Source: Bacteroidales bacterium (GTDB lineage: Bacteria; Bacteroidota; Bacteroidia; Bacteroidales; VadinHA17). From it: a DNA stretch of 64,000 nucleotides. The stretch's first letter is position 1. Every line of letters begins with the position of its first letter. Below, one piece after another: positions 1 through 64,000 of this stretch. Location: positions 62,001 to 126,000 of the forward strand of contig PLLO01000003.1 in assembly GCA_003142255.1 (NCBI GenBank). Direction: 5' to 3'. The translations under genes and the position numbers were made by a program. Below the pieces are notes generated by a model. That model was given only the letters and a program-made list of their open reading frames with translations, ran no database searches and had not been told where the DNA came from.

Positions 1-1394
1 AGTAATACCATTCGACGAATTTCTTCAATCTGTACAGCGGGTTATATTCATCCAATCCTGCAAGCTTCATAAAATAATTGGCGTCGAAGAATGAAGAAGA
101 TTCGAACTGAGCTTCCCCAAGTGAGGCTCCTCTTGCCCTTGACAGGATAATCTTCGATTCTTTCATATCCCATGAGAGAAGTTCGAAATACATGTCGAGG
201 TTATGGAATGAGTCGAAGTAGGGGCTTTTCGAAATCGGGTTGTTTCCCCTGTAAAGGTTTACCTGCCTTGTTGATGCGTTATAGGAAAAAGAAAGGTTGG
301 AATGGTAAATTGAATCCTTATCGAGATAAAGCGACATTGATGTCTCGGCGCTTACCAGACCGGTTTTTGAGAACATGAACTCCATCGATTTTATTTTCAG
401 GTAGAGCGTATCGTTTCTGAACAGGGTAATCATTGCCGGCCGGACCTTAGTACCATTTCCAAACAGGCTTGCTCCCTCAATTGAGAGCCCTCCTTCGTAG
501 TTAACCCCCTCATATATTTTATTTAGCCTGAACTCTTTTTCGTAAGTTTCAAACCTGGGGAAATCAGCCCTTTCCTTAACCTTGTAGGTCATAGCAATAT
601 CAGACAGCTTGCCGTAAACGGGCGTCTTAAAGTAGGTTTTATGTGTCAGCCTGGCGGAATCGACAGAGAAATTACTCTTTGCTGTGCTGATATCATAATT
701 ATCCATTTCAGCATAAACCTCTGTTGCAGGATAACCGGCTTTTTCCCAGGTAACTTTTCCTTTTGTGCCATGAAACAGCTGGATGTCGGGGTAATATATT
801 CCGGTAGCATTATAAATCTCCGTGCTGTCTTTCTGTGAATAGCATGTAAGGGTGGCATCCTTGATCTTAACCAGGAAAACGGTATCGTGCAAAAACTGAA
901 GCTGACTGTTTTTAACCTTCCACCTGATCGCTGATGATTCTGAAAGGACATTATCCCTGATCATTATTTTTGTATTGCGGATGTATCTGTCGATATTCTC
1001 CATCGGATACCTGGGGTTAAATGCCAGATCGCTTAACCCTGCAAGCCAGCCGGCCAGGAATTTTTCTCCGCTCTTCTTATCATTTATAGTGTTAAGGGTG
1101 ATCAACAGATCGTTGAAGTGAGGCACGGGCCTCATCCCTTTTCCTGAAAACTGGCTTGCCAGGTCGATGATCCCGGCCATGTTATCCTTGCTGAACGCAG
1201 CGCTGTCCCAACTGGCCAGGAAGGTTCCCAGGTTACCTTTCTGTTCATCATTCAGGTTGGGTCCCATAAACGCTGTTAGCTCCTCCCTGAATTTCGCCGG
1301 ATCGCCGGAGAATGTCGATTTCCCCTGGGAAAAAAGGATTGCGGGAAGAAGAGCCTGTAGAGCCAGGCACAAAACGGCCAGCTTTTTTAACATG
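1..1394 (-). CDS. Large hypothetical secreted protein, N-terminal part (runs off window start)
   Basis: Open minus-strand frame from ATG at 1394 (MLKKLAVLCLALQALLPAILFSQGKSTFSGDPAKFREELTAFMGPNLNDEQKG...) to base 1, no stop seen; signal peptide-like start. Absent from ORF track because its stop is outside the window. Confidence 0.75.
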
Positions 1395-1432
1395 ACTAAT
1401 TATTTATTGCCCCGTCTTAGCCGGGGAAAGTT

Positions 1433-2191
1433 TTAAAATGCCTCTGCAATGGCTGCGAAATCTTCCTTTTTGAGGGATGCGCCGCCAATAAGACCTCCGT
1501 CAACATCAGGCTTCGAAAAAAGCTCTGCCGCATTCGATGGCTTACAGCTGCCACCGTAAAGAATTGTCATCTCTTCGGCACACTCCCTGCCATATTTCTC
1601 TTTTACGAGTCCCCTGATATAATGATGCATCTCCTGAGCCTGTTCTGGTGTGGCAGTAAGGCCTGTCCCGATTGCCCATACCGGCTCATAGGCGATAACG
1701 ATCATTTTCATCGATTCGGCCGGAAGGGTGAAAAGTCCCTCTTCAAGTTGCCTCTTGATAATAATCAGATGCCTTCCTTGCTCTCTCTCCTCCTTAACTT
1801 CGCCGCAGCAGAAGATCACTTTAAGACCGGTGTTTATTGCAAGCAGGGTTTTCTTATTCAGCAGCCTGTCATCTTCATGATAATAGCTTCTTCTTTCGGA
1901 ATGACCTATTATCACATATTGTGCACCGGTGCTTTTTATCATGGTTGCAGATACTTCGCCTGTAAATGCGCCTGACGGCTCGGCAGCACAGTTTTGCGCG
2001 CCAAGTTCAACTTTACCGTTCTTAATGATTTCCGATACACCCTGAAGGTGAATGAATGGTGTGCATAGGATTACTTCAGCCTTCGGTGCCGGCTTTTCCC
2101 TGAAATACTGATCAACCGATCTGGCAAAATTAAGACCCTCCTGGAGGTTCATATTCATCTTCCAGTTCCCGGCAACTATTTTCTTTCTCAT
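1433..2191 (-). CDS. tpiA: Triosephosphate isomerase
   Basis: MRKKIVAGNWKMN start, IIGHSERR, AYEPVWAIGTG and LYGGS motifs. Confidence 0.98.
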   Translation of the reverse strand: MRKKIVAGNWKMNMNLQEGLNFARSVDQYFREKPAPKAEVILCTPFIHLQGVSEIIKNGKVELGAQNCAAEPSGAFTGEVSATMIKSTGAQYVIIGHSERRSYYHEDDRLLNKKTLLAINTGLKVIFCCGEVKEEREQGRHLIIIKRQLEEGLFTLPAESMKMIVIAYEPVWAIGTGLTATPEQAQEMHHYIRGLVKEKYGRECAEEMTILYGGSCKPSNAAELFSKPDVDGGLIGGASLKKEDFAAIAEAF

Positions 2192-2213
2192 ATAAAAGGA
2201 ATTAAGATTTTAA

Positions 2214-3323
2214 TTATTGTTGGTTTATAAATTCGCTTAGTTTCTTATTGTCAGGCATATTCGCCCATGACCATTTTGCAATGATCTTTCCTTTCCTGAG
2301 CAGGATATACCCGGGGTTTGACCTTACCATTGTCTTCAGTGTTGTCTCATCGGCAAAGCAAAATGCTATACCGTTGGAATATCTTTTCACTTCATCAGAT
2401 CCGGAGGATGTAACCAGGTAAAAATCGATCATATTCCCCATACTGTAATAGCCATGACCGAATCCTGCATTAAGCATTCCAGGGTCTGCTTCCTTCAGCT
2501 TCTTCACGATCATAAGGAGAGTAAACTTATCCGATGAAAGGATCTGCTGAGTGATATCTTCATTATAAACGTTAGTAATTGAAAAATCATGTATCGGAGG
2601 CTGATAACCTTTATAGACCAGGACCGATTTCTGCCCGACGAATTTCCATGTTGAATCGTTTGCCGGGTAATTTGCGAGTGTAAATTCCTTTTTCTCGCCG
2701 TCCTTCTCATAAATGAAGGTTGTTTCATATCTGTCTCCCTGGCTTCCCTCGGGTATCTTCATCTTGTCAGGAATATAGGTTCCGGTTTTGTAAGGAAGGA
2801 AATCGATAACCGGCAGGTACCGCAGGTTATAAAAGATGAAAAGAATGAATAGAGTTGAAGTAATCGCAAGCTTAATCCATGATTTTATTTTTCCGGTTTC
2901 AGGCGCGATCTCGTTCCGGCTTATGAACAGGTAAATGGCCGGTATAAGTAAAATAATGTTTTTCAGAAAAGTTTGCCAGTTGGTAAGATGAATTGCATCG
3001 CCAAAACAGCCGCAGTCAGTCACCGGATTTTTAAGAGCCAGGAAAAATGTGAGAGGTGTGAAAACGAACATCAGCAGCAGAACAATTTTCAGCCCGGCTT
3101 TTTGTCTGATATTGAAAAACAATGCAAATCCGGCAATAAACTCAAGGGTACACAATAATATTGTCAGTGGAAGGCTGAACTCTTTCAGGAAGCCTAAATG
3201 GAAAGCCTGGAAGTAATCCTGTAATTTATAAACAGTCCCAAGCGGGTCGATTGCTTTTACGGTGCCTGAGAAGATAAATATAATCCCAATAAAATACCTG
3301 CATATATTCCTGATAATCTTCAT
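2214..3323 (-). CDS. BT_3928-like DoxX/MauE family membrane protein
   Basis: MKIIRNICRYFIGIIFIFSGTVKAIDPLGTVYKLQDYF..., four-TM DoxX-like N-terminus, location next to tpiA; start trimmed to MKIIRN to avoid tmk overlap. Confidence 0.8.
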   Translation of the reverse strand: MKIIRNICRYFIGIIFIFSGTVKAIDPLGTVYKLQDYFQAFHLGFLKEFSLPLTILLCTLEFIAGFALFFNIRQKAGLKIVLLLMFVFTPLTFFLALKNPVTDCGCFGDAIHLTNWQTFLKNIILLIPAIYLFISRNEIAPETGKIKSWIKLAITSTLFILFIFYNLRYLPVIDFLPYKTGTYIPDKMKIPEGSQGDRYETTFIYEKDGEKKEFTLANYPANDSTWKFVGQKSVLVYKGYQPPIHDFSITNVYNEDITQQILSSDKFTLLMIVKKLKEADPGMLNAGFGHGYYSMGNMIDFYLVTSSGSDEVKRYSNGIAFCFADETTLKTMVRSNPGYILLRKGKIIAKWSWANMPDNKKLSEFINQQ

Positions 3324-3324
3324 T

Positions 3325-4011
3325 CTATATGAGTTTTCTATTTGTAATTTCTGCAATTATCAGTTCCGATATCTTTCCCGGGGGCAGTATATTCCCATCA
3401 CTGTCGCTGCAATTAATAACGCAGAGCCGGTGGTCTTTCTCTGCCACTTTCAGGTACATTTCCCTTACGCTCCTCTGGAAATCGAGTGAGTTTTCATGGA
3501 TATCCGGAGTTCCCTTAAGGTAATTCCGGTCGCTTCCCGTCCTTGAAGCAGAGAGCTTCCTTTCAGTAAAGGCAAACGGAACATCCAGGAATATATTGAG
3601 ACCCGGTTCAGGAATACCGAAATGGGTAAATTCAAGGTCAAGGATCCATTTCATAAGGCTCTGCTGTTCAGACGGATCATGCAGTTTGGCGCACTGGTAG
3701 GCAAGATTGGAATAAGTGTACCTGTCGAGTAGGACTATCTTACCCTCATTCAGCCAGCCGTTTATAATAGAAGCTGCATCTTTCCTGTCGCCGGCATAAA
3801 GCATTGCAACAAGCCAGGGATTAACTTCATTCAGGGAACCGAATTCTCCCCTGAGGAATCTGGCAATTAATTCTCCGAAGAAGGGCGCGTCAGTACGCGG
3901 GAAGTGAAGAAATTCACAATCCCAGCCTTTTTGTGAAAAAAACTTATTCAGCAGTTTAATCTGGGTCGACTTCCCTGCGCCATCAACTCCTTCAACAACA
4001 AAAAGCTTCAT
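3325..4011 (-). CDS. tmk: Thymidylate kinase
   Basis: VEGVDGAGKSTQIKLL P-loop, DRYTYSNLAYQ motif, ~228 aa. Confidence 0.93.
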   Translation of the reverse strand: MKLFVVEGVDGAGKSTQIKLLNKFFSQKGWDCEFLHFPRTDAPFFGELIARFLRGEFGSLNEVNPWLVAMLYAGDRKDAASIINGWLNEGKIVLLDRYTYSNLAYQCAKLHDPSEQQSLMKWILDLEFTHFGIPEPGLNIFLDVPFAFTERKLSASRTGSDRNYLKGTPDIHENSLDFQRSVREMYLKVAEKDHRLCVINCSDSDGNILPPGKISELIIAEITNRKLI

Positions 4012-4071
4012 CTCTGTATATTACTTCAGGTACAAATGTAATAAGCATGCGTCAAAGTTGAAAATGATTGG

Positions 4072-4977
4072 GTGTTTTTAATAAAATCACTACTTTCGGA
4101 AATTAAAGAAATGCGTTTGTCAGCAAAGCCTAAATATATTAATATCCGCGGAAAGTTGTTCGATCTGGAAGTTCCAAAAGTAATGGGTATTATCAACATT
4201 ACTCCGGATTCATTTTATGAGGGTAGCAGGGTAAGCAGTGATGAAGATGTTGTGAGGTTAGCAGCAGAGATGATAAGTGAAGGTGCTGATATACTTGACG
4301 TAGGAGGCTATTCTTCGAGGCCTTATGCCGATGATGTAGCCCCTGAGGAAGAAAAGAAGAGAGTGCTGGGAGGTATTGACGTCATCAGCAGGAATTTCCC
4401 CGGAACGGTTATCTCGATCGATACTTTCAGGTCGGATATTGCCTATGAAGCCGTAACAAGTTGCGGGGCTCACATTATCAATGATATCTCGGGCGGAGAA
4501 GCTGACAATAAAATGTTCAGCCTGGTTAAGGAACTCAATGTTCCGTATATTATGATGCATATGAAGGGTACCCCGGGAACGATGCAGGAAAATCCCGTTT
4601 ATGAGGATATTATTTCAGATATTCTTACATGGTTCGGGAGCAGGATCGTTAACCTTCAATCGGCGGGAGTCAAAGATATTATTCTGGACCCCGGAATTGG
4701 TTTCGGGAAGACTATAAATCATAACTTTGAGATATTGCGCCGGCTGGGCGATTTTGCCATTACGGGACTTCCAATTCTGGTCGGCGTTTCAAGAAAATCG
4801 ATGATCTGCAAGACTCTTGGTATAACTCCTGATGAGGCTTTAAACGGAACATCCGTATTGAACAGCGTGGCCCTGATGGGAGGAGCAGATATTTTGCGCG
4901 TGCATGATGTGAAGGAGGCTAAGGAAGCTGTGAAGCTTGTAGAACGCTTAAAAATGACAATGGCAGAGGTTAATTGA
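4072..4977 (+). CDS. folP: Dihydropteroate synthase
   Basis: MGIINITPDSFYEGS, DVGGYSSRP, DPGIGFGKT motifs; start could be the downstream MRLSAKPK. Confidence 0.95.
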   Translation: MFLIKSLLSEIKEMRLSAKPKYINIRGKLFDLEVPKVMGIINITPDSFYEGSRVSSDEDVVRLAAEMISEGADILDVGGYSSRPYADDVAPEEEKKRVLGGIDVISRNFPGTVISIDTFRSDIAYEAVTSCGAHIINDISGGEADNKMFSLVKELNVPYIMMHMKGTPGTMQENPVYEDIISDILTWFGSRIVNLQSAGVKDIILDPGIGFGKTINHNFEILRRLGDFAITGLPILVGVSRKSMICKTLGITPDEALNGTSVLNSVALMGGADILRVHDVKEAKEAVKLVERLKMTMAEVN

Positions 4978-4992
4978 TCTGATATTAAACAG

Positions 4993-5769
4993 ATGCTTGT
5001 TCCTATAACCATATTTGACATAATTGATATCGTACTTGTTGCATTCATCTTTTTCCAGCTTTACAGGATTATTAAGGGGACTGCAGCATTCAGCATATTC
5101 ATTGCTGCGTTCTTTATTTATCTTTTCTGGCTGGTCGTAAAGGCCCTGAACATGCAACTGGTAAGTTCATTGCTTGGACAAGTGATCGGAGTGGGAGTTA
5201 TAGCCCTTATAATCGTGTTTCAACAGGAGGTAAGGCGCTTTCTGCTTGTTTTAGGCAACAGGTATATAAAAAATAATAAATTTTCGTTTTCCAGATTCTT
5301 CAGGTCTTCACAGGAGGAACTGGGTGCGCCCGAAATAGCAAGTGAAATTGTCCGGGCTGTTCAGAATATGGCCTCAGCGAAAACAGGAGCTCTGATAGTT
5401 ATCGGGAGGCAAAGCCGTCTCGATATGTTCACCGAGGGAGGCGAAATTCTTAAGGCACAGGTAAGTGCGGGACTTCTTGAAACAATTTTCTTTAAAAACA
5501 CACCGCTTCACGATGGAGCAGTTCTCATAGAGGATGGACTTATACTTGCGGCCCGGTGTCCCCTGCCTGTTACTGATCGGGTATCGGTGCCTTCTCATTT
5601 TGGGATGAGGCACAGGGCGGCTATTGGAATGTCGGAACATACCAATGCTCTGGTGATTGTTGTATCGGAAGAGACAGGCATAATCTCAGTCGCCGATGCC
5701 GGTGAGGTAAGGAGCAATCTTTCACCTAATGAGCTGAAAAACATACTCCTTATGGAGAAGATATGGTAA
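4993..5769 (+). CDS. cdaA: Diadenylate cyclase (DisA_N/CdaA family)
   Basis: N-terminal TM segments; NTPLHDGAVLI (DGA) and MRHRAAIGMSE (RHR) motifs. Confidence 0.93.
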   Translation: MLVPITIFDIIDIVLVAFIFFQLYRIIKGTAAFSIFIAAFFIYLFWLVVKALNMQLVSSLLGQVIGVGVIALIIVFQQEVRRFLLVLGNRYIKNNKFSFSRFFRSSQEELGAPEIASEIVRAVQNMASAKTGALIVIGRQSRLDMFTEGGEILKAQVSAGLLETIFFKNTPLHDGAVLIEDGLILAARCPLPVTDRVSVPSHFGMRHRAAIGMSEHTNALVIVVSEETGIISVADAGEVRSNLSPNELKNILLMEKIW

Positions 5770-5866
5770 GAATGGCCTGCTCAGGGTAATCAGTGAGCTG
5801 ATATGAGATATAATTATATCCGGCCGGGATTATTAATTAATTTTATCTGTTAATCCTTATTTATAA

Positions 5867-6688
5867 ATGGAAATCCAGCCTGGGCGAAGGATATTAATTA
5901 CCGGTGGTACGTCAGGCCTTGGACTGGAGATTGTGAAGTTATTCCATAAAAAAGGGTTCTATGTCATTTGTACCGGACGTCAGCCGCAAGACTTTACAGG
6001 TTTTACAGGCAATTTCCGGTTTTTCAGGACCGACTTCAGCGACCTGGCAGAAACAGCAAAGATCTTTAAAAATATCTGCAGCGAAACAGAGCCTGATTTT
6101 GTTATTAATAATGCCGGTATTCTCAGCCCTCCCGGATTTACCCTGACCGGCGATGGTTTTGAATGCACTTTCCAGGTGAATTTTCTTGCTCACCTTCTTG
6201 TAAATGAGATAATTATCAGGAACAACACGGACAATCATCCTCTTAAGATAGGTGCAGTAACATCCCCTGTATATAAAATGGAAAATACTTTTCCTGACTG
6301 GCAATGCGACGTCCGGAGTTACAAGCCGCTTAAAGCATATTCAGATTCCAAGCTCTTCCTTGCTCTGATGTGCAGGTATCTCGAAGAAAAGTACACAAAA
6401 AAGAATCCGGCATGCTTCAGTATTGACCCGGGGGTTTTCAGTTCTTCAATATATCGTACCCAGGGAAGGTTCTTCAGGTTTCTTTACGGCATTGCTGCTC
6501 CGTTCATGAGAAATCCGGCAAAAGTGGCTGAATCAGTTTTTGAGATGATGGTTAATCAGGGTTTCTCAGACGGTAGAATATTCAGCATCAGGAAGAAGCC
6601 GGAATATATGCCGGTATATGATCAACGACTGATTGATGCTTTCTGGATCAGTATGAATGAAATGACAGAACAATACCTGAAAGCATAA
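5867..6688 (+). CDS. SDR family NAD(P)-dependent oxidoreductase
   Basis: ITGGTSGLGLEIV (TGxxxGxG), NNAGI motif, YSDSK active-site YxxxK. Confidence 0.9.
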   Translation: MEIQPGRRILITGGTSGLGLEIVKLFHKKGFYVICTGRQPQDFTGFTGNFRFFRTDFSDLAETAKIFKNICSETEPDFVINNAGILSPPGFTLTGDGFECTFQVNFLAHLLVNEIIIRNNTDNHPLKIGAVTSPVYKMENTFPDWQCDVRSYKPLKAYSDSKLFLALMCRYLEEKYTKKNPACFSIDPGVFSSSIYRTQGRFFRFLYGIAAPFMRNPAKVAESVFEMMVNQGFSDGRIFSIRKKPEYMPVYDQRLIDAFWISMNEMTEQYLKA

Positions 6689-6791
6689 AACATTAAATGC
6701 AGTGTATTTAAGGCGAAACTTTTTTTAACTTGGTGCTCCTGAAAAATGATTTCAGGACAGATGAATTTGGTTAAATGTAATAAATGAAAAT

Positions 6792-7406
6792 ATGAAAAAC
6801 TTATTCTTAAAAATTATGGCAGTAACTACTTTTCTGGGTATTCTGAGTTTCAGAAGCTCAACAGACCCTGCAAAATGGAGCGCAAAGCAGGTTAACAAAT
6901 GGTTCGATAAAGGAGAATGGCTGAATCACTTGCAGGTAAAGCCTGACCCTACAGTCAACCGCAGGGAATTTGCAATATTGTACTTCAAACACAAAGAGAG
7001 ATGGGATAAAGCGTTTGCATTCCTGAAGGAAAATGATTTGAAAAAAATGGAATTGAAGCGCTATGACCTTGACGGCACGAACCTTTATGCTACAGTAAGT
7101 GAATATATGTCAAAGAATCCTGAAGATGTCAAATATGAAGAGCACAAAAAATATATCGACATTCAATATGTAGTAAGTGGCAATGAGCTGATCGGAATTT
7201 CACCTCTCTCACAGCAGAAGGATGTTCTTGATCAGTATAATGAAACAAAAGATGTTATGTTCGTGACTGTCCTCAAGGAGGTTTATTACAAGGCAACCCC
7301 CGATAAATTCTTCATTTTCTTTCCCGATGACATTCACAGGCCGGGACTCAAAGACGGTACAAGCATACCGGTACGCAAAGTTGTAGTCAAGGTGAAGGTG
7401 GATTAA
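6792..7406 (+). CDS. YhcH/YjgK/YiaL family protein with signal peptide
   Basis: EEHKKYIDIQYVVSGNELIGISPL...FFIFFPDDIHRPGL pattern typical of YhcH/DUF386. Confidence 0.85.
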   Translation: MKNLFLKIMAVTTFLGILSFRSSTDPAKWSAKQVNKWFDKGEWLNHLQVKPDPTVNRREFAILYFKHKERWDKAFAFLKENDLKKMELKRYDLDGTNLYATVSEYMSKNPEDVKYEEHKKYIDIQYVVSGNELIGISPLSQQKDVLDQYNETKDVMFVTVLKEVYYKATPDKFFIFFPDDIHRPGLKDGTSIPVRKVVVKVKVD

Positions 7407-7525
7407 GACGGCGCAGGGCACAGGGCACAGGGTTCAAGGTACAAGCAATCTTCCCCTTTGAAGTTGGAGAGGGGGATGTATAAATTGGTATAAAGCCGCA
7501 ATGCCATATAAATGCTGCGAAGCCC

Positions 7526-9706
7526 CTATTCCCTGATCTTATAAATCAGTTCTCCACCATCGGTGATCTCTTTGTGTGTAAGGTAGTTCCTCGTGAATTT
7601 TCTGCCATTTATAATTGCTGATTCGATAGAGAAATTATTATCGTTTCTTCCTGTTGTTTTGATCTTAAACAGCTTATTGCCGGGAAGGTGTATTGTAACT
7701 TCATCAAATGCCGGGATAGTTGTGATATATTGACCTGTTGCCGGACAGACAGGATAGAAGCCGATCATAGAAAACACGAGCCATGCCGACATCTGCCCTG
7801 CATCTTCATTTCCGCTGAGGCCGCCGGGTCCTGTTCCGTATTCACCATTATTTATAGCGTGGGTCCAATAGCTGGTCCTCTCAGGGTTGCCTGCCATTGC
7901 GAACATGTAGGGAGCCTGCTGGTCGGTTTCGTTACCGTGCCAGTAGTACCCCTCATCAAAAAACTCATTCAGCTTTTTAAGAAAGGCCTCTTTCCCGCCC
8001 ATCAGCTTAGCGAGGCCCTGAACATCCTGCGGGACATACCACGTATACTGGAAGGGAGTCCCTTCACAAATATAGCTGGCTCTCGCATTTGGCCTGAATG
8101 GTTCGTACCACCTTCCGTCTGCATAACGGCCCCTCATGTAACCTGTTCCGGTATCAAATACGTTCCTGTAATTCCCTGACCGTTTAATCAGAGTTTTGTA
8201 ATCGTCCTTTCTTCCAATTGCTTTTGCTACCTGTGCAAGTGCATAATCGTCGGCAGCATATTCGAGGGTTCGGGATACCTGTTCGCGACGGTGAAAAGCA
8301 TCCCAGACGCTATCTTCAAGCGGGATATATCCGAATTTAAGGTAGCTTCCCAGGGCCCTTCTTCCCTTGCCATCAAGATAATCCTTCCGTGGTGGAGTGT
8401 CAAATGCATTCTGCCGCATATACTTATATGCGGTTTCTATATCGAAGTCATCAATGCCCTTTATATATGCATCAGCGATCATTGTGCTTACATGGTCACC
8501 TATCATCGCAGCGGTATAGCTTCCCCAGGCCGGAAAGATTGGCATCCAGCCTCCCTGCTGAGCTTTAAGCACCAGCGATTTCACCATTGCGAGGGTTTTT
8601 TCAGGTTCAAGGATTGTCATTAACGGATGAAGACCCCTGAATGTATCCCACATTGAAAAATCATCATAATAATCAAAACCCTGTGTTTTATGAATAAGTG
8701 AATCCTCTGCAAATCCCTGGTAGCTTCCGTCGGCATCGCTTGCAATCCGCGGCAGCTGGTAACAGTGGTACAGGGCTGTATAGAATTTTACTTTATCTGC
8801 TTCATTTCCTCCTTTGACATCTATTTTTCCAAGAGCCTGGTTCCAGGCATCTTCGGACGATCTGCGCATTTCTTCAAAGCTGAGGTCCGGAGACTCTGCT
8901 ATCAGGTTTTTCATGGCCTCCTCCTGGCTGGTGAATGATGTTCCGATAAATGCACAAACTGTTTTTTCATCCCCGAAAGAGAGAACCATGTTTTGTCTTC
9001 CCTGGCCATTATTCATTATGTTGTATTCCTTGTTAAAGAGGATTACGAACCATCCTCCGAATCCTGCTGATTCTCCTTTTCCCTGGTAGATGCGGTGAAC
9101 GGGGTTATAGCCAATGATCAGGTTCTTATATTGACTGATAACACCCTGGTTCTCATCGCTGTTGGCTCTTATGTAGACGCAGTTGTACTTGTTGCCGGTG
9201 AAAGTGAAACGCATGATGCCAGCCCTTTCCGAACCTGCAAGCTCGGTCCTGACCCCGAAGTCATCAAGCAGAACACTATAATAGGCAGGTGTCGAAGTCT
9301 CATTATCATGGCTGTATGATGAAACCGGTGAATTTGTTACAGAGTCTGGTCGGTCGGTAGTAAAAGGCATGAGGGTAAGGCTTCCGTAATCCTGTGTGCA
9401 ACTTCCGCTCATCCAGTGGCTTCCCCTGAATCCGGTAATGAATTTGTCGTTATAATAGTAAGGCGAAATGCACTTGGCCTCAGTTGTTCGTGTCTCGGGA
9501 GTCCACTGGGTCATTCCGAAAGGTCGTCCGACACTGGGAAATGTCTGGCCTTTCTCCTCAGAACCGGTATTGCTGTTGCGCAGGGCGCCGGGAGTGGTTG
9601 CAGGCGCTGTACCAATAAGCGGATCAACGTACTGCAGAGGAGACTGGGCAGAGGCGACTGTTGATGTTAAAAGAAAGAAAACCAGGTATTTGAAACGGGA
9701 AAACAT
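7526..9706 (-). CDS. GH92 family glycosyl hydrolase (alpha-mannosidase)
   Basis: PLQYVDPLIGTA, FSMWDTFRGLHPL, GNEDAGQMSAWLVFSMIGFYPVCPATGQY motifs characteristic of GH92. Confidence 0.95.
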   Translation of the reverse strand: MFSRFKYLVFFLLTSTVASAQSPLQYVDPLIGTAPATTPGALRNSNTGSEEKGQTFPSVGRPFGMTQWTPETRTTEAKCISPYYYNDKFITGFRGSHWMSGSCTQDYGSLTLMPFTTDRPDSVTNSPVSSYSHDNETSTPAYYSVLLDDFGVRTELAGSERAGIMRFTFTGNKYNCVYIRANSDENQGVISQYKNLIIGYNPVHRIYQGKGESAGFGGWFVILFNKEYNIMNNGQGRQNMVLSFGDEKTVCAFIGTSFTSQEEAMKNLIAESPDLSFEEMRRSSEDAWNQALGKIDVKGGNEADKVKFYTALYHCYQLPRIASDADGSYQGFAEDSLIHKTQGFDYYDDFSMWDTFRGLHPLMTILEPEKTLAMVKSLVLKAQQGGWMPIFPAWGSYTAAMIGDHVSTMIADAYIKGIDDFDIETAYKYMRQNAFDTPPRKDYLDGKGRRALGSYLKFGYIPLEDSVWDAFHRREQVSRTLEYAADDYALAQVAKAIGRKDDYKTLIKRSGNYRNVFDTGTGYMRGRYADGRWYEPFRPNARASYICEGTPFQYTWYVPQDVQGLAKLMGGKEAFLKKLNEFFDEGYYWHGNETDQQAPYMFAMAGNPERTSYWTHAINNGEYGTGPGGLSGNEDAGQMSAWLVFSMIGFYPVCPATGQYITTIPAFDEVTIHLPGNKLFKIKTTGRNDNNFSIESAIINGRKFTRNYLTHKEITDGGELIYKIRE

Positions 9707-9847
9707 AAACGAATAATGAATTAATAGATAGTTAAAATTAAGATTTATAGCATGTATAAATATGCAATTTAGTTAATAAAGTAAATTAATATTCTTTCAG
9801 TTTTCTAAATCAGGAAAACTCGCTATATTTGCGGCTCGTTTTCAATT

Positions 9848-9922
<75 letters not shown>

Positions 9923-9927
9923 CAAAT

Positions 9928-9961
9928 GAAAAAGCCCGGCACGAAAGTGCCGGGCTTTTTC
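9928..9961 (+). terminator. Intrinsic terminator hairpin after tRNA-Pro
   Basis: GAAAAAGCCCGGCAC-GAAA-GTGCCGGGCTTTTTC perfect 15-bp stem with T-tract. Confidence 0.85.
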
Positions 9962-9997
9962 GTTTAGTTTCCACCCAACCAGGATCATGCAATAATC
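9951..9997 (+). repeat. 47-bp direct repeat, copy 1
   Basis: CGGGCTTTTTCGTTTAGTTTCCACCCAACCAGGATCATGCAATAATC; identical copy at 10032-10078. Confidence 0.9.
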
Positions 9998-10031
9998 CTG
10001 CAAGAAAGACCGGAAATGAGCGCAGCGAGTC

Positions 10032-10078
10032 CGGGCTTTTTCGTTTAGTTTCCACCCAACCAGGATCATGCAATAATC
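10032..10078 (+). repeat. 47-bp direct repeat, copy 2
   Basis: Identical to 9951-9997, period 81 bp. Confidence 0.9.
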
Positions 10079-10201
10079 GTGCCCCCCGACAATTGAAAAT
10101 CAAAGGGTTAGAAATTTTCTAACCCTTTTTTATTTATCAGTTTGCATACGATTTGCATACGCTTCAAATCTAATTGATACTCTGAAATGATAACTGTTAA
10201 T

Positions 10202-10233
10202 AAAAAAGCCCCCGGAGATGATTTCCGGGGGCT
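10202..10233 (-). terminator. Intrinsic terminator for the minus-strand gene ending at 10261
   Basis: AGCCCCCGGA / TCCGGGGGCT inverted repeat followed on the minus strand by a T-run. Confidence 0.75.
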
Positions 10234-10260
10234 GGTAATAAGTTATTATTCAATATTGGA

Positions 10261-10695
10261 TCAAAACCTTATTGTTATTCCCAATCCAATCGCCATTGAA
10301 TTTTCTGACACAATATTAAACTTCTGCAAAGTAAGCTCAGCTTTAGCCTTTCTACTACCTCCGACTGCCCATAAAGGGATGCCAACTGCAATACAAGGAA
10401 TGCCAACAAGACCACCAAGACATGTGACATAAAAAGCACCCAACAAGGCACCATGCGGGTCTTCAGGCGGGCCATTGCCCGGAGTATTCCACATAATTAT
10501 TCCAATAATAAAGCCTGACGCAAATACACCGACACCACTTAATGTTAAAACTCTCCCTGTATTTCTCATTGCAACTGCTTTATCCTTGTAATGATTAAGC
10601 TGGCCAATATCTAATGTATCAAGATTAATTTTATTTTGTGCCATCAGGTTAAGTGCAAGTCCAAAAGCAAAAATAAATATAATGACTCTTTTCAT
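10261..10695 (-). CDS. Hypothetical small membrane/secreted protein
   Basis: Signal-like MKRVIIFIFAFGLALNLMAQ and two hydrophobic segments; promoter-like repeat upstream. Confidence 0.7.
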   Translation of the reverse strand: MKRVIIFIFAFGLALNLMAQNKINLDTLDIGQLNHYKDKAVAMRNTGRVLTLSGVGVFASGFIIGIIMWNTPGNGPPEDPHGALLGAFYVTCLGGLVGIPCIAVGIPLWAVGGSRKAKAELTLQKFNIVSENSMAIGLGITIRF

Positions 10696-10737
10696 TGGGG
10701 ATCATATTATGTTTAACGTCTTCAGGGGAAAATCATT

Positions 10738-10797
10738 ATCAAAGTTATACCTTGTTTAAGCCAAAGTCAATTTTATTTTAAACAAAAAGCCCCCGGG
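10738..10797 (-). promoter_or_regulatory. Duplicated promoter/terminator module, copy 1
   Basis: Minus strand TTGACTTTGGCTTAAACAAGGTATAACTTTGAT: TTG-N20-TAACTTTG matches Bacteroidota -33/-7 promoter; near-identical copies at 11447 and 12857. Confidence 0.65.
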
Positions 10798-10857
10798 ATG
10801 CGAGGGCTGTTAATCGTTGAATTGCGGAAAGATTCTACACCATACCTAATATTATTA

Positions 10858-11388
10858 TCAAAATCGATGAAAGTAACATACACCAAGAGCTGGTATAAAG
10901 GAAAATCCTTCATAACCATTGAGATTAATTCCCCATCCTGCATCTATGCTAATTCCATCATTTTTGTTTAAATATAGATCTTTGCCAATTCGTAAATAAA
11001 GATATGGATATTTGCCTTCGTGAGCATAAAGATGATGATTCAAATCCCGAGTATAATTGAATCCAATCCTCCCATACCACGGACGCATATCTGAAAATTT
11101 AGATGAACCAGCAAAATGATAATAGATATCTCCTGCAAATGATAGCAGATTTCCCCAAAAAAACTGATCAGTTACATTATTTTGTTTATTTGGCAGCATA
11201 TACCCAATACTCAATCCTATTTTTGCCTGATTAAGAACTCGATATTTTATACCAATATTTAATAAATCCGGGAATCCAATTCCAGCTGATATATTTACTT
11301 TTCCTTGTCCAAACATTCGTCCACCAGAACTGAATAATAAAGAAACTATTAACAGAATGCAGTATAATGTCTTCACTCTATTTTTCAT
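10858..11388 (-). CDS. Hypothetical outer-membrane beta-barrel-like protein
   Basis: Signal peptide-like N-terminus, alternating aromatic/Gly pattern, terminal GVCYFHRF. Confidence 0.7.
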   Translation of the reverse strand: MKNRVKTLYCILLIVSLLFSSGGRMFGQGKVNISAGIGFPDLLNIGIKYRVLNQAKIGLSIGYMLPNKQNNVTDQFFWGNLLSFAGDIYYHFAGSSKFSDMRPWYGRIGFNYTRDLNHHLYAHEGKYPYLYLRIGKDLYLNKNDGISIDAGWGINLNGYEGFSFIPALGVCYFHRF

Positions 11389-11446
11389 TTTAATGTGGTT
11401 TTGGTAAATGAATAAAACTAAAATAACTGGATTTCAATTATATAAG

Positions 11447-11504
11447 ATCAAAGTTATACCTTGTTTAAGCCAAAGTCAATTTTATTTTAACAAAAGCCCC
11501 CGGG
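11447..11504 (-). promoter_or_regulatory. Duplicated promoter/terminator module, copy 2
   Basis: ATCAAAGTTATACCTTGTTTAAGCCAAAGTCAATTTTATTTTAACAAAAGCCCCCGGG, nearly identical to copy 1. Confidence 0.65.
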
Positions 11505-11582
11505 TATTGATTCCCGATGGTTTATCTCTCACTGCACCCTTGCAGAGGGTTTGCATAAGGTATTTATTAATTTATAAAGTAA

Positions 11583-12266
11583 TTATCTAAAGCACCTGAA
11601 TGTTTTGATAAAATAATCAGATTCTAATTTGGCATACTTATCAACGTCTTTAAGATCAACATTAACTATAGTATTACCATCACCGGAAAACTGTATTCTA
11701 AGCAAGTCCATAGGATGACTTCTTAGAAACTTTCTTGTATCTATATCAAGAATACCATTCGAAGTAATGCTTTTACCACAAGGCGTTCCACCAATAAGAT
11801 TAATTGTTAAAATGGTTTCACCGGATTTGATCAAGATTTTACTGTCTTTATTAAAACATAGGCTCTGTGAAGTGGAGGTTTTTATCCAAAGCATATAGGT
11901 AGTATCTTTTTTTTCGATATTTTCAGATATAGAAAATTTATAGTCGCCTATAATCTCACTATTTTGGGTAGCATTCGTACTGGCATTATAGCCCACTATT
12001 TCCCAGTTTGTAGTCTTAGCCGTTACCCCAGTAAAAGGATCAACTTCATTTTTTTGCCAATTACATGGGGTCGCTTCATTTATAATCTGACCTTTATTTT
12101 GTGTGGCTATTTGGACTTTAACTTGACCTTTTTTTTGCGGGGACACCTGACTTTTAACTTGACCTTTTTTTTGTGGAGTCACTTGATTTTTAACTTGACC
12201 TGTAATTCGCGCAGATATTAAAATAAAGCAGAATAATAAGATACTAACTGAAATTAGTTTTTTCAT
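11583..12266 (-). CDS. Hypothetical secreted protein with N-terminal tandem KKGQVKxQVxPQ repeats
   Basis: Signal-like MKKLISVSILLFCFILISARITG and three to four ~12-aa repeats. Confidence 0.7.
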   Translation of the reverse strand: MKKLISVSILLFCFILISARITGQVKNQVTPQKKGQVKSQVSPQKKGQVKVQIATQNKGQIINEATPCNWQKNEVDPFTGVTAKTTNWEIVGYNASTNATQNSEIIGDYKFSISENIEKKDTTYMLWIKTSTSQSLCFNKDSKILIKSGETILTINLIGGTPCGKSITSNGILDIDTRKFLRSHPMDLLRIQFSGDGNTIVNVDLKDVDKYAKLESDYFIKTFRCFR

Positions 12267-12383
12267 AATCTTAAGTATTTAGTCATTCAAAGTTACTAAT
12301 TTCTCAAGAACAGGATTATTAAAACAAAAAGCCCTCAGAGCTGATTTCTGAGGACTTCGTTGTATAGATTAGAATTGATAATG

Positions 12384-12812
12384 TTATTTCAGCCGGACAT
12401 ATTTCTCAGTAGTGAATTTTTCTGGTAGTTTCCAATTTTCATCAGCTGGCTGTCTTTGAATAAGTGTATCGTTTCGGATTTCCCATAAAAACCTTTCTGA
12501 TGTGCCAATATTGGATTTAGTTCTGGCATATATTCTTTTAGTTTGGAATCCTCCTCCGTCAAGTTTATAAGTTCCTGCCCCATAGTTATCCATGACCAAT
12601 GTATCTAACTCCATATGACCTACAAAAGTATAGTATCCGTCATTCCAGGTTTTTATTTGCCCCCCCTTAACTTGAGCTGGGAAAGTTACGTCTCTGGAAC
12701 TCCACGAAGCATAAACCATTTGCCAGGCACCCTCAATCGGTGATTTCTTTTCTTGTGTGCAACCCCCGATTATCAATGCGATAATTAGACTTAAAAAAAT
12801 AGCTCTTTTCAT
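12384..12812 (-). CDS. Hypothetical lipocalin-like lipoprotein
   Basis: Lipobox-like IIGGCTQEKK, then IEGAWQMVYA...Y.F.G typical of small lipocalin-like proteins. Confidence 0.65.
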   Translation of the reverse strand: MKRAIFLSLIIALIIGGCTQEKKSPIEGAWQMVYASWSSRDVTFPAQVKGGQIKTWNDGYYTFVGHMELDTLVMDNYGAGTYKLDGGGFQTKRIYARTKSNIGTSERFLWEIRNDTLIQRQPADENWKLPEKFTTEKYVRLK

Positions 12813-12856
12813 ATATACAGGTTTTAGTTATTAATTTAAAATCAGTCAGAGTTATT

Positions 12857-12899
12857 ATCAAAGTTAGGCCTTGTTTAAGCCAAAGTCAAATTTATTTAG
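12857..12899 (-). promoter_or_regulatory. Duplicated promoter module, copy 3
   Basis: ATCAAAGTTAGGCCTTGTTTAAGCCAAAGTCAAATTTATTTA; TAACTTTG and TTGAC elements conserved, upstream of CDS 12384-12812. Confidence 0.6.
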
Positions 12900-13127
12900 A
12901 GCAAAAAATCTTGGAGGAAATTTTGGGTTGTATCGTTATTTATTCGTCATGGATAAAAAACTTACAAAATTTATTATGTCCAAAGACCTATCTAAAGAAT
13001 AACCATTATAAAATTTGGTTATGGCACGCCCGAAAATTTACATTGTTGAATATATACCGACAAGAACGGGATTGTTCTATATGATTTCACCTTCCAGGCC
13101 ATGAATCCTAAAGAGGCAAGACTGAGT

Positions 13128-13200
13128 CCGGGTTTTTTCGTTTAGTGACCACCCAACCAGGATCATGCAATAATCCTGCAAAAAGACTATAAATGGGAGA
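13128..13200 (+). repeat. Diverged copy of the tRNA-adjacent repeat
   Basis: GGTTTTTTCGTTTAGTGACCACCCAACCAGGATCATGCAATAATCCTGCAAAAAGACTATAAATGGGAGAAGTGAATG. Confidence 0.8.
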
Positions 13201-13364
13201 AGTGAATGGAAAAGCTAATGACCCGGACCATAGTTGGCCGGAATAAATTTACAATCTCTATCCAGAATTAAGGGCTTGTTGTTTAGTTATGTATGTAAAG
13301 TGAAATCTGATTGGTTAAATGTTGTCAGATAGTCCGGCTTTTGTAAAAAAATATTAATTTAACT

Positions 13365-13799
13365 TTATTCCTTTTTTCTTTTTTCTTTAATTCCTTCCCT
13401 GGGTTTCAACTGGCACATGCAGGAACCAGACAACCTCTCTTCAATATTTGTTTTAAGCGGCAACCCGTCACGTTCCCAGTCAACAATCCCCCCCGCCATA
13501 TTAGCAATTCTCTCAAATCCCTTATTTTTAAGAAAGACTACTGCTTCTTTACTTCTTAAACCAACAGTATCTGCAAAAATGAGATTTTTATCCGCTGGCA
13601 GTTTTGAATATTCATGCTCCAGTTTGCTTAATGGGAAAAACAGAATTTCAGGTACATCAAATTTTTTAAAATTATTCAGATAATCTTCCCTGACATCAAC
13701 AATAACGGCTCCTTTACCGCAAAGCTCAAAAGATTCTTTGGGGGATAGATTTAATATTCCGCAACTCATAAAGCCGATATTTTCAAAAAGAGAATCCAT
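13365..13799 (-). CDS. Rhodanese-like domain protein
   Basis: AVIVDVREDYLNNF...NLIFADTVGLRSKEAVVFLKNKGFERIANMAGGIVDWERDGLPL; rhodanese fold, active site position not clearly Cys. Confidence 0.85.
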   Translation of the reverse strand: MDSLFENIGFMSCGILNLSPKESFELCGKGAVIVDVREDYLNNFKKFDVPEILFFPLSKLEHEYSKLPADKNLIFADTVGLRSKEAVVFLKNKGFERIANMAGGIVDWERDGLPLKTNIEERLSGSCMCQLKPREGIKEKRKKE

Positions 13800-14231
13800 C
13801 TAATTTAATTTGACACCTTTCATCTGCAATATCTTTACCAGATCTTCTTCGGGAAAGAACCCTACATGCCTGTAATATTCCTTGCCGGTTTCGTCAAGAA
13901 GTACTTGAGTAGGGATTGCTTCAATACCATATTTAACACCAAAAGACTTGCCTGCCTCTGTCCAAACATCATGAAATTCAACTTTTACCTCTTTGCCGTA
14001 TTTCGCTTCAATTGACTTCATTACAAGTTGCATTTGCTGACAAGGAATGCATCTGACAGATCCCAGCTCGATGAAAGTTACCTTATAGTTCTTATCAATT
14101 GTTTGATTATCAGTGGCAGATTCCTTTGTGATTTTTTTCTTATCAACTGGATTTGAACTTTGACCACATGATGCTGCTAAAAAGAGGGTCATCAGAAGAA
14201 AAGTTATAGGTGCCTGTATTAATACTTTCAT
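13800..14231 (-). CDS. Thioredoxin family lipoprotein
   Basis: Lipobox AASCGQ; VRCIPCQQM (CxxC) and EAIPTQVLLD cis-Pro motif. Confidence 0.88.
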   Translation of the reverse strand: MKVLIQAPITFLLMTLFLAASCGQSSNPVDKKKITKESATDNQTIDKNYKVTFIELGSVRCIPCQQMQLVMKSIEAKYGKEVKVEFHDVWTEAGKSFGVKYGIEAIPTQVLLDETGKEYYRHVGFFPEEDLVKILQMKGVKLN

Positions 14232-14236
14232 TTTAT

Positions 14237-14482
14237 TTAGTTTAAGTTATTGTCAATAGTATTCTGAATTAATTTTTCAGCCTTCTCAAAAATGTCCGAA
14301 ACAGGTTTCTGTTTTATCATCTTCCCAAGTTCTATTGCCTCACTTGCCTGTTCAACAGTGCAGCCTATTTCAAGGGCTTTTTTGAAATGATAATTAAGAC
14401 ATGAAAGGCATCCGCCCGCAATAGATGCTGATATACCTGCAAGCTCTATTGTTTTTGCATCCAGATGATTAAATTTTCCCAT
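14237..14482 (-). CDS. Carboxymuconolactone decarboxylase/AhpD-like small protein
   Basis: GGCLSCLNYHFKKALEIGCTVEQASEAIELGKMIKQ: CxxC-x2-H AhpD-like motif. Confidence 0.8.
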   Translation of the reverse strand: MGKFNHLDAKTIELAGISASIAGGCLSCLNYHFKKALEIGCTVEQASEAIELGKMIKQKPVSDIFEKAEKLIQNTIDNNLN

Positions 14483-14547
14483 AATACTAAATCTTAATTA
14501 TTTCTATATCTGATCCTTAACCGACCTGACAAGTAATAGAATACTTA

Positions 14548-15570
14548 TTAAAATAAGATATTAAATAAATACCCCACAATCATTATTCCAACTCCCACAA
14601 TTCCTATAAATGTGAATATCAAAGGAAGTTTTAATACTTTTCGCAGTATAATCATTTCAGGTAACGACAAACCAATTACCGCCATCATAAACGCCAGGGA
14701 TGTTCCCAGCGCCGCTCCCTTTTCAATAAGTACTGAAACAATTGGGACTATCCCGGCTGCATTGGAATATAGCGGAATGCCTATTAATATTGATAACGGA
14801 ACCGAATACCATGCAGATTTACCCATCAGTGCTGCCATAAAATCTTCCGGGACATACCCATGTGCCCCGGCTCCGACAGCAATACCCAAAGCTACATAAA
14901 GCCATACTTTTCCGACGATATCTCTGATTGCATCGTACCCAAGGCTTATCCTGCTGCCGAATTTCATTTTTCCTTCTTCGTCGCTATTTCCGCCCAGGTG
15001 TGTCTCATATACCCATGGCTCAACCCATTTTTCGAGCTTTAACAAACCAATTATCCAGCCGGCAATGATTGCTATAACCAAACCTGTTCCCACATATATC
15101 ACTGCTACCTTCCACCCGAACATCCCGTACAGTAGAACCACCGCTACTTCATTGATCATAGGAGATGAGATAAGAAAAGAAAACGTGACTCCCAATGGAA
15201 CACCAGCTTCTACAAATCCCAGGAATAAGGGGATTGCCGAACACGAACAGAACGGAGTAACAATTCCGAGCGCCGCTGCCATAACATTACCCGTAAATGT
15301 TTTCTTCCCTTCAAGTGCCTTCCGTGTACGCTCAGGTGTAAAATAGGTCCTGATAATACCCACGAGGAATATTATAAGAGTCAGCAGCATCATTACCTTT
15401 GGAAATTCAAAAACAAAGAAACGAAGAGCTTCAGTGAGATGCGCCCCTTTTGTCATTCCGAAAACTGTATCAATCAACCAATTGGTAACCGGTTGAAGGT
15501 TATGGTAAATAATATACCAGACAGGTAATAATACAATCGGTAACCAGATATTTGTTTTAATGTTTTTCAT
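14548..15570 (-). CDS. Permease of the ArsP/DUF318 (UPF0718) family
   Basis: Multi-TM; TPFCSCSAIPLFLGFVEAGVPLGVTFSFLISSPMINE motif. Confidence 0.9.
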   Translation of the reverse strand: MKNIKTNIWLPIVLLPVWYIIYHNLQPVTNWLIDTVFGMTKGAHLTEALRFFVFEFPKVMMLLTLIIFLVGIIRTYFTPERTRKALEGKKTFTGNVMAAALGIVTPFCSCSAIPLFLGFVEAGVPLGVTFSFLISSPMINEVAVVLLYGMFGWKVAVIYVGTGLVIAIIAGWIIGLLKLEKWVEPWVYETHLGGNSDEEGKMKFGSRISLGYDAIRDIVGKVWLYVALGIAVGAGAHGYVPEDFMAALMGKSAWYSVPLSILIGIPLYSNAAGIVPIVSVLIEKGAALGTSLAFMMAVIGLSLPEMIILRKVLKLPLIFTFIGIVGVGIMIVGYLFNILF

Positions 15571-15583
15571 TTAATAAGAATTG

Positions 15584-15607
15584 ATATTTCGTCATATTAC
15601 GAAATAT
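15584..15607. promoter_or_regulatory. Candidate ArsR operator upstream of permease gene
   Basis: Perfect inverted repeat ATATTTCGT-CATATT-ACGAAATAT. Confidence 0.6.
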
Positions 15608-15620
15608 TTATGCAAATTTT

Positions 15621-16319
15621 TTATAAGTAAATCCTGATAATATAATAAACGCCAACAATAATGAAGACGACAGCAATGACTCTCCTGAACCATAGTTCAA
15701 ATACTTTTATCTTATTGTAAAGACCTCCAATTCCAGATACAGTATAAGCCAGCACCCATGCTAAAATGATTACAGGTATCCCTGTTGCTATAGCAAATAT
15801 GACTGGCAGATATAATCCGGATGCAGTTGATAAGGTTAAAGGAACAAGCATCCCAAAATACAATACTCCGCTGTAGGGGCAAAAAGCAAGAGCAAAAACT
15901 ATCCCCAGTAATACTGCATCAATAAACCGCCACGACTTTCTCTTTTCCATCTTTTCCGAAAGTCTGCCAAGCCCTGGAAAATTTATCCTGATGATGTCGA
16001 GCATGAATATTCCGATTAACAATAAGAGCGGTCCGATGATTTTCTCACCATACCGCTGGAAGAACCCCGAGAATTTAAACTGGTCTGCACCAAAATAAAT
16101 AATGAGTGGGATTAAAGTATATGTAATTGCTCTTCCAAGAGTATAAAACAATCCGTTAAAAAAGACCCGGTTGCGGTTTTCAATATCTCTGCTGATAAAC
16201 CCGATGGCTGTAATGTTTGTAGCCAGCGGACAAGGACTGATAGCTGTCATAAGACCAAGAAGCAGTGCCGTAATCCATGGCATGGAACTGTTATCAAGTA
16301 GATTTGTAAGAAAATCCAT
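15621..16319 (-). CDS. arsG: ArsG-like efflux permease (CcdA-like membrane protein)
   Basis: Six-TM protein with TAISPCPLATNITAIGFI and ALAFCPYSGVLYFGMLVPL; position next to ArsF/ArsE-like genes. Confidence 0.75.
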   Translation of the reverse strand: MDFLTNLLDNSSMPWITALLLGLMTAISPCPLATNITAIGFISRDIENRNRVFFNGLFYTLGRAITYTLIPLIIYFGADQFKFSGFFQRYGEKIIGPLLLLIGIFMLDIIRINFPGLGRLSEKMEKRKSWRFIDAVLLGIVFALAFCPYSGVLYFGMLVPLTLSTASGLYLPVIFAIATGIPVIILAWVLAYTVSGIGGLYNKIKVFELWFRRVIAVVFIIVGVYYIIRIYL

Positions 16320-16375
16320 TATAAAAATATTGGTTTAACTGGCGCAAAAAAGAGAATAGACTTTCTAGCAGACTA

Positions 16376-16798
16376 TTATTTAATGAGAGGATCTATCTTC
16401 GATTTCATGACCTCAGTAAATTTTTGTGGCTGGGAAACAGCATATAGAAACCCTTCATTTGTAATATTGATCTTCTGGTCACCTTTTACAATCAGTAGAG
16501 TTTGACTGTTAACACCCAGTTTTTCACCAAGTGATTTCCCGGTTGCCTCTTCAAGATTTAAGGCAGTAAAACTAATCTTCCCGGTCTTTACCTGATCGGC
16601 ATAAAGCATTTCAATATTTTTTCTGGCTTCTGCTTCCACTGCTTTGCAGGTTGCACAACGGACTGTCATGTGAAAGTAATAAACCTCAACATCTCCATTA
16701 TTGGGAATTGCAGTTGCAGATTTCTGGTTTGTCTGTGCATTGCATGAAATATTAGCAAGAGCGATCAGTATGAAACTTATTGACAATAGTTTTCTCAT
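16376..16798 (-). CDS. arsF: ArsF-like secreted thiol protein
   Basis: Signal peptide, VYYFHMTVRCATCKAVEAEARKNIE CxxC motif, linked to arsE/arsG-like genes. Confidence 0.75.
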   Translation of the reverse strand: MRKLLSISFILIALANISCNAQTNQKSATAIPNNGDVEVYYFHMTVRCATCKAVEAEARKNIEMLYADQVKTGKISFTALNLEEATGKSLGEKLGVNSQTLLIVKGDQKINITNEGFLYAVSQPQKFTEVMKSKIDPLIK

Positions 16799-16808
16799 GG
16801 GATTATTA

Positions 16809-17042
16809 TTATCTGGTTAAAAATTGTTTAATCTCTTCAGAAGACGGAACGCGTCCTTTTACTACAACCTTGCCATCCACGACCAAAGCTGGAGTTGTCA
16901 TTATATTGTATTTCATAATTTCAACTATGTCCTCAACCTTTGTGATGTGAGCATCTATCCTGTTATCCTTTACCACTTTGCGGGTAAGTTCTTCGAGGGT
17001 TTTGCATTTTGAACAACCTGTTCCCAATATTTTTATTTCCAT
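16809..17042 (-). CDS. arsE: Small thioredoxin (glutaredoxin-like, ArsE-like)
   Basis: MEIKILGTGCSKCKTLEELTRKVV...MTTPALVVDGKVVVKGRVPS; CSKC active site, 77 aa. Confidence 0.82.
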   Translation of the reverse strand: MEIKILGTGCSKCKTLEELTRKVVKDNRIDAHITKVEDIVEIMKYNIMTTPALVVDGKVVVKGRVPSSEEIKQFLTR

Positions 17043-17053
17043 AACATTATTAT

Positions 17054-17368
17054 TTATTGTTTCCTGTTAAAAAAAGTACCAAGCAATTCTTTCGCTTCAG
17101 CCCACCCGGTCTTATTTATACAATATTTAATATAGGGAGGATTTATCTCACCCTGGATAAGTCCTGCTGCTTTAAGCTCGCTCAGATGCTGGGAGAGAGT
17201 CGATCTGGCAATCGGAAGTTCTTCTGCCATATCGCCGCTATAACAGCACTTATCAGTATTCTTTACCAGGAAATCCATTATAAACACTCTTACGGGATGT
17301 CCCAATGCTTTTGAGTACCGTGCAATCTTTTCCTGTTTATCAGTGAACACCTTTTCCTTTATCTCCAT
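17054..17368 (-). CDS. arsR: ArsR family winged-helix repressor
   Basis: KALGHPVRVFIMDFL...RSTLSQHLSELKAAGLIQGE. Confidence 0.92.
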   Translation of the reverse strand: MEIKEKVFTDKQEKIARYSKALGHPVRVFIMDFLVKNTDKCCYSGDMAEELPIARSTLSQHLSELKAAGLIQGEINPPYIKYCINKTGWAEAKELLGTFFNRKQ

Positions 17369-17377
17369 TTCATTTAG

Positions 17378-17397
17378 TATTTCGTCTAATTGCGAAA
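17378..17397. promoter_or_regulatory. Candidate ArsR operator upstream of arsR
   Basis: TATTTCGT-CTAATT-GCGAAA; same TTTCGT-N6-RCGAAA architecture as 15584-15607. Confidence 0.55.
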
Positions 17398-17589
17398 CAA
17401 AAATATAAAAAATTCAATTCACCTAATAGAATTATATGCTTTTTATGGACTTTTTTAAGCTTTCATATTCTGTAGCCTTTGAGAGAACCAGGATGATGGA
17501 GTTATTGCAAATTTGGAAAATCAGACGAACTGAACACCTTTATTGATTTGACCTACAATATATTCAATTTATTTTATTCCTTTTTTAAT

Positions 17590-17700
17590 TGACCACCCAT
17601 CAGGATCATGCAATAATCCTGCAAAAAGACCGTAAATGAGCGAAGCGAATGAAGGGCTTTTTCTTTTGATTTCCTCCCATACAGGATCATGCAATAATCA
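17590..17700 (+). repeat. Two-unit diverged copy of the tRNA-adjacent repeat
   Basis: GACCACCCATCAGGATCATGCAATAATCCTGCAAAAAGACCGTAAATGAGCGAAGCGAATGAAGGGCTTTTTC...CAGGATCATGCAATAATCA. Confidence 0.85.
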
Positions 17701-17900
17701 TTCCGCATTTCATCAGAAAAATCGAATGTAATTCGTGGAAAACGGTTTGGAATCCATAAATTATTTTATATTTAAAAGAATAGATAAAGTAAAAAACTCT
17801 TTAAATTATCAAAGAATTATAGTTAATTTTAAAATGAATATTAATAGTTTGTAATTTACATATTATCAATAGAATAATATCTTATTTTAATCCTAATCTA

Positions 17901-19967
17901 ATGAAAAGGACAATTATTGCTTTTCTGTTTAACATTCTACTCATTAATGTTACGCTGGCTCAATGGCATGATTCAAATAACGGACTCTGCGGTGGATATA
18001 TCAATGTGATTTATATTGATGCATCGACCAATACAGTTTATGCAGGAACCCCGGTCGGAGGAATTTTTATTTCAACGGATAATGGAAGCAGCTGGACACC
18101 AATCAATTCCGGTCTCCCACTGAAGAATATTACAGCAATTGCTAAAGATGGCAATAATCTTTATGTAAATGCATGGGGTGCTGGCCCCTATACTTCGATC
18201 AATAATGGTGCTTCCTGGTCTGCTGCCAATGGAGGACTGACAGGACAAGGCCTGAATATTATGAGTTTGACAATTACAGGAGGGAAATTATTTGCCGGTG
18301 CATACGGAGGTGGAGTCTTCTTGTCAACAAATAAAGGAACATCATGGTCTGCTGTTAACAACGGCTTGTCATGATATGCCTTTTGTGGAGTTTTTGTTGC
18401 CTCAACCGGCAATAATATTTTTGCAGGTACTGGCAATGGAATATTCCGGAGTATAAATGACGGGAGTTCGTGGAGTTCAGTTTGTACCGCTCTTGCAGGA
18501 CATTATGTCTCTTCAATAGCTATCAGCGGTACTAATATTTTTGCGGGATCGGATAAGGGTGTCTATTTATCAGTGGACAATGGTACTACATGGACAGCAG
18601 TTAACAATGGATTCCTTAATCCGTATGTGTTTTCCCTTGCAGCAAGCGGCAACAATGTTTATGCCGGTATGAGGAATTCCGGTATATTTTTTTCGACAAA
18701 TAGCGGAAGTTCATGGAATGCTGTTAATACAGGTCTGGCAGATGTAACCAATCCTAATAACATTGTAATAAACGGGAACGGTGTTTTTGCCGGAACAGAA
18801 GATGGGGTTTTCTTTTCAAACAATAATGGCAGCAGCTGGTCAGCTGCAAACTCAGGCATAATTAATTTAACAGTTCAGTTTGAAGCATATATGGAGGGTT
18901 ACCTTCTGGCAGGTACTTCCGGAAATGGTATCCTGATCTCGACAAATAATGGAAACTCGTGGTCTATAGGCAAACCGACCTTGTCTGGGCAGGGATTGGA
19001 TGTAAGTGCCGCTCTCGTAGTTGGCAGTAATATTTTTGCTGGAACCAGAGGTTCAGGAGTTTTCATGTCGGCAGACAAAGGGATTATCTGGACAGCAAAA
19101 AATAATGGTTTGAATCCGTTCTTAAATATCCTTTTGATGGAGGTAAATAATGACAATATATATATCGGGACACTTGGAGGAGGAGTGTTTAAGTCATCAG
19201 ATAATGGAAGTAATTGGACAGCAATCAACAACGGGATTACCAGCTATACAGTAGTCGCAATTGCTTCTGAAGGCAATAAAATTTTTGCTGGAACCTTTGA
19301 CGGCGGAGTTTTTCAGTCGACTGATTATGGAAGTTTGTGGTCACCGGTAAATAATGGATTGACTGGACTGGCACTGCATGTAACTTCGCTGGCGGTAAAC
19401 GGCACCAAGATCATAGCCGGGACGAACAACGGAGTCTATATGTCGACCAATGACGGAACAGACTGGATTGCCAAAAATAGCGACCTGTCAGGCAATTCCC
19501 TCCTTATCAAGTCGATAGTGTTTTGCGGTGACAATATTGTCATAAGCACTTCCGGAGGTAATGTTTTCTCTTCTCCTGATGATGGAAATTCGTGGACTTC
19601 AATAAAATCAGGTTTACCGGGAAACGAGATTTTATCGCTGGCAATAAGCGGAAGTAACATCTTTGCAGGTACGGATGGCAATGGCATCTGGAGCCGGTTA
19701 CTATCAGATATAGGCGGCTTGACCAGTATCAATAATGATGAAATGAGTGACATTACGGTTTATCCTAATCCTGTAAATAATGTTATGTTTATTAAAGGAT
19801 TACCATATAACTCTATAATATCAATCTATGATTTCCAGGGTCAGAAGGTACTAAGTCAGCCTTTTATAGAAAATCAGTTGGATATCAGTCATCTGACCAA
19901 TGGCATTTATATGATAAAACTTGAAAACAGAACTAGCGTATCTTTCAAAAAAATCATAAAAAAGTAA
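17901..19967 (+). pseudogene. Secreted BNR/beta-propeller-like repeat protein with T9SS C-terminal sorting domain, interrupted by one in-frame TGA (18372-18374)
   Basis: ORFs 17901-18374 and 18573-19967 are in the same frame; sequence between them continues the same GNNIFAGT...S.DNGSSW repeat; C-terminal ITVYPNPVNNVMFIKG...MIKLENRTSVSFKKIIKK. Confidence 0.85.
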
Positions 19968-20015
19968 AATTTTATTGGGTATAATGCTGATGGAAATCCG
20001 TTGCTAGACTTATTC

Positions 20016-20582
20016 TCATTTATTTCCTGTATTAGCTGTCAGTATTTCTTTATTTGCCTGGTAAAGTCTCATACTCTCCAGAATTATCTCATAGGCTTTC
20101 TCCCTGTTCATGAATTGCTCCACGATGACGTTTTTATGTTCAAGCGTTTTATAGTCCTCGAAAAACCTCTTAAGCTCGACGAGGGTATGAGGCGGAAGCT
20201 CTGAAAGATCATTTATATAATTGACTGACATATCGTTTCTGGCAACCGATATTATTTTATCATCACGCTCATCACCATCGACCATTTCCATTGCACCAAT
20301 CACTTTTGCCTCGACAATGCACATCGGAGAAACGTCAATTGAACATATGACAAGAATATCGAGCGGGTCATGATCGTCACAGTATGTCTGAGGTATGAAG
20401 CCATAGTTAGCCGGATAATGAACTGATGAAAACAATACTCTGTCGAGTCGCAACAGCCCTGTATCCTTATCCATTTCATATTTACCCTTCGATCCCTTTG
20501 GAATTTCGATTATGCTTTTCACATAAGCCGGCGCATCTTTTCCTGGTTCTATACCATGCCATGGATGGGTGAATGTTTTCAT
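20016..20582 (-). CDS. ppa: Inorganic pyrophosphatase
   Basis: [38 protein letters not shown] family I PPase motifs. Confidence 0.97.
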
Positions 20583-20624
20583 ATTTTTAATTAATAAAAA
20601 GATGGGTAAGTTCTTGTTTTACCT

Positions 20625-22046
20625 CTATAAATTTACAAATTTCATTATAATATCGATAAGCCAGCCAGGATAAACGCCTAATATTAATATACTTATGGTA
20701 ATCAGGCAAAGAGTGATATTACCAGTTAAAGAGATTGCTGGCAACTCAGTTTCATTAGCAGGTGAGAACATGGCGGTAATAACTCTGAGGTAATAGTACA
20801 AACCGATGACACTGTTTATAATCATCGAAATAATAAGTACCATAAGTCCTGCCTTCATCCCTTCAAAAATCAAATAGAATTTTGCAACGAATCCTGCCGT
20901 AAGAGGTATCCCCGCTAACGATAAAAGGGATAGCGTAAACACTATCGCAACCCATGGCCTTTTCCAGAAAAGTCCTTTGTAATCTTCTATTTTTTCTGCT
21001 TCATATTTGCAGGTTGAAAGCAGTGTTATTACTCCGAAAGCCCCGATTGTCGTAATAATATATGATATCAGATAAAAGACTGAAGCCTGTATGCCTTTAT
21101 TTGTGCCTGTAAGCAGTATGATTATAAGATATCCCATGTTTGCAATGGAAGAATAAGCCAGCAGCCTTTTAATATTCTTTTGCCTGATCGCAAGCAGGTT
21201 GCCGATGAACATGGAAAGTATTGCTATACCCGATATTACAATTAATAAAGAACGGTTATCAAACCCCCTGATATTGAAAAAGAATCTTATAAGAACTGCC
21301 ATAACAGCACCTTTAGAAACTGTGGCAATATATGCCGTAACAGGCGCGGGTGCCCCCTGGTAGACATCCGGGGTCCACATATGGAAAGGCACTAATGCGA
21401 GTTTAAAACCTATGCCAACCATTATCATTGCGAATCCGGAAATGACCAGGGGAGATAACTGACCACTCTCACCCAGGGCTGAAACTATTCCGTTAAATTG
21501 CATAGTGCCTAATGCAGTATAGATCAATGCCATACCAAACAATAAAAATGCTGAAGATACCGAAGCCAGGATAAGATATTTTATCCCTGCTTCAATTGAA
21601 CTGTCTTTCGATCTCTGAAAGGCGATTAGTATGTAAAGGGAAATGCTAAGTGTTTCTATGCCAAGAAAGAATAGTATGAAATGATTAGCGACAGCTAATA
21701 ATGATGCTCCAAGAGTTGAAGTAAAGAGAATTATATAATATTCTTCCCTGACCCCGTCAAGTTGTTTTATATAATCATAGGAAAGTAAAGTAACCAGCAA
21801 TGCCGAGAAAATGATGATTCCCAGGAAAAACAGGCTGTAAATGTCAATGACGAATAAAGGTTCAATTGAATGTGGTATAGCAGGAACAATGAAGAATATT
21901 GATGCAAAAGCGGTCAGAAAAGACAAGATGGAAAAACCGTAAACAACTTTATAATTTCTTGTAACAGAAATCACAATCATAATCACAACAGGTGCGATGG
22001 CAATTATAATCAGAGGCGCTAAACTCAAAAAATCTGTTACGGTCAT
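20625..22046 (-). CDS. nuoN: NADH-quinone oxidoreductase subunit N
   Basis: Multi-TM antiporter-like protein, FKLALVPFHMWTPDVYQGAPAPVTAYI. Confidence 0.95.
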   Translation of the reverse strand: MTVTDFLSLAPLIIIAIAPVVIMIVISVTRNYKVVYGFSILSFLTAFASIFFIVPAIPHSIEPLFVIDIYSLFFLGIIIFSALLVTLLSYDYIKQLDGVREEYYIILFTSTLGASLLAVANHFILFFLGIETLSISLYILIAFQRSKDSSIEAGIKYLILASVSSAFLLFGMALIYTALGTMQFNGIVSALGESGQLSPLVISGFAMIMVGIGFKLALVPFHMWTPDVYQGAPAPVTAYIATVSKGAVMAVLIRFFFNIRGFDNRSLLIVISGIAILSMFIGNLLAIRQKNIKRLLAYSSIANMGYLIIILLTGTNKGIQASVFYLISYIITTIGAFGVITLLSTCKYEAEKIEDYKGLFWKRPWVAIVFTLSLLSLAGIPLTAGFVAKFYLIFEGMKAGLMVLIISMIINSVIGLYYYLRVITAMFSPANETELPAISLTGNITLCLITISILILGVYPGWLIDIIMKFVNL

Positions 22047-22049
22047 CTA

Positions 22050-23606
22050 TTAATGCTTAAAATATAATTTTGATATCTGAAAAAATGATATGTTCTTCTC
22101 CGGGTTCTCATTTTTGCTGATGCCCTGATCCTGAAAACTCTTTTCTCTTTGTTCATCCAAAGTCTTTAACAGGGCAGGCCTGGCAATATTAAAGACAGGC
22201 TTGGGAAAGAGACCTAGCCCGACAATTACTATGACCAGCAAGGCGGTAACAATTTTTTCACGGACATTAAGATCATTTATATCCCAGTCATAATTTTTAT
22301 TTCCAAGAAATACTTTTTGCACTATCCGGAGAGAATAAATTGTTGCTGCTATAAGCCCAAGGCACGCAAGGCATGACATTAATATGCTTGCTTTGAAGGC
22401 TCCGATAAGGATAAGGAGTTCTGCAATAAAGTTTCCTAATCCGGGTAACCCTAATGAAGCCATCGAGAAAATGAGTCCCATGGCGCCCATTACAGGAGCT
22501 TTTTCCCAGAGACCGCCCATCCTGTTCAAATCACGGGTATGAATTCGTTCATAAAGCTGGCCGACCAGTATAAACAGAGCGCCGGTGCTGATTCCGTGAG
22601 CAATCATCTGCATGACAACACCCTGGTATGCTATCTCGTTAAAGGAAAAAACTCCAAGGATCACAAAGCCCATGTGGCTTACACTTGTGTATGCAACAAG
22701 TCGTTTAAAATCGGTCTGTGCAAATGCCAGTTTGGCTCCGTACAAAATACCAATAACTCCAAGCAGCATTCCAATGGGTGCAAAAGTTACTGCAGCTGAA
22801 GGGAATAATGGGACAATGAATCGCAGCAATCCGTAAGCTCCGGTTTTTAAAAGCAATGCGGCCAGAATAAGACTTCCTGCTGTGGGAGCCTCAGTATGAG
22901 CATCAGGCAACCAGTTGTGCAACGGTACAACCGGAAGTTTAACCAGAAATGCTGCCAGGAATCCGGACATTATTATCAATCCTGTAGATTTGGACATTTT
23001 AGTACCTAGCAGCTGTATGTAATCGAATGTATATGAGCCGGTAGAGTGTCCGTGGACAAAATATAATGCAAGTATTGAGATAAACATTAACAGGCCGCTT
23101 GCCTGCGTATAAAGAAAGAATTTGTTGGAAGCTGCTGTCCTGTTTTCATGTCCCCATATGCCGATCAGAAAATACATTGGCACCAGCATAAGTTCCCAGA
23201 AGAAATAGAAAAGAAAGAGATCGAGCGAAAGAAATACACCAATAATACCTGCCAGTATCAGGAGCAGATTGAAATGAAAGAAGCCGACTTTTGAGTTAAT
23301 CTCTTTCCACGAAATAATGACTGAAATGATCCCAAGAAAAAAAGTCAGAATGAGCAACAGTAAACTCAGCCCGTCGAGGGCAAGATGCATGCTTATGCCG
23401 AATTGAGGTATCCATTCAAGATTAATATCAACGATCCATTTATTGCCGGGTAAAACTGGTTGTGATACAATCGTAAGGATCAGGATAAGGTCTATACTCA
23501 GGGAAACAATAGAAATTATCCGGGACCATAACGGGCTCCATATTCCTGCAATCCACGCAAGAAATGCTCCTGTCAATAGAATAGCTATGAGATAAACCAA
23601 TATCAT
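22050..23606 (-). CDS. nuoM: NADH-quinone oxidoreductase subunit M
   Basis: LPVVPLHNWLPDAHTEAPTAGSLILAALLLKTGAYGLLRF. Confidence 0.96.
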   Translation of the reverse strand: MILVYLIAILLTGAFLAWIAGIWSPLWSRIISIVSLSIDLILILTIVSQPVLPGNKWIVDINLEWIPQFGISMHLALDGLSLLLLILTFFLGIISVIISWKEINSKVGFFHFNLLLILAGIIGVFLSLDLFLFYFFWELMLVPMYFLIGIWGHENRTAASNKFFLYTQASGLLMFISILALYFVHGHSTGSYTFDYIQLLGTKMSKSTGLIIMSGFLAAFLVKLPVVPLHNWLPDAHTEAPTAGSLILAALLLKTGAYGLLRFIVPLFPSAAVTFAPIGMLLGVIGILYGAKLAFAQTDFKRLVAYTSVSHMGFVILGVFSFNEIAYQGVVMQMIAHGISTGALFILVGQLYERIHTRDLNRMGGLWEKAPVMGAMGLIFSMASLGLPGLGNFIAELLILIGAFKASILMSCLACLGLIAATIYSLRIVQKVFLGNKNYDWDINDLNVREKIVTALLVIVIVGLGLFPKPVFNIARPALLKTLDEQREKSFQDQGISKNENPEKNISFFQISKLYFKH

Positions 23607-25480
23607 TTAAAGATCAGATAAGTCAAAATCAATACAATGCCTATGGTAAACGACATTAAATACCATCTCAGTTTCCCGTTCTGAAGGAAGCTAAGCAATC
23701 TGTTGGCCAGAAGGGCCAGCTTTGAAATACCAATATTCAACCAGTCAAAAACATCATCCTTATCAATCTCAGAGAGCCATACCACAGGTTTAACGAAAAG
23801 TACATCGTATACCCTGTCAAATCCCCATCCTTTTTCAAAGAATTTATTAAGCCTGCTATGGTTGAACGATTCGGACAATGCTGGTCTTTTGAAGTAAATT
23901 AAATAGGCAAGATAAATTCCAGCGAGTGCGATTATGGCTGAAAGTGACTGGAACAGGATTTCAGAATGGCCGCTTTCCCTCACAACAGTAGCAGGTAAAG
24001 TATTGTCAACCAGATTTGAGAAAAGATGGATGTTGCCAATTGATCGCGGCAGCTCGATAAAACCTCCGAAAACCGATAAAACGGCAAGGATTATCAGAGG
24101 TATTGTCATCACTTTGCCTGGAAGGAAGGAAGGTTGGGTTTTGGCTTCACCAAAAAAAGTAATGAATATCATTCTGAAAGAATAAAGTGCAGTCAGAAAG
24201 GCGCCAGTGATTCCTGCTATCCATAATACAGTATTCCCGGTCTCTGATGAAAGGGAATACCATAATATCTGGTCCTTGCTGAAAAATCCTGCTGTTATAA
24301 GAGGAAGCGCAGAAAGAGAGGCAGCCCCGATAAGAAAGGTCATAAAAACCACCGGCATTTTCTTTCTCAGCCCGCCCATTTTAAATATATCGTGTTCTTC
24401 TTTCAACACTAATATTACCACCCCTGCTGCGAGGAAAAGGAGAGCTTTAAAGAATGCATGTATCATGAAATGAAAAATAGCAGCCGACCATGCACCGACG
24501 CCAAGAGCCAGGAACATATAGCCTATCTGACTTATAGTAGAGTACGCAAGAATCCTTTTCAGGTCGTGTTGTGCCAGTGCACTGAACCCGGCAATTAGTA
24601 GGGTCAGTGCTCCAATGATGGCTATTGCTGCCTGGACGACAGGAGCAAGGCTGAATAAAACATGGGTGCGGGCAATAAGATAGACTCCTGCTGTTACCAT
24701 TGTTGCAGCATGAATCAATGCGCTGACGGGTGATGGTCCAGCCATAGCATCTGGTAACCACGTCTGCAAAGGCAGCTGGGCTGACTTGCCCAATGCCCCG
24801 CCAAGCAATAACGCCGCGGTTAAAACAGCGATAGAGGAACCTGCAACCCATTTTCCCGATGCCTGTTGCATCAGTTCGTTTATGTTGAACGTTCCGAAAT
24901 TCAGAAACAAAATGAAGATGCCGATAATCATTGCCGTATCGCCAATGCGTGTGATAATGAAGGCTTTTCTTGCGGCATAGCCATTTGCAGGCTCCTTATA
25001 CCAGAATCCGATCAGGAGGTAGCTGCATAGGCCGACACCCTCCCAACCAAGATACATCAGCAAAATATTATTCGCCAATACAAGTATCAGCATAGATCCG
25101 ACAAAGAGATTCATATAGGCAAAGAATCTTGAGAATCCATCATCCTTTGCCATGAATTCTATCGAGTAAACATGTATCAGAAAACCAACGAAAGTAATGA
25201 CGAAGCAGAAAACCAATGAAAGCGCATCGAGACTGAATGAAATATCTGCTTTCAGATTCCCCGCATTTATCCATTCCCACAAAACAACAGAATATGACCT
25301 GACCTGGGGTAATGATTTAATAAATCCTATTCCTGCAATTATTGTGAGCATGGCAACTATGCCGACAGAACCGGCTCCGATATATCCAACAGCTTTCCTT
25401 GGCAGCTTTGACCCGAAAAGAGCCAGCACCAGAAAGCCAAGCAGCGGTATAGCAGGTATGAGCGCTATATATATCGTCAT
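23603..25480 (-). CDS. nuoL: NADH-quinone oxidoreductase subunit L
   Basis: GKSAQLPLQTWLPDAMAGPSPVSALIHAATMVTAGVYL. Confidence 0.97.
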   Translation of the reverse strand: MTIYIALIPAIPLLGFLVLALFGSKLPRKAVGYIGAGSVGIVAMLTIIAGIGFIKSLPQVRSYSVVLWEWINAGNLKADISFSLDALSLVFCFVITFVGFLIHVYSIEFMAKDDGFSRFFAYMNLFVGSMLILVLANNILLMYLGWEGVGLCSYLLIGFWYKEPANGYAARKAFIITRIGDTAMIIGIFILFLNFGTFNINELMQQASGKWVAGSSIAVLTAALLLGGALGKSAQLPLQTWLPDAMAGPSPVSALIHAATMVTAGVYLIARTHVLFSLAPVVQAAIAIIGALTLLIAGFSALAQHDLKRILAYSTISQIGYMFLALGVGAWSAAIFHFMIHAFFKALLFLAAGVVILVLKEEHDIFKMGGLRKKMPVVFMTFLIGAASLSALPLITAGFFSKDQILWYSLSSETGNTVLWIAGITGAFLTALYSFRMIFITFFGEAKTQPSFLPGKVMTIPLIILAVLSVFGGFIELPRSIGNIHLFSNLVDNTLPATVVRESGHSEILFQSLSAIIALAGIYLAYLIYFKRPALSESFNHSRLNKFFEKGWGFDRVYDVLFVKPVVWLSEIDKDDVFDWLNIGISKLALLANRLLSFLQNGKLRWYLMSFTIGIVLILTYLIFK

Positions 25481-25486
25481 CTGTTG

Positions 25487-25801
25487 TTAATTATAGTCTT
25501 TTAATTTATTGACCGAATCAGCATCGAGTGTTTTAAAATGATGATAAACCTGCAGCAATAGTGCCAGTCCGATCGCAACTTCAACTGCTGTAACTGCCAG
25601 TATAAAAATAAACATTACCTGCCCGTCGGGTTGTTTCCAATGGTTGGCTGCAATGACAAATACGAGCCCGGCACTGTTAAACATGATCTCGATAGACATG
25701 AGCATGTAGATCATGTTCCTTCGTACAAGCAATCCAATCAACCCGAGGAGAAAGAGTATCCCTGCAAATAATATCTGTATTTCAATTGGTACAGTCAGCA
25801 T
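25487..25801 (-). CDS. nuoK: NADH-quinone oxidoreductase subunit K
   Basis: 104 aa, three TM, RRNMIYMLMSIEIMFNSAGLVFV...VEVAIGLALLL. Confidence 0.96.
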   Translation of the reverse strand: MLTVPIEIQILFAGILFLLGLIGLLVRRNMIYMLMSIEIMFNSAGLVFVIAANHWKQPDGQVMFIFILAVTAVEVAIGLALLLQVYHHFKTLDADSVNKLKDYN

Positions 25802-25804
25802 ATC

Positions 25805-26323
25805 TTATTTTTTTTCCAGGAAACGATGAGTAACTTTTTTCTTCTGACTTCCTAAATGATAAGCTCCGATCACCCCTGCCATCAAAAGAATTGCTGCAAT
25901 TTCGACAGCCAGCAGATAAGTGGAGAATAATGAAATACCTACCTGTTTGGGCAAGATCACCTGATCAACTGAAGGTGAAGCCGGTACATTTTTTAAAGCA
26001 AGGATAAAATCTACAAGTAGAATTGCAGCTAATATCGACGACACTATCCATTTACGCGGATTGGTCAGTTTGTTCCCATTTTTATTTTCAATTCCAACGT
26101 TAAGCATCATTGTGACGAAGATGAAAAGAACCATGATGGCACCGGCATAGATTATTACCTCCAGGGCCGCAATAAATGGTGCATTGAGCAAATAAAAGAT
26201 CACAGAAACAGCTAAAAGGGACAGAATCAGGAAAAGCAGCGAATGGATGGCATTCTTTCCTGAAATGGCCATGATAGTTGAGATTATTGCGACCACAGCA
26301 GCTATATAGAAGAATATATTCAT
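25805..26323 (-). CDS. nuoJ: NADH-quinone oxidoreductase subunit J
   Basis: APFIAALEVIIYAGAIMVLFIFVTMML. Confidence 0.94.
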   Translation of the reverse strand: MNIFFYIAAVVAIISTIMAISGKNAIHSLLFLILSLLAVSVIFYLLNAPFIAALEVIIYAGAIMVLFIFVTMMLNVGIENKNGNKLTNPRKWIVSSILAAILLVDFILALKNVPASPSVDQVILPKQVGISLFSTYLLAVEIAAILLMAGVIGAYHLGSQKKKVTHRFLEKK

Positions 26324-26338
26324 CTTTCTAAACTAAAA

Positions 26339-26854
26339 TTAAGGCATTATTCCTTTAACATCAACAGGCATTTCTTCATTCTCACCCGTCCCTTTTCCTT
26401 TTACTCCCATATCCACACCAGCGTTCTTATAAAAGTTATAGCCCGGATATTTCCCTTCACCGCTGATGAGTAAATGTTTCTTCTCATAAACCATGTTCTG
26501 CCTGTCATATTCTGCCATTTCAAAATCCGGAATCAGCTGAATGGCATAAGTAGGGCAGGCTTCTTCACAAAATCCACAAAAGATACATCTCGAAAAATTG
26601 ATCCTGAAAAATTCAGGATATCTTCTGCCTGATTCATCCTCTGCAGCCTGAAGTGATATACAATCAACAGGACAAGCAGCAGCACAGAGATAACAGGCAA
26701 CGCACCTTTCATTCTTATCAGCATCCCTTGTCAGGACAATCCTTCCCCTGTAACGAGGTGCCAGGTATGGCTTTACTTCAGGATATTCCACTGTTTCTGT
26801 CTTGTGAAAGATGTGAAGGAAAGTCAACCATATACTTCGAAGGATACTGAACAT
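26339..26854 (-). CDS. nuoI: NADH-quinone oxidoreductase subunit I
   Basis: Two 4Fe-4S motifs [16 protein letters not shown] and [16 protein letters not shown]. Confidence 0.96.
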
Positions 26855-26880
26855 ACCAGTCTGTTTTTATTTTTTCAATT

Positions 26881-27825
26881 TCATTTTAAAAATATAAGAA
26901 CTGCTCCGGTAACAATGAGATTAATCAATGCCAAAGGGAATAATACTTTCCATCCGAGTTTCATTAACTGGTCATATCTGGGTCGGGGCAGGGAAGCCCT
27001 GAGAAGAATAAAAAGACCAATAAAAAAGAATGTTTTTAACAAGAACCAGAAAACCGGAGGAAGAAATGAAGGTCCCAGCCACCCACCGAAAAAGAGTGTC
27101 GCAATTATTGCAGATATCAGTGTAATTCCGAGATATTCTCCAACGAAAAACATACCAAATTTAAATCCGGAATATTCCGAATGATAGCCCGCAATAAGCT
27201 CACCTTCAGCTTCAGGGATGTCGAAGGGGAGCCTGTGTGTCTCAGCTATCCCTGCAATGAAGAAGACCACGAAACCGAAGAACTGAGGTATGATAAACCA
27301 GCCGCCTTTCTGGGCTTCCACTATAGTGCAAAAGCTGAAACTGTCGGCCATCATCACTACTCCCATAAGGGACAATCCCATAAATACTTCATATGTGAGC
27401 ATTTGAGCAGAAGCTCTCATAGCACCAATTAATGCGTACTTGTTATTGGATGCCCAGCCTCCCAGTACAATGCTGTAAACACCCAATGACGAGTTTCCGA
27501 GGAAGAATAAAATTCCGATGTTTGAGTCAAAAACATAAAAATTTGGTCCAAAAGGCAATACGGCAAAAGTCAGGAGTATCGTTATCATAAGTATGCCCGG
27601 AGCCATAATAAATACGGGCTTATCTGAAAATGGAGGCACCCAGTCTTCCTTGAATAATAATTTCACTGTGTCTGCAATTACCTGGGCAACACCAAACGGA
27701 CCTACACGGTTTGGACCGAGCCTGTCCTGCCATAATGCAAGAAGCCTTCGCTCAACCCATATCAGTCCGGCTGCTATGGATAAGGCTATTAAAAGTACAC
27801 CCGCTATGATAAGTAAAATTTTCAT
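26881..27825 (-). CDS. nuoH: NADH-quinone oxidoreductase subunit H
   Basis: [48 protein letters not shown]; start set at MKILLI. Confidence 0.96.
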
Positions 27826-27835
27826 AAACAGATAG

Positions 27836-30547
27836 TTACAGTTTAAATATTTTTCCGTGACAAGGCATATCAATAAATTGCATACCGGGTAAATTTACTG
27901 ACAGGCCGGTTATTCCATGTCTAAGACTGTTTTCAATTTTAACTTTTATTTTTAAGTTTTGTCCTGGCATTTCAAGCCGGATCGGTTCGCCATCCTTAAT
28001 ATTGAATATCTCTGCATCTTTCTGATTAAGAATTAGAAATGGCTCCTGTATTCTTTGTGCTATTGCAGAGCTTGACGAACTTAGCTCCTCACTTCCAAAA
28101 ATCTGATAAACAGGAATTACCAGCCAGTCATCATTTTGATGTTCAAATGGCTGAGGGTTAATTTCGAAATAAGAATTCTTGTTTACATTACCAGGTTCAA
28201 TCAGTCTTATTCCCGGATCGCCTCCCTTCATGGAACCGTTGGGTTCATCCAGATAATTGTATAGTGCCTGGACAGAATTCCATCCCGGAGTCCAGTAGAA
28301 AGGAACAAGAGAGGAGGGAGGCGATTCCTGGAGGCCTTCCATACTGAATGCTAACGGAGAATCAGGATCACCCGAGACCCTGGTCTCGCTTACTGCTAAA
28401 TGAGCATTCATCGCTGTCCGGCCACTGTAACGCATGGTCTGCCTCGGTATTTTTGCATTCAGCATCCGGAAATCAGAATCAGGCATATATTCCCGTATCT
28501 TTGAAAATACCGGCAATTCATTGACTAAGGAGGAAATAATATCATCAAAACGGGTCCATGAGGCTACCTGGTTTTTATCCCTGATCTTAATAAGCTCGCT
28601 TATCCATCGCCAGCTTTCTTTTACCTGATCTTTAATTATGATAGCTTTATAAAATCGTTGCGCACGACCTTCATTATTTACTAGCGTTCCTTCCGATTCA
28701 GCAAATGTTGCAGCCGGTAATAAAATATCTGCGTGCAGTGAGGTTTGATTCTCAAGAAGGTCCAGGACAATGATCTGTCTGCAACTTTCAAAAAGATGAT
28801 CCACAGACTCTTTCGTCGCCCTCCTGTATAAATCATTTTCGAGGATAACGAGGGTGTCTATTTTTTCATCAATCCCTAACGAAACAGCATCATCAAGCGG
28901 TTTGCCAGGGATAAATGCCAGCCCCATACTGTTGCATTCAGGCAGGACTACAGTAAACATAACTTTCTTACCGGTCGACAATAGCGCAGTTGCGATATTC
29001 ATACCTGCATGCAAAATATCCTCATCGCCACTCGTTATACCCGAAATGATCAGAGGGTTCTTCGCTCCCTTTAACGAAGCAGCTATTTTTTCGGCAAAAT
29101 TCTTATGTTCTTTAGGAATCTTTTTTGGAACCGGCGCTTTTTCATTCAGCGATGATGCTACAGCAGATCCCACGATTGCAATTTCTTCATACGAGCCTCG
29201 GAATGAAGTTTCTGCAATTTCATCAAGGCTGTCATTAAACGGTGTTACAATATATATCGGGCTTCTTGCTTCCTGTGCCAGTTCCCTGACGGGAGCGTCA
29301 TTCCAAAGGGGAATACCTTTCTTATCAGCTTCTTCCTTTGGCTTATTTCGGGCGGCCTGTCTTAAAGCCAGCGCGATCATCGGAGCCGTATTTGTCAGAT
29401 CCTCGCCGAGAATGATAACAGCATCGGCCTTTTCTATTTGCTTTAGTGAAGGAGTATGAACGCCACTATTCTGTAAATAGTCCAGAACTGTTTTGGTCAG
29501 GTGCTGTTCCTTTCTTGAAATGCCATGATAAAAGTTCTCCTTCCCGGCAAGAACTGATAAAGCATAATTCGATTCGATCGATGCTCTCGGAGAACCTATA
29601 CCGACGATTTTATTATTCTTTGAAAGTGCTTTTTCAAGGAGAGCCATGACCTTCTCATTGTCAGCTTTTTCCTGAATGACATTTTTTTCAGGCCGCATCT
29701 TGATTTTTCTTATCCGTTTCCCGTCATTTACAAATTCATAACCAAAGCGGCCCCGGTCACAGATAAAATATCCGTTTACTGCACCGTTATACCGGTTCAT
29801 AATGCGTCTCAATGATCCATACCGTTCGCTGGTAATAGTATTGCATCCGACACTGCAATGAACACATACTGAAGGCGAATTTGACAGATCCCATTTACGG
29901 GTGAAATGTTTATTCAGGGTCTTGTCAGTAAAAACGCCGGTAGGACATACCTCAACAAGATTACCGCTGAATTCATTTTCAAGGGTACCATCTTCATGCC
30001 GTCCGAAATAAACATTATTATGAGAAGCGAAAACATTTAAATCCTTTCCTCCGGCATAATCCCTGTAGAACCTTACACACCTGTAGCATTGAATGCAGCG
30101 GTTCATTTCATGCTTAATGAATGGTCCCAGGTCCTGGTTATTATAAGTTCTTTTCTTGAAATCAAACCTCCTGTAATTATGGCCTGTCATCACAGTCATA
30201 TCCTGTAAATGACATTCACCTCCTTCGTCGCAAACCGGACAATCATGGGGATGATTGGTCATAAGGCTTTCAATAACGGCAGAACGGAACGCTTTAGCAT
30301 CAGGATCTTCAATAGAAACAATCAGCCCTTCGGTAACAGGTTCCATGCAGGACATTACTATACGGCCCCTGGTGTCATCCTGATCCTTGAATTTTTTAAC
30401 AGCACAAAGCCGGCAGGCACCTACAGAACCAAGAGCCGGATGAAAACAGAAATGAGGAATATCCAACCCAAGCGCAAGGCAGGTTTCCAGAAGATTCTTC
30501 TTCGGTGTAACTTCATAATATTTCCCGTCTATCCGGATCTTAGTCAT
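27836..30547 (-). CDS. nuoG: NADH-quinone oxidoreductase subunit G
   Basis: 2Fe-2S and 4Fe-4S N-terminal motifs ([33 protein letters not shown]), molybdopterin-type C-terminal half; start set at MTKIRI. Confidence 0.95.
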
Positions 30548-30549
30548 CG

Positions 30550-31848
30550 CTACCTCCAGGGACATTTTTTTTCATCAATATGCCTTACAAAATCATCATA
30601 AAAATAATTCAGACCACTTTGTAAAGGTTCTGCAGCCCCGGGAGCATGAGCACAGAATGTATTCCCGGGACCCAGGTATTTTGTATGAAACTTCAGTATA
30701 TTAAGATATTCCATCTTGCCCGTTCCTTCCTCGATTGAAGCGAGTATCTTTTCAACCCAGGGAAGCCCTTCACGGCATGGTGTACACCATCCGCAGCTCT
30801 CAAGTGCAAAGAATTTTTCGATGTTATGGATAAATGACACAGGACATGTCTTATCATCGAGAATAATCATAGTTCCTGTTCCCATCCTGCTTCCGGCAGC
30901 AGCCACAGTCGAAAAATCCAATTTTATATCGAGGTGTTTTTCTGTCAGAAAGTCGGTAGATGCTCCACCTGGTAATGCACCTCTGAACCTGTATCCGTCA
31001 GCCATTCCGCCTGCATGTTCTTCGAGCAATTCACGAACGGTTATTCCGAGTGGTAATTCCCATATACCGGGCTTTTTCACTCTGCCGCTTACTCCGTATA
31101 GTTTTGTTCCGCCCGTCCCGGTCAGGCTTAAACTCTTAAACCATTCGGCTCCATTTTCGACAATATGCGGTATCCACGAAAGAGTCTCTACATTGTTTAC
31201 AACAGTCGGTTTGCCAAATAAGCCGCTGATTGCAGGGAATGGCGGCTTGGTGCGTGGTATTCCCCTTTTCCCTTCAAGTGAATTAAGCAATGCTGTTTCT
31301 TCTCCGCAGATATACCTTCCGGCACTTGAATGAATATATAAATCAAGATCAAAACCTGAACCCATAATATTCTTCCCAAGATAACCTGCTTCATAAGCTT
31401 CTCTTATAGCTTTGCGGAGTTCAGCTTCAGCTTTCTTATAAGCCCAGCGAATAAAAATATAAGCTTTTTCAGCCTGAATCGCGTATGCTGTGATTATCAT
31501 TCCTGCTATAAGCTGGTGCGGATTGCCTTCCAGTAAATACCGGTCCTTAAAAGTACCTGGTTCCATTTCATCTGCATTGCAAACCAGGTATTTAGGCTTA
31601 GCGTTTTCATCATCCATCGGAACAAGGCTCCATTTAACACCAGTAGGAAAACCGGCGCCACCTCTTCCGAGAAGGTTAGATGCCTTGACCAGACTGGTCA
31701 CTTCGGTGGGTTTCATTTCCTTGAAAGCCTTATGCAAGCCGTTATAACCACCAACCTGAAGGTAATCTTTCAGATTAAGCGGGGGAGAGCCCGGTTTGAT
31801 ATGTTTTGTAAGTGGTCTTTCCATCCAGGGGTTAATTATAACTGGCAA
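30550..31848 (-). CDS. nuoF: NADH-quinone oxidoreductase subunit F
   Basis: LLGRGGAGFPTGVKWSLVP, ICGEETALLNSLEGKRG, ESCGWCTPCREG. Confidence 0.97.
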   Translation of the reverse strand: MPVIINPWMERPLTKHIKPGSPPLNLKDYLQVGGYNGLHKAFKEMKPTEVTSLVKASNLLGRGGAGFPTGVKWSLVPMDDENAKPKYLVCNADEMEPGTFKDRYLLEGNPHQLIAGMIITAYAIQAEKAYIFIRWAYKKAEAELRKAIREAYEAGYLGKNIMGSGFDLDLYIHSSAGRYICGEETALLNSLEGKRGIPRTKPPFPAISGLFGKPTVVNNVETLSWIPHIVENGAEWFKSLSLTGTGGTKLYGVSGRVKKPGIWELPLGITVRELLEEHAGGMADGYRFRGALPGGASTDFLTEKHLDIKLDFSTVAAAGSRMGTGTMIILDDKTCPVSFIHNIEKFFALESCGWCTPCREGLPWVEKILASIEEGTGKMEYLNILKFHTKYLGPGNTFCAHAPGAAEPLQSGLNYFYDDFVRHIDEKKCPWR

Positions 31849-32296
31849 GCAATTCTTCGATTTTTCCGACAGTCAGGTTATTGTAATGATCATTGTTAAT
31901 CATTATAGCAGGCGCATGATCGCAGTCACCAAGACATGAGATCGGAAGCAGTGTAAAGCGTCCGTCAGATGTGGTTTCTCCGAACTCTATCCCAAGTTTC
32001 TTTGATAAATACTCATAAATGGACTTGTATCCCATAATCATGCAACTAACACTGTCACAGATAAGTATTACGTTTCTGCCCACCGGCTTACGATAAATAC
32101 GGCTATAAAATGTTGCGACTCCGTCCACCTCCTCATTTGATATTCCCAGTATTTGTGCAATGTCCCTCACTGACTCATCAGACACCCATCGGCGGTGATG
32201 CTGTACTATTTTTAAAGCATCGATACATGCCACTGCCGGGTATGGATATTGTTTAACCTCTTCCAGTATCTCCTTTTTTTCTTCTTCAGTAAGCAT
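31832..32296 (-). CDS. nuoE: NADH-quinone oxidoreductase subunit E
   Basis: EVDGVATFYSRIYRKPVGRNVILICDSVSC...CLGDCDHAPAIMIN. Confidence 0.96.
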   Translation of the reverse strand: MLTEEEKKEILEEVKQYPYPAVACIDALKIVQHHRRWVSDESVRDIAQILGISNEEVDGVATFYSRIYRKPVGRNVILICDSVSCMIMGYKSIYEYLSKKLGIEFGETTSDGRFTLLPISCLGDCDHAPAIMINNDHYNNLTVGKIEELLASYN

Positions 32297-32328
32297 TGCA
32301 GTTATATACTTATATCTGTTTCAATTAG

Positions 32329-34083
32329 TTATCTGTCAAGATCAGCTAGTACAAAATCCATCGCACCCAGAATAGCAAGCAAATCAGGGATCGTGTATCC
32401 CTTGCTGATAAATGGCAGCATCTGCATGTGAGGGAAAGAAGGAGTTCTTATCCGTGACCTGTAAGATGAAGTGCTTCCATCGCTTATCAGGTAATAGCCA
32501 TTACTCCCTTTCGCTGCCTCAATCGGCACCATTGCCTCTCCAGCAGGAATTACCGGACCCCACGAAACGCCAACAAAATGAGTAATGAGGGTTTCAATAT
32601 CTGTCATGGTTTTATCTTTCCTTGGAGGTATTGCAAGAGGGTTATCGGATTTAAAATGCCCGGCAGGCATATTGTCAATACACTGCTGAATGATCCTCAG
32701 GCTTTGACGCATTTCTTGCATACGCACCTGTGCCCGGTCATAGCAGTCACCATTCTTACCCAGCGGGACATCAAACTCGAACTTTTCAATACCGGAGTAT
32801 GGCCTTTTTTTACGGTAATCCCAGTCAAAACCGGTAGCCCTGAGACCGGACCCTGTAATTCCCCATTCAATAGCTTCTTCTGTTGTATAAACACCTATTC
32901 CGACAGTTCTTGCCTTGAATATCGCGTTTTTAATGACAATATTATCATATTCTTTCAGGCGTTTAGGGAAGTAATCGACAAAACCCTGCATGAGCTTTTC
33001 CCACCCGTCAGGCAAGTCATGAGCGACTCCACCTATCCTGAACCATGCAGGATGCATGCGGGCACCAGTAATGGCTGACACAATATCAAAGATCCGTTCC
33101 CTGTCATTAAAAGCATAAAAGACAGGTGACATCTGGCCCATGTCCTGTGCAAATGTTCCCAGCCAGACTAAATGACTTGCAATACGGAAAAGCTCACTCA
33201 TCATTATACGTATCACGCTGGCCCTGTCGGGAACATCAATACCTGCCAATTTTTCAACTGAGAGCAGGTAAGCCAGGTTATTCATAACACCGCCCAGATA
33301 ATCGATACGGTCAGTATATGGAATGAAAGTATGCCACGATTGTCTTTCTCCCATTTTTTCTGCCCCCCGGTGATGGAACCCGATCTCCGGTATAATATTT
33401 ATAATATCTTCGCCATGCAGCTGAACAATAAGCCTTAAAAGACCATGGGTACCCGGGTGCTGTGGTCCGATATTCAGAAACATGAAATCGCTGTCTTCAC
33501 TCTTTGTATCTAACCCGTATTCTTCAGGATTAAACTTTAAATCGGCATCTTCCACATCCCTTATCTGTTCGGTCAAAACAAAAGGATCAAGTTCAGTAGC
33601 TCTGGCCGGATGTTCTTTTCTCAGGGGATTACCATGCCATGTCTTAGGCATCAGTATTCTTGTCAGCCTCGGATGACCAATGAAGCTGACCCCGAACATA
33701 TCGAACACCTCGCGCTCATACCAGTTGGCCGATTCCCAGATACCTGTTATGCTTGGGATCGAGAGATCATTTTCCCTGAGAGGCACTTTTATGCGGATAT
33801 CTTCATTTCTTTCGAAAGAGGTAAGATGGTACACTATGGTGAAATCGCTTTCGGGCTGATCGGTGCGGTTTATTCTTGTCCTTTCATCAATTCCGGTAAG
33901 ATCATATAACATCCTGAATGGCAGCGAGATTTCGTTTTTCAGATATTTTAATAATGGGATCAGGTTCTCCTTTTTTGTCCAGATGGAAGTAGTCCCGTCT
34001 TTTGTAAATTGTTGATATAAAATAGCCTGATCACCTAATTTGGAAACCAGCTCAGCAATTACATTAGGATTGTTACTACTCAT
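32329..34083 (-). CDS. nuoCD: NADH-quinone oxidoreductase fused subunit C/D
   Basis: NuoC-like N-terminus ([26 protein letters not shown]) continuous with NuoD ([18 protein letters not shown]...C-terminal DFVLADLDR). Confidence 0.96.
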
Positions 34084-34108
34084 AAATATGGAACCTCAAA
34101 AAGTGTTG

Positions 34109-34744
34109 TTACACTTCATTCATTGGGCGGATGATACCCATTTTACTTCTCTCTTCCTGTTTAATATCTCTCATGCTGATCTTTTCTGCCTTATGAATTC
34201 CCTGGGGCCCTATGACCCAGCTTAACGGCCGTTCTTCCTTCCCTATTGAATCACGAAGCAGCAGCAATCCCTCGAGAAATGCATCAGGACGCGGAGGGCA
34301 GCCGGAAACGTAAACATCGACCGGCAATATTTTATCGACACCCTGAACCACACTGTATATATCATACATTCCGCCGGAGTTAGCACACGAACCCATTGAG
34401 ATAACCCACCTGGGTTCCATCATCTGTTCATATAACCTTTTAATTATGGGAGCCATCTTGAGAAAGACTGTGCCAGCGATAACCATCATATCAGCTTCAC
34501 GGGGAGTACCCCGGATCACCTCACCACCGAAACGCGCTATATCGTATCGGCTTGTAAGAGAAGTGGCCATCTCTACAAAACAGCATGAGAGACCAAAACC
34601 AAACGGCCAGATAGAGTTTTTTCTTCCCCATGAGATCATTTCATCAAGCTTTCCGAATAATACAGATTTATAAATGGCATCATCGGATAATTCTTTCTCC
34701 GGACCGGTATCTCTTAAACCGGTTTTTATTATGGAAGATTTCAT
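34109..34744 (-). CDS. nuoB: NADH-quinone oxidoreductase subunit B
   Basis: [43 protein letters not shown]. Confidence 0.97.
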
Positions 34745-35151
34745 TTAGGTCCTGGTTTATATTTCAGTATTTTTCTGCCGTCCGGACCAAAATCAAGAGC
34801 CCCAATACTCAGTTCATAGATTAACAGGACAATCAATAAGCCGATAAAGACTAAAATTCCAATGTACCCCGGAAGTCCAAGCTCGCGGAACGAAACGGCC
34901 CAGAGCATTATGAATGCTGCATCCAGGTCGAAAATGACGAAGAACATGGCTATAATATAAAAACCTGAGGAAAATCGCAACCGGGCATCACCAGTCGGAG
35001 GAATGCCTGATTCATAAGGTTCATCAGTGGTTTTTTCTTTGTGTCTTTCGCCAAGGATATAGGAAAGCCCGATCATAATACCAATTAGCAGTAAAACCGC
35101 AGAAGCATAAATAATAAAAGGCCAGAATTTTATTGCTTGTATGATCGGCAT
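34741..35151 (-). CDS. nuoA: NADH-quinone oxidoreductase subunit A
   Basis: [41 protein letters not shown]. Confidence 0.95.
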
Positions 35152-35418
35152 TATTACTACAGTATAATAAGGAAAATATTGAAGTAATACTTATCGTTTA
35201 AAGATAGTTTTTAAAACTAAAAATCACAAAACTGGCCTGCATTTAGTTATAAACAACTTAAGAATGAAAAAGTATTTTTGTTTTAACAGTTTGCTTTGGC
35301 TAATGGCAATAATTGTCATGTTTGAAAACATGAAGATAGCTTCCGGGCAGATCGGGAAAGAACAAATACCTCCAATACCTGAAAGCGCTTCATAGATTAA
35401 ATATTTTGCTTTGAATTG

Positions 35419-35820
35419 CTAATTAACCACAACAGTCGCAGTCATTGTTGGATGAATTGCGCAGTAATACGAAAAAGTCCCGGCTGTATTAAAAGTAAAG
35501 CTATGAGTCCCATTACTACCAATAATTCCACTATCGAATGCCCCTGAATTACTTGTAACTGTATGGCTAACAGCATCTTTGTTTGTCCATGTGATTGTAG
35601 TGCCTATTGCAACTGTAATTGTAGATGGGTTGAATGCCATGCCTTGAATCCAGACTTCATTTGTTCCGGGTCCGCCGGAACCTCCATTATTCCCTGTACC
35701 ATTTCCCGTTCCGTACATAGTATTCATCGTTTTTGTACAACTAATCGAAATGCTAAGAATTGCAAAAAGGGCAACTACTCCTATAGACAACCTACTTTGG
35801 GAAACGATTAATTTTTTCAT
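35419..35820 (-). CDS. Cupredoxin (plastocyanin-like) lipoprotein
   Basis: Lipobox ISISC; type-1 Cu ligand set SHTV...YYCAIHPTMTA; Gly-rich linker. Confidence 0.88.
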   Translation of the reverse strand: MKKLIVSQSRLSIGVVALFAILSISISCTKTMNTMYGTGNGTGNNGGSGGPGTNEVWIQGMAFNPSTITVAIGTTITWTNKDAVSHTVTSNSGAFDSGIIGSNGTHSFTFNTAGTFSYYCAIHPTMTATVVVN

Positions 35821-36033
35821 GATTTTAATTTTGTTATGTTTAATTAGACTAATTAAACATAATATAATGTAAAATGTTCAAACATATAAATATATCTTAA
35901 TTATGATCTATTGAGAAAAGGGGAACCTTGTGATAGTGCAAAGATCTGGCAAACAGAAGTAATCTTATTTACCTGTATTGTCCTTGTCAGCTATTTGGTT
36001 TTATTTACCAAATAGATAACATAACCGGTTCTA

Positions 36034-37368
36034 CTAATAATAATATGATACATTCAGCGATTTTACCTCACTGAGAGGCATTATTCCCTGGTATCGGTAT
36101 AAGCCAAATGTGAATTTTACTGAACGCCCTTTGTATGAACTGCTGATTGGATAATAATCCGGCAAAAAAGAAGTGATAGCAGCACTCCCGTAAGTGTAAT
36201 TTGAATATGAATAGTCTACCCACGTTGTACAGTCAGAGCTCATATAAAATTGTGTATTTGCAGGGGACTTGTAGAACAGCATACCAGGGTTTTTTAAAGT
36301 CCCGGTCAACCTGTGAATCAAAGTTACCTGGGGATCATCGGCATCAGCAGGAATAGGACAGCAATATGCGGGCCGAAAATACTTATTTGAATTTGACGGA
36401 TTTGTGACATCAGCAGTAAGAACATATGCTGTCCCGTTAAATGGTGCTGATAAATCCGATGTCTTAAATTCCCAGCCATTTTGCAATACGTCAATCTGCC
36501 TTTCTATTTTAATTCTGACATTATTCTTTAAATCATTGCCGGCAACATCGACATCTTTCGTTAGCGCTTGGCAATTATTCGGATTGGATTCATTTGAAAA
36601 TTTGAAAGACCTTATCCCCTGAGGAACAGAGTTTATCTGGTAGTTGCCATTGATATCCGTAATATCAGTTAAGCTTGACAGAGTTTTGTCGTCGTTTAAC
36701 ATAATAACCCTGATGCCGCTGAGCGGAATACTATCAATTGTTTTTACGCTGCCATAGATTTTCTTAGTCTCTGTCCCGCTGGTCATTGAAAATGTGAAGG
36801 CATTATTCTCACTTGAAATATCTTCAGTTTTTATATAATTGTCAAATCCGGATTTGCTGGCATCTATTGTGTTAGATCCGGCTGCAATATGGAAAAGAAT
36901 AAAAGTTCCATCATTACCGGTTATTGTTGCGAATGGCCCCATTTTAATATTAACGCCGGGTATTGGAATTGAAGTACCGGTATAAAGTACTTTCCCGATC
37001 ACAATTATTCCCATTATTATGGGTATTTCCTTATCAAGTGAAGTGGTTTCTTTCCCGTCAGTAACTGTCAACGTGATTTTTGCGTTACTGTTAGTCTGGC
37101 AGGTCGGAGATATCACCCATTCAGTAGAAGAATTATCTGGATCTGAAATAGTCCCGTAAGACGAGGTCCAGGTATAAGTAAGCTGATCGCCCTGAGGATC
37201 AGTAACTGAACTGGTTACTGATACCTTTGTACCAGCCGTCACCTGGCTTGCATCTAAATCTATTGAATGGATTACAGGGCGTTGTTCATCAGAGGTTGAT
37301 GTTTTATTACAACTTAAAAGAAATGTTGGAAGAATTAATAAACAGATAAGATTTTTTGAGGCTTTCAT
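36034..37368 (-). CDS. Lipoprotein with PKD/Ig-like and carboxypeptidase-regulatory-like domains
   Basis: Lipobox LLSCNKT; DPQGDQLTYTWTSSYGTISDP; two GxVxxxxxxxPxxGVxI-type repeats. Confidence 0.75.
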   Translation of the reverse strand: MKASKNLICLLILPTFLLSCNKTSTSDEQRPVIHSIDLDASQVTAGTKVSVTSSVTDPQGDQLTYTWTSSYGTISDPDNSSTEWVISPTCQTNSNAKITLTVTDGKETTSLDKEIPIIMGIIVIGKVLYTGTSIPIPGVNIKMGPFATITGNDGTFILFHIAAGSNTIDASKSGFDNYIKTEDISSENNAFTFSMTSGTETKKIYGSVKTIDSIPLSGIRVIMLNDDKTLSSLTDITDINGNYQINSVPQGIRSFKFSNESNPNNCQALTKDVDVAGNDLKNNVRIKIERQIDVLQNGWEFKTSDLSAPFNGTAYVLTADVTNPSNSNKYFRPAYCCPIPADADDPQVTLIHRLTGTLKNPGMLFYKSPANTQFYMSSDCTTWVDYSYSNYTYGSAAITSFLPDYYPISSSYKGRSVKFTFGLYRYQGIMPLSEVKSLNVSYYY

Positions 37369-37600
37369 AATAACTCGTTAAGTCGGAATAGGTATTTATT
37401 CTTTCAATAAATTTGTCTGTCAATCTTGTATTTCAATCGCTTGTCCAATAAATTTTGGCAAAGCAAATTTAAAAATAATATTTATCTATTGTTCTTAATA
37501 TATACGATCTGTCCATTTTGCCCCCGAATGCTTGATATTATTGAATAATTCTTTAAATTTATATGTCATTTTTCATTGTCTGGCCTTTAAAACTAAGAAT

Positions 37601-38809
37601 ATGAAGTTTCCCACGATAAAATCATTTAGCATTTTTCTGATTCTGTTTCTAACTTTGAGCAGCAGTGTTTATAGCCAGTACAGGAAAGGGTATGTAATAG
37701 ATAACAAAAATGATACAGCTTCAGGCTATATCGATTTTGAGGGTTCACTTACAAATTCAGGGCGTTGTAAATTTATCCATATGCCCGACAGCACGGAACA
37801 TACTTACTACCCCGGAGAAATCAAGGCATTTCGCTTTATCGACAGTAAATATTTCACCAGTTCTGAAATTCCCGTGAACGGAGAGACAAAGAAGGTATTC
37901 CTGGAATGGCTGATTAAAGGAAGGGCCAGCATCCTTACCTATACCACGGCAAAGATGAAATCGAGGTATTTCATTAAGCTTGAGAATGATTCTTTGTACG
38001 AACTAATCAATACCACTTCCACTATATCAAGGGTAAATCCAAAGGATGTGGTTTCTAAATATGAGACGACCTACGAGCACGAGAGAAAAGAATATGTCGG
38101 CGCCCTGCTTAATTATTTTAAGGATTGCCCATCAATTTCTCACGATATAGAGAATACTTCTTTGAGCAGCAAGCCATTGATTAAGATTGCCAAAGAATAT
38201 CATGAGAGAACCTGCAAGACTGAGGATTGTATAATATTTGAAGATAATCACCGGGCCAGCGGATTTGAGGTTGGAGTTTCTGTAAGTCAATTATTTTCAC
38301 AGTTCAGGGCGAACAATGGGATTCCTGAGAAAGCGCCTCTTACCGGATCACCCGGATTCGGGATTAGCATCAATATTTCAAACCTGCCGCTTGTTTCTTC
38401 TAAATTTTCATTCAGTACGGGAGTATCATTCTATAGTCTGACCTACAGATATGATACGATTTATATTTATACAGAGAACAGATTATGCAGTTTAAAATAT
38501 TTAAGAATCCCCTGGCAGATTAATTATAAATTCTCATACCATAGGTTTTCTCCTTATATTGCGCTGGGCGTAACGACAAATCTGAGGTTCGACTATAAAT
38601 CTTATAATCCCGACCTTGTCAATATGATTACTAAGGTATATAGCTATAATGAGGGTATGTCCGACTTTCAGGCAGGTTTGGATGCCGGGCTGGGATTCAG
38701 GTATTCAATATCGCCAAAAACATCAGTCAATATAAAGTTCGACTATGAGCATGCTTTCAAATTCTATGGCCATTTTAATGCAGACAAGTCATACACCAAT
38801 ATGTTGTAA
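37601..38809 (+). CDS. Outer-membrane beta-barrel protein
   Basis: Signal-like MKFPTIKSFSIFLILFLTLSSSVYSQ; C-terminal barrel pattern; start set at MKFPTI. Confidence 0.7.
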   Translation: MKFPTIKSFSIFLILFLTLSSSVYSQYRKGYVIDNKNDTASGYIDFEGSLTNSGRCKFIHMPDSTEHTYYPGEIKAFRFIDSKYFTSSEIPVNGETKKVFLEWLIKGRASILTYTTAKMKSRYFIKLENDSLYELINTTSTISRVNPKDVVSKYETTYEHERKEYVGALLNYFKDCPSISHDIENTSLSSKPLIKIAKEYHERTCKTEDCIIFEDNHRASGFEVGVSVSQLFSQFRANNGIPEKAPLTGSPGFGISINISNLPLVSSKFSFSTGVSFYSLTYRYDTIYIYTENRLCSLKYLRIPWQINYKFSYHRFSPYIALGVTTNLRFDYKSYNPDLVNMITKVYSYNEGMSDFQAGLDAGLGFRYSISPKTSVNIKFDYEHAFKFYGHFNADKSYTNML

Positions 38810-38896
38810 TCCAGGCTTCTTTGTTTTACAAGCTGAAATAGCACTCTCAATTGATAATTATTTATAATCTTTGATAAAATCTATTTAACCATTATT

Positions 38897-39775
38897 ATGA
38901 AAACAAGAAATCATCTTTTCGTAAGATCACTTCTGTCATTAATTGTCGTATTTACACTCATATCTGTAACGGCTTTCTCACAGAATAATCCTTCAGCCAG
39001 CAAACCCGGTAAACTGGTTTATAATTATCCTTTAAACACTCCGGTCAGGTACAAGTCTACTACCAAAGTGGTCCAGGATATGGACATTAACGGACAATCG
39101 ATGCAAACAAATGTCATTTCCTATATCGGACTGACCCTGAAATCGGCGGGCCCTTCCGGAAGCAATTTTAAGATTACAGTCACCGTTGACACCATGGCTC
39201 AGACTGTCGATTCACCGGCAGGTTTCACTGGTGGCGCAATTCCTGAAATTGCAGGAAAGTCTTATAATGTTGTAATATCTCCTGATGGAAAGGTTGTTGA
39301 CAATTCAGAAGCTAAAAATGTGACATATGCCATAGTATCAGGCGGAACCGGCGACGCAATGCAAATTACTGATAATTTTTTCCCTGTTTTACCGGCCGAT
39401 AACCTTACGCCGGGTTATACGTGGACGGCCGAAGATTCGATCAATTCCAAAACCTCTACAATGGTTACTCTGGGAACTGTGAAATCAGAGAATACTTTCG
39501 AAGGTTTTGAGCTGTACAACGGAGTCAATTGTGCCAAAATTACCACAGTGCTTTCCGGAACAAGAATAATGAGAACTCAGTCACAGGGAATGGATATAAA
39601 AGTAACAGGCCCCTATACCGGTTCTATGACCGTATTTTTTGCACCCTCGATGGGCTATTTCTTAAAGCAATATGTAAATACAAAATTGACGGGTACAATC
39701 GATATCACCGCTCCTGATGCCATGTCTTTCCCATTGGTAATGGACATAACCCTGACAAAGGAAGCAATTAATTAA
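38897..39775 (+). CDS. Hypothetical secreted protein (DUF6263-like)
   Basis: Signal peptide; beta-rich repeat-free protein with VRYKSTTKVVQDMDINGQSMQ...; family assignment tentative. Confidence 0.6.
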   Translation: MKTRNHLFVRSLLSLIVVFTLISVTAFSQNNPSASKPGKLVYNYPLNTPVRYKSTTKVVQDMDINGQSMQTNVISYIGLTLKSAGPSGSNFKITVTVDTMAQTVDSPAGFTGGAIPEIAGKSYNVVISPDGKVVDNSEAKNVTYAIVSGGTGDAMQITDNFFPVLPADNLTPGYTWTAEDSINSKTSTMVTLGTVKSENTFEGFELYNGVNCAKITTVLSGTRIMRTQSQGMDIKVTGPYTGSMTVFFAPSMGYFLKQYVNTKLTGTIDITAPDAMSFPLVMDITLTKEAIN

Positions 39776-39859
39776 GCTTGCCGGAGAGAAGTCATAACCT
39801 GAGAAATGAACAATTGGTGCAGGCATATGTTATTCATAGAATAATTTTAATTTACTTTT

Positions 39860-40402
39860 ATGAAAACGTACAACTTACTTCTCATTTTTTCAATGATCCT
39901 GTTACCTGAGATTGCTTTTTCCCAGTCAGGATTTTACGATTTCAAGGTGAAGACCCTTGAGGGGAGCGATTTTAGTTTTGCATCTCTGAAAGGCAAAAAG
40001 GTAATGATTGTGAATACTGCTTCAAAATGCGGGTTCACTCCGCAATACAAGGATCTCGAGGAGCTTTATGAACAGTCAGGAGGGAAGCTCGTGATAATCG
40101 GATTCCCTGCGAACAACTTTGCCGGCCAGGAGCCGGGATCAGCATCCGAAATCAGGGAGTTCTGCACAAAGAATTATGGAGTCACATTCCCGATGATGGA
40201 AAAGATCTCTGTCAAGGGTGATGATATGCATCCGCTTTATAAATGGCTCACTTCGAAGGATAAAAATGGTGTTATGGATTCGGAGGTGAAATGGAATTTC
40301 CAGAAGTATCTGATAGACGAAAACGGTAAGCTGGTTGACGTAATATATTCCAGAGAAAAACCGGGATCTGATAAAGTAATGGCCTGGCTTGCAAGGAAGT
40401 AA
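39860..40402 (+). CDS. Glutathione peroxidase family protein (exported)
   Basis: NTASKCGFTPQYKDLEELY, GFPANNFAGQEPG, VKWNFQKYLID. Confidence 0.95.
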   Translation: MKTYNLLLIFSMILLPEIAFSQSGFYDFKVKTLEGSDFSFASLKGKKVMIVNTASKCGFTPQYKDLEELYEQSGGKLVIIGFPANNFAGQEPGSASEIREFCTKNYGVTFPMMEKISVKGDDMHPLYKWLTSKDKNGVMDSEVKWNFQKYLIDENGKLVDVIYSREKPGSDKVMAWLARK

Positions 40403-40530
40403 TACTTTTTCTGATCTGTATAAATTTAGAATGTATAACGGTTATTCAAAATATTTCGAAATTTAAGATTGGAAGATTCCTTGCTGACACTCGGAATGAC
40501 TCCATAGAATAAAAAGGTTAAAAGATAGAA

Positions 40531-40688
40531 AGATTCCTCGCTACACTCGGAATGACAGTTCGGAGAGGGGGTCACAAGGAAAAGAGGAGGCGGTTCGAAC
40601 ATGCGAACCGCCTCCTCTTTTCTTCCCCCCAACTTAATCGGATTGTCATTCCGAATGAAGCGTAGCGCAATGAGGAATCTCCCTGATG
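40531..40688. repeat. Long palindromic repeat, left copy
   Basis: Outer arms AGATTCCTCGC..CTCGGAATGACA / TGTCATTCCGAATGAAGCG...GAGGAATCT; inner perfect hairpin GAAAAGAGGAGGCGGTTCG-AACATG-CGAACCGCCTCCTCTTTTC at 40579-40622. Confidence 0.88.
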
Positions 40689-40811
40689 TTAAACTTGCCC
40701 AAACTCAATTAACCGGAAATTCAAAACAGAGTAAATGAACCTTGAATGTGGGATCTACTTAAATTAGTAACTTTAAGGAGTTGTTTCGTTGCAATTATAA
40801 GATTTATCTAA

Positions 40812-41132
40812 ATGGAAATATATTTATATTATGTTTATATAGTGACGACAAAGTCAAATAAAGTTCTTTATACTAGCGTCACAAATGATTTAGAGAGAAG
40901 GTGTTATGAACATAAAAATAAAAAGATTAAGGGGTTTACTCAAAAATATAATGTTGATAAACTGATATATTTTGAGAGTTATGATTTTGTTGATTTAGCT
41001 ATAGCAAGAGAGAAACAGATAAAGGGGTACTCCAGAACAAAGAAAATAATCCTCATAAATGAGTTTAATCCTGAATGGCAAGATTTGTACTGTAATGGGA
41101 AAATAAAGATTCCTTGCTTTCGCTCGGAATGA
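40812..41132 (+). CDS. GIY-YIG family endonuclease-like protein
   Basis: YYVYIVTTKSNKVLYTSVTNDLERRCYEHKNK...YFESYDFVDLAIAREKQIKGYSRTKKIILINEFNPEWQDL; stop codon lies in the right repeat copy. Confidence 0.88.
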   Translation: MEIYLYYVYIVTTKSNKVLYTSVTNDLERRCYEHKNKKIKGFTQKYNVDKLIYFESYDFVDLAIAREKQIKGYSRTKKIILINEFNPEWQDLYCNGKIKIPCFRSE

Positions 41133-41265
41133 CAGCTCGAGGATGGGGTAATGGGGAAAAGAGGAGGCGGTTCGAACATGCGAACCGCCTCCTCTTTTCT
41201 TCTCCCCAACTAAATTGGATTGTCATTCCGAATGAAGCGCAGCGCAATGAGGAATCTCCCTGATG
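41107..41265. repeat. Long palindromic repeat, right copy
   Basis: Same core hairpin at 41156-41199 (identical 44 bp) and same outer arms as the left copy. Confidence 0.88.
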
Positions 41266-41378
41266 TATTGCTACTCCCCGCGCAAATTGAATTATGGATC
41301 CGCCAACCGGCGGAGGAATGAGGAATCTCACATGTCAAAAATGAAATTATTTAAGGGAAGATGTATTCAGATTATTCA

Positions 41379-41903
41379 CTAAAAAATCTTTGGAATGAAC
41401 ATTTTTGTTTCACCCATATATTGTATGTAGTCATTTCCGAACCTGGCAATCATCTCTTTCTCCTCAATCCTTGATGTGAGATAAACTGCAACCAGGTTTA
41501 TTGCACCCAGAGCCAGCTGAAGATTTCCGGTATCCTTTAGCATAATACCGGTACCCAATAGAAACAGTGCGCAATATAACGGATGACGGATATAACCATA
41601 GATTCCTGATTTCACAAGAGAAGTCGTGTTTTCAAAGCTTTGTTCCGACTTTCCCTTTTTCTTCAGGAGCAGGTATCCTGCCAGTACCGGGTAAATTGAT
41701 CCAAAGAGGAGGATCCAGGAAATGATCTGGTGCAGCGAAAAAGGATCACGAAACCAGAACCTGTAATTCAGGAGAAAAAGGATAAAGATGCTCTCGAAAG
41801 CAAAAAACCTCGCAATACCGTGATACCTCCTGGCTTTAATTGAGAAAAACCACGAAAAAATCACGATCAGGATAGTGCCCGTAACTAAAACGGTATAATT
41901 CAT
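41379..41903 (-). CDS. Isoprenylcysteine carboxyl methyltransferase-like (ICMT/PEMT) membrane protein
   Basis: SGIYGYIRHPLYCALFLLGTGIML...RIEEKEMIARFGNDYIQYM. Confidence 0.85.
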   Translation of the reverse strand: MNYTVLVTGTILIVIFSWFFSIKARRYHGIARFFAFESIFILFLLNYRFWFRDPFSLHQIISWILLFGSIYPVLAGYLLLKKKGKSEQSFENTTSLVKSGIYGYIRHPLYCALFLLGTGIMLKDTGNLQLALGAINLVAVYLTSRIEEKEMIARFGNDYIQYMGETKMFIPKIF

Positions 41904-43963
41904 TTTTCCAGTGTTCTTTCTTTAAGCTTTTTAATGTACTCATAAACCTCAACCTGGGAACGCAATTCCTTTTTACCAGGCTTGACGAAATTATTTGATA
42001 GTGTTGCATCAAGTTTCCTGGCTTTAACGTTATCATCCCACTCAATATCAAAAATATTTTTCAGCTCATTCCTGATCCCCTTATCGAAGACCGGACAGGT
42101 AACTTCAATCCTGTGTTCAATATTTCTGGTCATCAGGTCGGCGGAGGAAATAAATACTTCCTCGCTGCCACCGTTGTGGAAGATCATAAACCTGCTGTGC
42201 TCAAGGAACCGGTCAACTATCCCGATACCCTTTATGTTTTCACTGATATCCTTCAACTCAGGCACCAGAGATATCATACCTCTCACAATGAGTTTAATTG
42301 TTACCCCTGCGGCGCTTGCCTTATAAAGATTATCAATTATCTCTGAATCAGTTATATTATTCAGTTTCAGATAGATGTATGCTTTCTTCCCGGCCTGTGC
42401 ATTCCGGATCTCATTTTCTATCAGGAGGATCATTTTATTCCTCAGCGCAAAGGGTGAAAGAACCAGATGATAGTAATTATCTTTTTTATAATTGACATTA
42501 AAAAAGTTAAAGACCTTATGCACCTCGTTGGTTATCTTAAGATTTGTGGTGAGCAGAAGGTGATCAGTGTAAACCCTGGCAGTATCTTCATTGAAATTGC
42601 CTGTACCGATTGCTGCATATCGCTGCGTGACATCATTTTTAACCCTCGTAACCAGAAGGAGTTTTGAATGAACTTTCAGGCCTGGAACACCATAAATGAC
42701 TTTAACACCCTCTTCCTGCAGCTTAGTACTCCATAAAATGTTTGCTTCCTCGTCAAACCGTGCCTGCAGCTCCACAATGGTAGTGACATTCTTCCCGTTC
42801 CTTACCGCATTCAGCAGGGCGTTAATGACACTTGAGTTGCGCGCCAGCCTGTATAGCGTTATCTGGATGGAGGTTACAAATGGATCTATGGATGCTTCCC
42901 TCAGCAGGTCAATGAAATGATCAAATGAATGATAGGGGAAATGAAGCATGATATCCCTCTTCTTTACTGCCGAGAGAATGCTTTTCCCGGGTTGAATATC
43001 CCTATGGCTTATCGGTACCAGAGGCTCATAGTAAAATTTCTTTTTGCCAAGGTTGGGAAAATGCATGAAATCCTTGAGGTTATGATACCTGTCGGAAGGG
43101 ACAATGACATCATCGGGACCAAAATTCAGTTTCTTTGTGAGGATTTTAAGCAGGTCGTCCGGCATTTTTCTGTCGTAAATAAACCTTACCGGAGAACCCC
43201 ATTTCCTCTGGTGAAGGCTTCGGGAGAGCTTATCGATATAGCTTTCAGATATATCGTCTATTATCTCAAGTTCGGCATCCTTGGTAAGCTTGATGGAATA
43301 AGAAAAGCACTCATCAAAATCGAACAGGAAGAAAATATCTTTTAACCCGTACCTGATAACATCGTCGAGATAGATTATATATTTATCATCTCCGGATTCC
43401 GGCAGAATTATAAAGCGGGGGAGGACACCTGCCGGTATTTCAAGAAGCGCATACCGTTTCTTTTCAGGCTCCTTCTTTTTATTGAGAATTATCGCCAGGT
43501 AAATTGCATCATCAGTGAGATTAGGTAATTCAGCATCTTTTTCAATCAGGTATGGCATCAGCCTGGTCCTGACTTCGGTGAGGAAAAAATTCTTTACGAA
43601 ATCCGACTGCACCGGGTTAAGCTGTTTCTCATTGAAAAAGTGAATTTTATGCTTATCGAGTTCCTGGGTCAGTGATAAATTTATTTTTTCAAATTTCGTG
43701 TTCTGTGCCAGAACTATCTCCTGGATCTTTTTAAGAGTGACTTTGGGATTATATCCCAGTACATTCTTTGATTTGGACCCGAACTGGGAAAGCCTCTTCA
43801 AAGTTGCCACCCTGACACGGAAATACTCGTCGAGGTTATTTGAATAAATACCGAGGAATTTAAAGCGTTCAACAAGTGGAACTTCCTTGTTCTCTGCTTC
43901 CTGCAGAACCCGTTCATTGAACGAAAGCCAGCTTATTTCCTTTGGAATAAAAATCTTGCTCAT
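41900..43963 (-). CDS. ppk1: Polyphosphate kinase 1
   Basis: SWLSFNERVLQEA, FPYHSFDHFIDLLREAS, KVHSKLLLVTR, GTGNFNEDTARVYTDHLLLT, FHNGGSEEVFISSADLMTRNIEHRIEV. Confidence 0.97.
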   Translation of the reverse strand: MSKIFIPKEISWLSFNERVLQEAENKEVPLVERFKFLGIYSNNLDEYFRVRVATLKRLSQFGSKSKNVLGYNPKVTLKKIQEIVLAQNTKFEKINLSLTQELDKHKIHFFNEKQLNPVQSDFVKNFFLTEVRTRLMPYLIEKDAELPNLTDDAIYLAIILNKKKEPEKKRYALLEIPAGVLPRFIILPESGDDKYIIYLDDVIRYGLKDIFFLFDFDECFSYSIKLTKDAELEIIDDISESYIDKLSRSLHQRKWGSPVRFIYDRKMPDDLLKILTKKLNFGPDDVIVPSDRYHNLKDFMHFPNLGKKKFYYEPLVPISHRDIQPGKSILSAVKKRDIMLHFPYHSFDHFIDLLREASIDPFVTSIQITLYRLARNSSVINALLNAVRNGKNVTTIVELQARFDEEANILWSTKLQEEGVKVIYGVPGLKVHSKLLLVTRVKNDVTQRYAAIGTGNFNEDTARVYTDHLLLTTNLKITNEVHKVFNFFNVNYKKDNYYHLVLSPFALRNKMILLIENEIRNAQAGKKAYIYLKLNNITDSEIIDNLYKASAAGVTIKLIVRGMISLVPELKDISENIKGIGIVDRFLEHSRFMIFHNGGSEEVFISSADLMTRNIEHRIEVTCPVFDKGIRNELKNIFDIEWDDNVKARKLDATLSNNFVKPGKKELRSQVEVYEYIKKLKERTLEK

Positions 43964-43965
43964 AA

Positions 43966-44457
43966 TTATTTTTCTGGTTTAAGAAAATACTCTTCCTTAC
44001 CTGAATCCAACTTGACTCCCGACCATGTATCGGTTTTGAATGATATGCAGACCACGCTTGTCTTTGTTAGGAACTCGCAGCCGCTTGTCGAAAGTCTGTC
44101 AGGCATTTCGGTAAAAGCCGGATTATGTCCGAAGAGAGTAATGGTGTTGATATGATCATCAAGCCGGCCGATAATTTCAAATAGATTCTTTATTCCGGCT
44201 TTAAAATACAGATTACTGTTTATCACTATATTATCATAGGAAATACCAAATTCAGATGCAAAGACGAAAGCTGTTTCAAGTGCCCTGAAAGCCGGGCTCG
44301 TAATAATTAACCCCGGGTCGCTTTCCTTATCACTGAACATTCTTGCCATCTCCCGTGAAATAACTTTACCTTTTATCGTCAAAGACCTTTCAAAATCACT
44401 GATTCCTTCTGAATGCTCTTCAGCTCTTCCATGACGTACAAAAATTATTTTTTTCAT
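43966..44457 (-). CDS. sixA: SixA-type histidine phosphatase
   Basis: IIFVRHGRAE RHG motif, LFGHNPAF. Confidence 0.92.
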   Translation of the reverse strand: MKKIIFVRHGRAEEHSEGISDFERSLTIKGKVISREMARMFSDKESDPGLIITSPAFRALETAFVFASEFGISYDNIVINSNLYFKAGIKNLFEIIGRLDDHINTITLFGHNPAFTEMPDRLSTSGCEFLTKTSVVCISFKTDTWSGVKLDSGKEEYFLKPEK

Positions 44458-44487
44458 ACTGCTGGGATCTGATTATTAAAATTCATA

Positions 44488-45525
44488 TTAAATGCCAAAG
44501 CTTGTTCCCATGCTTTTAGCCTGCAGCACAAGTGGGTTATCGGGTTCGACGAGCTTAAGCTTACCGGAAACATCGGCAAGCGGTACAGAGACAATCTCAT
44601 CATTCTTCAGGGCCACCATCTTGCCGAAATCTTTATCAGCAATCATGTCGGCAGCTGCGGTGCCATATCTTGTTGCCAGCACCCGGTCCATGGGAGAGGG
44701 GGTGCCTCCGCGCTGGATGTACCCAAGCACGGTTTCCCTTGTCTCCAGCCCGGTCATTTCATTTATCCTGTTGCTGAGATAGTGAGCTACGGATCTATCC
44801 TTTAGCGGGTTACTTACACCTTCTGCAACAACCACAATCGAATAAGGCTTGTTCTCTTCAGCCCTGTGAAGAAGATATTCAGCAATCTTTTCTTCTTTAT
44901 ATGGAATTTCCGGAATGAGAATCACATCGCCGCCGCTGGCTATGCCTGAGTAGAGTGCAATCCATCCTGCATTGTGCCCCATCAGCTCGATAAGCATTAT
45001 CCTTTTATGGGAGTTTGCGGTTGAATGAAGCCTGTCGATAGCTTCAGTTGCAATATTTACTGCCGAACTGAATCCGAAGGTTATATCAGTTCCCCAGACA
45101 TCATTATCTATAGTCTTCGGGATGCCCACTACATTAAGCCCTTCCTGGGAAAGGAGGTGGGCAGTCTTAAGCGTTCCGTTGCCTCCGATACAAACAAGGC
45201 AGTCCAGGCCAAGTTGTTCATAATGTTCACGGATGAGATCGGGTTTTTTAATTTCGTTTTTCTTGCCTGAGCTTTTGAAGGGTTTTTCCCTCGATGTTCC
45301 AAGGATAGTACCGCCGAGCGTCAGAATCCCTGACAGATCTTTTTCAGTCAGTTCGGTGTAATCCTTGTTAATCATCCCGGTAAATCCGTCGCTTATCCCG
45401 ATAAGCGTCATACCGTATTTGACGATTGCCGTTTTGCCAACTCCCCGGATCGCTGCATTGATGCCGGGACAATCACCTCCTGCGGTTAAGATGCCGATTC
45501 TCATCCCGCTGCTTCTCTTGCTCAT
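44488..45525 (-). CDS. pfkA: 6-phosphofructokinase
   Basis: LTAGGDCPGINAAIRG, CIGGNGTLKTA, GIPKTIDNDVWGTD, ELMGHNAGWIAL. Confidence 0.95.
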   Translation of the reverse strand: MSKRSSGMRIGILTAGGDCPGINAAIRGVGKTAIVKYGMTLIGISDGFTGMINKDYTELTEKDLSGILTLGGTILGTSREKPFKSSGKKNEIKKPDLIREHYEQLGLDCLVCIGGNGTLKTAHLLSQEGLNVVGIPKTIDNDVWGTDITFGFSSAVNIATEAIDRLHSTANSHKRIMLIELMGHNAGWIALYSGIASGGDVILIPEIPYKEEKIAEYLLHRAEENKPYSIVVVAEGVSNPLKDRSVAHYLSNRINEMTGLETRETVLGYIQRGGTPSPMDRVLATRYGTAAADMIADKDFGKMVALKNDEIVSVPLADVSGKLKLVEPDNPLVLQAKSMGTSFGI

Positions 45526-45618
45526 AAGACTGTTCTTCTGATAACTAAAGCAAAATTAACTTTTTCAGACGATATTGAAAATAATACTAATTTTATCGTT
45601 ACAAGACTTTTCATTGCT

Positions 45619-46500
45619 ATGGAACTTGACTTTGTGAAACTTAAAGAGATCAAACCAGTCCTCTCGGGATACATAAGGGAGACTCAGGAGCTGTTGAAAC
45701 TGGCTCCAGTACCCGACGAGAAGACTGTTCACGACGTGAGGGTCCTGATGAAAAAATCAAGGGCGGTGATGAAGCTTATTGCCAGCCAGATGGATGAAGA
45801 GTCTTTTAATCGTGAATATTTGACTTTCAGGGAAGTCGGAAGGATTACCCGTTCATGGCGCGAAACTTCAGTTCACAGGAAAACCCTTAAAGAGCTTAAA
45901 AAGGATTACCCTGAAGTTTTTACCCTGCTTGGCGCCAACGAGAAACTGGAATCACTTATGAAGAAGCCTGAAATACCTGAAGAGCCGGCTGTGGGTCTGA
46001 AGGATGATCTCGAAAATATCGATGAGATTCTGAACAAAGCCGGCTTCAGGGTTCGTTTCCGGAATATGAATATTTTTGATCCTAAGATACTCCTTAATGA
46101 GCTTGATAAAACCTACATCTCAGTTGTTGATAAGTACCTGATTTGCAGGAATAACCCCAAACCTGTCAACCTCCATAAATTCCGTAAAAGGGCGAAGGAT
46201 TTTCTTTACCAGCTATTCTTTTTCAGGGCTCTGAACCCGTCTGTTGTCAAGGCTCTTGAAAAGAAGCTTGATTTATTGACACAGAACCTCGGAAAATTCA
46301 ATGACCTCGCTCAGCTGATCGATATTCTGGAATATAAGTATTCAGGGCTTACGGGGCAGCCGGCGCTCGATGAACTGATACTCCTTATCCATGATGAGCA
46401 GGACAGATACCTTTCAAAAGTGTGGCCAACAGCATATAAAGTGTTCTGTCCTGGCCAGAAACTGGTTAACCTCCTGGGATTCAGAATTCTGATGATCTGA
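45619..46500 (+). CDS. CHAD domain-containing protein
   Basis: VHDVRVLMKKSRAVMKLI and LHKFRKRAKDFLYQLFFF...KLDLLTQNLGKFNDLAQL; conserved His/Arg/Lys helices of CHAD. Confidence 0.92.
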   Translation: MELDFVKLKEIKPVLSGYIRETQELLKLAPVPDEKTVHDVRVLMKKSRAVMKLIASQMDEESFNREYLTFREVGRITRSWRETSVHRKTLKELKKDYPEVFTLLGANEKLESLMKKPEIPEEPAVGLKDDLENIDEILNKAGFRVRFRNMNIFDPKILLNELDKTYISVVDKYLICRNNPKPVNLHKFRKRAKDFLYQLFFFRALNPSVVKALEKKLDLLTQNLGKFNDLAQLIDILEYKYSGLTGQPALDELILLIHDEQDRYLSKVWPTAYKVFCPGQKLVNLLGFRILMI

Positions 46501-46579
46501 TCCTCTTCGGGGAATTAATTCTGATCTGATGAGGTTAATTTTAACAGACAGACAATAATTTAAACCGTCTTTTTAAAAA

Positions 46580-47275
46580 TCATCCCCTCCGGCTTATTTC
46601 AAGAAGTGCTTCTTGTTTTACTATTTTTATATCCTTTTCGTTCAGTACAATCAAGCCATCCTTTTCAAACATTTTAAGAAGTTTCACAGTACTTTCTGTT
46701 GAAATTCCTGCAAAATCTGCGAGATCCTTCCGTGAAAGAAGCTGAAATATTTCAGTTTTTTCTTTTTTTAAGCTATCAATGTATAACAAGGCGTCTGCCA
46801 TCCTGCCATTCATCTGCTTGTACATGAGATTACGGACTGAGTTAATCAGATTAGTGTTTTGTTCGCAATACCTTTTGATAATATTGAATCCGAACATTCC
46901 GTTTTGTTTGACCACTTTTGCGATAGCTTCCTTTTCGACCAGGAATGCATGGCAGTCGGTTAGGGCGACTGTGGAATAATTAAAAGTATTTTCAGAAAAC
47001 ACAGCTGAAAGTCCTAAAAACTCACCAGGTTTTATAATCCGAAGATTGTAGTTCTTATTACCACTACCCTCAAGATATTGTTTTGCATAACCATCTATAA
47101 TAAACAAAACATACGAGGCAAAAGCTCCCTGCTTGGTCAGGTTATCATCTTTTCGGAAAAGTACCTGAGTTTTGCTTGATCTCACTATTGAAGCCTCTTC
47201 CGGTAATAGCATCTGAAAGCAAGGTGCCTTGATATCACAAATGAAATCCTTATCTGTTTCGAGAATGGTTTTCAT
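46580..47275 (-). CDS. Crp/Fnr family transcriptional regulator
   Basis: cNMP-binding fold and HTH LSRKDLADFAGISTESTVKLLKMFEKDGLI. Confidence 0.9.
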   Translation of the reverse strand: MKTILETDKDFICDIKAPCFQMLLPEEASIVRSSKTQVLFRKDDNLTKQGAFASYVLFIIDGYAKQYLEGSGNKNYNLRIIKPGEFLGLSAVFSENTFNYSTVALTDCHAFLVEKEAIAKVVKQNGMFGFNIIKRYCEQNTNLINSVRNLMYKQMNGRMADALLYIDSLKKEKTEIFQLLSRKDLADFAGISTESTVKLLKMFEKDGLIVLNEKDIKIVKQEALLEISRRG

Positions 47276-47428
47276 GTTTATTGTTTATTTAAACGGTACA
47301 AAGTTAATTTAAATCAACATTAAAGTTGTCCTGAATCAACTGCTTACTTGTTGAGCTTCACTCTCAATTCCTCTTTTTATCAGTCATCGCATAGTATTTT
47401 TGTACCATAAATTAAAATATTAAAAGTC

Positions 47429-47785
47429 ATGTTGTACACTAATTTAAAACACCTCGAATCTATTGCTGATCACAATAAAGCAATCAATGAAAATGAAAAT
47501 GTAATGGTAATCTGCGGAAGGATGGGCCCCATGTGCATACCTGTTTATGGAATAGCCGAGGAGCTTGAAGCTGAATATAAGCATGTAAACTTTTATGATA
47601 TGGAGTTTGACAATCCAATATCAGATGTCATCCGGATATTACCTGAAGTTCGTGGTTTTACTGGAATTCCATTTACAATTTTTTATAAAAATGGGAAAGT
47701 GGTAAAAGCTACTTCCAGTATCCTGACTAAAGATCAGGTAAAATCAATTTTAAACAAGGAATTTTATGTTTCTGTATCCGCTTAA
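47429..47785 (+). CDS. Noncanonical thioredoxin-fold protein
   Basis: VMVICGRMGPMCIPVY and FTGIPFTIFYKNGKVV cis-Pro region. Confidence 0.75.
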   Translation: MLYTNLKHLESIADHNKAINENENVMVICGRMGPMCIPVYGIAEELEAEYKHVNFYDMEFDNPISDVIRILPEVRGFTGIPFTIFYKNGKVVKATSSILTKDQVKSILNKEFYVSVSA

Positions 47786-47816
47786 TAAAACGTTCAACAA
47801 ATAATAACGATTTGAT

Positions 47817-48236
47817 ATGAAAACAACAATTATTATTGCAGGCATCATAATAGCATTTATTGGAGCATTGATCTTACTGGCACGTTCAAGAATGAAGAAT
47901 ATTCCTCTGGTTAACGATAACGAAAATATCCTGACATTAACTGATAAAAATTTTCAGCATCAGACTAAAAACAAGTTGATATTAGTCGATTTCTGGGCAA
48001 GCTGGTGTGCACCATGCAGAATGATGGCGCCCGTTTTAAATGAAGTTGCTGATGAATTGACTGGTAATTCACAGGTAGGAAAGGTAAATATTGAAGAATA
48101 CCAATCACTCGCACAAAAATTCCAGGTAAGAAATATTCCTACATTAGTTCTTTTAAAAAATGGTATAGAAGTCAACCGTTTTGTAGGAATAAAAAATAAA
48201 GAGTTCCTTTTACAACAAATTAATAAGGTTAAATAA
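47817..48236 (+). CDS. Membrane-anchored thioredoxin
   Basis: N-terminal TM, LVDFWASWCAPCRMMAPVL, VRNIPTLVLLKNG. Confidence 0.95.
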   Translation: MKTTIIIAGIIIAFIGALILLARSRMKNIPLVNDNENILTLTDKNFQHQTKNKLILVDFWASWCAPCRMMAPVLNEVADELTGNSQVGKVNIEEYQSLAQKFQVRNIPTLVLLKNGIEVNRFVGIKNKEFLLQQINKVK

Positions 48237-48241
48237 AAGAT

Positions 48242-48424
48242 ATGGCAATCTCGATAAACCCTTCAGCATGTCCGCAAAACCATCGTTGCCCTATAACTCG
48301 CATTTGTCCGGTAGGTGCAATTTCACAGGATGGATACGGTTTACCTGTGATAGACGAAGTAACATGCATTGAATGTGGTAAATGCGCAAAGTATTGCCCA
48401 ATGCATGCTGTCCAAAACAAATAA
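48242..48424 (+). CDS. Small 4Fe-4S ferredoxin-like protein
   Basis: CPQNHRCPITRICPVGAI and CIECGKCAKYCPMHAV. Confidence 0.85.
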   Translation: MAISINPSACPQNHRCPITRICPVGAISQDGYGLPVIDEVTCIECGKCAKYCPMHAVQNK

Positions 48425-48475
48425 TAGAACTACTGAACAATGATATAATTGATAATTAAAACTAAAAACAAAAAA

Positions 48476-48685
48476 ATGAAGATGAAAAAGAACATGGGAA
48501 CAATTGACAAAGCAATCAGGATACTGTTTGCAGTCGTAGTGGTTGTTTTATTTTTAACTCACGTAATTTCAGGTGTTCTGGCAATAGTACTTCTAGCCTT
48601 GTCAGCAATCTTTGTAGTAACAAGCCTTTTGAGTTTTTGCCCGCTTTATCTGCCTTTTGGTCTCAGCACCAGAAAAAAAGAATAA
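48476..48685 (+). CDS. YgaP-like DUF2892 membrane protein
   Basis: MKMKKNMGTIDKAIRILFAVVVVVLF...SLLSFCPLYLPFGLSTRKKE; DUF2892 pattern. Confidence 0.82.
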   Translation: MKMKKNMGTIDKAIRILFAVVVVVLFLTHVISGVLAIVLLALSAIFVVTSLLSFCPLYLPFGLSTRKKE

Positions 48686-48691
48686 AAAAAG

Positions 48692-48713
48692 AAGGCCGGA
48701 ACAAACCGGCCTT
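48692..48713. terminator. Bidirectional intrinsic terminator
   Basis: AAGGCCGG-AACAAA-CCGGCCTT between convergent genes, A/T tracts on both sides. Confidence 0.75.
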
Positions 48714-50477
48714 TTAATTAATCTCGTATTTTTTTCCCTGCGAATTTATTATCCCGATCAGTAATTCCTGAACATCGGCGATACTATCTTCGCTTATTTT
48801 GCATATATAGATATTCCCGACATTCCATTTTTTTATAACTTTTGGAACCAGGCTTTTTCTTACAATCCAAATCTGTGGGATGGAACTATTAAGACATATA
48901 TTTTCAATTGATTCACACCAGCCTTGATCTCCTAATTCAAGAGGTCCGATCTCGTCAATAATTACTGCTTGTTTATCTGATAATCTGATTATGCTCAATA
49001 TTTCATTCCCTTTTGATAATCCATCAGGGTCAAAATAATAATGGCCATATTTTAACCAGTCATTATTTTGAGTCTTTCTGCATAATACGACTTTTTGTTT
49101 TGTTTCGATATCAAACAGATCGAAGCCGGTGCGATCACCATCTTCCTGTAATCCTAAAGAGAGAAATCCTCCTATTTTAAAATCCTGATTTTGAAGCTTA
49201 TCTATTATCCTTTTTGCATATGTTGTTTTACCCTCATGTAACTCACCTGTAATAATAACTATTTGAGGTTTTGATAAATGTTCTTTTTCAAAAATCAACA
49301 GTAAAGTCTCGGCTTGTTTAAATAAATTTAATTTTAAAACCGGTGGCTTGTTGAGCTTTCTTTTTGATTCTGTCAGATGTGAGATAATATCAGGCAGGGC
49401 AGAAAAGGCCAGACTTAATGACTGATAAAGGTCAGCGAATCCCTTTTTGTACAAGACAGACTTAACCAGCGGATTTTTTAATTCAATACTTATTGCAGAA
49501 AAGCCTATTATAATGATAACTGCCCGTGCCACCATTTTTAATCCGGCAATAAACCCGCTAATACTAAATAAATTACCCGATATACCATTCCAAAGAAATG
49601 CAGCCGCCAGCGTGATTACAACAAACTGGATCCACACAGAGAAATTTTTGAAACGATTTAAAGAAGACTTATAGTGATAAATGCAAATGCCGATATAGAG
49701 CACAGGAAAAATAAATAACGGGAATATCTTATTAAAATTTAATAGAATGAGACTGATTATAATAGCGATAAGATTGGTAAACAAATAATAGATAGAATAC
49801 GTTTGTTTTGTTGTATTTGAGAATAGTTGATTGTTTGATTGGAGTTTAATTTCAAAGTCGCCAGGAGAAAGAGACCTGGTATGTTTAAGATAGTTTCTTC
49901 CTGAGATATATCCTGAAATTGCAGCAATGATACCAATAGCTATGTAAATAACTGTAATAATTATTATTAACGGAACAGGGTCCAGATCAGGCAGGTTTAT
50001 CTGTTTGACTAAAAACTTATAAAGAGCAGATATAATTTTTACAAAATCAAAGCCATACAAAATCAATAAACTCAATAATTTATGAAGTAATGCGCTTAGA
50101 ACTGCAAATGCTCCGCCTATCATATAACTCACCAGGTTTCTTCCCAGCAGCAGAATAAAGAGTTCAAGAAGTATCGCCTCAGTCATTATACCAATCATAG
50201 GGCCTAGAATGATTGCGCTTGGTGAGATTGATTTCATCAGTGCACAAATTAGTCCGGCCCTGAGTATAAGACCATTTTCTTTCCAGATCTGAAGAAAAGA
50301 GATTAGCAGGTAGACACTGATAAATGATAAAATTGTTCCGGACAGAGGGATCTTGAGATTATGAAGAAAGCTTCCTAATATTATTTCGATTGATGCCCAG
50401 ATACTGCCAACAACAGAAGCTTTAAGCCATATTGAATTAAGTGGTTTGTAGATTATTGTTTCCATAAATAATATCAA
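48714..50477 (-). CDS. Membrane protein fused to C-terminal THEP1-type NTPase (candidate ECF S/T-like fusion)
   Basis: About 10 N-terminal hydrophobic segments, then VIITGELHEGKTTYAKRIID (Walker A), QAVIIDEIGPLELGDQGW (Walker B) of NTPase_1/THEP1. Confidence 0.75.
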   Translation of the reverse strand: MILFMETIIYKPLNSIWLKASVVGSIWASIEIILGSFLHNLKIPLSGTILSFISVYLLISFLQIWKENGLILRAGLICALMKSISPSAIILGPMIGIMTEAILLELFILLLGRNLVSYMIGGAFAVLSALLHKLLSLLILYGFDFVKIISALYKFLVKQINLPDLDPVPLIIIITVIYIAIGIIAAISGYISGRNYLKHTRSLSPGDFEIKLQSNNQLFSNTTKQTYSIYYLFTNLIAIIISLILLNFNKIFPLFIFPVLYIGICIYHYKSSLNRFKNFSVWIQFVVITLAAAFLWNGISGNLFSISGFIAGLKMVARAVIIIIGFSAISIELKNPLVKSVLYKKGFADLYQSLSLAFSALPDIISHLTESKRKLNKPPVLKLNLFKQAETLLLIFEKEHLSKPQIVIITGELHEGKTTYAKRIIDKLQNQDFKIGGFLSLGLQEDGDRTGFDLFDIETKQKVVLCRKTQNNDWLKYGHYYFDPDGLSKGNEILSIIRLSDKQAVIIDEIGPLELGDQGWCESIENICLNSSIPQIWIVRKSLVPKVIKKWNVGNIYICKISEDSIADVQELLIGIINSQGKKYEIN

Positions 50478-50585
50478 TAATCAGACCGCTTAAATTACTC
50501 TTATTTTTTTGAGTACGATCAAAATAAAAACCTCCGGTAGTTGATTCCCGGAGTCTGAATAAAAAAACTAAGGTATTAGAAATTG

Positions 50586-50969
50586 TCAATTATGACTGCA
50601 GGAATGGCCTTGCTCATGATGAGCCTCATGCTGATGACAGCTACTGCCGCTATCTTCAATTGAGCCTGACAGAAAAAGTTTTACAACTTCTACGGCATCT
50701 CCCGAGCAGCCGCGTATAACTTCTATTCCGCTATTATTAAGGACGTTTATGGCACCTCCACCGATTCCGCCTGCAAGCATTATTGTAACGCCATCTGAAG
50801 CAAGTGCAGATGCTATATCTGACTTACAACCACATCCCTGCGGTGATTCGACACTCTTTATTTCGGCTATTTCATTTTTGTCGGATATTGTAAATACACC
50901 ATACGATTCACAATGGCCAAAATGGTTGTCTATCTGATTCTCTTTTGTTACTGGAACTGCAATTTTCAT
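50586..50969 (-). CDS. NifB/NifX-type dinitrogenase iron-molybdenum cofactor family protein
   Basis: MKIAVPVTKENQIDNHFGHCESYGVFTI...GCGCKSDIASALASDGVTIMLAGGIGGGAINVL; His/Cys tail SSCHQHEAHHEQGHSCSHN. Confidence 0.9.
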   Translation of the reverse strand: MKIAVPVTKENQIDNHFGHCESYGVFTISDKNEIAEIKSVESPQGCGCKSDIASALASDGVTIMLAGGIGGGAINVLNNSGIEVIRGCSGDAVEVVKLFLSGSIEDSGSSCHQHEAHHEQGHSCSHN

Positions 50970-50973
50970 TTTC

Positions 50974-51363
50974 TTATTTTTGAGTAGTTATTACTTTAAA
51001 TTCGGGTTGGTTTGATATTGTTTTCTTTACAAGGCATAATTCTGCAGCATTTACCATTGCTTCGCGATATTTTCCCGGGAAACCGACTGGTAACTGTATG
51101 TCAAGACTAATTGTTTTCGGGACTTTCTTCACTTCATCAAATTCCATGGTCTGAATAATTCTTATATCATCAGTTGCGATTTGTCGTCTGTCGCAGAATG
51201 ATTTAATATAAATACCGGCACATGTCCCGATGGATGCCAGAAACAATTCAAAAGGAGCAGGAGCTGTATTTCCGCCTCCGTTATCAAGTGGCTGATCGGT
51301 CCTGATTATGTGTCCGTTAAGATGTGCGGTAATAACTTTACCGCCGTCAAAAGTTATTTCCAT
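50974..51363 (-). CDS. OsmC family protein
   Basis: GGGNTAPAPFELFLASIGTCAGIYIKSFCDRRQI. Confidence 0.9.
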   Translation of the reverse strand: MEITFDGGKVITAHLNGHIIRTDQPLDNGGGNTAPAPFELFLASIGTCAGIYIKSFCDRRQIATDDIRIIQTMEFDEVKKVPKTISLDIQLPVGFPGKYREAMVNAAELCLVKKTISNQPEFKVITTQK

Positions 51364-51365
51364 TT

Positions 51366-51773
51366 TTAATTATTTAATTTTATCAATTCATTTTCTCCAT
51401 AAACAGTGCAATCCTTGCATTTCAAGTGGTTTTCCATACCCTCTATCAGCTTATAACATTTTTTGCACCGATACCACTCTTTTTCCAGGAGATAATTGCC
51501 GCCTTCTATTTCAATGGCTTTACCCTCTACAAAAGATTTTGCTATTTGTTTTAATGCTTTGTTATAAATCCGGGTAAAAGTAGGACGCGAAACATCCATT
51601 TGTTCAGCTGCCTGTTCCTGTGAAAATCTGTCGTAATTTACTAATCTGATACTTTCGTATTCTTCGAATTTCAATATGACAGGTTCAACTTTGCACATTG
51701 GCATCCCATAGGGTTTGAATCCCTTCATTTTGGGTGGGTTTGAAATCTTTCTGATTTTATGCGGACGCGCCAT
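51366..51773 (-). CDS. DUF134 family HTH protein
   Basis: MARPHKIRKISNPPKMKGFKPYG...ESIRLVNYDRFSQEQAAEQMDVSRPTFTRIYNKA; C-terminal Cys4 CKKC...CKDC. Confidence 0.92.
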   Translation of the reverse strand: MARPHKIRKISNPPKMKGFKPYGMPMCKVEPVILKFEEYESIRLVNYDRFSQEQAAEQMDVSRPTFTRIYNKALKQIAKSFVEGKAIEIEGGNYLLEKEWYRCKKCYKLIEGMENHLKCKDCTVYGENELIKLNN

Positions 51774-52002
51774 TCCTTTTTGATTTGAAAATTGATTTGA
51801 TATCGGGGTAGATAAGATACCCAAAGAATATTGCCGACAAAACTAGGATTATTTTACCGGCAAGACAAAAAGTGCCGCAATAAAATTTTTCTCCAAGACC
51901 AAATAAACATGTAGTGCACCCCAATAGAGCCATTAAGATGTAATCAACAAACAGGATTAATGGCAAAACAAAAAATAATTTAATGAAAAATGAAGCCTTC
52001 AT
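51757..52002 (-). CDS. Small Cys-rich membrane protein
   Basis: Two hydrophobic segments and GCTTCLFGLGEKFYCGTFC. Confidence 0.6.
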   Translation of the reverse strand: MKASFFIKLFFVLPLILFVDYILMALLGCTTCLFGLGEKFYCGTFCLAGKIILVLSAIFFGYLIYPDIKSIFKSKRNGASA

Positions 52003-52109
52003 AGTTGATTATTTGTATAAAGATAGTGAACCCACGTTCATAATCCAAATAAAATTCAACATTTTTCAGGGCAGCCTCAATTTGGAAAAGATGTTTCTGG
52101 AATTATTTA

Positions 52110-52748
52110 TTACTGAATTGAACCACGATTTGCAATCAGCAGGAAAGCATCGAAATGTTTAGTTTCAGTATCAGAAATTATTTTGTCAATAATATAACAC
52201 TTCCGGTAGCTTATATTCTTAAAGCCAAGTTTTATGAGTAGCCTCGACAATTCTGCCGGATCTAAGCCTTTATGACCAGAGAATCCTTTCCCATGAAATG
52301 AACCATCTTCAGGATAAAGATCTGCAATTGCCAGGTGACCATTCGGATTTAGCAGATCATAAAACATCTTTACAATATTCTCAATATCTGCAACATGATG
52401 AAGGACCATTTGGGTGAATATAAGATCAAACTTTCCTCCTTTGTATTCCGCATGCTCCAAGTCAAAGTTCAAAGTTTTTAGATTTCTTACTTTCGTGGTT
52501 TTTATCTTTTCGTCAATTATCCTCACCATTTCGGACGAACTATCCATCAAAGTGATCTCTTTCAGAGAATCTTTAAGTAGAAAACTGGCTATCCCTGTAC
52601 CGGCACCGTATTCAAGAGCAGTCATCTGCTTTCCTAAAGGTATGAGTTTTTTTATCTGATTTGTAATAACCTCAGAACGATCCCAATGCATCGGGTTTTT
52701 ATCCCATTCGGCTGCTTTTATATCAAATTCATTCATCATGCTTTTCAT
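52110..52748 (-). CDS. Class I SAM-dependent methyltransferase
   Basis: ALEYGAGTGIASFLL motif I, FDLIFTQMVLHHVADIENIVKMFYDLLNPNGHLAIADL. Confidence 0.92.
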   Translation of the reverse strand: MKSMMNEFDIKAAEWDKNPMHWDRSEVITNQIKKLIPLGKQMTALEYGAGTGIASFLLKDSLKEITLMDSSSEMVRIIDEKIKTTKVRNLKTLNFDLEHAEYKGGKFDLIFTQMVLHHVADIENIVKMFYDLLNPNGHLAIADLYPEDGSFHGKGFSGHKGLDPAELSRLLIKLGFKNISYRKCYIIDKIISDTETKHFDAFLLIANRGSIQ

Positions 52749-52851
52749 GAAATATATGGAGTTTATTACGTGTATTATCAAAATATCCCAAGGTCATTTG
52801 CATCGCTATCAGCTTATAGTAAAATAGTATAACAGAATAAAAGCATTTTTG

Positions 52852-53919
52852 TTAGCAGCATCTAAGCACTTGTGGATTTTCTGGCATTCCTATATCTTCT
52901 CCATTCCGACCCTTGTATTTTTGATCAGGATCGTAATCTATTCCCAGTTTGTCCAGTAAAGGTTCGACACTGACTTGATGTATTTGCAAACCTATATCCC
53001 ATGGATTGTAGCCTAACAGTAGTCCGGCTAATTCTTCATAGGTTAATACGGGTATGCCATATCCGTCTTCACCATAAGTTTTGCCTTCCATTTCGGCAAT
53101 CACATATTGCCAGCGGTCGAGGAAAAATGTACAACCAGGACAATTGGCTATGATAAGATCGGGTTTAAAAGGCAGCATCGAATCAAATTTCTTTTTTGAA
53201 TTAGTAATTGAGTAAGATCTGTTCGATTTCAGCAGGTATTGTCTGAATCCAAAACCACAGCAATGCCTGCGTTCAGGATAATCTATCTGACTACCTCCCC
53301 ATTCGTCAATTAATCCTGCCAGCACATATGGATATTCAGCGCCTCCGATACCTTCCTGCGGAAATATCTTTGCATAGTGGCAGCCAATATGGTCCACAAC
53401 TTTAAGTGGCTCTTTTGTATTCTGATTTATGAGCCTGAATTTTGCCTTTGCTGCAATTTCTTTACGGAATTTGTAAATAATGTCGCTTGCATGAACAAGA
53501 TTTTTGGGTATCTCAAATGCTTTACCAGTGGCATTTTTCAATGCATCGCGCGTTTTTTGTTCCGTTTCCGGGAAATGCTTCCATGTATCCATCACCTCAA
53601 TATAAATACCAAAAGAGGTTACACACGATGCAACAAAGTTTTCATATCCAGCTTCGTTCATCAAAGCAAATTGACGTGCAACCACGGTCATTATAGTTTC
53701 AAAAGGTATTAAACCCGAATGGTAGGCAATACCCGTGCATGTAGTTTGCCGGGAATCGTCGAAAATATCCTTTCCAAGTTCATTTCTGAGGATATTAATA
53801 TAAAGGTTTTCGGCAGCAGGGAAGAAATTCTGTCTTATGCAACTGCGTGCAAAATAGTAATGATCTTCAGCTATCTCTTTCTGGTATGCTAACCAGATTT
53901 CATTTTTCCTTGTATTCAT
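52852..53919 (-). CDS. HdrB-like heterodisulfide reductase subunit B
   Basis: CCG-type motif VVDHIGCHYAK...RHCCGFGFR...IANCPGCTFFLDRW; N-terminal CCG motif degenerate. Confidence 0.85.
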   Translation of the reverse strand: MNTRKNEIWLAYQKEIAEDHYYFARSCIRQNFFPAAENLYINILRNELGKDIFDDSRQTTCTGIAYHSGLIPFETIMTVVARQFALMNEAGYENFVASCVTSFGIYIEVMDTWKHFPETEQKTRDALKNATGKAFEIPKNLVHASDIIYKFRKEIAAKAKFRLINQNTKEPLKVVDHIGCHYAKIFPQEGIGGAEYPYVLAGLIDEWGGSQIDYPERRHCCGFGFRQYLLKSNRSYSITNSKKKFDSMLPFKPDLIIANCPGCTFFLDRWQYVIAEMEGKTYGEDGYGIPVLTYEELAGLLLGYNPWDIGLQIHQVSVEPLLDKLGIDYDPDQKYKGRNGEDIGMPENPQVLRCC

Positions 53920-53954
53920 TAAGAGGTCGATTAATATAACTGTATTTGAATTAA

Positions 53955-54641
53955 TTAATCATTATACAGATATTTAAAGTAGTCGTCTTTCCCCTCACTA
54001 AAATTAATTTTGAGCTCTTTAGCTTTGGCAGAAGAGTATTTTTCAATCTTCTCAAATCTTTGTGTAGCACCTGTTTCATCAAATATCTTTTTAAGGTCAT
54101 TAAGCGATTCCTGTGATGTTTTACGAAGTGTGCCGGTTTGTTCTTTATTATAGCTAGTTCCAAGACGTTCCAGCATAGACTCTCTGTTTTTCTTCAACCA
54201 ATCCCATACAGGCCCTTGTTCGGGATACATTTCAGTATCAACTTCATCAATATATACACAATAGCCATATTTCAGAATATGGTCTCCCACAATCCTCTTT
54301 ACAGCCAGTTGTTTCATGCCCTGTTGACTTTCAATGAAAAGGCCCGTTTCAATGGATAATGCCCGTAAGGCCTGAATAATGTAACAAGGTGTATTTCCGC
54401 GAGGACATCTTGTTTTACAGGAAAGACATTCACCACACAACCATATCGTATCGCTTTTCAGTAACTTTTCTAACTCAGCTTCATCTTTTTGTTGTACAAT
54501 GTCAACCACTATACGCGGATCGTAATCGCTCACCTCAGCAGCAGGACAGACTGCAGTGCAAACACCGCAATTGAAACAGGATTTCAATCCCTCACTATAA
54601 CGGACATCCTTTTCAAGTTCTTTGTACAAATCTATCGCCAT
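53955..54641 (-). CDS. HdrC-like 4Fe-4S protein
   Basis: SCFNCGVCTAVCPAAEVSDYDPR and WLCGECLSCKTRCPRGNTPCYII. Confidence 0.88.
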   Translation of the reverse strand: MAIDLYKELEKDVRYSEGLKSCFNCGVCTAVCPAAEVSDYDPRIVVDIVQQKDEAELEKLLKSDTIWLCGECLSCKTRCPRGNTPCYIIQALRALSIETGLFIESQQGMKQLAVKRIVGDHILKYGYCVYIDEVDTEMYPEQGPVWDWLKKNRESMLERLGTSYNKEQTGTLRKTSQESLNDLKKIFDETGATQRFEKIEKYSSAKAKELKINFSEGKDDYFKYLYND

Positions 54642-54693
54642 TTATTATGCTTAAAAATTTGAAGACATCTGTTTTTTATGATTTCAGTTGTTA

Positions 54694-55326
54694 TTATTCG
54701 GCTAAAATATTATAGACATCCCCTGGTGTCACTCCCAGCTTATCTGCGATAGTACGTAGAGAAGTTTCTCCATCAGCTTCAATGCCCTTTTTCTTAAGGG
54801 TATTGATTAAAGTCTCCAGATCCTTTCCTGTTCTTTGAGCAGCAGTTTTTAATGTTAATCTCCCAATGCCCTGCTGTCCCTGACTGCCCCGCTCTATAGG
54901 AGGAGCAGCATAGTTTCCTTCCCAGCTTCGTTTAGCTTTTTCTCCAAAGCTCATTACAGGGCCAAAAGGAGTCCAGGAACGAAGAGTTCCGATGAAAATT
55001 AAAGCAGTTATAATCAAGGCTGCAGCCAGTTCCCATTTTTTATTCAGCCCTGCTTTGAGCTTGCTCTTAAAATAAGTAAGAAATGTTTTCCAGTTAATAA
55101 AGAATAGATGTATGATAACAAGAATGAAAAAAAGGTACGAGAATATAGTATGAAGCGCCTGCCATTCAGCTTTAGTGAAAAGCAAAAGCTTCCAGGTTCC
55201 CCAATTTGCTATTCTTCCGGGGGGTGCAATGTATAGTACAAACCCGGACCATGACATGATCAGGGTGGAAATCACGAGCGAAAAACTGGTGAAGCTTCTC
55301 AGATTGAATTTTTGCTTTTCTTTCAT
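54694..55326 (-). CDS. DUF4405-type b-type cytochrome membrane protein
   Basis: TM segments, HTIFSYLFFILVIIHLFFINWK; short helical C-terminal domain DLETLINTLKKKGIEAD...IADKLGVTPGDVYNIL. Confidence 0.75.
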   Translation of the reverse strand: MKEKQKFNLRSFTSFSLVISTLIMSWSGFVLYIAPPGRIANWGTWKLLLFTKAEWQALHTIFSYLFFILVIIHLFFINWKTFLTYFKSKLKAGLNKKWELAAALIITALIFIGTLRSWTPFGPVMSFGEKAKRSWEGNYAAPPIERGSQGQQGIGRLTLKTAAQRTGKDLETLINTLKKKGIEADGETSLRTIADKLGVTPGDVYNILAE

Positions 55327-55370
55327 TTTTTTATTGAAAATGTGAATTTAAAGGGTACATCATATAAACA

Positions 55371-56414
55371 TTAGCCTTTTATTTTAGCAAAATACATTGC
55401 AAAAGAGCGATATAAAAAATGAGTCCATTTACCAAATGGAACTATTATTAATGCCCACTGGACGAGAATAGTTAAATGAAGCAGATATATCCAGATATTG
55501 TTTTCAAGTATCCCTGTATCAATAAAAACACGAACCACAAAAGCTGAAAGCCCCATCAAAAACAACCAGATGACAAATAACCAGTCGGAAGGCTGTGAGA
55601 ACTTACTCAGCTCTTTTTTCTTCCTTACACGTTCTGAAACGAAAATGACAGTAACTGCAAAAACTGTGATACTCAACAGATATCCAAGTGCAGTAACAAA
55701 TAAGCTGCCGCTGGAGAACCAGTCAAGGACCACTGTTGTAAAGAGCAATCCCAGATATCCTATTACCAGAATAAAATGTTCAAACCATCTTAATTGATTG
55801 TCATCACAACCGAGCGCTCTTTTCTGGGTGAACATGTGGACAATTAATTCCCACAACCCGCGCACATATTTTTTAAACGGTACCTTTATTTTGGGTTTCA
55901 GAATTACGAACCACCACATCCTGATAAGGTTTGGAACAAAGATGACCCCCAAAACCGTCAATATGGCGAACATTTCAAAGTAATGGCCATAATGCATAAT
56001 TGATGCAAGGTCAAATTTCTTGTAAACGCTGAATATTATAACACCTAATGCAGTAAGGACAAATGCTAAAATGCTTAATGGCAAAGATTTATAGAGCAAA
56101 CCTGATAATCCAGTCCAGTCATATACAGAGGTGAGCCACCGCCTCAACGACATCATGAGTTCTCCAGGGTATGCTGTTCGCGGGCAATGCATTGTGCATT
56201 CGCCGCAATAATAACAAAGCCATGGCTTCAGGGAAGACTTAATATCATCTTCTAATCCCAGGACGCTGAATCGCACCATTTCCCTTGGGAATGAATCATC
56301 TTCAGTGGATAAAGAGCAAACGGCAGTGCAATTACCACAGTTATAGCATGCATTGAAATCAAATGCACCATATTTTTTCAGTTCCTCTCCGAACCGGAGA
56401 TTAATAATGGCCAT
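55371..56414 (-). CDS. QmoC/HdrE-like protein (HdrC-type Fe-S domain fused to NarI-like membrane domain)
   Basis: ACYNCGNCTAVCSLS, WLCYYCGECTMHCPRTAYPGELMM, then about six TM segments. Confidence 0.85.
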   Translation of the reverse strand: MAIINLRFGEELKKYGAFDFNACYNCGNCTAVCSLSTEDDSFPREMVRFSVLGLEDDIKSSLKPWLCYYCGECTMHCPRTAYPGELMMSLRRWLTSVYDWTGLSGLLYKSLPLSILAFVLTALGVIIFSVYKKFDLASIMHYGHYFEMFAILTVLGVIFVPNLIRMWWFVILKPKIKVPFKKYVRGLWELIVHMFTQKRALGCDDNQLRWFEHFILVIGYLGLLFTTVVLDWFSSGSLFVTALGYLLSITVFAVTVIFVSERVRKKKELSKFSQPSDWLFVIWLFLMGLSAFVVRVFIDTGILENNIWIYLLHLTILVQWALIIVPFGKWTHFLYRSFAMYFAKIKG

Positions 56415-56692
56415 TATTTTTTGAGTTTGTAAGAAAAATATTCGTCCATTTCATCAATTGCTCCGGTTTGTACATAACCAAATTTTACTAGGGACATCAG
56501 GTAAAATACCACTTCATTTTTTGGCATGTTAAGTTTTTGCGTCAGCTGCTCAATAGTCAGATCGCTTTCCTTTAGCAAATCAAGAATAGTTTTCTTTATC
56601 TGATTAAAGCGCTTCAGATTATCCTTTGCTTCCTGAGAAACTTCCCGTTTTTCTCTCAAGTATTTAAAAGTCTTTCCTTTCTCAACTTCCAT
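56414..56692 (-). CDS. Small winged-helix protein within Hdr operon
   Basis: KKTILDLLKESDLTIEQLTQKLNMPKNEVVFYLMSLVKFGYVQTG; start set at MEVEKGK. Confidence 0.75.
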   Translation of the reverse strand: MEVEKGKTFKYLREKREVSQEAKDNLKRFNQIKKTILDLLKESDLTIEQLTQKLNMPKNEVVFYLMSLVKFGYVQTGAIDEMDEYFSYKLKK

Positions 56693-56747
56693 AATCTCTT
56701 TTTTAATACTAAACCTTGCTATTCTGGTTTTTACTGCCGGACCAATT

Positions 56748-58673
56748 TTATGCAAGTGCGTCAATCATGCTTTCTATTTCACTGTTTGAATAAGCGATCA
56801 GGTTGATGGCGTCGGTAGGGCATACAGGCAAGCACATACCGCAACCTTTGCATACTGAGCTATTAATGACAGCAAAAACTTTTGTTTTATCTTCTTCCAT
56901 TTTTACAGCATCGAAGGGACAAGCCTGTGAACAGGCATTACACCAGGTACATAGGTTCTTGTCTATCCTTGCAATAATTGGCTCAAGTTCCAGTTCTCCC
57001 TTGCTGACATAGGAATAAGATTTTGTGGCAGCAGAAAGAGCTGAATTTACCGCTTCCATAATATTTTTAGGACCCTGGCATGCACCTGAAATAGTTATAC
57101 CGTCAATGACCGTCTCGACAGGGCGAAGCTTCATGTGTATTTCATTAAAGAACCTGTCCCTGCCTTTAGGCAGTTTAAAGAGAGATCCGACCGAATTATC
57201 TTTTCTGGGAACCATTCCAGTTATCAGCACTACCAGGTCGGCTTCAACTTCCATCTCTCGCTTCCCAGTAAGAATATCATTGATCCTGACGACGGTTTTA
57301 TCGTTCATGCCGGTTACAACCGGCGGGTCATTTTCATATGATTGCAGATAAATATCACCCATTCTGGAAGATTCATCGTACAGGACTTCCTGTTTGCCAT
57401 ATGTTCTTATACCCCTGGTGAAATGGAAATTATATATGTTACGGAATTTCTTCTTAGCGTTAATTGCAGCATGGATAGCAGATGTACAGCAATAGCGTGA
57501 GCAGTATTTATTTTCACCTTCAACCTGCCGGCTTCCTACACAATAGATGTAAGCGATATTCTTTATTTCCCTTCCTTTAAACGTCAGCTTCTCATCGCTT
57601 AAATCGATCATACGTTTAAACTGCGGAAGGGTCACCACATTGTCAAACGAATTATAGCCAAACTCCCCGTCTGCGGGTGTATAAGGGTCGAACCCGGTTG
57701 CCATAAGAACAGATCCCACATTTATGTCTGTTATTTCTTCTTTTTGAGAAAAATCGACATTCTCACAAATCTTTTCACATGCTCCGCAACGTGTACAATT
57801 CTTAATATCTATTACCGGTGACTGAGGATATTCACCCGGGAAATTATGATATATTGCTTTCCGGCTTGTAATGTGGAAATTGAAATCATCGGGGACTTCA
57901 ACTGGGCAGGCATCAATTGCATTCTGTAATTCGCCCAGGTTGCATTTTTCTTTTATATACCTTGGAGTAGTCTTAATTTTCAGCTTAAAATCTCCAATAT
58001 TTCCCGAACAACTTATTACCTCAGTACTGGTGTATATAGTTATATTTCTCCGTTTTACAAGGTCGTTATACAGCCTGGTAACTAATTCTTTTCCTGTCTC
58101 GTTTGTGGTGAACAAGGCATCCCACTGCGACACTCTGCCACCGACGAAATATTCCCTCTCAATTATATAGACCTGGCATCCCAGGTTCGACAGTTCTATA
58201 GCAGCCTTCATCCCTGCTACACCGCCGCCTATGACGGCAACTGATTTTATTGATTTGATCTTAATGGGTACAAGTGATTCTGCGTATCGGACTTTGGCAA
58301 TAGCAGCCTTAACAATATGAATCGCTTTTTCCGTAGCTCTTGCTTTATCATCGGAATGTGCCCAGGATGCCTGCTCGCGGATATTGGCATGTATATAGTT
58401 GTATTTATTCAGTTCTCCGCGTTCTGTCACTGCTCTGAAAGTCAATAAATGCAACTTGGGAGAACATGATGCTACTACAACGCCATCAAGATGATTGTTT
58501 TTAATATCTTCCACCATCTCCTTCTGATTGGAATCGCCGCAGGCAAACATAGTTGTCTTTGCTATGAAAACGCCCTCTTCATTTTCAACTGACAGACGTA
58601 CCTTCTCAACATCAACATAATCGGAGATATTCCCGCCGCAATGGCAAATATATACGCCTAGTTTCTTATTCAT
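56748..58673 (-). CDS. HdrA/QmoB-like FAD iron-sulfur protein
   Basis: GVYICHCGGNI, VIGGGVAGMKAAIELSNLG, CTRCGACEKICE, CTWCNACSQACPF, CKGCGMCLPVCP. Confidence 0.93.
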   Translation of the reverse strand: MNKKLGVYICHCGGNISDYVDVEKVRLSVENEEGVFIAKTTMFACGDSNQKEMVEDIKNNHLDGVVVASCSPKLHLLTFRAVTERGELNKYNYIHANIREQASWAHSDDKARATEKAIHIVKAAIAKVRYAESLVPIKIKSIKSVAVIGGGVAGMKAAIELSNLGCQVYIIEREYFVGGRVSQWDALFTTNETGKELVTRLYNDLVKRRNITIYTSTEVISCSGNIGDFKLKIKTTPRYIKEKCNLGELQNAIDACPVEVPDDFNFHITSRKAIYHNFPGEYPQSPVIDIKNCTRCGACEKICENVDFSQKEEITDINVGSVLMATGFDPYTPADGEFGYNSFDNVVTLPQFKRMIDLSDEKLTFKGREIKNIAYIYCVGSRQVEGENKYCSRYCCTSAIHAAINAKKKFRNIYNFHFTRGIRTYGKQEVLYDESSRMGDIYLQSYENDPPVVTGMNDKTVVRINDILTGKREMEVEADLVVLITGMVPRKDNSVGSLFKLPKGRDRFFNEIHMKLRPVETVIDGITISGACQGPKNIMEAVNSALSAATKSYSYVSKGELELEPIIARIDKNLCTWCNACSQACPFDAVKMEEDKTKVFAVINSSVCKGCGMCLPVCPTDAINLIAYSNSEIESMIDALA

Positions 58674-59971
58674 TTCTTTTGAATTAAATAACTCATTGCT
58701 TCAGAAGAGGCGGATCCTGCTGACAGGATTGAATCAGGAATATCCATTGGTCCGGAAGCAGTTCCTGCAACAAATACTCCGTCAATGCTTGTCCTGGCTG
58801 GAGTGGCAAGCGGATCTGGTTGGTTGATAAAATTAAAAGAGTCAAGTTTAAGCTGTTCGTCAGGAAAGAGAGCGGCTGTATCCTGATTGGCAATGACACC
58901 AACAGAGAGGACAACTATATCGTGTTCAGCTTCTTTCACTTTGTTTTCATTGATATCTTCGTACCTAAGCATGAGGTTCCCGTTTTCCAGTTCAGAGATT
59001 TTCCCGATTTTTCCTTTTACAAAATTTACCCCCATCCCCTTGGCTTGCTCGTAAAACTCCTCAAATCCCTTTCCGAATGATCTTATGTTTAAATAATAAA
59101 TGGTTACATCAGCCATGGGCAGTGCTCCCATAAGCAGTTGTGCCTGTTTAATTGAATACATGCAGCAGATCTGTGAACAAATGGGATTCCCTATTGTAGC
59201 ATCACGTGATCCTGTACAAAGAACATAGGCAACTTTGCAGGGAACTTTTCCATCACCCGGCCGGAGAATAGTATTAAATGGCCGTGTAGGGGCCAGTTGC
59301 CTTTCCATCTGCATGGAAGTGATTATGTTTTTATAAAGGCCAAATCCATAGCGCGGCATCATAAGCGGATCGAACAATTTAAATCCTGTTGCGATAATAA
59401 TGGATTTGATTTTTATTCTGTATTCTTCCTTTTCCTGAGTAAAATCAATGCATTTGGGCGGACAAGCTTTTTCGCAGGCGCCGCAAAGCGTACAGTTTTC
59501 AATATCGATGGCAGCCACCTTCGGGCTGGCAATCGTGAATGGTATGAATGCAGCTTTTCTGCCTACCAGATTGAACTGGTATTCATCTTTTACAATGACA
59601 GGGCATGCTTGTTCGCAAAGCTGGCAACCGGTGCACTCTTCCTCAATGACATATCTTGGGTTTTTCAGTACTTCAACCTCAAAACTGTTATAATCCTTCT
59701 TAATGATTTTTTGCACTTCACTTCCTGTGAATATTGTAATGGCAGGATGCCGAGATATTTCAGATACCTTTGGTGTGGTGATACAGGCAGAGCAATCGAG
59801 AGTGGGAAAAACTTTGCTGAGCAGAATCATCTTGCCGCCAATTGAAAGGTCTTTTTCTATAATCAATACCTTAAATCCATTATTTGCCAGGTTTAATGCA
59901 GCTTCCCCGCCGGCTATACCGCCGCCGATAACAAGTACATCATAAGAGGCTTCTTCTATTTGTCCCTGCAT
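58670..59971 (-). CDS. HdrA/QmoA-like FAD iron-sulfur protein
   Basis: VLVIGGGIAGGEAALNLANNG, CTGCQLCEQACP, CTLCGACEKACPPKCI, VFVAGTASGPMDIPDSI. Confidence 0.92.
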   Translation of the reverse strand: MQGQIEEASYDVLVIGGGIAGGEAALNLANNGFKVLIIEKDLSIGGKMILLSKVFPTLDCSACITTPKVSEISRHPAITIFTGSEVQKIIKKDYNSFEVEVLKNPRYVIEEECTGCQLCEQACPVIVKDEYQFNLVGRKAAFIPFTIASPKVAAIDIENCTLCGACEKACPPKCIDFTQEKEEYRIKIKSIIIATGFKLFDPLMMPRYGFGLYKNIITSMQMERQLAPTRPFNTILRPGDGKVPCKVAYVLCTGSRDATIGNPICSQICCMYSIKQAQLLMGALPMADVTIYYLNIRSFGKGFEEFYEQAKGMGVNFVKGKIGKISELENGNLMLRYEDINENKVKEAEHDIVVLSVGVIANQDTAALFPDEQLKLDSFNFINQPDPLATPARTSIDGVFVAGTASGPMDIPDSILSAGSASSEAMSYLIQKK

Positions 59972-59972
59972 A

Positions 59973-60380
59973 TTAAATGCCTTGCATTTTTAGTAAATTC
60001 TCATTAAAACTTTTCATCTGCCTGACAAAAGCTTCACTGCATACAGAGCAAATAGCAGCCATCCGCAAACGGGCCGGTTCTATGTTCTTCTGTTTCATCA
60101 GTTCATGTGTAGAGCTTACTATTTTCCCTGTTTTTTCCGTGCACGATTCACCATAGGGACAATCGCTGCCATCGGCAGCTATAAAAACTCCATCAAACCC
60201 TTTCTCAAAGGCATGAAGTATCCATTTTGGTTTAACTCCGCTGGAGCATGGAATGGAAATTGCATAAACTGTTGGCGGATAGTGGAGTTTAAGTAATCCC
60301 GCCATATCAATGGCGGGATCAGATATTTTTTCAGTGGAAAATACCAGTATTCTGGCATTTTTCTTTCCTGTATCAGCCAT
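59973..60380 (-). CDS. MvhD/FlpD-like hydrogenase iron-sulfur subunit
   Basis: VYAISIPCSSGVKPKWILHAFEKGFDGVFIAADGSDCPYGE. Confidence 0.85.
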   Translation of the reverse strand: MADTGKKNARILVFSTEKISDPAIDMAGLLKLHYPPTVYAISIPCSSGVKPKWILHAFEKGFDGVFIAADGSDCPYGESCTEKTGKIVSSTHELMKQKNIEPARLRMAAICSVCSEAFVRQMKSFNENLLKMQGI

Positions 60381-60389
60381 CTTCCTGGA

Positions 60390-60641
60390 TTAGTGTTTTT
60401 TCATAAATATCCTGAAATAGCCACTCACTTCTATTGTGCCCAGGTATTCATGACCTTGTTTTGTACACCATTTCGGTATATCGACTTTGGTTCCTTCGTC
60501 GGCTGATAAAACCTCCATGATATCACTTGGCTTAATAGTACCAATTGCTTTCTTGGCTTCCAGTAATGGACCGGGGCAAGCAGTGCCTCTCGCATCGACT
60601 GTTTTTGTGACCTTTAGTTCTTTTAATTCTTCTGATGTCAT
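60390..60641 (-). CDS. tusA: TusA-like sulfurtransferase
   Basis: VDARGTACPGPLLEAKKAI (CPxP), VLSADEGTKVDIPKWCTKQGHEYLG. Confidence 0.93.
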   Translation of the reverse strand: MTSEELKELKVTKTVDARGTACPGPLLEAKKAIGTIKPSDIMEVLSADEGTKVDIPKWCTKQGHEYLGTIEVSGYFRIFMKKH

Positions 60642-60710
60642 AATAAAATGTAATAAGTGTCAATTGAAAGAAATTGATTTGATTAATCAGAGTTATTGAA
60701 ATTTTTCTGA

Positions 60711-61136
60711 TTATATGAATAGATTTACATCTGCCTCCTGTGCTGCTGTGATATAGGCACCGATGCCACAAATATCATCAGCAATACCGATAAAGTCATC
60801 AAGTTTCTCGCCTCCCCAGATCTTTCCTGCCAGTCCGCAAATGTGGATTTTAACATCCGTGATTTCCTTGGCTTCCTTGAAAAACTCAACCCAGGTTTTT
60901 ACTTTAAGGTTTTTAAGCGATTGCAGGAATTCTGCTTTCATATCAGGATTTTCGGCCATCTGAAGCTTATCGGGGTTGTCTCCGACATCTTTTTTGAAGG
61001 CGCGTGCACCCTGCAGTAAGACATAAATGTCAACTTTCATATCCATAGCTGCAGCACCTCCGAGGATAATACCTGCAGCTGTTAATTTGTCTACACTTCC
61101 TGTAAACAGACCCAAACACATTTTTTTGTTTGCCAT
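60711..61136 (-). CDS. DsrE family protein
   Basis: LGLFTGSVDKLTAAGIILGGAAAMDMKVDIYVLLQGARAF...VKIHICGLAGKIWG. Confidence 0.88.
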   Translation of the reverse strand: MANKKMCLGLFTGSVDKLTAAGIILGGAAAMDMKVDIYVLLQGARAFKKDVGDNPDKLQMAENPDMKAEFLQSLKNLKVKTWVEFFKEAKEITDVKIHICGLAGKIWGGEKLDDFIGIADDICGIGAYITAAQEADVNLFI

Positions 61137-61219
61137 AGCATTAATTTTTTAGTGTTAATTATTTCACAAAGGTACCTTATACATCTATCCAGTCTGGAAT
61201 CTTTCATGTGAGGTTAGTT

Positions 61220-61253
61220 ATAATAAAATGTGATATACCTCACATTTTATTAT
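61220..61253. promoter_or_regulatory. Crp-type palindrome in divergent intergenic region
   Basis: ATAATAAAATGTGA-TATACC-TCACATTTTATTAT: perfect 14-bp arms with TGTGA-N6-TCACA core. Confidence 0.8.
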
Positions 61254-61262
61254 CTTTGAAAT

Positions 61263-61940
61263 ATGAAAAGTGAATGTAAAATATGTGCTATTAAGTCGAA
61301 AGCTGCTTCAAAGCTAAGTGATGAAGAAATAGAAGAACTTTCTTTTAACTGTGCCCTTGTCAAATTTCATAAGATGGATTCTTTGATTAAGCAGGGAACG
61401 TTCTCCACCAATGTTGCCTATTTACGCAGTGGATTAGCCAAAATTCATATTGAAGGGCCATATCACGAACAAATTGTCCGTATTGTAAAGGCTCCGACTT
61501 ACCTCGGATTGCCGACAACATTTGGCGATAAAATAAATCAATATTCAGTCACTGTAATAGAAGAAGCCGAAGTCTGTTTTATTGATATAAATGCCTTTCG
61601 GGATCTTTTGAATTCTAATCCCGGTTTTTCCTATGAAATCATGCTGGAATTATGCCGCAATGAGCTGGAAGTATTTCACAGATGTGCCAATAGAACTCAA
61701 AAACAGATCAGAGGGAAAATTGCAGATGTTATATTGGAGTTTTCTAATAAAATTTATAACTCCAACAGTTTTGTATTGCCACTCACTCAGGAAGATATTG
61801 GAAATCTTGTCGACTCTAGCAGGGAGAGTATCAGCAGAGTAATGACTGAATTTGAAAAGGACGGGATAATCAGGTTTACAGGGAAGAAGATTGAAATTAT
61901 TAACAAAAAATCACTGCAGCTGATCAGTGCAAACGGGTGA
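61263..61940 (+). CDS. Crp/Fnr family transcriptional regulator
   Basis: N-terminal CKICAIKSK; cNMP-like fold; HTH LTQEDIGNLVDSSRESISRVMTEFEKDGII. Confidence 0.92.
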   Translation: MKSECKICAIKSKAASKLSDEEIEELSFNCALVKFHKMDSLIKQGTFSTNVAYLRSGLAKIHIEGPYHEQIVRIVKAPTYLGLPTTFGDKINQYSVTVIEEAEVCFIDINAFRDLLNSNPGFSYEIMLELCRNELEVFHRCANRTQKQIRGKIADVILEFSNKIYNSNSFVLPLTQEDIGNLVDSSRESISRVMTEFEKDGIIRFTGKKIEIINKKSLQLISANG

Positions 61941-61960
61941 TTTCTTAATAGAGAAAAACT

Positions 61961-62113
61961 ATGAAGAAAAATAAGTGCTATTGGTATGATGGTTGGTTTT
62001 ACGATATTTTTATTGATCCAAACCAGGATAAACTATTTGAGAAGTGTGAATATCTTATACTAACTTTTTATATCTATATCAGAAAATCTTTTGTTTTATG
62101 TTTTCGCCTGTGA
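61961..62113 (+). pseudogene. Possible truncated 5' remnant of a SAM methyltransferase-like gene
   Basis: 50-aa frame MKKNKCYWYDGWFYDIFIDPNQDKLFEKCEYLILTFYIYIRK... with a conserved-looking start that loses coding character after ~30 aa and runs into ppk2. Confidence 0.4.
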
Positions 62114-62831
62114 CGGGATAAACCAATCCATAATTATGTGACAATATTTTTTTGTCTTTATTATGATAATCCAATCTCTTTAGAAGGTGAGTAATAAGAG
62201 CAGTATGAGCCACCTTCTTATTCTCTGCATTAACTACAAACCAGGGCGCGTGCTTGAAATTGGTTCTTAATAGCATTTCATTTCGGGCTTCGGAATAATC
62301 TTTCCAGTGCTTCTGTGCTTCCATATCAATAGGGCTAATTTTCCATTGCTTTAGCGGGTTTGTTTTTCGGTCTTTAAGCCTCCTTTCTTGCTCCTTCTTG
62401 CTGATATCGAGATAATATTTCAGAATGATAAAGCCTGAATCTACGAGCATCTTTTCAAATAATTCCACTTCTGGAAAAAATGATTTGTATTCATTGTCAC
62501 TACAGAAGCCCATAACTTTTTCTACTCCAGCGCGGTTGTACCAGCTTCGATTAAAGAGTACAAATTCGCCTGAAATCGGTAAATGGCCAGCGTAACGCTG
62601 GAAATACCATTCATGCTCTTGCCGGTCAGAAGGCTTGCCCAGCGCCACTATTCTTGTTTCGCGTGGTCTGAGGTGCCTGGTAATGGTTTTTATAGTCCCG
62701 TCTTTACCAGCTGCATCTCTTCCTTCCACTATTACTAGCAGTTTGAGATTGGAATTTATAATTTCCTTTTGCAACTTCACTAACTCTATGTAGAGTTCGT
62801 GCATTATTTTTTTTTGATTCTTCTTTTCCAT
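62079..62831 (-). CDS. ppk2: Polyphosphate kinase 2 family protein
   Basis: VIVEGRDAAGKDGTIKTITRHLRPRETRIVALGKPSDRQEHEWYFQRY, FNRSWYNRAGVEKVMGF. Confidence 0.96.
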   Translation of the reverse strand: MEKKNQKKIMHELYIELVKLQKEIINSNLKLLVIVEGRDAAGKDGTIKTITRHLRPRETRIVALGKPSDRQEHEWYFQRYAGHLPISGEFVLFNRSWYNRAGVEKVMGFCSDNEYKSFFPEVELFEKMLVDSGFIILKYYLDISKKEQERRLKDRKTNPLKQWKISPIDMEAQKHWKDYSEARNEMLLRTNFKHAPWFVVNAENKKVAHTALITHLLKRLDYHNKDKKILSHNYGLVYPVTGENIKQKIF

Positions 62832-62881
62832 ATCAATAATTTTATAATACGCATTTTTCGGATGATTTGTGCTTCTTATTC

Positions 62882-64000
62882 TTAATCTTCATCTTTCTTG
62901 ATTTCTTGTTCTGCTTGCTGCCAGTCCTGAAATGCCCTGCCATCCTGGCGGCCTCGCTGTTCGTACAGTTCATAGGCACGCCTTGCGATCTGCTGGGTTA
63001 CATTCTCCGGTTTCTTGGCTATGATGTTAAGAACACGCCATTTGATCATTGCAACCTTTATGGCATCGTTCACTCCGAGACATGCGACCATGGCATAAAC
63101 AAATACCGCAAGCATCTGCCACCAGGGCAATGGTTTGAGTCCCGGAAGACCTATAAACGTCAGAATAGTACCTGCAAGCGCATCTGCCGTGATGGCAAGA
63201 AGGAATGTTTTGCTGGGCATGGTAGACCAGAACCAGTGACGCTCCCGTGCAGATACAATGGAGAATACGGCAAAGTAGAGCAACATAAGAAAGCTGAAGG
63301 TGTAAAGAGCATTGTTGTTGGTTGCTAAACCGAAATCCGACCAACCGATCCACAATAGGAGGAGCGTTTCAACGACCATTGCAATACCAAGTACCACGGA
63401 TACTGCAACGAAGCCACCGATGTTCCAGGATTCCGGTTTCCTGGATGGCCGAACGTTATCGGTAGCAAGGGAAATCTTTGCGAAGTCCGTCATAAAGACC
63501 AGTAGTAACATAGCAAAGGCCGAGACAACGAATTTACCTGTCACCATGAAAGCGATGGCCACAAAAGCAGCCTTCAGGATTGTCCGGCTTATCTTGTTGA
63601 TGATCCATGTTAGAATACGTTGGTAAATTGTTCGCCCCTGCTCAACCAAGGACACAATGTTCGTCAACCCAGGTTCGGTCAGGACAACACTTGCAGCCCC
63701 CTTGGCCACATCTGTCGCAGTGCTGACGGCAATTCCCACTTCTGCCTGGCGGAGGGCGGGTGCATCGTTAACACCATCGCCAGTCATCCCGGTCACGTGT
63801 CCTGCGGCCTGCAGGTGCTGCACAACGATGTACTTATCCTCCGGATACACCTCGGCGAAACCATCTGCACCCTCCAGCAAGTCAATAGCCTCGTTGCCAG
63901 TCTGAGCTCCCGTCGCTTTCAGATCCGCAACACGACGGATATTAGGTAAACCGATTCCCTGACCAATCTCTCGTGCCACAGGAAGTGCATCGCCGGTCAG
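62882..64000 (-). CDS. P-type ATPase, C-terminal part (plasma-membrane H+-ATPase-like; runs off window end)
   Basis: LTGDALPVAREIGQG at the edge, HVTGMTGDGVNDAPALRQAEVGIAVSTATDVAKGAASVVLTEPGL, multi-TM C-terminus. Confidence 0.93.
   Translation of the reverse strand: MTGDALPVAREIGQGIGLPNIRRVADLKATGAQTGNEAIDLLEGADGFAEVYPEDKYIVVQHLQAAGHVTGMTGDGVNDAPALRQAEVGIAVSTATDVAKGAASVVLTEPGLTNIVSLVEQGRTIYQRILTWIINKISRTILKAAFVAIAFMVTGKFVVSAFAMLLLVFMTDFAKISLATDNVRPSRKPESWNIGGFVAVSVVLGIAMVVETLLLLWIGWSDFGLATNNNALYTFSFLMLLYFAVFSIVSARERHWFWSTMPSKTFLLAITADALAGTILTFIGLPGLKPLPWWQMLAVFVYAMVACLGVNDAIKVAMIKWRVLNIIAKKPENVTQQIARRAYELYEQRGRQDGRAFQDWQQAEQEIKKDED

Follow-up and report, generated by a model that had tools for sequence, protein, structure and literature searches.

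Gene content of the locus

The window, which is the whole 64-kb stretch of DNA that was analyzed (G000:C2:62001-126000), belongs to a host genome of 3.73 Mb that is 98% complete. It contains ten minus-strand genes running from dsrE to hdrB, which are listed here together with the regulatory features upstream and the neighboring genes downstream:

61263..61940, plus strand: divergent gene for a Crp-family regulator (PF13545, PF00027)
61229..61244, minus strand: regulatory palindrome TGTGAGGTATATCACA (TGTGA-N6-TCACA), between crp and dsrE
61167..61174, minus strand: TACCTTTG, candidate Bacteroidota -7 element of the dsrE operon, predicted from the consensus and starting 62 bp past the center of the palindrome
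60711..61136, minus strand: DsrE-family putative sulfur carrier, 141 aa (PF13686; resembles 2qs7 and 3pnx; Cys100 invariant in 35 homologs)
60390..60641, minus strand: TusA sulfur carrier, 83 aa (CPGP motif; PF01206, E=2.5e-22; Cys22 invariant in 63 homologs)
59973..60380, minus strand: stand-alone MvhD, 135 aa (PF02662; below the curated cut-off of VhuD)
58670..59971, minus strand: HdrA1, QmoA-like flavoprotein, 433 aa (nearest curated model HdrA2, score below cut-off; own clade)
56748..58673, minus strand: HdrA2 (also HdrA'), QmoB-like flavoprotein without a fused MvhD domain, 641 aa (NCBIfam, tree, motif alignment)
56414..56692, minus strand: small winged-helix protein, 92 aa (start set from homologs; AlphaFold2; ArsR/MarR-type matches)
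55371..56414, minus strand: QmoC-like membrane subunit with two 4Fe-4S motifs, six predicted TM helices and conserved His (NF038018)
54694..55326, minus strand: DUF4405 cytochrome-b-like membrane protein, optional add-on (PF14358)
53955..54641, minus strand: HdrC-like protein, optional add-on (curated-model search, motif alignment)
52852..53919, minus strand: HdrB-like protein, optional add-on (C-terminal CCG cluster site intact, N-terminal site degenerate)
52110..52781, minus strand: downstream SAM methyltransferase (Pfam; same neighbor order in loci L028 and L033)
50586..51824, minus strand: DUF134, OsmC-like and NifX-like genes, recurrent neighbors of the module (Pfam)

A previous sequence-only reading had described these ten minus-strand genes as tightly spaced or overlapping, and both parts of that description agree with the ORFs, the Pfam and NCBIfam matches and the measured gaps of -4 to 69 bp (9, 1, -4 and -1 bp at the starts of mvhD, hdrA, hdrA' and qmoC, respectively, and 35-69 bp at all others). 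Its coordinates stand for all genes except one: the start of the winged-helix gene was moved from 56764 to 56692, because the homologs begin at MEVEKGKT. The AlphaFold2 model of this protein (pLDDT 86.9) has the order of elements of a winged-helix fold.

Conservation and distribution of the core module

When named genomes were scanned with an alignment of three MvhD sequences, 279 relatives were obtained, the best 80 of which were used for the analysis of loci. Nearly all of these 80 belong to Bacteroidota, including the isolate Seramator thermalis, one record labelled Ca. Theseobacter exili, and MAGs labelled Petrimonas, Proteiniphilum, Paludibacter, Prolixibacteraceae and Dysgonomonadaceae. 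By tblastn, hdrA1, hdrA2, the winged-helix gene and qmoC are in place in all loci reaching far enough downstream (58/58), and tusA plus at least one DsrE-family gene in all loci reaching far enough upstream (68/68); a divergent crp is present in 53 of the latter. The core order read in the window is kept in these loci, far beyond what chance would give. DsrE, TusA, MvhD, HdrA, HdrA', the winged-helix protein and the QmoC-like subunit form a fixed module, within which the DsrE slot is variable, being filled by a 188-aa type in 55 loci, the 141-aa type found in the window in 18 and a 122-aa type in nine. The distribution of the module is patchy: its MvhD is present in 44 of the 246 genomes of the host order that were searched (18%), and is missing from two relatives of the host, one a member of its genus and the other of its family.

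DUF4405, HdrC and HdrB are an optional add-on outside the conserved core, since only 10 of the best 80 loci have a homolog of the window HdrB. HdrB was at first assumed to be part of the system; 82 of the 246 order genomes have an HdrB, mostly another paralog, and HdrB is not enriched in module genomes of this set (p=0.16). The host itself carries an HdrB paralog, 69% identical, elsewhere in its genome. The window protein keeps the C-terminal CCG ligands, and its N-terminal site is without the CC and CxxC parts. As to the extent of the system, the core genes of the earlier reading stand, the HdrC-HdrB-DUF4405 genes fall outside the core, and crp with its palindrome and a psr-yeeE operon (see below) lie beyond the coordinates originally given.

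Conserved residues of the carriers and redox subunits

Multiple alignments of the core proteins with their homologs demonstrate conservation of the residues expected for sulfur transfer and electron transfer. TusA has a PF01206 domain with the conserved Cys-Pro-x-Pro motif at Cys22, and the DsrE protein, on the basis of PF13686, a match to 2qs7 and the invariant Cys100, is assigned to the DsrE family, with a putative function in sulfur transfer; Cys147 of the 188-aa DsrE type is also invariant in the aligned homologs. In MvhD, cysteines 45, 74, 80, 111 and 114 are all invariant among 95 homologs, and HdrA1 contains two ferredoxin-type Cys sets that are invariant in its aligned homologs. The QmoC-like subunit has invariant C23-C33 and C67-C77 ferredoxin-type motifs, as well as invariant H213, H313 and H332, which are candidates for heme b ligands.

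Relationship to known Hdr- and Qmo-type systems

A quick maximum-likelihood tree was built from 62 HdrA-type proteins, a set without methanogen, type II Qmo and sHdr sequences. The module HdrA1 proteins form one clade (support 97) and the module HdrA2 proteins another (support 100), and the aprAB-linked QmoA/B of Chlorobia lie elsewhere (support 99), grouped with those of stand-alone qmoABC. Against NF038018, the QmoC-like protein scores 141-142 bits (cut-off 300), compared with about 500 bits for the best Chlorobia-type QmoC. The separation of the HdrA clades from aprAB-linked Qmo agrees with the earlier view that the locus does not match canonical sulfate reduction.

The module could in principle be an ordinary QmoABC complex serving APS reductase, the subunits of which an HdrA-type pair and a QmoC-like membrane protein resemble. 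The low QmoC score and the separate HdrA clades argue against this, as do genomes that hold the module plus a separate aprBA-qmoABC. Moreover, MvhD is here a gene of its own, TusA, DsrE and the winged-helix protein are built in, and the host has neither aprB nor sat. Barring an aprAB in the 2% of the genome that is missing, this explanation is refuted for the host. It can hardly be credited. Type II QmoAB(C), described as closer to HdrA than to type I QmoAB, like the module proteins, are also reported from organisms without Dsr and Apr, with an unknown function (PMC10504309). The module may differ from them in its TusA/DsrE linkage, which the available part of that description does not mention.

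There is no match to NIR_SIR, APS-reductase_C (PF12139), ATP-sulfurylase (PF01747) or DsrC in the 98% complete host genome, so that the Dsr pathway with its DsrAB siroheme sulfite reductase was rejected as a candidate. A second GCV_H of the LbpA type was not found either, because only a single GCV_H-family protein is present. The absence of aprAB, sat, dsrAB and lbpA, first noted within the window, holds genome-wide for NIR_SIR, APS-reductase_C and ATP-sulfurylase, and likewise for a second, LbpA-like GCV_H. Among module genomes, the NIR_SIR sulfite reductase was not found in 34 of 37; aprB (APS-reductase_C) is present in six of the 37, none of which has sat, and in three of these six the stretches read contain a complete aprBA-qmoABC separate from the module.

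The sHdr-LbpA systems are similar in having Hdr-like proteins beside TusA/DsrE-type carriers and, sometimes, a YeeE-type importer. They are defined by a syntenic shdrC1B1AHC2B2 or C1B1AHB3 order with etfAB (PMC11582611), which is not found here; the module instead contains QmoC and a second HdrA, in another gene order, and no LbpA-like protein exists in the host. In the YTD cluster of sulfur disproportionators, yedE, tusA and dsrE lie in one cluster (PMC8780430) along with two conserved hypothetical genes, and YeeE/YedE, TusA and DsrE also occur together in some module relatives. However, the module differs from it by an Hdr/Qmo-type membrane complex and the absence of dsrAB, and yeeE lies near but outside the core, in a separate operon in the host; this comparison covered yedE, tusA and dsrE. 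Methanogen HdrABC-MvhAGD shares HdrA and MvhD with the module and, in the window, HdrB and HdrC homologs as well, but HdrA, HdrB and HdrC all score below the curated cut-offs, MvhAG is missing, one CCG site of HdrB is degenerate, and the membrane subunit is predicted to be of the quinone type. The statement that this locus represents neither canonical sulfate reduction nor sHdr oxidation is consistent with these comparisons, as the defining features of neither Qmo nor sHdr were found. No description of the module was found in the literature on Bacteroidota that was searched.

Sulfur genes in the neighborhood and shared regulation

About 5 kb past the end of the window, the host contains a psrABC-yeeE-yeeE-rhodanese operon preceded by a Crp-family gene. 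It encodes a molybdopterin oxidoreductase with its 4Fe-4S and NrfD/PsrC subunits, and in addition two Sulf_transp (YeeE) halves and a rhodanese. The palindrome TGTGA-N6-TCACA has one exact copy in the 64-kb window (at 61229-61244) and one in the adjoining 20 kb, where the crp gene in front of the psr operon begins. In the divergent regions of related loci, it is exact in 46 of 63 and has at most one mismatch in 60 of 63; elsewhere there are eight copies in 1.0 Mb. A Crp-type regulator would read this box and control the sulfur genes.

In loci L033 and L041, psr genes directly adjoin the module, and YeeE is encoded within about 7 kb of it in nine other genomes (G411, G417, G436, G464, G478, G537, G559, G566 and G581), when about 0.2 would be expected by a rough Poisson estimate for a closeness that was spotted post hoc. 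The mere presence of YeeE is not enriched (21/44 module genomes vs 97/202 others, p=0.58). Nine of the ten genomes listed with a YeeE frame of 407-410 aa carry the module (P ~8e-7, for a length chosen after seeing the data), and DsrC is weakly enriched (20/44 module genomes vs 57/202 others, p=0.02). In G451 and G579, the module adjoins a DsrC with both C-terminal Cys and cysteine-desulfurase-like proteins. G451 further encodes a DsrK/HmcF/TmcB-like protein, and the first HdrA there contains an insertion, a GltD-like domain that binds NAD(P)H; genes of equal sizes that look homologous are present in G579.

Two other explanations were considered. TusA and DsrE families serve biosynthesis too, and the module might be devoted to sulfur trafficking or homeostasis. 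It would then control persulfide levels or provide the sulfur needed for tRNA thiolation, Fe-S clusters or selenium proteins, and play no part in energy metabolism. The cysteine-desulfurase-like genes of the G451 cluster and the DUF134, OsmC-like and NifX-like neighbors would fit such a role. On the other hand, a QmoC-like subunit with invariant Fe-S motifs and His plus two HdrA flavoproteins would be costly for a mere relay, and a module missing from close relatives of the host (same genus, same family) is unlike a housekeeping relay; this explanation appears unlikely. Another is an electron-bifurcating Hdr complex acting on hydrogen, formate or NADH via MvhD, with TusA and DsrE as mere neighbors. 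It is suggested by MvhD itself, by hydrogenase-linked hdrA-qmoC-hdrA'-mvhDGA clusters in G295, G139 and G169, and by the NAD(P)H-binding insertion in the G451 HdrA. Yet no hydrogenase or dehydrogenase gene was found within the conserved module in the related loci, and TusA with a DsrE in 68/68 loci is too constant for chance neighbors, which makes it very improbable.

Proposed function

With moderate confidence, the genes may be read as a quinone-linked sulfane-sulfur redox module that reduces imported sulfane sulfur to sulfide. More tentatively, it may support a DsrAB-independent sulfane-sulfur respiration, with persulfidated TusA/DsrE as the terminal acceptor of a menaquinone-linked Hdr complex. 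The Psr-like enzyme and the rhodanese would act outside the cytoplasm on sulfane sulfur (from polysulfide, elemental sulfur or thiosulfate), which YeeE/YedE would bring into the cell and which would be loaded as persulfide onto TusA and DsrE. A membrane complex of HdrA1, HdrA2, MvhD and QmoC would then reduce the persulfide to sulfide, with menaquinone as its electron partner and NAD(P)H or ferredoxin as possible further ones. In the host, the DUF4405 cytochrome and HdrC-HdrB, as a second membrane pair, may act in a DsrMK-like manner on a carrier-bound disulfide. Since menaquinol is only weakly able to reduce persulfide, an additional donor of low potential would be required.

The earlier proposal that a membrane-linked Hdr complex acts on the sulfur of persulfides or thiols gains support from the fixed gene set and the invariant, presumably sulfur-carrying Cys residues, and also from sulfur import and rhodanese genes that are adjacent or under the same box, from the absence of Dsr, Apr, Sat and LbpA, and from the HdrA clades. 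The direction of the reaction might nevertheless be reversed: sulfane sulfur bound to TusA/DsrE could be oxidized, e.g. to sulfite, with electrons passed to menaquinone as in sHdr or reverse Dsr, or the module could be one arm of a disproportionation. The YeeE-TusA-DsrE set recalls the YTD cluster of disproportionators (PMC8780430), and there is a likeness to SoxT1A feeding sHdr (PMC11582611). The SQR-like gene that G581 has close to the module and the aprB of 6/37 module genomes (complete aprBA-qmoABC in three), which could process sulfite further, would suit oxidation equally. Against oxidation are the lack of a second, LbpA-like GCV_H in the host genome, an operon without an HdrB having two intact CCG sites, the absence of aprB and sat from the host, and the fact that the isolates and genera named among the relatives are anaerobic Bacteroidales. 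Oxidation or disproportionation is considered rather unlikely. Reduction is preferred because the relatives are anaerobic, a Psr-like operon of the host is under the same box, and no later sulfite-oxidizing enzyme was found in the host. The host genome without DsrC, the lack of enrichment of YeeE and the weakness of menaquinol as a donor count against the reductive reading.

Several MAGs that host the module have Zodletone-type names, and Zodletone spring is reported to be rich in polysulfide (PMC9040765). The module is also found in a MAG labelled Petrimonas, and elemental sulfur is reportedly reduced by Petrimonas sulfuriphila (PMC6861310). In the literature searched, no cytoplasmic Hdr-type route was found assigned to sulfur-reducing relatives within Bacteroidales. 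If confirmed, the reductive reading would provide a genetic marker for sulfur use without dsrAB, carried by 44 of the 246 sampled genomes of the order (18%), and the Hdr/Qmo family would gain carrier-bound persulfides as substrates. The module probably enables many anaerobic Bacteroidales to pass electrons to sulfur with none of the usual enzymes of sulfate reduction.

Regulatory box and variants of the Hdr subunits

The palindrome TGTGA-N6-TCACA at 61229-61244, between the divergent Crp-family gene and dsrE, is identical to the CRP consensus of E. coli, although the regulator here is a Bacteroidota protein. The host genome also carries a second HdrC-HdrB pair (locus L188, G000:C2:146001-156000), which shares 58% and 69% identity with the pair in the window; next to come are a 340-aa FAD protein and a 634-aa HdrD/TfrB-like protein. 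Elsewhere, a GltD-like NAD(P)H-binding domain is inserted into a 916-aa HdrA1 (locus L201, 4442-7192), the domain content having been seen for this protein only; a homologue in L200 has 914 aa.

Related gene clusters in other genomes

Near the module in genome G581 (locus L139), a row of genes codes for a flavoprotein resembling SQR, a DUF1641 protein, DsrC, and a member of the DsrE family. The arrangement in G508 (L202) matches by position, and its putative SQR-like and DUF1641-like genes were placed by position only.

A complete aprBA-qmoABC cluster was observed in each of three Bacteroidales genomes, G555 (L192), G464 (L194), and G394 (L196), in which searches found neither sat nor sulfite reductase. 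In L192 and L194, a putative CysH-like gene, named by eye, lies close to the cluster. Canonical-type qmoABC stands alone in L021 (G169) and L022 (G295), with no apr genes within the stretch in view.

A module whose sequences nest among those of Bacteroidales was also found in L074, a record that bears the label Ca. Theseobacter exili (Auribacterota), reflecting either transfer or mis-binning.

Four further loci (L017, L018, L020, and L023) have the gene order hdrA-qmoC-hdrA'-mvhD-mvhG-mvhA, with mvhA cut off or outside the view in L023. These clusters combine a QmoC-like subunit with apparent NiFe hydrogenase genes.
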